In this document: positions 1-32,570 of the stretch, in pieces
Position numbering within the stretch: position 1 is the stretch's first letter
How the letters are laid out: each line of letters opens with the position of its first letter
DNA from: a virus
IMG/VR virus record: IMGVR_UViG_3300031758_000318
Span: 1-32,570 of that record
DNA: 32,570 bases
Strand: one strand, 5' to 3'
Program-made: the position numbers and the translations under genes
Notes under the pieces: generated by a model
Seen by the model: the letters and a program-made list of their open reading frames with translations, nothing else
The model's database searches: none
Told to the model about the DNA's origin: nothing

Positions 1-2
1 TG

Positions 3-767
3 AGACCACTTGTAACTACTTACCCAATAAGTGGTTCAGGTAAAACTATTGAAGTTCCTGTGTACCCAACAATTAGTGCTTCAGCAGTAAACGAAGCATC
101 TGATTTATCAAACACAGCAGTAAACCCTACTTCAGCTACTATCACAGCTTCTGAAGTTGGTGTTATGACAACATTAACTGACTTAGCTAGAGATTCAGCT
201 AGTAGAAATGTTGGTGCTGACATTGGTAAATTATTCGGTGAAGCAATCGCTAAAAAAGTTGATACTGATTTAGCAGGACTACTTGATGACTTTGCATCTG
301 CAAACGATCAAGGTGGTGCTGGAACAGAATTGACTGCTGACTTGCTTTTCAAAGCACAAGCTATTTTAAGAAGTGCAAATGTACCTGCACCTTACTATGC
401 TGTGTTTCACCCTAAAGCTACTTTCAATTTAAAGAAAACTTTAACACAACCAGCTTACACAACTACAAGTTCTGGTTATGCAATTTCTGAAATTGGAAAT
501 GAAGCTTTAAGAAATGGATATATCGGTAGAATTGCTGGTATTGATATTTTTGAAAACGCAAACATTTCTATTGATGCTTATGATGATTCATTCGGTGGAG
601 TATTTCACCCACAATCATTAGGTTTAGCATTAAAAGAAGATTTCAAAGTTGAGACTCAAAGAGATGCTTCTCTAAGAGCAACTGAGATCGTATCTAGCAT
701 TACTTATGGAGTAGGTGTATTAAAAGACACTTATGGAGTAACTGTAAAAACTGATACTGCTCTTTAA
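3..767 (+). CDS. Major capsid protein, C-terminal part (5' end outside window)
   Basis: The reading frame is open from the first bases, so the gene starts before the window; 254 residues are visible. The GTG at 60 is an internal valine codon. The chain has the alternating helix and strand texture of HK97-fold capsid proteins, with a P-domain-like helical stretch (GKLFGEAIAKKVDTDL) and a C-terminal segment with FHPQSLGLALKEDFKVET followed by SITYGVGVLKDTYGV, typical of marine siphophage capsids. It would form the icosahedral shell. The next genes are connector and tail genes, and the probable scaffold gene sits at the opposite end of the window. The HK97-fold assignment rests on pattern recognition and context, not on an alignment. 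Confidence 0.85.
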   Translation, partial: RPLVTTYPISGSGKTIEVPVYPTISASAVNEASDLSNTAVNPTSATITASEVGVMTTLTDLARDSASRNVGADIGKLFGEAIAKKVDTDLAGLLDDFASANDQGGAGTELTADLLFKAQAILRSANVPAPYYAVFHPKATFNLKKTLTQPAYTTTSSGYAISEIGNEALRNGYIGRIAGIDIFENANISIDAYDDSFGGVFHPQSLGLALKEDFKVETQRDASLRATEIVSSITYGVGVLKDTYGVTVKTDTAL

Positions 768-776
768 TTAAACTTC

Positions 777-798
777 GGTGGGGTGTAAAAGCCCCACC
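777..798 (+). other. RNA hairpin with loop TGTAAAAG, downstream of capsid gene
   Basis: A 7-bp stem (GGTGGGG at 777-783, CCCCACC at 792-798) encloses the loop TGTAAAAG. It lies between the capsid stop and the start at 813. No T-tract follows, so it is not a classic terminator. The same loop recurs in a hairpin on the minus strand at 20303-20324 with a different but fully paired stem. Confidence 0.75.
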
Positions 799-812
799 AA
801 CTAAATATTACT

Positions 813-1277
813 ATGGCAAATTTTTCTACTGATACAGATTTAACATTTTACCAACCAGATATTTTAACTTTTGGAATAGCTAACTTTACTTCTCCAAATG
901 ATTACCACGCACAAGCACGAGCAGATATAGAACGAGATTTAAGAATAAGATGGTTTCCAGTTTACTCAAAAGAAACTTATAGAGATATAGCAATCCTAAA
1001 CACAACTGAAATGGACGCAACATTATTAACTGATGCACAATTTAAAAGAGCAAGTGTATTTAGAGTAATAGGTTTTTATTGCTGTCCACAATTAACTAAA
1101 TTCAATTCAAACGATAACCCTGACAGATTCCAAGTTATGATGAAACATTATCAACAAATGTATGCAGATGAATTTGAAGCAATTTTAAGAGATGGTGTAG
1201 AATATGATGCTGATGATTCTAATACGATTGCTGATGCAGAAAAAGCACCTTATCATAGACTTAAACTAATTAGATGA
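813..1277 (+). CDS. Probable head-tail connector/adaptor protein
   Basis: A 154-residue soluble protein directly after the capsid gene, rich in helix-forming segments (DYHAQARADIERDLRIRWF and MMKHYQQMYADEFEAILRDGV). This is the position and size of gp6-like adaptor proteins that dock on the portal and build the neck of siphoviruses. It carries a CC pair in the middle (FYCCPQL). Its stop overlaps the next start as ATGA, so it is translationally coupled to the next neck gene. No strong ribosome site precedes the ATG at 813; a hairpin ends 14 bases upstream. The function is inferred from size and gene order. Confidence 0.6.
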   Translation: MANFSTDTDLTFYQPDILTFGIANFTSPNDYHAQARADIERDLRIRWFPVYSKETYRDIAILNTTEMDATLLTDAQFKRASVFRVIGFYCCPQLTKFNSNDNPDRFQVMMKHYQQMYADEFEAILRDGVEYDADDSNTIADAEKAPYHRLKLIR

Positions 1278-1717
1278 AGATTACTGTTGAGGACAATTCA
1301 TTACAAGTTGCTAAGAACTTTGAAAAACAAGTAAGAGAACAACCACAAATAGTTAAGACTGCATTAGGAAGAACTGCTGAGTTCTTAATGGGTATTATTA
1401 AACAAAGAACTCAAAAAGGTATGAGTGCAGATGGAACTTCATTCCCACCATACACAGAAGCTTATAAAACATTTAGACAAAATGCTGGACGACAAACACA
1501 ATATCCTGATCTAAACTTCTCAGGTCAAATGTTATCTAACATTACACAAAGATCAAATCCAAGTTATGCAATAATTTACTTTGCTAATAAATTCCAAAAT
1601 ACTAAAGCACTAGGTAATCAGAAGAAAAGAAAATTCTTTGCAATTGGTGCAAGAGAAATACAACCAGTAATGAATGTATTTATGAAAGAATATAATAAAC
1701 TAAGTACAATTAAATGA
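1274..1717 (+). CDS. Phage virion morphogenesis / neck protein (HK97 gp10-like or Mu G-like)
   Basis: 147 residues with the hallmarks of the virion-morphogenesis (tail completion) family: an N-terminal helix, then IIKQRTQKGMSADGTSFPPYTEAY, matching the family pattern of a basic helix followed by G-x-S-F-x-P-x-x-x-x-Y. It ends with a basic KKRKFFAIGAREIQPVMNVF segment, resembling the family's conserved R-x-F-x-G-L stretch. Such proteins complete the neck or tail terminus before head-tail joining. It overlaps both neighbours by four bases (ATGA), inside a connector-to-tail gene series. The family is recognised by eye; the exact subfamily is uncertain. Confidence 0.65.
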   Translation: MKITVEDNSLQVAKNFEKQVREQPQIVKTALGRTAEFLMGIIKQRTQKGMSADGTSFPPYTEAYKTFRQNAGRQTQYPDLNFSGQMLSNITQRSNPSYAIIYFANKFQNTKALGNQKKRKFFAIGAREIQPVMNVFMKEYNKLSTIK

Positions 1718-2154
1718 GCAAACGAGAAGATATAGCATCTAATATAGTTACAACAATTTCAACTGGAACATCTCCTATAACTTTAAAAAAAGTTACGAGA
1801 GAACCTTTTAATGTTGATGAGTTATCTGAACAACAATATCCAGCTTGTTTCGTGCAATCAGGAAATGAAGTTAGATCAGATGAAACAATGACATCAAGTA
1901 CAATTACAAGACAAGCAACAGCAGATTATGTAATCGTTGGTTATGTTAAAGGAACTCCAACAAATATTGATACAAAAAGAAACGAATTAATTACAACGAT
2001 TGAAACAAGACTAAATTCTGATAGAACACGTGGTGGGTATGCAAAACAAACTCAGGTAGTAGAAGTATCTACTGATGAAGGAGTTTTATTCCCAATAGGT
2101 GGTATCAGAATGGTGGTGCGAGTTATGTATCAATACACTTCTGGCACACCTTAA
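1714..2154 (+). CDS. Probable tail terminator protein
   Basis: 146 residues. The pattern is of tail-terminator or minor tail U-like proteins: an N-terminal helix (KREDIASNIVTTIS), a strand with FNVDELSEQQYPACFVQSGNE, a central TADYVIVGYVKG strand, then an ELITTIETRLNSD helix and a final GGIRMVVRVMYQY strand. Proteins of this shape form the ring that caps the tail tube and joins it to the head. It lies immediately before the tail tube gene, the usual place. It overlaps the previous gene by four bases, and a 23-bp gap with a good ribosome site separates it from the tube gene. Confidence 0.65.
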   Translation: MSKREDIASNIVTTISTGTSPITLKKVTREPFNVDELSEQQYPACFVQSGNEVRSDETMTSSTITRQATADYVIVGYVKGTPTNIDTKRNELITTIETRLNSDRTRGGYAKQTQVVEVSTDEGVLFPIGGIRMVVRVMYQYTSGTP

Positions 2155-2177
2155 TATAAACAAACAAGGAGAACAAC

Positions 2178-2564
2178 ATGGCAACTCATACTGGCTCAGA
2201 AGGAACTATTAAAGTTTCATCAACAACAGTAGGTGAACTTAGAAGCTACTCTTTAGAGCAAACTGCTGACACTATTGAAGATACTTCAATGGGTGATACA
2301 AACAGAACATATAAATCTGCTTTAAAAGGTTGGTCAGGTTCAGCATCATTATTTTTTGATGAAGCTGATGCAGGACAATTACTTTTAGTTCTAGGAACAG
2401 AAATAGCTTTGAAAGTGTACCCAGAAGGTGCAAGTTCAGGCGACAAATATTACTATGGTCAAGCAATCATAACTGGTAGTAACGTATCAGCATCTTTTGA
2501 TGGAATGGTAGAAGCTGAAGTAACATTTACTGGAACTGGTGCTTTAACATTTGGAACTGCGTAA
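2178..2564 (+). CDS. Major tail (tube) protein
   Basis: 128 residues, almost entirely beta-strand in character with many Ser, Thr and Gly. It starts GSEGTIKVSSTTVGELRSYSLEQTADTIEDTSMGD, the pattern of the phage tail tube fold of short siphovirus tube proteins. It ends with AEVTFTGTGALTFGTA. Hexameric rings of this protein would stack into the tail tube around the tape measure. A strong ribosome site (AAGGAGAA, 8 bases before the ATG) suits a highly expressed structural gene. The tail chaperone and tape measure follow, as in most siphoviruses. Confidence 0.8.
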   Translation: MATHTGSEGTIKVSSTTVGELRSYSLEQTADTIEDTSMGDTNRTYKSALKGWSGSASLFFDEADAGQLLLVLGTEIALKVYPEGASSGDKYYYGQAIITGSNVSASFDGMVEAEVTFTGTGALTFGTA

Positions 2565-2590
2565 TTAATTATTAATTAGAAAAGGAAGAT

Positions 2591-3102
2591 ATGAACGTTA
2601 TAGATAGAGTTAAAAGTCAATTTGAATCTTTAGGTATTAAGAAGATTGAGGTTGCTGAGTGGGGCGAGGAAGGCAAACCTTTAATAATATACTGCTCACC
2701 ATTTACATTAGGTGAAAAAAGAAACCTATTCAAAGGTGCAAGAAATGATGATCTAGCAGTATTAGTAGATGCAATCGTTTTAAAAGCTAAAAATGCTGAT
2801 GGAGAAAAAATATTCAAGCTAGATGACAAACAAGTATTATTGAATAATGCTGATGCAAATGTTATAGCTAGAGTAGCAACAGAAATGTTAGCTGGTGTTT
2901 CTTACGAGGAAGCTGAAAAAAAGTAAGAACTGATACTGAACTGTTTTCCATTTTAAGTTTGTGTCAGGAATTAAATAAATCAATGGAAGAAGTTTTGTGT
3001 TTAACACAAGATGAATTTTATTATTGGATAGCTTACTTTAAAGTGAAGGCAGAACGAGAAAAACTACACTATGGCAGATCAGCAACTAAACATAAAACTT
3101 AA
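2591..3102 (+). CDS. Tail assembly chaperone with programmed -1 frameshift (gpG / gpGT type)
   Basis: The zero frame gives a 111-residue G-type protein ending at the TAA at 2924-2926. Just before this stop, in zero frame, is the heptamer A AAA AAG (2917-2923), a classic -1 slippery site. Slipping back one base continues reading from 2923 for 59 more residues to a TAA at 3100-3102, giving a 170-residue G-T fusion. The T part contains LTQDEFYYWIAYFKVKAEREK, the aromatic pattern usual for T domains, and runs 32 bases into the tape measure gene. G and GT proteins chaperone the tape measure during tail assembly, with the ratio set by frameshift efficiency. An alternative is independent translation of the T part from the ATG at 2983. 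No clear downstream stimulatory structure was seen. Confidence 0.85.
2917..2923 (+). promoter_or_regulatory. -1 ribosomal frameshift site A AAA AAG
   Basis: The heptamer is in the correct phase (A, AAA, AAG) directly before the zero-frame stop TAA. It sits in a 7-A run (2916-2922) followed by G. It is the same heptamer as the known E. coli dnaX slippery site. Position and phase match the G/GT frameshift of lambda-like tail operons. Confidence 0.85.
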
Positions 3103-4765
3103 TGCGATTGATAATACATCAAAAGCTTTTAGTGGTGTAAAAGGTTCAATACTAAGTTTAAGAAACGCATTAATAGGTTTAGGAATAGGTGCAGTAATAA
3201 AACCAATCATAGATATCACTAAAGAATTTGAAACTTTAAGAACAACTTTAAGATTTGTAACTGGTTCAGTTGAAGGTGGACAAAAAGCATTTAGCTTATT
3301 AAGAAATTTATCTAGACAAACACAATTTTCTACCAAAGAATTATCTGACACATTTATTACATTACAAAATGCAGGAATAGAACCAACAGATGAATTATTA
3401 AAAACATTTATAGATACTGCTTCTGCTACTGCTAACTCATTAGATACTTTAAACGACTTAACAAGATTATTTGCTAAAGGTGCTACTGGTGCTGGTATAG
3501 GTGCTCAATCATTATCTCAATTAGCTTCTAAAGGTATTCCAGTATTTCAAATACTAGAAAAAGAATTAGGATTAACAAGATCACAATTAAACAAATTTGC
3601 TGAAGATGCAGAAGGTTCAGAAATTATATTAGAAGCTTTACAAAAAGGTTTAGCAAATACATTTGGTGGGGCTTCATCACAAAGAGCAGGAGATTTAGCA
3701 ATAGTATTTAAAAATCTATTTGAGAATTTAAAAGATGTTGCTGATTTAATTGCAACTGATGGTGGCTTTAGCACTTCATTTAAAGAGTTATTAAAAACGT
3801 TTGGAGATTTATTAAAAACATTAGAACCAGTAATTGCTATACTTGGTAAACTATTAAATTTTGTAACAGAACTTGCTAATGTTGGACTTGTATTATTAAA
3901 CAATTCATTAAAATTAGTTCTTGGCACTCTAGATAAAGTTGTTTCAGGATTAAGTAAAGTTGTAGGATATGGTTCTGGCTTACCAAAAACAGTAGGTTTA
4001 GATGAAGATAGAACAGTAGCACCACCAGAAATAACTAAAGCTAAAATAGAAGATAAATCTTTTATTGGTTTATTAGAAGGTAAATTAAAAGGAGAAATTG
4101 CTTTAGCTGATTTAGCATTTAGAAGTCTTAACAAAACTTTAGCTGAAGGAACAATTATAGGTATTAAAAATGTTTCTGTTGCTATTGCAGAATCTATTGT
4201 GCTTGGTAAAAAACTAACAGATACATTTAGAGAATTAGCACAAAAAGTATTAGTTAAAATTTTATCACAATTAATAGAAGAACAATTAGTAAAAATAGCT
4301 TTAATAGCTTTAGATCAATTAAAGTTAATTATTGCTAAACAACAAACAGCAGAAATTATAAAACAAAATGCTTTATTGTCTCAACAAAGATCAATGGGTG
4401 GTGGGGGTGGTGGTGGATTCCTAAGTACAATTGCAAGAATAGGATTTAACGCATTTGCTGGTGGTGGAAGTGTACCATTAGATGCACCTAATTTTTATAA
4501 TCCAGTAATGGAAGCAGAAGGTGGTGCAGTTAGAGGTGGTATGCCAATTACAGTTGGAGAACGTGGTAGAGAATTATTTGTACCTAACACAAGTGGAACT
4601 ATTGTGCCAAACCATGAAATTGCAAATACTGGAACTAATATAACATTTAATATTCAGGCAAATGATGTTAGAGGTATTAGAGAATTATTAATTGATAATA
4701 GAGCAACCATAATTAACTTAGTTAATCAGGGTGCTAATCAAAAAGGAAAATCTAACGTAGTATGA
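3071..4765 (+). CDS. Tail tape measure protein
   Basis: At 564 residues this is a short tape measure; with the usual rule of about 0.15 nm per residue it predicts a tail of roughly 85 nm. The N-terminus (KLNAIDNTSKAFSGVKGSI) is the family opening. Residues 90-200 hold the ATQFSTKELSD-like and LARLFAKG-like region (TQFSTKELSDTFITLQNAGI, LTRLFAKGATGAG) of lambda H/TP901-like tape measures. Hydrophobic helices occupy about 250-290 and 390-430. A glycine run (about 442-449) precedes the conserved tail VGERGRELFVPNTSGTIVPN. It follows the G/GT chaperone and ends in an ATGA overlap with the next tail gene. It sets tail length and may be ejected through the envelope. Confidence 0.92.
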   Translation: MADQQLNIKLNAIDNTSKAFSGVKGSILSLRNALIGLGIGAVIKPIIDITKEFETLRTTLRFVTGSVEGGQKAFSLLRNLSRQTQFSTKELSDTFITLQNAGIEPTDELLKTFIDTASATANSLDTLNDLTRLFAKGATGAGIGAQSLSQLASKGIPVFQILEKELGLTRSQLNKFAEDAEGSEIILEALQKGLANTFGGASSQRAGDLAIVFKNLFENLKDVADLIATDGGFSTSFKELLKTFGDLLKTLEPVIAILGKLLNFVTELANVGLVLLNNSLKLVLGTLDKVVSGLSKVVGYGSGLPKTVGLDEDRTVAPPEITKAKIEDKSFIGLLEGKLKGEIALADLAFRSLNKTLAEGTIIGIKNVSVAIAESIVLGKKLTDTFRELAQKVLVKILSQLIEEQLVKIALIALDQLKLIIAKQQTAEIIKQNALLSQQRSMGGGGGGGFLSTIARIGFNAFAGGGSVPLDAPNFYNPVMEAEGGAVRGGMPITVGERGRELFVPNTSGTIVPNHEIANTGTNITFNIQANDVRGIRELLIDNRATIINLVNQGANQKGKSNVV

Positions 4766-5364
4766 GTGGCACATTCCCTTCAAGTCCAGCACCTAGAGAT
4801 GTAGCAATTAGTTCTAACCAGAACACTATTGTAACTACAACTGCATCTGGGAGACGACAAGCAAGACAAATTGATGGACAAAAATTCAGATTAAGACTTA
4901 GATTCCCAGTTATGACTAGAAGTGAGTTTGCACCTATACTTGCTTTTATAATGAAACAAAGATCACAAATGGAATCATTCCAATACACTCCACCAACTGT
5001 TGATGATTCATTAGGTTCAGCTAATACAGTTATATCTGTAAATGGTGCTGTTAGTGCTGGTGCTACTTCTTGCTCAATAGATGGTATGGGAAACAATTTA
5101 ACTGGTGTACTTAAAGCAGGAGACTTCTTTAGATTTACTGGACAGAATAAAGTTTATATGTGTGTAGCTGATGTATCTTCTAATGGTTCTGGTGCAGGAA
5201 CATTAACATTTGAACCACCATTAAGATCAAACGTATCTGACAATGCAGTATTAATTTATTCTAATGTAGATTTTACAGTTGGACTAACTGGAGATATTCA
5301 AGAATTTACAATCGGTACAGAAAACTATTTCCAATACGAAATTGATCTTATAGAGGTATTGTAA
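4762..5364 (+). CDS. Distal/minor tail protein
   Basis: A 200-residue, strand-rich protein. The N-terminus has FPSSPAPRDVAISSNQNTIVTTTASGRRQARQ, then a helix-containing part with FPVMTRSEFAPILAFIMKQRSQMESFQY, and a C-terminus GDIQEFTIGTENYFQYEIDLIEVL. This matches the size, place and style of the small distal tail proteins between the tape measure and the tip proteins in lambda-like and GTA-like tails (the slot of gpM or Dit). It is coupled on both sides: ATGA with the tape measure, TAATG with the next gene. The precise family was not identified. Confidence 0.6.
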   Translation: MSGTFPSSPAPRDVAISSNQNTIVTTTASGRRQARQIDGQKFRLRLRFPVMTRSEFAPILAFIMKQRSQMESFQYTPPTVDDSLGSANTVISVNGAVSAGATSCSIDGMGNNLTGVLKAGDFFRFTGQNKVYMCVADVSSNGSGAGTLTFEPPLRSNVSDNAVLIYSNVDFTVGLTGDIQEFTIGTENYFQYEIDLIEVL

Positions 5365-5918
5365 TGACAAGATCATTAAGTGCTGGAGTATTAGCCGAAA
5401 TAGCAACTAATAAACTTAATCCAGTTGAACTTGTTTATCTAGGAATTAGTACTGGAACTTATTACACAGATCATTATAAAGATTTAACATTTGATGGAAA
5501 TACTTATACAGCTTCATCATTATTCTTAGGAAGTTCAGAAGTACAAGAAACTGCTGATGTTGCAGTAAATAATCTTACACTTAAATTCTCAGGTGCAGAT
5601 TTAACAATCATATCTTTATTGCTTAACAATAACTACATGAACAAACCTGCAAAAGTTTATAGAGGTTTCTTAGATGATAGTCAGGCATTAATAGCTGACC
5701 CATTTCTTTTATTTGATGGAAGAATATCTAGTTTTACACTAGAAGAAAATGCAACAACATCATCTGTTAATGTTATTATAGCTTCTCATTGGGCAGATTT
5801 TGAAAAGACTTCAGGAAGAAGAACTGCTGAGAACTCACAAAAATTACATTTTCCTAATGATAAAGGAATGGAGTTTGCAAGTAAGACTGCACAAAAGATT
5901 AAGTGGGGTTCTGCATAA
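5364..5918 (+). CDS. Minor tail protein, DUF2163 / gpL-slot type
   Basis: 184 residues. It contains NKLNPVELVYLGISTG, then YKDLTFDGNTYTASSLFLGSSEVQETADVAVNNLTLKFSG, and ends HWADFEKTSGRRTAENSQKLHFPNDKGMEFASKTAQKIKWGSA. The beta-rich opening and the G-R-R-T...FP-x-D-K-G-x-E-F-A ending are typical of phage proteins of the DUF2163/BR0599 group, which form the baseplate hub connection in GTA-like and lambda-like tips. It starts at the TAATG overlap and its own stop overlaps the following ATG by one base. The hub role is inferred from gene order. Confidence 0.65.
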   Translation: MTRSLSAGVLAEIATNKLNPVELVYLGISTGTYYTDHYKDLTFDGNTYTASSLFLGSSEVQETADVAVNNLTLKFSGADLTIISLLLNNNYMNKPAKVYRGFLDDSQALIADPFLLFDGRISSFTLEENATTSSVNVIIASHWADFEKTSGRRTAENSQKLHFPNDKGMEFASKTAQKIKWGSA

Positions 5919-6334
5919 TGAATGATTTATATAGAATAGTACATCTGTATAGACAATTTCCTAAATACAATGAATACACTTATGAAGATTTAGTTAAAAT
6001 GATAACTCCCTCTTTAAACTTAGATCAATACCAAATTCATAGAGTTGGCACAGAAGATGTTGGATATACAAACTGGGCTTTTTTAAGTGATACAGTTGAA
6101 CAAAGATTTAAACTTACTGGAAGATTAAAAGCTAATGAATGGAATTGTGGAGACAATGTTTGGCACATTGAAACAATAGCTAAAAGTCATTTAAGAGAAA
6201 TTATGAAATGGACTAAAGAATATTTTAGAACAAAATTACAAATTAACCAACCAATTAAATGGTTAAGAATTAAAGATCACACAATTTATAGAAGATCAGA
6301 AAAATATAAAAGAGAATTTCATATACACGCATGA
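5918..6334 (+). CDS. HlyC-like toxin-activating lysine acyltransferase family protein
   Basis: A 138-residue protein starting at the ATG that overlaps the previous stop. The alternative GTG at 5903 lies inside the previous gene and is less likely. Residues 53-57 (WAFLS) and 75-82 (WNCGDNVW) match the two signature blocks of HlyC-type acyltransferases (W-A-x-L-S and W-x-x-G-D-x-x-W). Asp79 would be the catalytic Asp and His9 a candidate for the N-terminal catalytic His. HlyC enzymes move fatty acyl chains from acyl carrier protein to lysines of RTX toxins. No RTX toxin is encoded here. The gene lies where lambda-like phages keep the gpK peptidase, between the gpL-slot and J-like genes, so a tail-tip protein is the likeliest substrate (inference). 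Confidence 0.75.
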   Translation: MNDLYRIVHLYRQFPKYNEYTYEDLVKMITPSLNLDQYQIHRVGTEDVGYTNWAFLSDTVEQRFKLTGRLKANEWNCGDNVWHIETIAKSHLREIMKWTKEYFRTKLQINQPIKWLRIKDHTIYRRSEKYKREFHIHA

Positions 6335-9279
6335 TAGATTTATTTAACTCAATATCTACTTTAGCTAATAGGATTTTTGATAATCTTATTAATGGAACTG
6401 ACATTCCACTTTATACTTCTGGTGCTGACCCATTTACTGCTGCGATTATTCAATTCGTAATAGTAACTGCAATTAGTTATGTAATTGCACCTAAACCTAA
6501 AGCACCAAGATTTAATGCACAAGATGAAATTAAAGGTGTTACTGTAAGTAAAGATTCTAACAACAATCCTATTCCAGTTGTCTATGGTAAAAGACAAGTT
6601 GGTTTAACAAGAGTATTTGTAGAATCTTCAGGAACAGATAATCAATATCTTTATGTAGCTGGAGTATTGTGTGAAGGTGGTGGGGCAGGAATTACAGCAA
6701 TAGATGAAGTTTATGTAGATGATAAACTAGTAACATTTGATGGTGCTTTAACTGATGGAACAGTAAGAGGTGTATCTAGTGCAGATACTAATTTCTATAA
6801 AGGTGGAGAATCTTTAATATCTATTCAAGGATTTTTTGGATTAGACAATCAATCAGCTTCTTCTTTGCTTGACGAAACAACTAACTGGACTTCAGATCAT
6901 AAACTATCTGGTCTTGCTTATGTTGCTTTAAGGTTTAAATGGAATCAAGATGCTTTTAATGGCTTACCAGAAGTTAGAGTAACTGTAAGAGGTAAGAAAA
7001 TATATGACCCTAGATTAGATTCTACTAAAGGTGGTTCTGGTTCTCATAGACAAGATGACCCTACAACTTGGGCTTATTCTGCTAACTCATCTTTAGTTCT
7101 TTTAGATTATCTAAGAAACAGCAGATATGGAAAAGGATTGCCTAATGATGCTTTTGAAACTAATTACGATTCATTTAAGACTTCTGCAAATACCTGCGAT
7201 ACACAAGTAACTCCTTATACTGGTGCAGTAAGCGATATAAACCTATTTGAAACAAATGCAGTTATAGATAGTGAGAAAAAAGTATTAGAGAATGTAAGAG
7301 AACTCTTAGTGCCTATGAGAGCAATCTTTAATTACACACAAGGTAAATACAAAGTTATTATTGAAGGTACTGGTTCATCACAATTACTATTAACAAAAGA
7401 TAATGTTGTAAGCGAAGTTAAATTACAAGGTGAAAGCAAATCAGAAAAGTATAACCGAGTTATTGGTACTTTCACAAACCCAGAAAAAGATTATCAATCA
7501 GATACAGTTTCATATCCACCATTTGATGATTCAGGATTAGCAGTAGAAGATCAACACGCAACAATGTTAAGTGATGATAACAATACTTTATTAGAGAGAA
7601 GTTTTGATATGTTACAAGTAACTTCTCCATATCAAGCAGAAGAAATTTGCGAGAACATATTAAAGAGATCAAGAAACAATTTAAAAGCAGAAGTAACAGT
7701 AACTTCAGAAGCACTTAATTTATCTATTGGAGATATAGTTACAGCTACATACGATACAGCAGGATTTAGTGCTAAACCATTTAGAGTAATGTCTTTAGCT
7801 ATCAATTCAGATTCAACAGTAACCTTAGGATTAGAAGAACATCAAGATAACTTTTATACTTGGGAAGAAAAAGGCGAAGCACCAACAATAGCTGATACTG
7901 TACTTCCAAATCCATTTTCTGTATCTGCACCAGCTTCAGTTACTTTAGATGACCAACTAATAGAGTATTCAGATGGAGTTGTTATTACTGCTTTAGATGT
8001 AACGATTGGTGCATCACCTGATAACTTCGTAGATTACTACCAAGTAGAATATAAACTAAGCACAGAATCTACTTACCAAGTATCTGGTCAAGTTAGAGGA
8101 TTAAATCATAGAATACTAAACGTAGTAGATGGATTAACTTACAATGTAAGAGTAAAAGCATTTAACACATTAGGAGTACAATCAACTTATACTTCTGCAA
8201 CAAGAACTATTATTGGTGGAATAGCACCACCAGCAGATGTTGAAGATTTTTCTTGTAATATTATTGGAAGTGATGCTCATTTATCTTGGACACAAATACC
8301 TGATTTAGATTTAGCATATTATCAAATAAGATTTTCTACATTAACAAGTGGTGCATCTTGGGCTAACTCAGTTTCTTTAGTTGAAAAAGTTGCAAGACCA
8401 GCTACTTCAGTTACAGTTCCAGCAAGAGTAGGTTCTTATTTAATTAAAGCAGTAGATAAAAATGGTAACTTCTCATCTAATGAAGCTGTTATAGCTACTA
8501 ACATTTCAACAGTTGGAAACTTTAATGCTGTTGCAACACAAACTGAATCTCCTACATTTTCAGGAACTAAAACAAATGTCATTGTATCAGATGGAACATT
8601 AAGATTAGATTCATCAGAACTATTTGATTCTGCAACTGGAAACTTTGATTCTGGTACTGGATTTTTTGATTCTGGTTTAACTGCTACTGATTTATATGCT
8701 ACTGGAAATTATTTATTTTCAAATCCAATAGATATTGGTGCTGTTTATACTTCAAGAGTAACTGCTTCTATTACACAAACTTCAGATAACTTAGATGATT
8801 TATTTGACGCAAGAACTGGCGATTTTGATGACGCATCTTCTAACTTTGATGGAGATACTCCTGCTAATTGTAATGCTCATATTGAGATTGCTTTATCTAA
8901 TGACAATATAACTTATACTTCATTTAGAAATTTTACAGTCGGAGATTACACAGCAAGATATTATAAATTTAGAGTAGTATTAATATCATTTGATTTAAGT
9001 TCTACTCCAGTTATTAGTGCTTTATCTGTTTCTATTGATATGCCAGATAGAATATTTAGTGGAAATGATATTGTTTCAGGAACTGGAACTTATACAGTAA
9101 CATTTACAAATCCATTTTATTCTGCTAACTATGCTGTTGGAATTACTGCACAAGGTTTAGCTACTGGTGATTACTACTTACTGACAAATAAAACTATAAA
9201 TGGTTTTAATGTAGCTTTTAAAAATAGTAGTGGAACTGGTGTAAGTAAAACATTTGACTACCTTGCAAAAGGTTATTGA
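6331..9279 (+). CDS. J-like tail tip / host specificity protein with fibronectin-III-like repeats
   Basis: 982 residues, the largest gene. A hydrophobic segment at about 35-53 (PFTAAIIQFVIVTAISYVI) followed by PKPKAPRF and then NPIPVVYGKRQVG is the standard start of gpJ-type tip proteins. About 60-520 forms the hub-like portion, including GLPEVRVTVRGKKIYDPR. About 535-740 looks like two fibronectin-III modules (DNFVDYYQVEYKLS, LTYNVRVKAFNTLGVQS, then PDLDLAYYQIRFST). Residues near 760-845 carry two FD-rich blocks (LFDSATGNFDSGTG and LFDARTGDFDD). The C-terminus is a small beta domain. It contacts the receptor and closes the tail tip. It overlaps the acyltransferase gene by four bases. Confidence 0.85.
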   Translation: MIDLFNSISTLANRIFDNLINGTDIPLYTSGADPFTAAIIQFVIVTAISYVIAPKPKAPRFNAQDEIKGVTVSKDSNNNPIPVVYGKRQVGLTRVFVESSGTDNQYLYVAGVLCEGGGAGITAIDEVYVDDKLVTFDGALTDGTVRGVSSADTNFYKGGESLISIQGFFGLDNQSASSLLDETTNWTSDHKLSGLAYVALRFKWNQDAFNGLPEVRVTVRGKKIYDPRLDSTKGGSGSHRQDDPTTWAYSANSSLVLLDYLRNSRYGKGLPNDAFETNYDSFKTSANTCDTQVTPYTGAVSDINLFETNAVIDSEKKVLENVRELLVPMRAIFNYTQGKYKVIIEGTGSSQLLLTKDNVVSEVKLQGESKSEKYNRVIGTFTNPEKDYQSDTVSYPPFDDSGLAVEDQHATMLSDDNNTLLERSFDMLQVTSPYQAEEICENILKRSRNNLKAEVTVTSEALNLSIGDIVTATYDTAGFSAKPFRVMSLAINSDSTVTLGLEEHQDNFYTWEEKGEAPTIADTVLPNPFSVSAPASVTLDDQLIEYSDGVVITALDVTIGASPDNFVDYYQVEYKLSTESTYQVSGQVRGLNHRILNVVDGLTYNVRVKAFNTLGVQSTYTSATRTIIGGIAPPADVEDFSCNIIGSDAHLSWTQIPDLDLAYYQIRFSTLTSGASWANSVSLVEKVARPATSVTVPARVGSYLIKAVDKNGNFSSNEAVIATNISTVGNFNAVATQTESPTFSGTKTNVIVSDGTLRLDSSELFDSATGNFDSGTGFFDSGLTATDLYATGNYLFSNPIDIGAVYTSRVTASITQTSDNLDDLFDARTGDFDDASSNFDGDTPANCNAHIEIALSNDNITYTSFRNFTVGDYTARYYKFRVVLISFDLSSTPVISALSVSIDMPDRIFSGNDIVSGTGTYTVTFTNPFYSANYAVGITAQGLATGDYYLLTNKTINGFNVAFKNSSGTGVSKTFDYLAKGY

Positions 9280-9298
9280 TTAATATATTAGATAGATT

Positions 9299-10495
9299 AT
9301 GGCACAACACGATATGAATATTGCGAATCAGGGTTTCCCTGCATTTCGTTCAGATTTAAACAATGCACTATCAGCAATTCAAACAACTCATTCAGGAACA
9401 TCAAGACCAACTGGTGCTGTTGCTGGTCAAATTTGGCTTGATACGACATCAGCAACTTCTCCTACTTTAAAATATTATGATGGTGCTGATGACATTTCTT
9501 TAGCTACTATTGACCATAGTGCTAACACAGTAAATTGGTTAGACTCAAATGTTTCTGTCACTGGTTTAACAACTACTGCTACTGGAACTGTTATAACTTT
9601 ATCTGATACTGCAAATACATCTACTGTTAATTTAATTATAGATAATCAAAAAGAAGTTCGCTTTCGTGAAACGACTGCAAATGGAACAAATTATATCGGA
9701 TTAAAAGCACCAGCTAGTGTTAGTGCTGATTTAACTTTTACTTTACCTGCAACTGATGGAACTAATGGACAAGCACTTGTAACTAATGGTTCAGGAGTTT
9801 TATCATTTACAACTATTTCAACTTCACTAACAACTCCTTTAACAGTCGTTGGTGATGCTACTGCTGGTTCTGAAATTAGATTGCCTGAAGATACTGACAA
9901 TGGTTCAAACTATGTTGCGATAAAAGCACCAAATACTTTAGCATCAAATTTAACTTTAACCCTTCCAAGTGCAGATGGAACTTCAGGTCAAGTGCTTCAA
10001 ACAAATGGAAGTGGGGTTTTAAGCTTTGCAGGTGTTTCGGCGAGTGCTGGACAAGTTATTCAAGTTGTTACTGCTACTGATTCTACAAGAAGAACAACAA
10101 CATCAACTTCATTTGTTACAGCTTCAAATACTTTAAGTGCAACTATAACTCCTTCTTCAACTTTAAATAAAATATTTGTTGTCATGCACTCTACTTGCAG
10201 AGTAGCAGTAGGTGATGCTGGTTATGATGGAAGACACAATATATTTACAATTTATAGAGGTGCAACAAATTTAGGAGATAGCACTCATGGTTTGTCATCA
10301 AATATGAGTTTTGGAAACAGAATTTTTCCTCTATCTATGACTATTTTAGATTCACCAAATACAACTTCAGCAACTACTTATGAAGTTAGAATGAGAACTA
10401 ATTTAAGTGATAATACAATGGCAATAAACGATAATGGGGCAAATGATTCTGCTAGTTGTAAAGCTAGTATTACACTTTTTGAAATTAAAGGATAA
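9299..10495 (+). CDS. Tail fibre protein (constant stem plus variable tip A)
   Basis: 398 residues. The N-terminus (NQGFPAFRSDLNNALSAIQ then GAVAGQIWLDTT) is the usual attachment module of marine phage fibres. Two tandem repeats of about 75 residues follow (VRFRETTANGTNY...VTNGSGVLSF and IRLPEDTDNGSNY...QTNGSGVLSF). After the second LQTNGSGVLSF, at about residue 240, a distinct tip domain begins and runs to the end. The tip probably binds the receptor. The left 26-bp inverted repeat (9995-10020) encodes that LQTNGSGVLSF junction, and an alternative tip lies inverted at 11605-11090. A fibre chaperone starts 2 bases after the stop. Confidence 0.85.
   Translation: MAQHDMNIANQGFPAFRSDLNNALSAIQTTHSGTSRPTGAVAGQIWLDTTSATSPTLKYYDGADDISLATIDHSANTVNWLDSNVSVTGLTTTATGTVITLSDTANTSTVNLIIDNQKEVRFRETTANGTNYIGLKAPASVSADLTFTLPATDGTNGQALVTNGSGVLSFTTISTSLTTPLTVVGDATAGSEIRLPEDTDNGSNYVAIKAPNTLASNLTLTLPSADGTSGQVLQTNGSGVLSFAGVSASAGQVIQVVTATDSTRRTTTSTSFVTASNTLSATITPSSTLNKIFVVMHSTCRVAVGDAGYDGRHNIFTIYRGATNLGDSTHGLSSNMSFGNRIFPLSMTILDSPNTTSATTYEVRMRTNLSDNTMAINDNGANDSASCKASITLFEIKG
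9995..10020 (+). repeat. Left 26-bp inverted repeat of the fibre segment
   Basis: Begins CTTCAAACAAATGG and ends GTGGGGTTTT; it is the exact reverse complement of 11571-11596. It lies in frame inside the fibre gene at the stem/tip junction (LQTNGSGVL). Sequences on both sides of the match differ between the two copies. Confidence 0.95.
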
Positions 10496-10497
10496 TT

Positions 10498-10788
10498 ATG
10501 AAAATAGATATTTGTACTGCAATACTATCAATTAAAAAAGGTTCGGAAGTAAGTGTATCAGATGATGATATTAATACTCTTGAATGGCATGATGGAAACC
10601 CAACAAACATTACTAATAAACAAATATTAGATAAGCAAAAAGAATTACAAGCATTAGAAGATGTTTATGAAAATAGACGCAAGGAATATGGTAATTGGCA
10701 ATCTCAATTAGATGAGATTTATCATAGTGGTTTAGATGCGTGGAAAGATAGAATTTCTGCGATTAAATTAAAGTACCCTAAAGAATAG
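10498..10788 (+). CDS. Tail fibre assembly chaperone A
   Basis: A 96-residue protein two bases after the fibre gene. The second half, VYENRRKEYGNWQSQLDEIYHSGLDAWKDRISAIKLKYPKE, is the recurring ending of small proteins encoded after marine phage fibres (YGSW-x-x-QLDxIYH...W-K-x-x-I...K-x-x-YPK), usually regarded as fibre assembly helpers. The middle is a charged helix. It lies inside the inverted-repeat segment and its 3' end overlaps chaperone B, on the other strand, by 11 bases. The chaperone role is inferred from position and family habit. Confidence 0.65.
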   Translation: MKIDICTAILSIKKGSEVSVSDDDINTLEWHDGNPTNITNKQILDKQKELQALEDVYENRRKEYGNWQSQLDEIYHSGLDAWKDRISAIKLKYPKE

Positions 10789-11050
10789 ACTTAACTTCTT
10801 CTTCAGTTAAACCAAGTGCTTTTAACTTAGCAATAGCTGATTCTTTTCTAGCTTTTTCTTGTGCTATTCTGTTTTGTTCTGCGATTTTAAATTGTTCTTG
10901 TTTTGCCAAAAACTCATCTGAATAATTAAAAGAACCATCTGGTTTTCTAATCATGTCAGCAAATACATTATCATCTACTTCAACATATCCTTCTACATAA
11001 GGATAAGATATTTGAACTACTTTGTTATCTATTATTAATGCGTATTTCAT
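10778..11050 (-). CDS. Tail fibre assembly chaperone B (silent orientation)
   Basis: 90 residues: MKYALIIDNKVVQISYPY opens a small beta domain, followed by a long charged helix ending EKARKESAIAKLKALGLTEEEVKSIL. This domain plan is common in proteins encoded directly after phage fibre genes. It reads in the same direction as fibre tip B (11605-11090), 39 bases after it, just as chaperone A follows tip A. It is not visibly related to chaperone A, suggesting each tip has its own partner. In the present orientation it points against the + strand structural operon, so it is probably little expressed. Confidence 0.6.
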   Translation of the reverse strand: MKYALIIDNKVVQISYPYVEGYVEVDDNVFADMIRKPDGSFNYSDEFLAKQEQFKIAEQNRIAQEKARKESAIAKLKALGLTEEEVKSIL

Positions 11051-11089
11051 ATTAAGCTACATTTATGTTATTTTTTATTATTAAGTATT

Positions 11090-11605
11090 TCATGCTACTT
11101 TCCATATTTGACAATCTGAATAAACTTCTGTTCCATAAGTAGTGTGATGACCCAAACCAGTATTATTAATACCAGTTCCACAACGATATTGTAATTCAAA
11201 AGTTTTTTGTGCAGATATTGTAAATCTTCCAATTATCCATTGTTCTGACCATGATGTGTCAGCAACATACATATAAGTACCAGTTCCAATTATAGTATCT
11301 GAACTATCTGTTATGTTTCTTAATTTTACTTTTACATAATCAATATTGTTATAAAAAGGCATTCTTGCATTAATATAATAAGTCCCACTAGGTAATGTTA
11401 TTTGATTTGATGATAATGAAGCACCAGAAATTTCATTAGTTAAAGAAGTATTTAAAACTCTAGTTTGAAAAGAACCAGCAACACTAGTACCACCATGACT
11501 ACCACTAGCTTTTTCATCTCTTACATGAAATAAAGCAGATTCAAATTTTCCGCCTGAACTAACGAATGACAAAACCCCACTTCCATTTGTTTGAAGGAAA
11601 AACAT
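11090..11605 (-). CDS. Alternative tail fibre tip B, inverted, without its own stem or start signals
   Basis: The frame reads LQTNGSGVLSFVSSGGKFESALFHVRDEKASGSHGG... and ends CQIWKVA. The opening is the same stem junction as in the fibre gene; the rest is a complete tip domain of a widespread marine phage type (LTNEISGASL...QITLPSGTYYI...LRNITDSSDT...ISAQKTFELQY). The only ATG (11605) is three codons before the shared junction, with no ribosome site, and no stem domain precedes it, so it looks like a silent C-terminal cassette rather than an independent gene. A TTG at 11623 could extend it slightly. Inversion would fuse it in frame to the stem. Confidence 0.75.
   Translation of the reverse strand: MFFLQTNGSGVLSFVSSGGKFESALFHVRDEKASGSHGGTSVAGSFQTRVLNTSLTNEISGASLSSNQITLPSGTYYINARMPFYNNIDYVKVKLRNITDSSDTIIGTGTYMYVADTSWSEQWIIGRFTISAQKTFELQYRCGTGINNTGLGHHTTYGTEVYSDCQIWKVA
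11571..11596 (-). repeat. Right 26-bp inverted repeat of the fibre segment
   Basis: Exact reverse complement of 9995-10020. On the minus strand it encodes the LQTNGSGVL junction at the start of tip B. Just outside it is a short palindrome (AGATTT, TGC, AAATCT at 11613-11627) that is absent on the left side. Confidence 0.95.
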
Positions 11606-11643
11606 AACTTGCAGATTTTGCAAATCTAAAATATAACAATTAC

Positions 11644-11754
11644 ATGATAATATTTATACTTGGGGTTATTCTAGGAGTTTATCTTGGTTGGAAGTACGAA
11701 CTTGCAATCAATGACTTTATAGAGTCAATTAAAATACATTTAAACATTAAATAG
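11644..11754 (+). CDS. Small single-pass membrane protein (36 aa)
   Basis: A short frame: MIIFILGVILGVYLGWKYEL followed by AINDFIESIKIHLNIK. A glycine-spaced hydrophobic helix (about residues 2-16) precedes an amphipathic, basic tail, the look of short inner-membrane phage peptides. No strong ribosome site lies before the ATG. It is the first gene of the rightward lysis-region block after the fibre segment. A lysis or membrane-association role is possible but unproven. Confidence 0.5.
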   Translation: MIIFILGVILGVYLGWKYELAINDFIESIKIHLNIK

Positions 11755-11763
11755 TCTTGAATT

Positions 11764-11800
11764 TTGTGCGTTGCACAATTATATATCCTGCATGATATAT
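11764..11800 (+). promoter_or_regulatory. Candidate promoter with two palindromes
   Basis: TTGCAC (11771-11776), 17 bases, GATATA (11794-11799) resembles a sigma-70 promoter. It overlaps two palindromes: TTGTGC/GCACAA around GTT (11764-11778), and ATATATC/GATATAT around CTGCAT (11781-11800). The expected transcript would start about 34 bases before the gene at 11840. The palindromes could be operator sites or folded RNA. Confidence 0.45.
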
Positions 11801-11839
11801 ACGACTGAAGAAAATAACTTTTACTCAAAGGAGAACTCA

Positions 11840-11959
11840 ATGTTAAACTATTCTGACATTAAGAACTACTGGACTAAATTCTACGCAGATGCTTTTGAAG
11901 ATGCAAAATCATTTTGGAAGAACTATTTAGACACAGTTCAAAACATATACAAAAAATAA
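11840..11959 (+). CDS. Hypothetical 39-aa protein with strong ribosome site
   Basis: MLNYSDIKNYWTKFYADAFEDAKSFWKNYLDTVQNIYKK: a single amphipathic helix rich in aromatic residues. The ATG at 11840 is chosen over the upstream one at 11771 because AAAGGAGAA precedes it and the upstream part would lie in the candidate promoter. Not recognised with certainty; the repeating YW-x-x-F-x-x-x-A-F pattern loosely recalls phasin-like surface-binding helices. The strong ribosome site and own promoter suggest notable expression. Confidence 0.6.
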   Translation: MLNYSDIKNYWTKFYADAFEDAKSFWKNYLDTVQNIYKK

Positions 11960-11988
11960 CTTTATTTTGACAAACTAATTTGATATTA

Positions 11989-12012
11989 ATGCACAAAAAT
12001 TTAATGTGCATT
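11989..12012 (+). other. Hairpin after the 39-aa gene
   Basis: AATGCAC (11989-11995) pairs with GTGCATT (12006-12012) around a 10-nt AT-rich loop. It lies 30 bases after the stop at 11959. No T-run follows, so it is a poor classic terminator. Confidence 0.4.
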
Positions 12013-12070
12013 TACAGATTAGCTAATGGAGAGTGTCTCTTGCTAAAGTCTTGCAAATGCTTAAACGACA

Positions 12071-12259
12071 ATGGCAAGAACACAATCAGAAGAATTAATA
12101 AGTCTAAGGGGTCATATTACAGGTATTCGTAGAGAAATAAAAATATTAGGCACAACAGTATATAAATTAGAAAAAAGATTAGAAAAATTATTTTGGTCTA
12201 TATTTATTGCATTAGGCACTTTAAGTATGGCTTTATTGACTTTATTCTTAGCTAAGTAA
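12071..12259 (+). CDS. Coiled-coil plus C-terminal membrane helix protein (XhlA-like, possible holin accessory)
   Basis: 62 residues. Residues 6-40 are a charged heptad-like helix (ISLRGHITGIRREIKILGTTVYKLEKRLEKL) and residues 41-60 form one membrane segment (FWSIFIALGTLSMALLTLFLA). This is the layout of XhlA-type proteins that accompany holins and lysins. It sits in the block that also encodes the M15 lysin and the 3TM holin. No clear ribosome site is seen. The membrane topology is evident; the lysis role is inferred. Confidence 0.6.
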   Translation: MARTQSEELISLRGHITGIRREIKILGTTVYKLEKRLEKLFWSIFIALGTLSMALLTLFLAK

Positions 12260-12298
12260 GTATTGCCAATTAAAACGAATACAACTACTAGTTAGTTT

Positions 12299-12997
12299 AT
12301 GAATAAAAAAATCTTAGTTATTTCTGATTTACATATTCCATATCATAGACCAGATTCATTTGAGTTCCTAAAAGAAATTAAAAAACAATATAAGCCAGAT
12401 ACGATTGTAAACATAGGTGATGAGATTGATTGCCACGCACTTTCGTTCCATGACCATAACCCAGATTTAGCTTCTGCTGGACATGAACTTGTAAGAGCAA
12501 AAGATTTCATTAAAGAATTAGAAGGCATATTTCCTGAGATGATTTTGTTAGACTCAAATCATTCTAGCTTAGTTTATCGTAGAGCAATTAAATCAGGAAT
12601 ACCCAGAGGTTACCTAAAAGAATATAACGAGTTCTTAAATGTAAAAAAATGGAATTGGGTAGATAACTTAACACTAACACTTCCAAATAAACAAAGATGT
12701 TTCTTTACTCATGGAATATCTGCTGATGTAACTAAAGTATCTCAGATTAATGGAATGAGTTGTGTGCAGGGACATTTCCATTCTAAGTTCAAGATTGAAT
12801 ACTGGGCTAATCCTGATGCACTATTTTTTGCCATGCAAGTAGGTTGTTTGATACAACAAACTAATATGGCTTTTACTTATTCTAAAAACTTTAAAACAAA
12901 ATTTCTAATGGGTTGTGGAATGATTATAGATTCTACTCCAAGACTTATGCCAATGGTACTTAACAAAGAAGGAAAATGGATAGGGAAGTTAGTTTAA
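12299..12997 (+). CDS. Calcineurin-like metallophosphatase
   Basis: 232 residues with the full metallophosphoesterase motif series: SDLH (Asp10, His12), GDEID (41-44), SNHSS with Asn87-His88 in place of the usual GNHE, FFTHG, and GHFHS. These residues bind two metal ions and hydrolyse phosphomono- or diesters. Phage relatives act on nucleic acid 2',3'-ends or other phosphoesters, but the substrate cannot be read from sequence. It overlaps the M15 peptidase gene by 22 bases, so they are coupled. The missing Gly/Glu around NH is a mild departure from the canonical motif. Confidence 0.85.
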   Translation: MNKKILVISDLHIPYHRPDSFEFLKEIKKQYKPDTIVNIGDEIDCHALSFHDHNPDLASAGHELVRAKDFIKELEGIFPEMILLDSNHSSLVYRRAIKSGIPRGYLKEYNEFLNVKKWNWVDNLTLTLPNKQRCFFTHGISADVTKVSQINGMSCVQGHFHSKFKIEYWANPDALFFAMQVGCLIQQTNMAFTYSKNFKTKFLMGCGMIIDSTPRLMPMVLNKEGKWIGKLV

Positions 12998-13422
12998 AAG
13001 AATTACTGTTTAGCGAGACAGCTACAAGACTTGGAATAGACAATACTCCAACTGACCAAATCCTAATTAACTTACAAACATTAATTTACGAAGTAATCAC
13101 TCCAATAGTAAATCATTTTGGCGATATTAAAATAACTTCAGGTTATCGTTCTCCTGAATTATGCAAAGCAATAGGTTCATCTGAAAGAAGTCAGCACACG
13201 ACTGGAATGGCAGTTGATTGCGAAGTCTTAGGAGTTCCTAATAAAGAACTTGCTGACTGGATAGTTAATCATTTAGAATTTGACCAATGTATTTTAGAAT
13301 TTTGGAAACCTGAAGAAATCAATTCAGGGTGGGTTCATGTAAGTTACAATAAAGCTGGTAATCGTAAAATGTATTTAAGAGCATACAAAGCAAATGGAAG
13401 AACTGTTTATGAAGTCTTATAA
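12976..13422 (+). CDS. M15-family D,D-/L,D-peptidase (endolysin)
   Basis: 148 residues. ITSGYRSPELCKAIGSSERSQHTTGMAVD carries the M15_3 pattern S-x-H-x-x-G-x-A-x-D, giving zinc ligands His74 and Asp81; WVHVSY supplies the third ligand His121. Such enzymes cut peptide cross-links of peptidoglycan. There is no signal peptide, so export would depend on the holin at 14043. It is the most likely lysis endolysin of this phage; a tail-associated role is less likely from its position. It starts within the metallophosphatase gene. Confidence 0.88.
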   Translation: MDREVSLKELLFSETATRLGIDNTPTDQILINLQTLIYEVITPIVNHFGDIKITSGYRSPELCKAIGSSERSQHTTGMAVDCEVLGVPNKELADWIVNHLEFDQCILEFWKPEEINSGWVHVSYNKAGNRKMYLRAYKANGRTVYEVL

Positions 13423-13621
13423 AAAACAAGTTGGTGGCAATCACTATAAAAAATACAAGATTCAACCAATAGAATTTATATTAAAAAATAATATTGGATT
13501 TTGTGAAGGTAATGTCATAAAGTATATTTTAAGATTTAGAGAGAAGGGATTAATTGCTGATTTAGATAAAGCAATTCATTATATTGAACTACTTAAAGAT
13601 TCAATTAAAAGTAGTAAATAG
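13409..13621 (+). CDS. DUF3310 family protein
   Basis: 70 residues: QVGGNHYKKYKIQPIEFILKNNIGFCEGNVIKYILRFREKGLIADLDKAIHYIELL is a textbook DUF3310 pattern (NHY...IQP...F..GN.IKY..R...K.G..DL.KA.HY). These proteins are common in phages, sometimes labelled nucleotide kinase-like, with no firm function. The ATG at 13409 is preferred over 13394 because GGAAGAA lies just before it; either way it overlaps the end of the peptidase gene. Confidence 0.8.
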   Translation: MKSYKKQVGGNHYKKYKIQPIEFILKNNIGFCEGNVIKYILRFREKGLIADLDKAIHYIELLKDSIKSSK

Positions 13622-13756
13622 CATAAATCTGATTTAAACGCATTTTAAAGCATATTGGCTTTATAATGAGAAACAGCTTAAAAACTCCTATACCATTAAA
13701 ATTTAGGGGTATTTTGAGGGTTTAAATAGGCAAATTTAGAACATTTAGAGAACAAT

Positions 13757-14041
13757 ATGGACATTATAAGAATAGACCCAGATTTTACACCAGAAACACA
13801 CACTATTGGTGCTACATCTGCTCAATCATCAGCTATTATAACTCAATCAGGTATTATTAGAATAGCTATCTCAGGAACTCATGCTCACGTTAGGTTCGGT
13901 GCAAATCCAACTGCTACTGAAGAAGATATTATGTGTACGCAAGATTCAGTACAATACTTTGCATTTAAGTCAGGCGATAAAGTTGCTTTTATTAAATCAG
14001 GTGATGGTTCTGGTCAGATAAACATTTGTGCAGTAGATTAA
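13757..14041 (+). CDS. Conserved small beta-rich phage protein
   Basis: 94 residues: a compact series of short strands (PETHTIGATSAQSSAIITQSGIIRIAISGTHAHVRFGANPTATEEDIMCTQDSVQYFAFKSGDKVAFIKSGDG). This type is common among uncultured marine phages, often near lysis or structural genes, with no established role. The fold pattern suggests a small beta sandwich, possibly a virion decoration. It is preceded by 135 bases without a gene (13622-13756), where only a lone TATAAT at 13662-13667 without a good -35 is seen. Confidence 0.6.
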   Translation: MDIIRIDPDFTPETHTIGATSAQSSAIITQSGIIRIAISGTHAHVRFGANPTATEEDIMCTQDSVQYFAFKSGDKVAFIKSGDGSGQINICAVD

Positions 14042-14042
14042 T

Positions 14043-14462
14043 ATGATTCCAGCTATAACTGCTCTTGCACCTATTCTTAATAAAGTTTTTGGAGTTATAG
14101 ACAAATCTATTTCTGACAAAGACTTAGCATTAAAATTAAAGAACGATTTAAATATGCAGTTACTTCAATCTGGTACTGAAGAACTAAAAGCTACTGCAAG
14201 AATAGTTGAAGCTGAAGCTAAATCAAATTGGTTTGTAGCATCTTGGAGACCATTACTAATGTATGTATTGATTGCTATTCTAATTTGGAATTTTATTATT
14301 AGTCCAATAATCTTAGTCTTATTTAAAATAAATGCACAAGTACTTTTACCTACTGATGTTTGGACATTATTACAAATAGGTTTGGGTGGATATGTGGTTG
14401 GTCGTTCAGGAGAATCTATCGCAAGAACTTTAGCAAATAGACCAGCACAAAAAGATGAATAA
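14043..14462 (+). CDS. Holin of the 3TM / gene-transfer-agent type
   Basis: 139 residues. A soluble helical N-terminus (KLKNDLNMQLLQ...RIVEAEAKSN) is followed by SWRPLLMYVLIAILIWNFIISPIILVLF (68-95) and VWTLLQIGLGGYVVGRSGESIA (106-127). The S-W-R-P-L-L-M and L-Q-I-G-L-G-G-Y-V-V-G-R-S blocks are the signature of the family called holin of 3TMs, for gene-transfer release. It would permeabilise the inner membrane and release the M15 lysin. It starts one base after the previous stop, with no clear ribosome site, so it is probably translationally coupled. Confidence 0.88.
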   Translation: MIPAITALAPILNKVFGVIDKSISDKDLALKLKNDLNMQLLQSGTEELKATARIVEAEAKSNWFVASWRPLLMYVLIAILIWNFIISPIILVLFKINAQVLLPTDVWTLLQIGLGGYVVGRSGESIARTLANRPAQKDE

Positions 14463-14691
14463 TTTTTATCTAGTTACCTATTCCATTTCTTATGTGAAGG
14501 TAAACTCAGATAACATAAAAGAAGATATTGTTTGGTGCAGATTCTTTGACAATGAAACATTTGTAAATTCTAATTCATTTTTATCACAATTAAAGCAAGT
14601 AAAGAAATTAAGAATAACTGGAGTTGAGTGGGAGATAGAAGATTGTAATTGGTTTGATTATTTTGATGATATCTCAAATACTATTCACTAA
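14455..14691 (+). CDS. Hypothetical protein (78 aa)
   Basis: Overlaps the holin gene by 8 bases. The sequence is strand-rich and acidic, with LVTYSISYVKVNSDNIKEDIVWCRFFDNETF and a tail WEIEDCNWFDYFDDISNTIH. Not recognised. It is the last gene of the rightward block; its stop overlaps the stop of the leftward operon by four bases, so the two transcription units converge here without a visible terminator. Confidence 0.55.
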   Translation: MNNFYLVTYSISYVKVNSDNIKEDIVWCRFFDNETFVNSNSFLSQLKQVKKLRITGVEWEIEDCNWFDYFDDISNTIH

Positions 14692-15209
14692 TTTAACTGA
14701 ACTTCAAAGTATTCTATATTATCATTTGGAAAGCATTTTAGTTGCGACTTTGGCAGTAACTTTAATATTTGATCTACACTTCTGAATAAAATTTTGTCGG
14801 CAAGTGGAAAACAAATGGTAAATCTAGTATGATAATTCGTGAACGATTGCTCAAAATAAATATATCTTTTTATATCTCTAACTTTAATCTTAGCTAAAGT
14901 TTTTCCTTGTTCCCAAGTTGCGTTCTTTAATTCAACAAAGAACTGCTCTTGCTTATATGCTTCTTTAGGTGCGTAAACGAAGTAATCTGGGAAGCTTTTG
15001 ATAAGTGTTGGGAGTTTGGCAAACAAAGGAATAACACTTTCAGCGAAAGATTGAGAATCGCTAACAGCATTAAGACCAAGCTTCCGATACAAATAGCCAC
15101 GACTAGTGCAATACTGAACGAAACGATCTTCACTAATGTTAAGATAATTCTTTGTGCGATTTTCATAAGACTCATGGTTAAAGTTCTCAATGTATTTTTT
15201 ATCATTCAT
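14688..15209 (-). CDS. Putative PD-(D/E)XK nuclease (resolvase-like)
   Basis: 173 residues, last gene of the leftward operon. The core reads SFPDYFVYAPKEAYKQEQFFVELKNATWEQG: Pro74-Asp75 followed by Glu93-Leu-Lys95 fits the PD...(D/E)xK nuclease signature, with the strand-turn-strand spacing expected. The following KIKVRDIKRYIYFEQ helix often supplies a further contact in this fold. Phage enzymes of this type cut DNA junctions or ends during replication and packaging. Its ATG follows the previous stop directly (TAAATG). The call rests on one motif. Confidence 0.5.
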   Translation of the reverse strand: MNDKKYIENFNHESYENRTKNYLNISEDRFVQYCTSRGYLYRKLGLNAVSDSQSFAESVIPLFAKLPTLIKSFPDYFVYAPKEAYKQEQFFVELKNATWEQGKTLAKIKVRDIKRYIYFEQSFTNYHTRFTICFPLADKILFRSVDQILKLLPKSQLKCFPNDNIEYFEVQLN

Positions 15210-15560
15210 TTATCTACTCAGTTCACGATTAGTTACTAGCCATGATCTGTAAAGATCAACCCAGCTTTGTAAGTTTGCATACTTGCCTTTAAGAATAGAA
15301 TAATTTTTTTCAGCAACTAATAAACCTTCAATGATTGTTTTGTAGTTCTCATCACTATAAGCCCACTTCTCAGCTTCAGCTACCGAGCAATTCTTTTCTA
15401 TTTTCTTTGTGAGAGTTATTTGACTGAATGTAATCTTTTTAAATTCTTCGCAACGTCTAAAAGTATATAGTGCTTCTGACATTTGTTCTGATACTGAATC
15501 CAGTTCAGCTTTTATTTCATCAGGATTCTTTAAACTTAAATCGTGGGCAATACTATTCAT
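15210..15560 (-). CDS. Hypothetical helical protein (116 aa)
   Basis: Mostly helical and charged: NPDEIKAELDSVSEQMSEALYTFRRCEEFKKITFSQITLTKKIEKNCSVAEAEKWAYSDENYKTIIEGLLVAEKNYSILKGKYANLQSWVDLYRSWL. A good ribosome site (AAGGAAGGAA) precedes the ATG, and its stop abuts the nuclease-like gene. Not recognised. The position next to nuclease and recombination genes suggests a DNA metabolism helper, but nothing in the sequence proves it. Confidence 0.65.
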   Translation of the reverse strand: MNSIAHDLSLKNPDEIKAELDSVSEQMSEALYTFRRCEEFKKITFSQITLTKKIEKNCSVAEAEKWAYSDENYKTIIEGLLVAEKNYSILKGKYANLQSWVDLYRSWLVTNRELSR

Positions 15561-15595
15561 TTCCTTCCTTTACAGTTTACAGTTGCACTAGGTTA

Positions 15596-15730
15596 TTATC
15601 CTAGTAATTTTTCAAAGTTAAAAGCTATCTTGGAATTGATAAACTCTCTAAGTCTTTTTGCTTTTTCAAGTTTCATCTTATATTCCAATTCAAGATCAAG
15701 CAACTTTCGTTGGCGATCTCTCAGCTTCAT
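15596..15730 (-). CDS. Small coiled-coil protein (44 aa)
   Basis: MKLRDRQRKLLDLELEYKMK then LEKAKRLREFINSKIAFNFEKLLG: one long basic and acidic helix with heptad spacing of Leu. It overlaps the end of the preceding leftward gene by 35 bases, as many genes in this operon do. No clear ribosome site, so reinitiation is likely. Function unknown. Confidence 0.5.
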   Translation of the reverse strand: MKLRDRQRKLLDLELEYKMKLEKAKRLREFINSKIAFNFEKLLG

Positions 15731-15911
15731 AACTACTTGGCTTTGTTGTAGCATCAGCTAGTTTTATATTATTTCTTATGAACTTAGTATTTAGTATGTC
15801 CACAGAAATAATCTTACCTTCCTTTGTTTCAGTTAGAGCATCTTCTGTATTCTCAAATAGTTCTTTAACTAAGATAGAACACTCAATTAACTTTTCTCTA
15901 ACTACCTTCAT
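15696..15911 (-). CDS. Hypothetical protein (71 aa)
   Basis: MKVVREKLIECSILVKELFENTEDALTETKEGKIISVDILNTKFIRNNIKLADATTKPSSYEAERSPTKVA. An N-terminal acidic helix is followed by a loop-rich tail. The ATG at 15911 is preferred over the longer frame to 16013, because the extra stretch would lie inside the large palindromic structure at 15950-16014 and gives an unlikely hydrophobic leader. Not recognised. Confidence 0.5.
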   Translation of the reverse strand: MKVVREKLIECSILVKELFENTEDALTETKEGKIISVDILNTKFIRNNIKLADATTKPSSYEAERSPTKVA

Positions 15912-15949
15912 TATTTTACTTATATATATTTTATAATTAATTGCAAGGA

Positions 15950-16014
15950 TATGGCAGGTGGAAAAGGGGGAAAATGAAACTAAACCAACAAGGTTTAATA
16001 AACCACCTGCCATA
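15950..16014 (-). ncRNA. Candidate structured element: 12-bp inverted repeat with nested hairpin
   Basis: Positions 15950-15961 (TATGGCAGGTGG) are the reverse complement of 16003-16014. The 41-nt interior holds a second hairpin, TAAACC/GGTTTA around AACAA, and a purine/pyrimidine-asymmetric GGGGG run. It lies in the 109-base gap between the genes at 16021-16527 and 15696-15911, so it would be in the leftward transcript. It could be a regulatory leader, an RNA processing site, a DNA cruciform or a protein target. No known class was recognised. Confidence 0.6.
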
Positions 16015-16020
16015 AAATTT

Positions 16021-16527
16021 CTAGTTATGAAAATTAATTTGAAATAAAAACTTGTAATCTTTTATTTTCAAATCAATTTCTTCCTTTGTAACATCTATTT
16101 TACCAGATTCAATACCTGATTTAAGTAAAGCCATAACAAACATATATTCATCTTTGTTAAATGCTTTAGATACTGGTCTATCTGCTATTTCTTTTTCAAT
16201 AGTAGTTACAGCAGTATTAAAGTTATCAGCTTCAAAGTCATCAACATTAAAGCTTGTATCTGGTTTTGCATTAGCACCAGTAGGCAACTCCTGAATCATT
16301 GGAGTTTTATCTTCCTTACTAAGAACGAATAAACTTCCATTCTTTTTTGATGCACCACAAGTTACAGAAACAGTTTTATTCTTTTCTAAGAAACTAGGTT
16401 TAATTGCAGACCATAAAACTATTTCTTGATCGTTTACTTTAAACTTAAAATTTGGAAACTTATTTGGAGTTCCATCTTTTGTAAGTCTATTATCGTAAAC
16501 GTATTTTACTACTCCTTGTACGTTCAT
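16021..16527 (-). CDS. OB-fold-like protein, possible single-strand DNA-binding protein
   Basis: 168 residues. Residues 1-75 look like an OB fold: strands VQGVVKYVYDNRL, PNFKFKVNDQEIVLWSAI, KTVSVTCGASKKNGSLFVL. A linker and a helical C-terminal half follow (DRPVSKAFNKDEYMFVMALLKSGIESGKIDV...). It lacks the usual acidic SSB tip. It is encoded directly after the RecB-like exonuclease (stop TAA followed by ATG), a pairing typical of phage recombination modules. Binding of single-stranded DNA is inferred from fold impression and neighbour. Confidence 0.5.
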   Translation of the reverse strand: MNVQGVVKYVYDNRLTKDGTPNKFPNFKFKVNDQEIVLWSAIKPSFLEKNKTVSVTCGASKKNGSLFVLSKEDKTPMIQELPTGANAKPDTSFNVDDFEADNFNTAVTTIEKEIADRPVSKAFNKDEYMFVMALLKSGIESGKIDVTKEEIDLKIKDYKFLFQINFHN

Positions 16528-17265
16528 TTACTTTTCTCCTTTTTGGTTTAGGTAGCGATACATTTTTAGGCAGGAAATCGCCACATCTTCCTGCATTTCT
16601 CCTATTGGAAATTCTTTAATATTTAATTTTCCAGTCTTGGTGCAATTAACAATCACACCTTGTTTAACATCAATCCCAAGTTCTTCTTTAACGCAAATTT
16701 TATAAAGATAGATTTGAACTAACATAGAATCTCTTATTCCTGATGATGACTTCCAGTCATAGATAATATGATCTCCTGATTTGTTTTTAAATAAAGCATC
16801 AAGAGTTCCAGTAAACTTATGAATACGACTAAGCACTTTACGTTCAGTAAATACAATTTCTAAACCTTCTTGTTTATCGTACCATTCTTTAAACTTACCA
16901 AATGACTTTTTAATTTCAGGATTAATAATCTCAGGAACTATTCCTTTATGAATATAATCTTCAATTAAGTTATGCACGTGTGTTCCAACCGAACCTGCAT
17001 CTGACATATTCTGGTTTGGTGCTTTTTTAATTTGTTCTGCGATCTTAGTCAGTTCAATCTCATCATAGCTAACTCCTGCTCTAATTAACTTCTTAAATTC
17101 TTCTGAGCATATCTTGGCTGACCATAAGCCAATAACATTAGCTGGAGTTAATAATTTAGTAATACCAGTAGCACTAGGCAACTGTTCTTCATTCCAAAAG
17201 TATTGATGAGCAACTGGGTCAAAGAATAAAGTCTCTTGACCATTGTATAGTTTTATTTCTTCCAT
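16528..17265 (-). CDS. RecB/Cas4-like PD-(D/E)XK exonuclease
   Basis: 245 residues. The motif chain is clear: SVGTHVHNLIEDY (His96 region), FTGTLDALF (Asp156), IYDWKSSSG (Asp170-x-Lys172), then VQIYLYK (QxxxY motif at 184-188). This is the PDDEXK_1 / RecB-like nuclease family, which in phages resects double-strand ends for recombination or replication. It has a good ribosome site (GGGAAGG). The partner downstream is an OB-fold-like protein. A separate 70-base AT-rich gap lies upstream, after the regulator gene. Confidence 0.85.
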   Translation of the reverse strand: MEEIKLYNGQETLFFDPVAHQYFWNEEQLPSATGITKLLTPANVIGLWSAKICSEEFKKLIRAGVSYDEIELTKIAEQIKKAPNQNMSDAGSVGTHVHNLIEDYIHKGIVPEIINPEIKKSFGKFKEWYDKQEGLEIVFTERKVLSRIHKFTGTLDALFKNKSGDHIIYDWKSSSGIRDSMLVQIYLYKICVKEELGIDVKQGVIVNCTKTGKLNIKEFPIGEMQEDVAISCLKMYRYLNQKGEK

Positions 17266-17335
17266 TTTACCTTCCCTTTTTTTTAGTTATTACAAATTAA
17301 CATTAAAACAATAATAAACAATATAAATATTATAA

Positions 17336-17638
17336 TTACATTAAGCATATATCGTTCATAATTGTTTTGCTAAATTCTTTTTTAGGTAATTCAGCATCAT
17401 ATAAACTATCAACAGATACACCAAAGATTTTAGCAATTTTATAAAGTTGAGACGCACCAAGTTCATTCTTGCCTAATTCAAACTTACTTATCTGTTGAGT
17501 AATAGAACCCATAAACTCAGCTAAATGTCTTTGAGACATATATTTAACTTTGCCAAAAGGTTCTTCAACTTTTGTATTAATTCGCAAGAACTTAATATTA
17601 CTTGCAAGTCTATTTATTATATCGTGCTTTGTTTCCAT
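17336..17638 (-). CDS. XRE-family helix-turn-helix regulator
   Basis: 100 residues from the ATG at 17638, which has GGAAGG just before it; an ATG four codons earlier is less well placed. The HTH_3 domain spans about 34-84: MSQRHLAEFMGSITQQISKFELGKNELGASQLYKIAKIFGVSVDSLY. This is the Cro/CI-like fold that binds palindromic operators. Candidate palindromic sites exist at 11764-11800 and 32437-32454. With no integrase visible, it more likely controls early/late timing than lysogeny, but that is inference. Confidence 0.88.
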   Translation of the reverse strand: METKHDIINRLASNIKFLRINTKVEEPFGKVKYMSQRHLAEFMGSITQQISKFELGKNELGASQLYKIAKIFGVSVDSLYDAELPKKEFSKTIMNDICLM

Positions 17639-17850
17639 AAATCCTTCCATTTTTTGTATTGGTTCTGCCAGTATTCAGAATTGAAATCAGGATTATGATA
17701 AGGAAACTTCTTATAGAATTTATCTAAAGAAATTGTCTTATCTTCAACTGAACACAAATCATAATAGTATGGTGCTTCATTAGAAGTTATATAACGATTT
17801 GTTTTTGATTCTAATAGCAATCTATTTATTTCTTGTTGTACTGTTTTCAT
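17617..17850 (-). CDS. Hypothetical protein (77 aa)
   Basis: Strong ribosome site (AGGAGAAAAT) before the ATG. MKTVQQEINRLLLESKTNRYITSNEAPYYYDLCSVEDK is followed by an aromatic, charged C-terminus (FYKKFPYHNPDFNSEYWQNQYKKWKDLW). It overlaps the regulator gene by 22 bases, so it is co-translated with it. Not recognised. Confidence 0.6.
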   Translation of the reverse strand: MKTVQQEINRLLLESKTNRYITSNEAPYYYDLCSVEDKTISLDKFYKKFPYHNPDFNSEYWQNQYKKWKDLWKQSTI

Positions 17851-17858
17851 ATTTTCTC

Positions 17859-18167
17859 CTAGTTTAATAACGAGTGCCCACGATTAATCAGGCATTTTCT
17901 TATATAGTTTTTTCTAGTATCTTCAGCTTTAGACACCACACCTAACGAAGCTGGTCTAAGAATATTATCAATTATCCAAGCTTGGAACTCTTGGCTATCT
18001 GATAAAGTCTTTTCTGCAAACTTTTCACACAGAATAATATCATTTGTAATATCTTCTGCTTTAGAATGTGGGAACGTCCCAGAACGTCCAGCAGTATCTA
18101 TTACAGCTTTGTAAGAAGTACAGTTAGTTATTAATAGTATTAGTATTAAACCTAATAATGTTTTCAT
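17859..18167 (-). CDS. Small predicted lipoprotein
   Basis: 102 residues. MKTLLGLILILLITNC is a lipoprotein signal peptide with the modified cysteine at about residue 16 (lipobox ITNC; Asn before Cys is unusual but tolerated). The mature part (SYKAVIDTAGRSGTFPHSKAEDITNDIILCEKFAEKTL...NRGHSLLN) has further Cys and no known motif. Expressed with early leftward genes, it could sit in the envelope and block superinfection, as other phage lipoproteins do; this is inference. A GGGAAAAAA ribosome site precedes it. Confidence 0.65.
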   Translation of the reverse strand: MKTLLGLILILLITNCTSYKAVIDTAGRSGTFPHSKAEDITNDIILCEKFAEKTLSDSQEFQAWIIDNILRPASLGVVSKAEDTRKNYIRKCLINRGHSLLN

Positions 18168-18354
18168 TTTTTTTCCCTTTGTTTTTAGTTAAGTACTCTA
18201 TCGTAAAAGCATTTAGTATTTCTCTTTTACGTAGATTCGGCTTCTCTCTCCAAGCGAATAAGATGTATTCTATTAACGTTTGGAATCTTCTATTGTTTAT
18301 TGCTTCTTCTAGGATAACAGTTGCGTAATGTTTATCCGACTTTAGTTTTGTCAT
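18124..18354 (-). CDS. Hypothetical protein (76 aa)
   Basis: GGAGAAGG ribosome site before the ATG. Helical: MTKLKSDKHYATVILEEAINNRRFQTLIEYILFAWREKPNLRKREILNAFTIEYLTKN, then a basic tail. It overlaps the lipoprotein start by 44 bases, which is large but in keeping with this compact operon. Not recognised. Confidence 0.55.
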   Translation of the reverse strand: MTKLKSDKHYATVILEEAINNRRFQTLIEYILFAWREKPNLRKREILNAFTIEYLTKNKGKKNENIIRFNTNTINN

Positions 18355-18478
18355 TTGCCTTCTCCAGTTGTTGTTTCTCTAATCGTTCTTTGTATTTCTT
18401 TAAAGCTTCTTCCATTTTAACACGCATTACAGAATCAGCTAATTTTGAACTGAGTTTTTCTTTATTTGAAAAGTTCAT
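18332..18478 (-). CDS. Small helical protein (48 aa)
   Basis: MNFSNKEKLSSKLADSVMRV then KMEEALKKYKERLEKQQLEK and ANDKTKVG. Strongly helical with a coiled-coil middle. It overlaps both neighbours (23 bases with the next gene, 17 with the previous one). Function unknown. Confidence 0.5.
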   Translation of the reverse strand: MNFSNKEKLSSKLADSVMRVKMEEALKKYKERLEKQQLEKANDKTKVG

Positions 18479-18632
18479 CTTTTTTCCTACTATTTATAAT
18501 TTTTTTTAGTTCGTTGTAAATAGCTTTGTCATAGCTAGATACTTTAGAACCTGAGAACTCTTGAATAATCATAAATTTTTTCATGATAGAAAGTGAACCT
18601 TTTAGTATATCTAATGGAACTTTTTTTAGCAT
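18462..18632 (-). CDS. Small hypothetical protein (56 aa)
   Basis: MLKKVPLDILKGSLSIMKKF then MIIQEFSGSKVSSYDKAIYN and ELKKIINSRKKDELFK. Basic and amphipathic. Its ATG directly follows the TAG of the upstream 30-aa gene, so translation is probably coupled. Function unknown. Confidence 0.45.
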   Translation of the reverse strand: MLKKVPLDILKGSLSIMKKFMIIQEFSGSKVSSYDKAIYNELKKIINSRKKDELFK

Positions 18633-18725
18633 CTAATTAATTATCCAATTTAATAATATTATACTTGACGTGCCTAAAACAATCACAATCAAGAACCCTA
18701 TTCCATCTTTAGTTTCTCTAGTCAT
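18633..18725 (-). CDS. Tiny single-pass membrane peptide (30 aa)
   Basis: MTRETKDGIGFLIVIVLGTS followed by SIILLNWIIN: a charged N-terminus then one hydrophobic helix to the end. ATGA overlap with the upstream peptide gene and direct TAG-ATG contact with the downstream gene support it being a real coupled gene. Function unknown. Confidence 0.45.
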   Translation of the reverse strand: MTRETKDGIGFLIVIVLGTSSIILLNWIIN

Positions 18726-18808
18726 TTAAAGTTCTCCCATATTAAAAATGTTAATATTATTGCAAAACAAAACCAAGCAATTCCTAATTCAGATATAAGT
18801 TCAAGCAT
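18722..18808 (-). CDS. Tiny single-pass membrane peptide (28 aa)
   Basis: MLELISELGIAWFCFAIILT followed by FLIWENFK: a single membrane helix at about 9-23. It is linked by an ATGA overlap to the next peptide and overlaps the end of the 61-aa gene upstream. Function unknown; two membrane peptides in a row is notable. Confidence 0.45.
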   Translation of the reverse strand: MLELISELGIAWFCFAIILTFLIWENFK

Positions 18809-18986
18809 TTTTATATCCTTGTTTAGTTAGCATACCATTTAGTTTTGAAATTAGATTAAAGATACGTTTTTTTGTATGCTCACCTCTAATTTCATTGTCC
18901 AATAAGATTCTTGAAAGTACAGCGACCATCATTTTCATTTCATAGTAACTCATTGAACAAATCACTCCTATTTCTCTTTTTGCCAT
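18801..18986 (-). CDS. Hypothetical protein (61 aa)
   Basis: MAKREIGVICSMSYYEMKMM followed by VAVLSRILLDNEIRGEHTKKRIFNLISKLNGMLTKQGYKNA. Helical, with a short hydrophobic start and a basic end. No strong ribosome site. It overlaps the neighbours on both sides (19 bases with the 29-aa gene, 8 with the membrane peptide). Not recognised. Confidence 0.5.
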   Translation of the reverse strand: MAKREIGVICSMSYYEMKMMVAVLSRILLDNEIRGEHTKKRIFNLISKLNGMLTKQGYKNA

Positions 18987-19057
18987 AATGTTTTAAATAC
19001 CCTTCTTTTTTTTTTAGTACACCAATACCCATAATAACCAGTTATTTTTTTTTTCAT
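18968..19057 (-). CDS. Tiny basic protein (29 aa)
   Basis: MKKKITGYYGYWCTKKKRRV followed by FKTLWQKEK. Very basic with an aromatic core. Its ATG forms an ATGA overlap with the previous gene's stop, and AAGGAAAG lies upstream. It fills a stretch that would otherwise be a gap. Function unknown. Confidence 0.4.
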   Translation of the reverse strand: MKKKITGYYGYWCTKKKRRVFKTLWQKEK

Positions 19058-19401
19058 TGTTTACTTTCCTTTTTAGCTAAGAAAAAAGCATTTTCATTAA
19101 TATCTAAAATTACATTATTAGGAACATGATTTAAACTTATTCTTAATGCTTTCACAAGTTCAGTAGTGAATTGTCGGCAATAAGTTATGTTCTTAATGCA
19201 GTTCTCAATTAAAGCAGTTTTTTCTAAACTAATTTTATAAGTTGGACTACTGGCATTAATTTTTTGCCTAGCTTCACCAAGTGTATTTGATTTATGTATA
19301 AGTTTATTATCTCTAAATATATCGTAAGCATAAATTACTCCATATCCAGTTTGTCTTTGTACAAGTTTTATTTTATCTTTACCATGTCGTTCTACAATCA
19401 T
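19054..19401 (-). CDS. Hypothetical protein (115 aa)
   Basis: A beta-rich start (ERHGKDKIKLVQRQTGYGVIYAYDIFRDNKLIHKSNTLGEARQKI) followed by a helical part with ALIENCIKNITYCRQFTTELVKALRISL. The first part resembles small phage proteins with a strand-strand-helix layout. Its start overlaps the previous stop by one base. Function unknown. Confidence 0.6.
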   Translation of the reverse strand: MIVERHGKDKIKLVQRQTGYGVIYAYDIFRDNKLIHKSNTLGEARQKINASSPTYKISLEKTALIENCIKNITYCRQFTTELVKALRISLNHVPNNVILDINENAFFLAKKESKQ

Positions 19402-19904
19402 TATATACCTCTTTGTCCAGCTTTGTTTAAACCACCTTCAACTTCTTCATAGTTTACACTACGAGTTCTCCAACCAAATGGTATCACATAATTTTCTGGG
19501 AACACAAACAAATGATATTGATTTGCTGTGTCCATTAATCTTGATTCACTTGGATAGAGTTCAATGGCTTCTCTTGTTTCACTTACCAATTCGTTTTTAA
19601 TTAATTGGAAGTGTCTCCAATCATGGATAGATTTTTTATCCAATCTTTTAATAGATAGATAATCAATCATGCCATACCAACTTTTTTCATGTACTAACCA
19701 ATCAGCTTGGCTTCCACGAAAAACTCTAACTTCATAAGTATCGTTTCTGTAAGCTTCACAATTATACATTTCATTGTAATATTGTTTTGCTTGTTCCCAA
19801 GTAAGCTTTAAACCAAACTTAGAACATTCAGTTTTACAATACTCAAATCTTTCCTTCATAGGTAAATCCCAAATAGGAAAGTTTGCTTTTAAAAATGGAG
19901 TCAT
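19401..19904 (-). CDS. DUF7694-like phage protein
   Basis: 167 residues. The second half reads SIHDWRHFQLIKNELVSETREAIELYPSESRLMDTANQYHLFVFPENYVIPFGWRTRSVNYEE, the pattern (DWR.FQ.IKNEL...EA.ELYPSESR..D..NQYHL.V....FGW..R.V) of a phage domain that I recall as DUF7694. The function of that family is not known to me. The N-terminal half is helical and charged. The long conserved block suggests an enzyme or a tight binding surface. The family number is from memory. Confidence 0.7.
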   Translation of the reverse strand: MTPFLKANFPIWDLPMKERFEYCKTECSKFGLKLTWEQAKQYYNEMYNCEAYRNDTYEVRVFRGSQADWLVHEKSWYGMIDYLSIKRLDKKSIHDWRHFQLIKNELVSETREAIELYPSESRLMDTANQYHLFVFPENYVIPFGWRTRSVNYEEVEGGLNKAGQRGI

Positions 19905-19905
19905 A

Positions 19906-20286
19906 TTAATTTTCCTTTACGTAAGTTTTCCAATACTGACCCTTTATTAAAAGCTTCTTAGTTTTAGTTTGATGATGCAATTCTAATATTTGCATTTGCA
20001 AACATTTATTAATTGCTCTTGAAATTCTACCTGAGTTTAGTTCAGGCATTTTTTCTTTGACCAAACCAATCATTACTCTACGACCAATACCTTTAACTCT
20101 TTTAGAGTCGTTAGAATAATTTTCTTGAAGCAACTTTACTACTTCAGGATAGACAACAGAAAAAGAATTACGAGAATCTTTTTTGTATCTATTCGCAAAA
20201 GCTGAGAACCAACTGTACCAACCTTCACGATCACTATTCCAACATGGTGCATTTTCTTCACCAGTATATTTTACTTTGTTTGTCAT
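19906..20286 (-). CDS. Hypothetical protein with possible winged-helix C-terminus
   Basis: 126 residues from the ATG at 20286, which has AAAGGAAGGAAA just upstream; an earlier in-frame ATG at 20325 would fall across the hairpin at 20303-20324. APCWNSDREGWYSWFSAFANRYKKDSRNSFSVVYPEVVKLLQENY is followed by GIGRRVMIGLVKEKMPELNSGRISRAINKCLQMQILELHHQTKTKKLLIKGQYW, helix-helix-strand in pattern like a winged helix. DNA binding is a guess. Confidence 0.6.
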   Translation of the reverse strand: MTNKVKYTGEENAPCWNSDREGWYSWFSAFANRYKKDSRNSFSVVYPEVVKLLQENYSNDSKRVKGIGRRVMIGLVKEKMPELNSGRISRAINKCLQMQILELHHQTKTKKLLIKGQYWKTYVKEN

Positions 20287-20302
20287 TTTCCTTCCTTTGT
20301 TT

Positions 20303-20324
20303 TGGGTGGCTTTTACACCACCCA
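20303..20324 (-). other. RNA hairpin with loop TGTAAAAG in leftward transcript
   Basis: On the minus strand, a 7-bp stem (TGGGTGG and CCACCCA) encloses the loop TGTAAAAG. It lies between the genes ending at 20331 and starting at 20286, 17 bases before the ATG and just before the ribosome site. The loop is identical to that of the hairpin at 777-798, although the stems differ. Confidence 0.75.
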
Positions 20325-20330
20325 TTTAGT

Positions 20331-20711
20331 TTATAATTTAACTTGTTTTAAAGTTTCCCAACCAAAGTCTTTGCATAAATAATAAGTGTTATTAATAGCA
20401 ACAATATCACCAACACTCATTGAAGTATGACCACACTCTACTTTATTTTGTTTCATAGCTTCTTGGAACTCAGCACCAGTTCCTAAAGTATCTTTATTAA
20501 TTACACAAACTTTTCCAGTTTTATTAGTGTAAGATAATGGATTACTTTCATCACTATTAAATGCACTAAATATGTCATCTTGATTTGTTTCTACATTTGT
20601 TGAAAACTCATAAACTTTAACATGAGTTTTACTAATGTCATTTGTGTATTTAGCAAAAGGATTAAATTCTTTTTGATAAAACACTTCTATTTTATTTACT
20701 TTGTTTTTCAT
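20331..20711 (-). CDS. First gene of leftward operon, YodL-like protein
   Basis: 126 residues. IEVFYQKEFNPFAKYTNDISKTHVKVYEFSTNVETNQDDIFSAFNSD is followed by VECGHTSMSVGDIVAINNTYYLCKDFGWETL. The H-T-S-M-S-V-G-D-I-V...YYLC..FGW ending is like the SMSVGDVV motif of YodL-type proteins found on mobile elements; their function is unclear. As first gene after the divergent control region it is probably an early, well-expressed gene. A GGGAAAAT ribosome site precedes it. Confidence 0.65.
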   Translation of the reverse strand: MKNKVNKIEVFYQKEFNPFAKYTNDISKTHVKVYEFSTNVETNQDDIFSAFNSDESNPLSYTNKTGKVCVINKDTLGTGAEFQEAMKQNKVECGHTSMSVGDIVAINNTYYLCKDFGWETLKQVKL

Positions 20712-20740
20712 ATTTTCCCTTTTTGTTTTTGTTATATAGA

Positions 20741-20828
20741 ATCAATATAATTATAGAAATCAATAATTCAAGCTTTAAAGTTGCAGATTGTGGATAATTA
20801 TACAAGAATTATATCAATAAAATCAATG
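20741..20828. other. Candidate replication origin with DnaA box and short repeats
   Basis: TGTGGATAA at 20789-20797 is the perfect complement of the DnaA box TTATCCACA. Around it, ATCAATA occurs at 20741, 20759 and 20813, and ATCAATG at 20822, all in the same orientation, in very AT-rich DNA. The region separates the leftward operon from the rightward replication genes (DnaA domain-IV-like protein at 21384, O-like initiator at 21656). One near-match, TTATACAAG, follows at 20797. Origin function is inferred. Confidence 0.5.
20750..20779 (-). promoter_or_regulatory. Candidate leftward early promoter
   Basis: On the minus strand, TTTAAA (20779-20774), 18 bases, then a perfect TATAAT (20755-20750). 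It points to the leftward operon, 39 bases before the ATG at 20711. The -35 is weak, so an activator may be needed. Confidence 0.4.
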
Positions 20829-20874
20829 GGTTATTCGTTGCTATTTTGTTCTATTATTGATAATACTACTAATT

Positions 20875-20902
20875 GTGGTGTAAGTGCCTTCCCTTACACC
20901 AC
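20875..20902 (+). other. Strong hairpin in the leader of the rightward operon
   Basis: GTGGTGTAAG (20875-20884) pairs perfectly with CTTACACCAC (20893-20902) around an 8-nt loop. It ends 19 bases before the ATG at 20922. No T-run follows, so a leader structure, RNA stabiliser or processing site is more likely than a terminator. Confidence 0.65.
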
Positions 20903-20921
20903 GTTTAACATAGGAGACTCA

Positions 20922-21059
20922 ATGCCACTAATCAAAGGTTATAGTAAAAAATCAATTTCTAAAAATATTCGTAGAGAAATTAAGTCAGGCAGATCACAAG
21001 CACAAGCAGTTGCTATTGCTTTATCGGTTGCAAGAAAAGCTAAAAAAAGAAAAAGATAG
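20922..21059 (+). CDS. Small basic conserved phage protein (45 aa)
   Basis: MPLIKGYSKKSISKNIRREI then KSGRSQAQAVAIALSVARKAKKRKR. The pattern (MP-L-x-x-G-x-S-x-x-x-I-S-x-N-I-R-x-E-x-x-x-G-x-x-x-x-Q-A-V-A-I-A-L) is very common in marine and other phages and is typically the first of a replication block. It is strongly basic, so it probably binds nucleic acid; no function is established. The ATG at 20922 is chosen for its GGAG site; the upstream extension would cross the hairpin. Confidence 0.8.
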   Translation: MPLIKGYSKKSISKNIRREIKSGRSQAQAVAIALSVARKAKKRKR

Positions 21060-21442
21060 TGCAAGTTCCGAAGGCAAATATAATCAATTCAGAAAAGCAT
21101 AGAAGGTTCGTAGCATCATTTCCTTGTGTAGTTTGTGGAAACAATACTCAGGTTCAATGCTGTCATATAAGATCAATCCCAAAAGTAGGTAATGTAGGCA
21201 AAGGTGTTAGAGATGATTCTTATTGTATTCCAATGTGTTTTACTTGCCATAACCTGCAACATGAAATAGGCGAATTAGAATTTTTTAATAAATTTAATAT
21301 AAATCCTATATTGATTTCTATGAAATTAAGTACTATATCTCCTTGTAAGAAAATTAATCAACTTAAAAGCATAGGAAGGTACAATGGCAAACTTAACTAC
21401 CGAGAGCATATCAGAATCAACAAAAAAGATTCTTTGCGATAA
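21059..21442 (+). CDS. HNH nuclease-like zinc-binding protein
   Basis: 127 residues from a GTG that overlaps the previous stop by one base. The motif chain FPCVVCGNNTQVQCCHIRSIP...DDSYCIPMCFTCHNLQHEIGE gives C-x2-C, then CH with catalytic-type His, then C-x2-C-H-x-x-x-H, as in HNH proteins of the DUF968/recombination-enhancement type. It would nick or cut DNA in replication or recombination. It precedes and overlaps the replication genes. No ATG start fits, so GTG is the likely initiator. Confidence 0.72.
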   Translation: MQVPKANIINSEKHRRFVASFPCVVCGNNTQVQCCHIRSIPKVGNVGKGVRDDSYCIPMCFTCHNLQHEIGELEFFNKFNINPILISMKLSTISPCKKINQLKSIGRYNGKLNYREHIRINKKDSLR

Positions 21443-21659
21443 AAAACTATACAAAGATATTAACTTCTTTGAAGTTCCACATAATAAAGTTTTACTAGCA
21501 GTAATTAGATCAATCACTAAAAAATCTTTTGCTCAGATTGGCAAAGATTACAAAAAGTCTTGGTTTAGCATTTACGCATCAGTAAAAGATACCCAAAAGA
21601 ATGGTCTTAAATCATTTACTAATAAAGTTATAGAACTTGTTAAGGAAGATTTAAAATGA
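21384..21659 (+). CDS. DnaA domain-IV-like DNA-binding protein
   Basis: 91 residues with GGAAGG before the ATG. VPHNKVLLAVIRSITKKSFAQIGKDYKKSWFSIYASVKDTQK resembles the C-terminal DNA-binding domain of DnaA (helix, then SF-x-x-I-G-x-x-x-x-x-x-x-S-I-x-x-A-V-K). No ATPase domain is present, so it would be a stand-alone box-binding protein. A perfect DnaA box lies 600 bases upstream at 20789. It overlaps the HNH gene by 59 bases and the next gene by four. The resemblance was judged by eye. Confidence 0.5.
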   Translation: MANLTTESISESTKKILCDKKLYKDINFFEVPHNKVLLAVIRSITKKSFAQIGKDYKKSWFSIYASVKDTQKNGLKSFTNKVIELVKEDLK

Positions 21660-22231
21660 ATGATGGTTGGATAGCTTTACATAGGAAGATTTTTAACTCT
21701 AAGGATTTTAATAATCAGTTAGAGGTTGCTGTGTTTATTTACTTGGTTGCTATGGCTTCACATAAATCATCTCAGGTTGTTTATCGTAAAAAGAAATTAA
21801 CTTTGAATAGAGGTGATGTTTCAATAGCTTATAGGGATTTAGCTAGAAAATTTAATATTTCTTTGCAGAACATTAAAACCATTATTAAGAATTTAAAAAA
21901 ATCTGGCAACATCAACCAAAAACTAACCAAAAATTTAAGCATATATACCATTGTAAAATATAGCAAATATCAAGATATAGAACCTCAAAGTAACCAAAAA
22001 CTAACAAACAGAACAACAACTATTACTACTAATACTACTAGTATAGATAAAAATATGTTAAGTCTAAGCAGTATGACTGGTTTACCTAAGAAAATTACCT
22101 TACCTACCCTGCAAGACTTAAAAACCAAGATCATTGAAAAACCTAAAGAAAAGAACGAATTTGAAATTATGCGTGAAAAACTTGACGCAGAAGATTTTGA
22201 AAAATGGGTGCTGTCAAAATTAAACTCCTGA
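21656..22231 (+). CDS. Replication initiator, lambda O / DnaD-like N-terminal winged helix
   Basis: 191 residues. NDGWIALHRKIFNSKDFNNQLEVAVFIYLVAMASHK...LTLNRGDVSIAYRDLARKFNISLQNIKTIIKNLKKSGNINQKLTKNLSIYTIVKYSKYQ is the winged-helix domain seen at the N-terminus of many phage replication proteins (WI-x-LHRKI...RGD-V...LA..F..S...I...L..L...G.I......T.I.I..Y..YQ). A Thr-rich linker and a helical C-terminus follow, likely to recruit the host helicase loader. It begins in an ATGA overlap with the DnaA-like gene. Confidence 0.75.
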   Translation: MNDGWIALHRKIFNSKDFNNQLEVAVFIYLVAMASHKSSQVVYRKKKLTLNRGDVSIAYRDLARKFNISLQNIKTIIKNLKKSGNINQKLTKNLSIYTIVKYSKYQDIEPQSNQKLTNRTTTITTNTTSIDKNMLSLSSMTGLPKKITLPTLQDLKTKIIEKPKEKNEFEIMREKLDAEDFEKWVLSKLNS

Positions 22232-22324
22232 TTTTATTATCTATTTAGTTCTTTAAAAATTATATATTTACATAACCATAAAATATCTTTATTCGGACTG
22301 CATTAACTAAAAGGAGAACTGGTT

Positions 22325-22516
22325 ATGAAAATAGAAAAGGTAATAGCTAAACTTGAAAAGGCACAAGACAAGATCAATACAGAACTAGATGCTTTAAGAG
22401 AAATGCTAGAAGATCATCTTGAAGAAATGGAATCTGAAGAAACGTATGACGATTCTGACGAGGACATGGACGAAGATTATTCAGATGATGAAGATTTAGA
22501 TTCTGACGAGGAATAA
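22325..22516 (+). CDS. Small protein with a highly acidic tail (63 aa)
   Basis: A helix KIEKVIAKLEKAQDKINTELDALREMLEDHLEEMES is followed by a tail that is almost only Asp, Glu and Ser (from about 37). AAAGGAGAAC gives a very strong ribosome site. The tail could mimic DNA charge and sequester a DNA-binding protein, as anti-restriction proteins do, or act as a chaperone-like polyanion. This is speculative. It is preceded by 93 AT-rich bases without a gene. Confidence 0.65.
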   Translation: MKIEKVIAKLEKAQDKINTELDALREMLEDHLEEMESEETYDDSDEDMDEDYSDDEDLDSDEE

Positions 22517-22545
22517 ACTCAATCAAAGATAAGCTGTAAAGCTGG

Positions 22546-22560
22546 AAGGTTATCAACCTT
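22546..22560 (+). other. Short perfect hairpin before the glucosaminidase gene
   Basis: AAGGTT (22546-22551), loop ATC, AACCTT (22555-22560). It overlaps the only Shine-Dalgarno-like run, GGAAGG (22544-22549), and ends seven bases before the ATG at 22567, so folding could affect translation. Confidence 0.45.
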
Positions 22561-22566
22561 AAACCA

Positions 22567-23184
22567 ATGAACACTAAACTACTGTCTATTAGACTATGGG
22601 AATACTCATGTATTTGTCTATTCTTGCTTTTTGTGTTTGTACTTGGCTCATTCTTTCCGAATGATTACACCAAGTCTATCATAAGACAAAAAACAATAGA
22701 TGAAATTAGGAAGATAGGTTCTTTTTATGAACCTAAGATTGAAGTTATGTCTAGCGAAAGGTTTATATCATCAATGCAGAAATGTATTGCTTTTCATAAC
22801 CTAGACATAAGGAAGGAACAGCAAATCCCAACAGCATTAATAATAGCACAAGCAATTGTAGAATCTGATTATGGAACGTCTCGGTTTGCACGAGAGGGTA
22901 ATAATTTATTTGGAATTAGAATTTGGAGTCAAAATGGTATGCTACCTTTAAAACAAGACCCATCAATTAAATGGAGAGTTAAAACTTACAAATCAAAATG
23001 TCAGTCAGTTAAAGATTATATAAACATATTAAACAACAATCATCATTACGCAGAATTTAGAAATTTAAGAAATAGAACAAAAGACCCAGTTAAACTTGCA
23101 GAAACACTTGAAAACTATTCTACTTCACAAACGTACCGAACTGAGATAATCAAAATGATTAATAAAATTAAAGACAAGATATGA
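22567..23184 (+). CDS. Membrane-anchored glucosaminidase (Bax / GH73 type)
   Basis: 205 residues. Residues 11-31 (WEYSCICLFLLFVFVLGSFF) form one N-terminal membrane segment. The catalytic part reads QQIPTALIIAQAIVESDYGTSRFAREGNNLFGIRIW, with Glu99 in the AIVESDYGTS signature of GH73/Bax enzymes, then a KTYKSKCQSVKDYINILNNNHHYAEFR repeat region and YSTSQTYRTEIIKMI, all family typical. It cuts the glycan chains of peptidoglycan. The anchor may act as a signal-anchor that holds it in the periplasm. It is a second lysin besides the M15 peptidase, encoded in the replication block. Confidence 0.82.
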   Translation: MNTKLLSIRLWEYSCICLFLLFVFVLGSFFPNDYTKSIIRQKTIDEIRKIGSFYEPKIEVMSSERFISSMQKCIAFHNLDIRKEQQIPTALIIAQAIVESDYGTSRFAREGNNLFGIRIWSQNGMLPLKQDPSIKWRVKTYKSKCQSVKDYINILNNNHHYAEFRNLRNRTKDPVKLAETLENYSTSQTYRTEIIKMINKIKDKI

Positions 23185-23279
23185 TAAAGTTTCTAATTAA
23201 GATTAACCAGTTCTTAGATAAGATTATTTGGAAACATTTTAACAAGCTAAGAAACAAGAGATTAAACAATGGCAAATGA
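23181..23279 (+). CDS. Tiny basic amphipathic peptide (32 aa)
   Basis: MIKFLIKINQFLDKIIWKHF then NKLRNKRLNNGK. It begins in an ATGA overlap with the glucosaminidase stop. An amphipathic basic helix, possibly membrane-binding. Function unknown. Confidence 0.42.
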   Translation: MIKFLIKINQFLDKIIWKHFNKLRNKRLNNGK

Positions 23280-23388
23280 GACAACATCAACTTCGCTAAA
23301 CAAACTTTATACAAACAAAGTTAAAACAAAAGGTACTTATAGAGTTTATAAACCTAAACCATTAAAAATGCCGAGAAAAAAGAAATGA
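23269..23388 (+). CDS. Tiny basic protein (39 aa)
   Basis: MANETTSTSLNKLYTNKVKT followed by KGTYRVYKPKPLKMPRKKK. Disordered and basic. It overlaps its neighbours by 11 bases on the left and by an ATGA on the right. Probably nucleic acid-binding; function unknown. Confidence 0.42.
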   Translation: MANETTSTSLNKLYTNKVKTKGTYRVYKPKPLKMPRKKK

Positions 23389-23558
23389 AAAAACCAATCT
23401 GGGAAACTAAAAGACCAAGAGGACTAGGCAAACCAAAATCCTTTAATAAAAAATCTAAAGCTTATAAATCTGCAAGACGATCTGCTGGACAAAAGTTCGG
23501 CAAGAAATCTAGCTTCGTTAAGAACCTTTACATAGCCAAAAGACTTAAAAGAAAATGA
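23385..23558 (+). CDS. Small basic phage protein (57 aa)
   Basis: MKKPIWETKRPRGLGKPKSF then NKKSKAYKSARRSAGQKFGK and KSSFVKNLYIAKRLKRK. The start P-x-W-E/D-x-x-R-P-x-G-x-G-x-P-K is a recurring theme in small phage proteins encoded near terminase genes. Highly basic; likely DNA- or RNA-binding. Coupled by ATGA on both sides. Confidence 0.55.
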   Translation: MKKPIWETKRPRGLGKPKSFNKKSKAYKSARRSAGQKFGKKSSFVKNLYIAKRLKRK

Positions 23559-23878
23559 TCTTAGATAAGATAACCTTTGGAAGCAGGATTATTAATCTAA
23601 ACTTAATAGACAAAGAACAAGCATCTAAGAAAAAGATATTTGGCGAATTTGACTCAGATACAAACACACTTACTTTAGACAAATCACTAGACAATATCCA
23701 AATGGCAAACACAATACTTCATGAAATCTGCCACATGATACATGATGAATACAAACTAGACTTATCTGCAAAAGCAGAAGAACTTGTATGCAATTCAATA
23801 GGTAATGGACTATGTCATGTACTTTACCAAAACCAAGATTTACTTGACTTCCTTTACAAATCCCTTAAAAAAGAATAA
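23555..23878 (+). CDS. Small zinc metallopeptidase-like protein (HEICH)
   Basis: 107 residues. A beta start (ITFGSRIINLNLIDK...GEFDSDTNTLTLDKSL) leads to a helix with His56-Glu57-Ile-Cys-His60, the HExxH zinc motif, and then AEELVCNSIGNGL, where Glu75 or Glu76 could be the third ligand. This is the minimal zincin plan of SprT- and ImmA/IrrE-like phage proteins. It could process a virion or regulatory protein. Preceding and following genes are short basic proteins and the small terminase. Confidence 0.68.
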   Translation: MILDKITFGSRIINLNLIDKEQASKKKIFGEFDSDTNTLTLDKSLDNIQMANTILHEICHMIHDEYKLDLSAKAEELVCNSIGNGLCHVLYQNQDLLDFLYKSLKKE

Positions 23879-23909
23879 TTAGCATATTACGATACATCAA
23901 TCGGTTAAT

Positions 23910-24317
23910 ATGGCTAAAGATATACAAGTAATAGACAAACAAAATGGTAGAGGGAGACCGATTTTTGACTTTACACCGAAAATATTAGACCAGATAAAAG
24001 AATTAGCCAGTTATATGTGTAGTAAGCAAGAAATTGGCAGAATTATTGGTTGCTCAGAATCTACAATACAAAGAAATCAATTAGCACAAGAAGCATACGA
24101 ACTTGGGGTTGCACAAGCAAAAAAAACTATTCGTAAAACACAATTTGATATAGCTACTAAACTAAATTCTAGCATAATGGCTATGTGGCTTGGTAAAGTT
24201 TATCTTGGACAATCTGACAAAGTACAAAATACTGATGACAATGTACCACTACCGATCTATGACATTGTTGAAGAACCAAAAGAATTTATTGAACTAAAAG
24301 AAGTTGAAAATGAGTAA
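23910..24317 (+). CDS. terS: Terminase small subunit
   Basis: 135 residues. GRGRPIFDFTPKILDQIKELASYMCSKQEIGRIIGCSESTIQRN is the HTH with the phage small-terminase lead-in (GRP-x-F). AQAKKTIRKTQFDIATKLNSSIMAMWLGKVYLGQSDK is the familiar second half (LR-x-x-Q-F-x-x-A...A-x-WLGK-x-x-LGQ-D). It recognises the packaging site and loads the large subunit. The large subunit gene lies 3.4 kb away, with small genes and a sugar cassette in between, which is unusual for a phage this compact. Confidence 0.82.
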   Translation: MAKDIQVIDKQNGRGRPIFDFTPKILDQIKELASYMCSKQEIGRIIGCSESTIQRNQLAQEAYELGVAQAKKTIRKTQFDIATKLNSSIMAMWLGKVYLGQSDKVQNTDDNVPLPIYDIVEEPKEFIELKEVENE

Positions 24318-24474
24318 ATGTATATTCTGCAAAAGATTAATGATTAACAAGTTAGAGCAACACATAAAAGCTTGTCATAAATGTATTATTGATTTACTTT
24401 CCAAACGTCATAATTTAAAAGTTAAAAGACAAGCACCAATAAGTATTAACACAAAGAAATATGAGAAGATTTAG
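24310..24474 (+). CDS. Zinc-ribbon-like small protein (54 aa)
   Basis: MSKCIFCKRLMINKLEQHIK then ACHKCIIDLLSKRHNLKVKR and QAPISINTKKYEKI. Cys4-x2-Cys7 and Cys22-x2-Cys25 form a compact four-cysteine zinc site, with a basic tail. It overlaps the small terminase gene by eight bases. Function unknown; nucleic acid binding is plausible. Confidence 0.55.
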   Translation: MSKCIFCKRLMINKLEQHIKACHKCIIDLLSKRHNLKVKRQAPISINTKKYEKI

Positions 24475-24784
24475 TTTAAGAAGTTCAGATAAGAATAAAC
24501 GTGGTGGATTATCAGCATCAGGTAGAGCAAGATACAATCGTGCAACTGGTAGCAATCTAAGACCACCAGTAAAAGGTCGTCCAAGTTCGCCAATGCAACT
24601 AAGACGCAAAGGTTCATTCCTAGTTAGAATGGGAAGTGCTAGAGGTAGATTGTTTGATGAGAAGGGTCGTAAGACTAGATTAAAACTAAGCTTAGAAGCT
24701 TGGGGTTATAGAGGTAAAAGCAAATCTGAAGCAGTAGCTTTAGGCAGAAGATATTTGAGGGCATATCAGAATAAAAAAAAGTAG
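24461..24784 (+). CDS. Basic conserved phage protein (DUF6321-like)
   Basis: 107 residues. RGGLSASGRARYNRATGSNLRPPVKGRPSSPMQLRRKGSFLVRMGSARGRLFDEKGRKTRLKLSLEAWGY follows the pattern GGLS-x-x-GR-x-x-YN-x-x-TGSNL-x-PPV...RR-x-SF-x-x-RM-x...D-x-x-G-x-x-TR...AL-x-x-W of a family that I recall as DUF6321. It is frequent in phages next to terminase genes, with unknown function. The high positive charge suggests DNA contact during packaging. Confidence 0.72.
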   Translation: MRRFSLRSSDKNKRGGLSASGRARYNRATGSNLRPPVKGRPSSPMQLRRKGSFLVRMGSARGRLFDEKGRKTRLKLSLEAWGYRGKSKSEAVALGRRYLRAYQNKKK

Positions 24785-25005
24785 TGGAATACTTTGTAGT
24801 ATTCTTCTTGCTGATCTTTAATGGGCAGGAATATAGACCTATATTTTTAAAGATGGAAGATGGTAGAACCTTCAAGACTTTAGAAGATTGTAATAGATTT
24901 GGCGAGAAACAAGGCGAATTAATTATAGAAACTTTAAACGAACAAGGTATTATATATAAGGATTTGATGTACAAATGTGTGGAAGAAAAAAGCCAAGAAG
25001 CATGA
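24784..25005 (+). CDS. Hypothetical protein with hydrophobic start (73 aa)
   Basis: It starts at a GTG that overlaps the previous stop by one base (TAGTG). Residues 3-13 (YFVVFFLLIFN) are hydrophobic like a signal segment. The rest (YRPIFLKMEDGRTFKTLEDCNRFGEKQGELIIETLNEQGIIYKDLMYKCVEE) looks like a small exported domain with two Cys (about 38 and 66) that could pair. Function unknown. Confidence 0.5.
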   Translation: MEYFVVFFLLIFNGQEYRPIFLKMEDGRTFKTLEDCNRFGEKQGELIIETLNEQGIIYKDLMYKCVEEKSQEA

Positions 25006-25136
25006 TTGATAAGAAGCAACGAGGGTCTAACGATCTTGAAGTAATCATTTACGAACTTAAAAAAGAAATAGACAGATTAAACGAGGAACTTCAGATCAAA
25101 GAAATAGAGTTAAAAAAACTAAGAGACAATGATTAA
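25002..25136 (+). CDS. Small coiled-coil protein (44 aa)
   Basis: MIDKKQRGSNDLEVIIYELK then KEIDRLNEELQIKEIELKKL and RDND. Residues 10-42 have heptad Leu/Ile spacing. ATGA overlap with the previous gene and 8-base overlap with the glycosyltransferase gene. Such short coiled coils are common before phage packaging genes. Function unknown. Confidence 0.55.
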   Translation: MIDKKQRGSNDLEVIIYELKKEIDRLNEELQIKEIELKKLRDND

Positions 25137-25791
25137 TGTCTTTATTGGTTATGATAGCAAAGAGAAAATAGCTTATCATATACTAAGCGAGAGCATACTA
25201 AGACATAGTTCAGTACCAGTAAGATTCACACCACTATACCTTCCAAACCTTAAAGACTCATTCACAAGACCAAGAAACAGTTTATCATCTACTGAGTTCT
25301 CATTTAGTAGATTTATAGTTCCTTACCTTATGGAGTACAAAGGTTGGGCATTATTTTTAGACTGCGATATGCTGTTTACTTCTGACATCAAAGAGTTATG
25401 GGATTTAAGAAATGATGATTATGCAGTTATGGTTTGTCAGCATGATTATATACCTAAGCACTTATCTAAGTTCGGCAATCAAATACAAACTGTTTATGAG
25501 AAAAAGAACTGGTCTAGTCTAATGCTAATGAATACTGACAAGTGTAAACAGCTTACAAAAGAATATGTTGATACTGCATCAGGATTAGAACTTCATCAAT
25601 TCAAATGGACTGATAAGGTTGGTGGTTTACCTTTAGAATGGAATTGGTTAGTTGGCGAATACCCATACAATGCTAATGCTAAGAACATACACTTTACAGA
25701 AGGTGGTTGTTACTTTGAGAAGTATGAGAACTGCGATTACTCAAAAGATTGGTTTAACATTTATACGAATACAGTTAAGATACAATTATGA
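25129..25791 (+). CDS. GT8-like glycosyltransferase 1
   Basis: 220 residues. INVFIGYDSKEKIAYHILSESILRHSS is the usual opening of GT8-like phage enzymes. WALFLDCDMLFTSDIKELW contains the DxD metal site (Asp78-Cys-Asp80). Later, SLMLMNTDKC, VGGLPLEWNWLVGEYP and NIHFTEGGCY supply the NTD and HFTEGG stretches typical of the acceptor and donor pocket. It transfers a sugar from a nucleotide donor. It leads a four-gene cassette between the terminase subunits, so it may modify host surface sugars or phage parts. Confidence 0.8.
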   Translation: MINVFIGYDSKEKIAYHILSESILRHSSVPVRFTPLYLPNLKDSFTRPRNSLSSTEFSFSRFIVPYLMEYKGWALFLDCDMLFTSDIKELWDLRNDDYAVMVCQHDYIPKHLSKFGNQIQTVYEKKNWSSLMLMNTDKCKQLTKEYVDTASGLELHQFKWTDKVGGLPLEWNWLVGEYPYNANAKNIHFTEGGCYFEKYENCDYSKDWFNIYTNTVKIQL

Positions 25792-26387
25792 AAGCTTTTG
25801 TAACTGGTGCTAATAGAGACTTCATAGACATCTTAGATTGGTTCTTAGAAGGTTATCACAAGCATATTAAGATTCCATTATACATAGCTAACTTTGGTAT
25901 GCTTAAAAAATATCCAAATGAACTTATGGTTGCAACAGATGACAGAACTTGGTTCTACAAACCTAAAGCTATAATGCAAGTTCCTGCAACACAAATAATC
26001 TGGTTAGACTGCGATATAGAAATCAAAGAAGATATATCTGATATGTTTGATATGATTAAAGACGACTACCTATTATCTAAAGATCATGCAGTTAGAACTG
26101 ACAGATGGCAAACTGGTATTGTAGGTATCAAAGATAAAAAGGTATTAGACAAATGGTTTGACAGATGCGAGATGAGACAAGAACGATCAGATCAGGAAGC
26201 ATTTAACAAAGTAGCACATGAGTTTAAGATCAATAGATTACCTGACAATTATCATGGTTTAAGATTAGGCAAGAATAATGATATAGCTAAAACAATACAT
26301 TGGACTGGAGAAGATGGAAAAGAAATTATTAGAAAAAAGATTCGTGAGTCAATGCAGGAATCCAAACATAGTCTCAGTACCAATTAA
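25788..26387 (+). CDS. GT8-like glycosyltransferase 2
   Basis: 199 residues. AFVTGANRDFIDILDWFLEGYHKHIKIPLYIANFG is a Rossmann-like start. TQIIWLDCDIEIKEDISDMF carries DxD (Asp74-Cys-Asp76), followed by WQTGIVGIKDKK, RSDQEAFNKV and NDIAKTIHWTGEDGKE, the usual order of GT8-like motifs (DQ and HWTG). The start overlaps the previous stop as ATGA. The 3' end overlaps the next gene by 74 bases. It probably adds a second sugar in the same pathway as the first enzyme. Confidence 0.75.
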   Translation: MKAFVTGANRDFIDILDWFLEGYHKHIKIPLYIANFGMLKKYPNELMVATDDRTWFYKPKAIMQVPATQIIWLDCDIEIKEDISDMFDMIKDDYLLSKDHAVRTDRWQTGIVGIKDKKVLDKWFDRCEMRQERSDQEAFNKVAHEFKINRLPDNYHGLRLGKNNDIAKTIHWTGEDGKEIIRKKIRESMQESKHSLSTN

Positions 26388-27228
26388 ATTCATTAAGTAT
26401 TCAAATCAGTTTGACAAACATAATTGGCTTAGTCTTAAAGTAAGATCAGAACGAGATAACTTATACCTGAATGATAATCTAGCTAAACGCAGATTAAAAA
26501 CATTACCTGAGATTGATAATCTATTTAATCCTCTAATACTTTGGGCTAGTGATTATTTGATCTGCATATTCGGCAACAAAAGACTAAAGACAGCTATTGA
26601 TAAAGGTTACACTCATATAGACTGTTTAATCTACACAAACTTAGATAGAGCAGTAAGAGTTGGAACTTCTATTTGGAATACTTTTAAAGAGAACAAACTA
26701 TCTAAAGTTGATTATTTATTAACAACTGATAATCAAGGCATTACAGATATTTCTAAATATATGGTGGAAGAAAAACAATTCATAGACATTTACGCAACAC
26801 ACCAACAGATACTTGTAAGAGAAGCTTTAAATTGTAACGAAGATATAATGGAAACTGGTTGTGGTTATTATTCTACACCATTGTTAGTTGAGATAGCAAA
26901 AGCTAAAGGAATTAAATTAATATCATTTGTCCAAGAGATTAACTGGGCTAGAAGATTTGACTATTTAATCGGTTCACATTATCAGCAAATACAAATAGAT
27001 TTTGCAAAAGAAATACCATTAACACAAAGGTTTGGAATGTGCTTATTAGATCACGAACAATTAGTTAAAGACAGAATCAAACATCTTAACCATGTTCTAA
27101 AGCACACAGATACAGTTGTAATACATGATGCAGATATAGTTCAGTCATTTAACTTCCTGCACAAACCACATACGATTGAAATGCACAAACACTTAACACC
27201 AAACACAGCAGTTATTAGAAATGTTTAA
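26314..27228 (+). CDS. ParB-like domain fused to a class I methyltransferase-like domain
   Basis: 304 residues. The N-terminal part (about 30-140) resembles phage ParB-like domains: WLSLKVRSERDNLYLNDN...FGNKRLKTAIDKGYTHIDCLIYTN (the GN-x-R...A-x-x-x-G-x-x-x-I-x-x-x-V pattern). The C-terminal part (about 155-304) has motif I, METGCGYYSTPLLVEIAKAKG (E180-x-G-x-G-x-x-S-T), as in Rossmann methyltransferases, and ends TVVIHDADIVQSF. It starts inside the previous gene (74-base overlap), with GGAGAAG before the ATG; a GTG at 26344 is a weaker alternative. Substrate unknown; the neighbours suggest sugar modification. Confidence 0.6.
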   Translation: MEKKLLEKRFVSQCRNPNIVSVPIKFIKYSNQFDKHNWLSLKVRSERDNLYLNDNLAKRRLKTLPEIDNLFNPLILWASDYLICIFGNKRLKTAIDKGYTHIDCLIYTNLDRAVRVGTSIWNTFKENKLSKVDYLLTTDNQGITDISKYMVEEKQFIDIYATHQQILVREALNCNEDIMETGCGYYSTPLLVEIAKAKGIKLISFVQEINWARRFDYLIGSHYQQIQIDFAKEIPLTQRFGMCLLDHEQLVKDRIKHLNHVLKHTDTVVIHDADIVQSFNFLHKPHTIEMHKHLTPNTAVIRNV

Positions 27229-27766
27229 TCCTTACGAATACTTTAAAGGCAAGAATGTTTTACTCATTGGTAATGGTGAGAAGATAAAACAGATTGATTA
27301 CAGTAAATACAATTCAATAGTTAGAATGAATCTTGGAGTTCAAGATAAACCATGTGATGTATGGATTAACAATCTAGTGTACGAGGGACATAATATGCTT
27401 AAAGAGATTCCTGATATACGTTGCATTGTAAGACTTAACTTTGAAAAAGATGGCAAGAGAGCAGAACGTATGCCTGATTGGGTTAAGAAAAAAGCTTGGC
27501 TATGGAATGTGTTTGAATACAATCAAATGACAATTAGGTATAACTATTATAGACCAACTACTGGCTTTGTAGCAATCTATTGGCTACTCAATCATTGTCA
27601 ATGCAAAGTAACTATTACAGCATTTGATTTCTTTAAAACTAAGAATAGATATACAATGGAAGAAGTACAACACATTGGAACTCCAAAAGGATATAACCAT
27701 GATGTTAAGTTAGAAGAAGATGTTATTACAAAGTTACTTCAAAGAGGAATTATAAATGCCATTTAG
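27221..27766 (+). CDS. GT29/sialyltransferase-like glycosyltransferase
   Basis: 181 residues. VLLIGNGEKIKQIDYSKYNSIVRMNLGVQ matches the L-motif of GT29-like enzymes (LIGNG...YD.IVR.N), CDVWINNLVYEG follows, then YRPTTGFVAIYWLLNHCQCKVTITAFDFF matches the S-motif (PTTG..AI..L....V.ITAFDF), and the HIGTPKGYNHDVKLEEDVI ending has the conserved His and Glu. Prokaryotic members transfer sialic acid-like or other sugars. It overlaps the terminase gene by 11 bases, so it is co-expressed with packaging genes. Confidence 0.7.
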   Translation: MFNPYEYFKGKNVLLIGNGEKIKQIDYSKYNSIVRMNLGVQDKPCDVWINNLVYEGHNMLKEIPDIRCIVRLNFEKDGKRAERMPDWVKKKAWLWNVFEYNQMTIRYNYYRPTTGFVAIYWLLNHCQCKVTITAFDFFKTKNRYTMEEVQHIGTPKGYNHDVKLEEDVITKLLQRGIINAI

Positions 27767-28988
27767 CAAACCACAACTAGACGTATATACTTGTCCAAAA
27801 AGATTTAGAGTTCTTATTACTGGTAGAAGATTTGGCAAAACACATTTAGCCATGTATGAACTATTAAGATTCGCAAGTAGAAAACCTAACTCAAAGATAT
27901 TCTATGTAGCACCAACTTACAGAATGTCTAAAGAGATTATGTGGAAACAACTTAAAAGATTAGTTGTAGAAAAAAGATGGATTAAATATGCTAATGAAAC
28001 AGAATTGTCTTTGGTGCTTAGGAATGGTTCACAGATTAGTTTAAAAGGTGCAGATAAATCTCCTGATAATTTACGAGGAGTAGGATTGGACTTCCTATTA
28101 CTTGATGAGTATGCAGATATACCAGTAGAAGCTTGGACAGAAGTCTTGCGACCAACAATCTCAGATAAGCACGTTACTGGTAATGTATTATTTATAGGAA
28201 CACCTAGAGGATTTGGTAATTGGAGTTATGAGATATACCAGAAGGGATTAGGAGATGACCCTGAGTGGAAATCATTTAAGTACACAACATTAGATGGTGG
28301 TCAAGTTGATGCAGAAGAAATAGAACAAGCTAAACGAGATTTAGACGAGAGAACATTTAGACAAGAATACTTAGCTTCATTTGAAACATACTCAGGAGTT
28401 GTTTATTACAACTTTGATAGAGAACAAAATGTCCAAGAATGTAAGTACGATAAAGATGCTATTATTCATATTGGCTTGGACTTTAACATAGACCCAATGT
28501 CAGCTTGTTTATTCCATGTTAAAAATGGTATCGCTTATGTATTTGATGAGATAGTTATTTATAGTTCTAATACTGACGAATTTATTGATGAATTATTATC
28601 TAGGTATAACAAAAATAAAATGATTGTTTATCCTGACCCAGCATCAAGACAACGTAAAACTTCTGCTGGTGGTAGAACTGATCTTACTATCTTGCAAAAT
28701 GCTGGTTTAAATGTTAAAGCTAAATCTACTCATGCTTTAGTTAGAGATAGAGTTAATGCTGTGAACAGTAAACTAAAAGCATTTGATGGTAAGAGAAGTA
28801 TTTTTATTAATCCTTCTTGCAAAACACTAATTAATAGCTTAATGAAACAAGTTTACAAAGAAGGTACAAATCAACCTGAAAAGAACAATGGCTACGATCA
28901 CATGACTGACGCATTAGGTTACGCAATAGAATACATATTTCCAATTACTTCAAACTTACCAAAATCAGAACCTAAAAGATTTTCATAA
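27756..28988 (+). CDS. terL: Terminase large subunit
   Basis: 410 residues. The ATPase domain has Walker A GRRFGKT (about 23-29), Walker B FLLLDEYAD (about 113-121) and a coupling motif FIGTPRG. The C-terminal RNase H-like nuclease has HIGLDFNIDP, VYPDPAS and DHMTDALGYAIEY carrying the catalytic aspartates. It drives DNA into the prohead and cuts the concatemer. It is shorter than the 500-600 residues of many large terminases but holds all motifs, so it is complete. The stop overlaps the portal start by one base. Confidence 0.95.
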   Translation: MPFSKPQLDVYTCPKRFRVLITGRRFGKTHLAMYELLRFASRKPNSKIFYVAPTYRMSKEIMWKQLKRLVVEKRWIKYANETELSLVLRNGSQISLKGADKSPDNLRGVGLDFLLLDEYADIPVEAWTEVLRPTISDKHVTGNVLFIGTPRGFGNWSYEIYQKGLGDDPEWKSFKYTTLDGGQVDAEEIEQAKRDLDERTFRQEYLASFETYSGVVYYNFDREQNVQECKYDKDAIIHIGLDFNIDPMSACLFHVKNGIAYVFDEIVIYSSNTDEFIDELLSRYNKNKMIVYPDPASRQRKTSAGGRTDLTILQNAGLNVKAKSTHALVRDRVNAVNSKLKAFDGKRSIFINPSCKTLINSLMKQVYKEGTNQPEKNNGYDHMTDALGYAIEYIFPITSNLPKSEPKRFS

Positions 28989-30385
28989 TGGCATACACAA
29001 GAAAAGATATAGAACAGCAACACACACAATACAAAGGTATGATGCCAAGATGGGAATATTACATCAGATCATATTTAGGTGGCAAAGAATACCAAGATGG
29101 AAAGTTCCTACAAGAATACCAATTAGAATTAGAATCAGAATATTTTAAAAGACTTGCTTATACACCATTAGATAATCATGCTAGAAACGTAATAGACATT
29201 TATTCATCATTCCTATTTAGAGTTCCACCAACTAGAGAACTTGGAACATTACAAGACGACCCATCAGTAGATCAATTCTTAGATGATTGCGATTATGAAG
29301 GTAGAACATTTGATGCTCTAATGAGAGAAGTACAAAACTATGCTTCTGTTTATGGACATTGTTGGATTATCGTGGACAAACCATCTACAAATGTAATGAC
29401 ACGTGGAGAAGAATTAGAACAAGGAATTAGACCATACCTAAACATCTACACACCTGAGAACGTATTAGATTGGAAGTACACAAGATCACCACAAGGATAT
29501 TACTACTTAGAATATTTAAAGATTAGAGAATCAATAGAAGATGATAAAGAAGTTTATAAGATTTGGTATGAAGATAGAATTGATACAGTATTCTTACCAA
29601 CTACAAATAGAGACGAACCAAAACTAATAGAGTCAGTTCCTAATCCTATTGGAAAGATTCCTGCTGTTATTTTATACAATCAAAGATCACCTATGAGAGG
29701 TTTAGGAGTTTCTGATTTAACTGATATAGCTGATTTACAAAAATCTATTTACAATGAACTATCTGAGATTGAACAAATTATTAGAATATCAAATCACCCA
29801 AGCTTAGTTAAAACTAGAGATACTGAAGCTGTTGGTGGTGCAGGTTCTATTATAGAAATTCCTGATAACATTGATGCAAACTTAAAACCTTATATCTTAC
29901 AACCAAGTGGAAGTAATTTAGATGGTGTAATTAAATCAATAGAACACAAAGTAGAAGCAATTAATAGATTATCTCATGTAGGTTCTATTAGAGCAACTGG
30001 AGAGAGAATACAATCTGGTATCGCATTAAGAACTGAGTTTCAATTATTAAATGCTAGACTTGCACAAAAATCTAAACTGATGGAATTAGCTGAAGAACAA
30101 ATTTGGAGACTATTTGCATTATGGCAAGAGACAGTATTTGATGGAGAGATTATGTACCCAACTACATTTGACATTAGAGACTGGGCAACTGATTTAGAAT
30201 TATTACAACAAGCAAAAGCTTCTAACATTAAATCAACTACATTCACTAAGGAACTAGATAAACAAATAGCTAGAACTGTAATTGATAATGATGAAACACT
30301 TGCAGTAATAGATCAAGAAATTGATACCAATACTCAGGCACTTGGAGAGTTTCAACCACAACCAATAACATTACCTACAATTTAA
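28988..30385 (+). CDS. Portal protein
   Basis: 465 residues. Features of DUF4055/SPP1-like portals: RWEYYIRSYLGGKEYQDGKFL, then LAYTPLDNHARNVIDIYSSFLFRVPPTRE, the SVYGHCWIIVDKP strand, PYLNIYTPENVLDWKY, IPAVILYNQRSPMRGLGVSDLTDIADLQKSIYNELSEIEQIIRIS (stem and helix region), and a C-terminal acidic helical end. The ring of twelve subunits sits at the vertex through which DNA enters. It follows terL directly and precedes the minor head protein, as expected. Confidence 0.88.
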   Translation: MAYTRKDIEQQHTQYKGMMPRWEYYIRSYLGGKEYQDGKFLQEYQLELESEYFKRLAYTPLDNHARNVIDIYSSFLFRVPPTRELGTLQDDPSVDQFLDDCDYEGRTFDALMREVQNYASVYGHCWIIVDKPSTNVMTRGEELEQGIRPYLNIYTPENVLDWKYTRSPQGYYYLEYLKIRESIEDDKEVYKIWYEDRIDTVFLPTTNRDEPKLIESVPNPIGKIPAVILYNQRSPMRGLGVSDLTDIADLQKSIYNELSEIEQIIRISNHPSLVKTRDTEAVGGAGSIIEIPDNIDANLKPYILQPSGSNLDGVIKSIEHKVEAINRLSHVGSIRATGERIQSGIALRTEFQLLNARLAQKSKLMELAEEQIWRLFALWQETVFDGEIMYPTTFDIRDWATDLELLQQAKASNIKSTTFTKELDKQIARTVIDNDETLAVIDQEIDTNTQALGEFQPQPITLPTI

Positions 30386-30386
30386 T

Positions 30387-32198
30387 GTGGCACAAGATTT
30401 ATTACAGCAACTTCAAAGCATAAGAGAAAAAGCAGTAAATAATTTAGAAGCACAACATCAAAAACTTTTAAACGATACATTAGCAACATTAGAAAAAAGA
30501 GTAGTACAAACTGTATCAAATCTTCCTATTCAAGATGGTGTATTATTTAATACAAGACTTGCCATTGAGATAAGACCAAAACTACAACAAGCAATAGAAG
30601 AACTTTACTTAGCAAGAGTACAAACATTCATAAATGATTATGATAAGATTGCAGGAACTATTGTAGCAACTTATGGAAAGCTTCCTATACCTGCTGAGTT
30701 TAAACAAATAACAGAAGCAGATTTAGTAACTATTCAACAGTTAAAAAAGATAGCATTTAGTCAATTTCAAAATCTAGCAACTGAGTTCACCAACACATTA
30801 GCACAAGAAGTTTATCAATCTACATTAGTAGGAAAACCAATAACAGAAATGGTGCAAACAATTAGAGACAAAATAAATGGAATTTATCAACAAGCAGATA
30901 CTAAAAAACAAAAAGAACTTGTAAATTTTATTCAAGAACAAAAGATTGCTGGTAAGACAAATACAGAAGATTTTAAAACAGCAGTAGATGAACTTAAACA
31001 ATCTTATGGTTCTACTGTTACTGGTGCAAACCTAGCAGTCTATTCAGGTCAAATAGTCCAAGATGCTTTAATGGGTTTTGATGGACAGTTTGCAAAGTTT
31101 AGAGCAGATGAAATAGGATTAACTTCATATATCTATTATGGAACTATCATTAGAGACAGTAGAGATTTCTGTGTTGAACACGTAAACAAAGTATTTACCG
31201 AAGATGAAGCTAGAGAATTATGGCAACAAGAATGGCAAGGTAAATCTGGTAGCGACCCATTCTTAGATAGAGGTGGATATAATTGTAGGCATCATTGGCA
31301 ACCAGTAGACCCTGATTGGGGAACTATTAAAGAAGATGGTACTTTTGAATATGATATAAATAAATTTGAACAACCAACAGAAACACAAGATACTACTACC
31401 ATTGTTCCACCAGTTGTAACTCCAAGAACTAGAGCAGGAGTTAATGCTACATCTTTAGACAATCCTATAACAGCAGATAAATTACAAATAATACCAAAAA
31501 CAGTAGCAATTAAATCATTAGAACAACAAGTAGTAAACGCAACTAAAGATGTAAGATACCCAGTTGATGCAAGTGGTGTTGCAATAAATAGATTTCGTAA
31601 TCCACAAAATATTGGAAAAATATCATTAGGAAATATTAGTGAAAAATTATTAACAGAAATATCAGTTGTTAAACAAGAGTTAGATGATCTTGCAGATAAA
31701 TATAATATTCCAAAAATAAGAGGTGTAGTAAAAACAAGATCTACTGCTAGATCTATTATGTCAATGGGAGATGGCAAGTTAAATGTAAATATAAACAAAT
31801 CTGAAAATCTACAAAGATATAGAAATTTTTATCTTGAAAAATTAAAAGTAAAAGAAGTTAATTGGAAATTTGGAGATAACTTGGATAATAGACCATATAA
31901 TGCCTTTATTTATTTTGACAATCAATTAGACCAATTAAGAAATGTTATGTACCATGAATTTGCTCATCATGTTCATCAAATGAAGGGAGTTACATCAACA
32001 ACAGCAAATTATGGAATTAAATTTACACCAGTTGTGGAAGAAAAGCTTAAAACAATAACAAGGAATTTAAGAAAAAGTGCATCAAGATATGGAGACAAAG
32101 ACCCTTACGAATGGTTTGCAGAAAACTTTAGTCTTTACGAGATGAAAAGAACAGATTTGGTAGACCCACAATTTATTAAATTTATAAAGGAGATATAA
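30387..32198 (+). CDS. Mu F / SPP1 gp7-like minor head protein fused to a zincin domain
   Basis: 603 residues from a GTG one base after the portal stop. A helical, Gln-rich N-terminus (1-250) leads to the head-morphogenesis domain: RDSRDFCVEHVNKVFTEDEARELW and DRGGYNCRHHWQPVD (about 256-305), the classic D-x-R...C and GYNCRHHW pattern. After a Thr/Pro linker (about 330-350) comes a second domain with MYHEFAHHVHQ (His523-Glu524...His527) and DPYEWFAENFSLYE (Glu near 575), a zinc peptidase signature. It may mature head proteins or act on ejection. This two-domain plan is longer than common gp7 proteins. Confidence 0.8.
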   Translation: MAQDLLQQLQSIREKAVNNLEAQHQKLLNDTLATLEKRVVQTVSNLPIQDGVLFNTRLAIEIRPKLQQAIEELYLARVQTFINDYDKIAGTIVATYGKLPIPAEFKQITEADLVTIQQLKKIAFSQFQNLATEFTNTLAQEVYQSTLVGKPITEMVQTIRDKINGIYQQADTKKQKELVNFIQEQKIAGKTNTEDFKTAVDELKQSYGSTVTGANLAVYSGQIVQDALMGFDGQFAKFRADEIGLTSYIYYGTIIRDSRDFCVEHVNKVFTEDEARELWQQEWQGKSGSDPFLDRGGYNCRHHWQPVDPDWGTIKEDGTFEYDINKFEQPTETQDTTTIVPPVVTPRTRAGVNATSLDNPITADKLQIIPKTVAIKSLEQQVVNATKDVRYPVDASGVAINRFRNPQNIGKISLGNISEKLLTEISVVKQELDDLADKYNIPKIRGVVKTRSTARSIMSMGDGKLNVNINKSENLQRYRNFYLEKLKVKEVNWKFGDNLDNRPYNAFIYFDNQLDQLRNVMYHEFAHHVHQMKGVTSTTANYGIKFTPVVEEKLKTITRNLRKSASRYGDKDPYEWFAENFSLYEMKRTDLVDPQFIKFIKEI

Positions 32199-32199
32199 T

Positions 32200-32409
32200 A
32201 TGAAACCAATACAAGAAGCAGAACAAATAATACAAAAAAAAACACTAACTTTAGAAGATTACAATAGATTTATTGATTTAGGAAAATTAATAAAAGATGA
32301 AGAATCTAAATTAGAATACGATTGGTTGTGCGAAGCTATTGAAATTAGATTACCAGAAATAGCAGAAATAACTGGCAATTATGATTTTGTAAAAACTTCC
32401 GATCTATAA
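32200..32409 (+). CDS. Hypothetical protein (69 aa)
   Basis: Two bases after the previous stop, with AAGGAG before it. Helical and acidic: PIQEAEQIIQKKTLTLEDYNRFIDLGKLIKDEESKLEYDWLCEAIEIRLPEIAEITGNYDF. Not recognised. Placed between the minor head protein and the scaffold gene, it may be a small head-assembly factor or a partner of the zincin domain. Confidence 0.6.
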   Translation: MKPIQEAEQIIQKKTLTLEDYNRFIDLGKLIKDEESKLEYDWLCEAIEIRLPEIAEITGNYDFVKTSDL

Positions 32410-32433
32410 AAATATCCTAATACTGTTGCATTT

Positions 32434-32462
32434 TTGCAATTATCTTGATAATTGACAATAAT
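32434..32462 (+). promoter_or_regulatory. Candidate promoter with internal palindrome
   Basis: TTGCAA (32434-32439), 17 bases, AATAAT (32457-32462). The spacer contains a perfect palindrome: CAATTATC, TT, GATAATTG (32437-32454). The AAGGAGAA ribosome site and ATG of the scaffold gene follow at 32473 and 32487. Layout and TTGCA -35 resemble the candidate promoter at 11764-11800. Confidence 0.4.
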
Positions 32463-32486
32463 AAACATATAGAAGGAGAACAAACA

Positions 32487-32570
32487 ATGAACGACCAAGT
32501 AAAACAAGAGTCGGTTGAGAATACAGCATCTCAGGAAAAAGCTGGAGTAGAAGTTTCTAACAATCAAGAA
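32487..32570 (+). CDS. Probable scaffold protein, N-terminus (3' end outside window)
   Basis: Only 28 residues: MNDQVKQESVENTASQEKAG then VEVSNNQE. Very polar and acidic, with a strong AAGGAGAA ribosome site. This composition and the position after portal and minor head genes are typical of head scaffolding proteins, and the capsid gene should follow it. The window's first bases are inside a capsid gene, which fits a circular map. Identity is inferred from composition and place. Confidence 0.6.
   Translation, partial: MNDQVKQESVENTASQEKAGVEVSNNQE

What the first reader, a model, noticed from the sequence alone, without database searches (positions are those of the whole stretch)
9995..11596. 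Mu-like invertible tail-fibre cassette with two tips and two chaperones
A perfect 26-bp inverted repeat bounds 1602 bp. The left repeat is inside the fibre gene at the LQTNGSGVL junction; the right repeat encodes the same junction at the start of an inverted, stemless second fibre tip. Each tip is followed by its own chaperone, and the chaperones meet tail to tail at the centre. Inversion would exchange the receptor-binding end in frame. The left copy uses the same codons as the right one across all 26 bases, while the other LVTNGSGVLSF repeat in the same gene uses different codons, so chance or protein-level constraint explains this poorly. Switchable fibre segments are established for Mu and P1; I know of none established for AT-rich marine siphophages.
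Basis: partly seen in the sequence, partly recalled or inferred. Interest (0 to 1): 0.92.

Follow-up and report, generated by a model that had tools for sequence, protein, structure and literature searches.

The report
Flipping receptor tips in pelagiphage-like virus
This virus carries two alternative host-binding tips for its tail fibre in a piece of DNA that relatives carry in either direction, so it can probably switch which tip it displays; some relatives have a second switch wrapped round the first, and none examined carries a recognisable flipping enzyme.

Summary
A perfect 26-bp inverted repeat (9995-10020 / 11571-11596) bounds a 1602-bp cassette: fibre stem, tip A, gene A, then inverted gene B and stemless tip B. 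An IMG/VR scan for the 26-mer found 31 other contigs. Twenty-four, plus the window, have two inverted copies about 1.4-1.65 kb apart. All 25 cassettes carry one alpha-slot and one beta-slot tip; all 50 tips are open in frame with the junction. The joined tip is alpha in 10 and beta in 11 distinct cassettes. L018 is the window with exactly this segment inverted; a tree needs at least 6 orientation changes. Eleven relatives carry a second, outer 30-bp repeat pair enclosing the first, adding a third tip, also seen both ways (6:5). Tip A is predicted to be a TNF/lectin-like domain. Inversion is well supported by comparison but was not observed in action. 'Mu-like' holds for the logic only: no serine or tyrosine recombinase was found in 46 related records, including the ~97% complete window, and no gene outside the cassette tracks with it. 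Flipping is probably by homologous exchange between the repeats or a recombinase acting in trans. The literature held has no report of this in pelagiphages.

The parts
6331..9279 (+). central tail protein (J-like), upstream anchor for comparisons
   Evidence: Pfam Phage-tail_3 1e-7; PHROG 'tail fiber protein' 7e-81 and 'central tail fiber J' 4e-75
9299..9994 (+). constant stem (N-terminal part) of the tail-fibre gene
   Evidence: open frame 9299-10495; collinear with relatives up to the repeat
9785..9811 (+). first junction-motif copy LVTNGSGVL, spelled differently and unpaired here; in relatives this position carries the outer repeat (site 2)
9995..10020 (+). left copy of the 26-bp inverted repeat (site 1), encodes LQTNGSGV(L)
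10021..10495 (+). tip A (alpha slot), currently joined to the stem; predicted TNF/C1q-like jelly roll similar to sugar-binding lectins
   Evidence: AlphaFold pLDDT 85.7; Foldseek PDB hits BC2L-C and PLTL lectins, lambda central fibre
10498..10788 (+). small gene following tip A (putative fibre-assembly chaperone A)
   Evidence: PHROG 9114, unknown function, 2e-23; role inferred from position
10778..11050 (-). small gene following tip B (putative fibre-assembly chaperone B)
   Evidence: open frame; relatives of the full gene found almost only in such cassettes
10778..10867 (.). central element: C-terminal codons of gene B, almost invariant in DNA (enhancer-like element or recombination anchor; undecided)
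   Evidence: synonymous differences 1.7% versus 27.7% in the J gene
11090..11570 (-). tip B (beta slot), silent: no stem of its own; reading frame intact
   Evidence: PHROG 24210 tail fiber protein 2e-36; intact frame
11571..11596 (-). right copy of the 26-bp inverted repeat (site 1)

Best explanation
9995-11596 is an invertible tail-fibre cassette. One orientation joins the constant stem in frame to tip A and its small partner gene; the other would join it to tip B and its partner. Strand exchange at the two identical 26-bp repeats, which encode the stem-tip junction LQTNGSGVL, flips the segment and swaps the receptor-binding tip, so a virus population can present either tip. Close relatives have a nested version: an outer 30-bp repeat pair in the earlier stem motif encloses the inner pair, giving three alternative tips. 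Shown by comparison: repeats, in-frame junctions, intact silent tips, and both orientations in relatives with break points at the repeats. Inferred: that inversion is ongoing within one strain, that the tips differ in receptor, and that the small genes are chaperones. The phage appears not to encode its own invertase. The exchange is made either by general recombination between the repeats (about 0.5) or by a site-specific recombinase supplied in trans or not yet recognised (about 0.4).
For: Exact 26-mer in 31 other viral contigs; 24 of these plus the window hold two inverted copies about 1.4-1.65 kb apart. Inner orientation 10 alpha to 11 beta among distinct cassettes; every cassette has one alpha-slot and one beta-slot tip. 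L018 matches the window collinearly on both flanks (90% and 85%) and in inverted orientation across 9995-11596. The J-gene tree needs at least 6 inner (at least 4 forced by supported branches) and 4 outer orientation changes; L028 and L030/L032 have almost identical J genes but opposite inner and outer states. Outer site 2: the same stem flank continues into linker or third tip, and the right flank has the other; 6 against 5 of 11. All 50 tips are open in frame from the site. The beta tip of L006 (joined) and L028 (not joined) is the same protein. The motif has dozens of spellings in relatives without a pair but one in the paired clade found by protein queries, apart from the co-varying L309. 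Tip A has a lectin-like fold.
Against: No same-strain contig in the opposite orientation: all four near-identical pairs agree, so switching may be slow or historic. No reads were available. No recombinase of a known family was found. The flip window/L018 is between phages about 10-15% apart, so replacement of modules by horizontal exchange could mimic some of the pattern.
Confidence: 0.85

Rival explanations
1. Inversion by a site-specific recombinase (host Xer-type, host or co-infecting element, or an unrecognised phage protein) that reads the 26-bp site.
For: Site 1 is invariant in all 18 cassettes sampled without using the site (0 of 8 codons vary, against 9 of the 20 codons just upstream), and codons directly outside vary. 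The window and most relatives share the same 26-bp frame. Sampled SAR11 genomes carry one tyrosine recombinase of Xer size in 8 of 10.
Against: No serine or tyrosine recombinase in 46 related virus records. No gene outside the cassette tracks with it. Serine recombinases in only 3 of 118 SAR11-family genomes. Site 1 is not palindromic and not dix-like. L309 and other phages use different repeats.
Confidence: 0.35
2. Homologous (RecA- or exonuclease/annealing-dependent) recombination between the short identical repeats, with no dedicated invertase.
For: In each phage the two copies are identical over 26-70 bp while spelling and length differ between lineages; variants occur in both copies at once (L309 GGT, L019 GGA). 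The phage encodes a lambda-type exonuclease (PHROG 298, 2e-27). No invertase found.
Against: 26 bp is near the lower limit for homologous recombination (general knowledge). The common 26-bp frame and its invariance in the main clade are more than identity between copies requires, unless module exchange between phages keeps it uniform.
Confidence: 0.45
3. Not a switch: the inverted second tip is a relic of module exchange between phages at shared junction sequences, and orientation changes only over evolutionary time by import.
For: Modules are clearly mosaic: at least 2 alpha-slot and 6 beta-slot tip families in varied combinations. Same-strain pairs share orientation.
Against: Silent tips are always intact (50 of 50 tips). 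Orientations are near 1:1 at both site pairs. Imports would sometimes give two alpha-slot or two beta-slot tips, which is never seen in 25 cassettes. L028 and L030 differ in both states with almost identical J genes.
Confidence: 0.12
4. Assembly or amplification artefact.
For: One contig alone could be chimeric.
Against: The same architecture in 25 contigs from many assemblies with different tips, and another window-strain contig (L005) 99.99% identical over 13 kb.
Confidence: 0.01

Closest known systems
Mu G segment / P1 C segment (Gin/Cin tail-fibre inversion)
   Same: Constant fibre stem, two alternative tips each with an assembly gene, between inverted repeats lying inside the fibre gene; inversion swaps the tip in frame (general knowledge).
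   Different: No serine invertase gene beside the segment or in the ~97% genome; repeat is asymmetric and not dix-like for site 1; nested second segment in relatives; host group differs.
p15B Min shufflon
   Same: More than two alternative fibre ends selected by DNA inversion.
   Different: Min uses a serine-family recombinase (PMC6109161); here two differently spelled site pairs are nested and no recombinase is found.
Bifidobacterium prophage Rin shufflon and the second bifidophage inverted locus
   Same: Receptor-binding protein ends exchanged by inversion; the second bifidophage locus likewise has no flanking recombinase and was suggested to be acted on in trans (PMC6109161).
   Different: Rin has a phage tyrosine recombinase and 11-bp sites; the second locus is at an 8-bp sequence; actinobacterial prophages, unrelated genes.
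Pelagibacter phages HTVC202P, HTVC112P, HTVC026P, HTVC111P
   Same: Closest cultured phages: similar gene order, J protein 43-57% and terminase 54-56% identical.
   Different: No long inverted repeat in the 6-7 kb after J and no second inverted tip.

Membership tests
Invertible tail-fibre cassette (functional class) | Perfect inverted repeats inside the fibre reading frame bounding two alternative ends | tested here: met
Invertible tail-fibre cassette (functional class) | Both orientations exist with break points at the repeats | tested here: met
   Between relatives; not within one strain
Invertible tail-fibre cassette (functional class) | Inversion occurs in one population or culture | not testable with these tools
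   No reads; four same-strain contig pairs agree in orientation
Mu/P1 Gin-Cin (Din serine invertase) system | Serine invertase gene near the segment | tested here: not met
   PF00239 absent from 46 records including the window
Mu/P1 Gin-Cin (Din serine invertase) system | 26-bp near-palindromic dix crossover sites | tested here: not met
   Site 1: 6/26 self-complementary positions and chance-level match to hix/gix; outer site 2 matches hixL at 16 positions (1/500 shuffles) but is not palindromic; reference sites from memory
Mu/P1 Gin-Cin (Din serine invertase) system | Recombinational enhancer | tested here: inconclusive
   A DNA-conserved element lies at the cassette centre, function unknown
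Rin-type tyrosine-recombinase shufflon | Phage tyrosine recombinase | tested here: not met
   PF00589 absent from 46 records including the window
Host Xer/dif exploitation | Site resembles host dif | tested here: inconclusive
   No site-1-like sequence (up to 3 mismatches) in 10 SAR11 genomes; the SAR11 dif was not determined

The most novel reading that the evidence does not exclude
A nested, two-level (three-tip) tail-fibre switch, spread among unrelated pelagiphage-type viruses, that runs without a phage-encoded invertase: driven by a hijacked host recombinase, a recombinase of unknown family, or homology alone at codon-embedded repeats.
Probability: 0.55. Interest if true: 0.85.

Novelty: new variant of a known kind. 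Interest (0 to 1): 0.74.

Why it matters
SAR11 bacteria and their phages are among the most abundant organisms and viruses in natural waters, and how phages keep up with host surface change is an open question. A heritable two- or three-way receptor switch, visible in metagenome assemblies by its repeats, makes host-range switching in these phages directly measurable from existing reads. The apparent lack of an invertase raises a clear mechanistic question.

Tried and rejected
Recombinase in the window: Pfam, PHROGs and NCBIfam scans and six-frame PF00239/PF00589 searches found none. A gene tracking with the cassette: none beyond tip B and the two small genes; the near-complete cassette-free relative G018 has nearly all other window genes. 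Site 1 in cellular genomes: no exact match in GTDB contigs, none with up to 3 mismatches in 10 SAR11 genomes. Cultured phages with the cassette: none; gene B has no match in INPHARED, and the best tip A relatives (HTVC106P, Lederberg EXVC029P) lie in ordinary collinear gene order. The tip B fold model is low confidence (pLDDT 58) and was not used. First assumption that the 26-mer is strictly invariant: ascertainment-biased, retested with J-, gene-B- and tip-based sampling; L309, L123, L131 and L315 show other spellings. Two family searches failed on a bad handle and one on wrong coordinates.

Full report
Observation. The repeat is real, perfect and at the stated positions. Markov simulations of the window never exceed 18 bp. 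The left copy is in frame inside the fibre gene 9299-10495; the right copy opens an inverted, stemless tip B. The two small genes after the tips meet tail to tail with an 11-nt overlap.

The virus. The window is a 32,570-bp virus record, GC 31%. Its J-like protein and terminase are closest among cultured phages to Pelagibacter phages HTVC202P, 112P, 026P and 111P, with similar gene order. By that order the window lacks only about 0.8 kb (scaffold gene and first capsid codons), so it is roughly 97% complete (inference). A Pelagibacterales host is likely but not shown.

Relatives in both orientations. A scan of IMG/VR for the exact 26-mer returned 31 other contigs. Twenty-four of these plus the window have a complete inverted pair with 1.34-1.62 kb between the copies. 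The sequence just inside the repeat is of two kinds, TTTT-AAG/GAG (alpha slot) and TTTT-GTC (beta slot), and each of the 25 cassettes has one of each. After merging near-identical strains, the tip joined to the stem or linker is alpha in 10 and beta in 11. L018 aligns to the window collinearly up to 10020 and from 11571 on, and inverted across 9995-11596. On a tree of the J-gene end the orientation changes at least 6 times, no more clustered than shuffled labels; well-supported branches alone force 4.

Nested switch. Eleven relatives carry a second perfect repeat, GTTCTTAAAGACAGATGGTGCTGGGAATTT (GGA for GGG in both copies of L019), in the earlier stem motif (FLKTDGAGNL), about 2.7 kb apart and enclosing the first pair. 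The same stem flank runs into the linker (AAG or GAG, then TTTTGAT in most) in some and into a third tip (GTC.TTCAGT) in others, and the right flank always has the other one. Six are in one state and five in the other; the tree needs at least 4 changes. In the second state the alpha and beta tips are both silent. The third tip has its own small partner gene (L011 and L030). L028 and L030 have almost identical J genes and stems (98% over 600 nt) but opposite inner and outer states.

Silent tips are maintained. All 50 alpha and beta tips are open from the site codon to a stop at 125-199 aa. Tips diversify fast (dN/dS from about 0.55 to 1.1 in five diverged pairs compared), and at least 2 alpha-slot and 6 beta-slot families occur in varied combinations. 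Tip A is predicted with good confidence (pLDDT 85.7). It matches TNF-like sugar-binding lectins (BC2L-C, PLTL), Pgp3 and, weakly, the lambda central fibre, and by sequence the C-terminus of a 658-aa chain, orf22 in 9efk. That fits a receptor-binding tip; binding itself is not shown.

Repeat sequence. In relatives sampled by J, gene-B or tip proteins rather than by the site, the paired clade spells the motif one way, with variation in codons on both sides. Relatives without a pair spell it in dozens of ways. There are exceptions: L309, same clade, carries CAAGTCCTTCAAACAAATGGAAGTGGTGT in both copies. Unrelated phages L123 (42 bp) and L131/L315 (61-70 bp; L131 has three tips and three sites) have analogous cassettes with other spellings. 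So copies agree within a phage and differ between lineages.

Machinery. PF00239 and PF00589 are absent from all 46 distinct virus records searched. Many of those are fragments, but the window is nearly whole. No gene outside the cassette separates cassette carriers from the near-complete cassette-free relative G018. Sampled SAR11-family genomes rarely have serine recombinases (3 of 118) but usually one tyrosine recombinase of Xer size (8 of 10). Site 1 is not palindromic and does not resemble hix/gix; site 2 shows a weak resemblance to hixL that may be chance. I put general recombination between the repeats at about 0.5 and a site-specific recombinase in trans or unrecognised at about 0.4, given that it is a switch. 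The two rival rows in this report carry slightly lower figures because they are scored as complete explanations.

Centre of the cassette. The last ~22-28 codons of gene B are almost free of synonymous change between phages (1.7% against 27.7% in J, lowest J window 13.9% in the common set, where gene B has 4.5%). This could be an enhancer-like DNA element or the second anchor for exchange of tip modules between phages.

Limits. No reads were available, and four same-strain contig pairs share orientation, so the rate is unknown and may be low. Searches of the open-access literature held here found no report of invertible fibres in pelagiphages; subscription papers were not covered.

Verdict. A real, recurrently inverted tail-fibre tip cassette: a new variant of the Mu/P1/Min/Rin kind in function, not a member of the Gin/Cin family by the features tested.

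Noticed in passing
window 10778-10867 and 19 related cassettes: C-terminal codons of gene B are nearly invariant at DNA level, wobble positions included, although N-terminal parts differ completely between some phages.
   Followed up: partly
L006, L009, L010, L011, L013, L017, L019, L020, L028, L030, L031: Second, outer 30-31 bp inverted repeat pair nested around the first; third tip with its own small gene.
   Followed up: yes
L131:5046, 5884, 7357: Three repeat copies (two direct, one inverted, 61-67 bp) and three tip modules in an unrelated phage; direct copies could also delete a module.
   Followed up: partly
L051 and L089, downstream of J: A different perfect inverted repeat (57 and 47 bp, CTACTGATTTTGAGTTCTTACC...) about 1.07 kb apart in fibre genes of close relatives without site 1.
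   Followed up: no
L014, L025: Relatives with the stem-side 26-mer but only one tip module left (locked forms); in L025 the missing stretch does not end at the repeats.
   Followed up: partly
all 25 site-1 cassettes: Every cassette pairs one alpha-slot (Ser AGY) with one beta-slot (Ser TCN) tip although several tip families use each slot; why slots never mix is unexplained.
   Followed up: no
window 14043-14462: Gene-transfer-agent type 3-TM holin family (PF11351, 2e-16).
   Followed up: no
   Followed up: no
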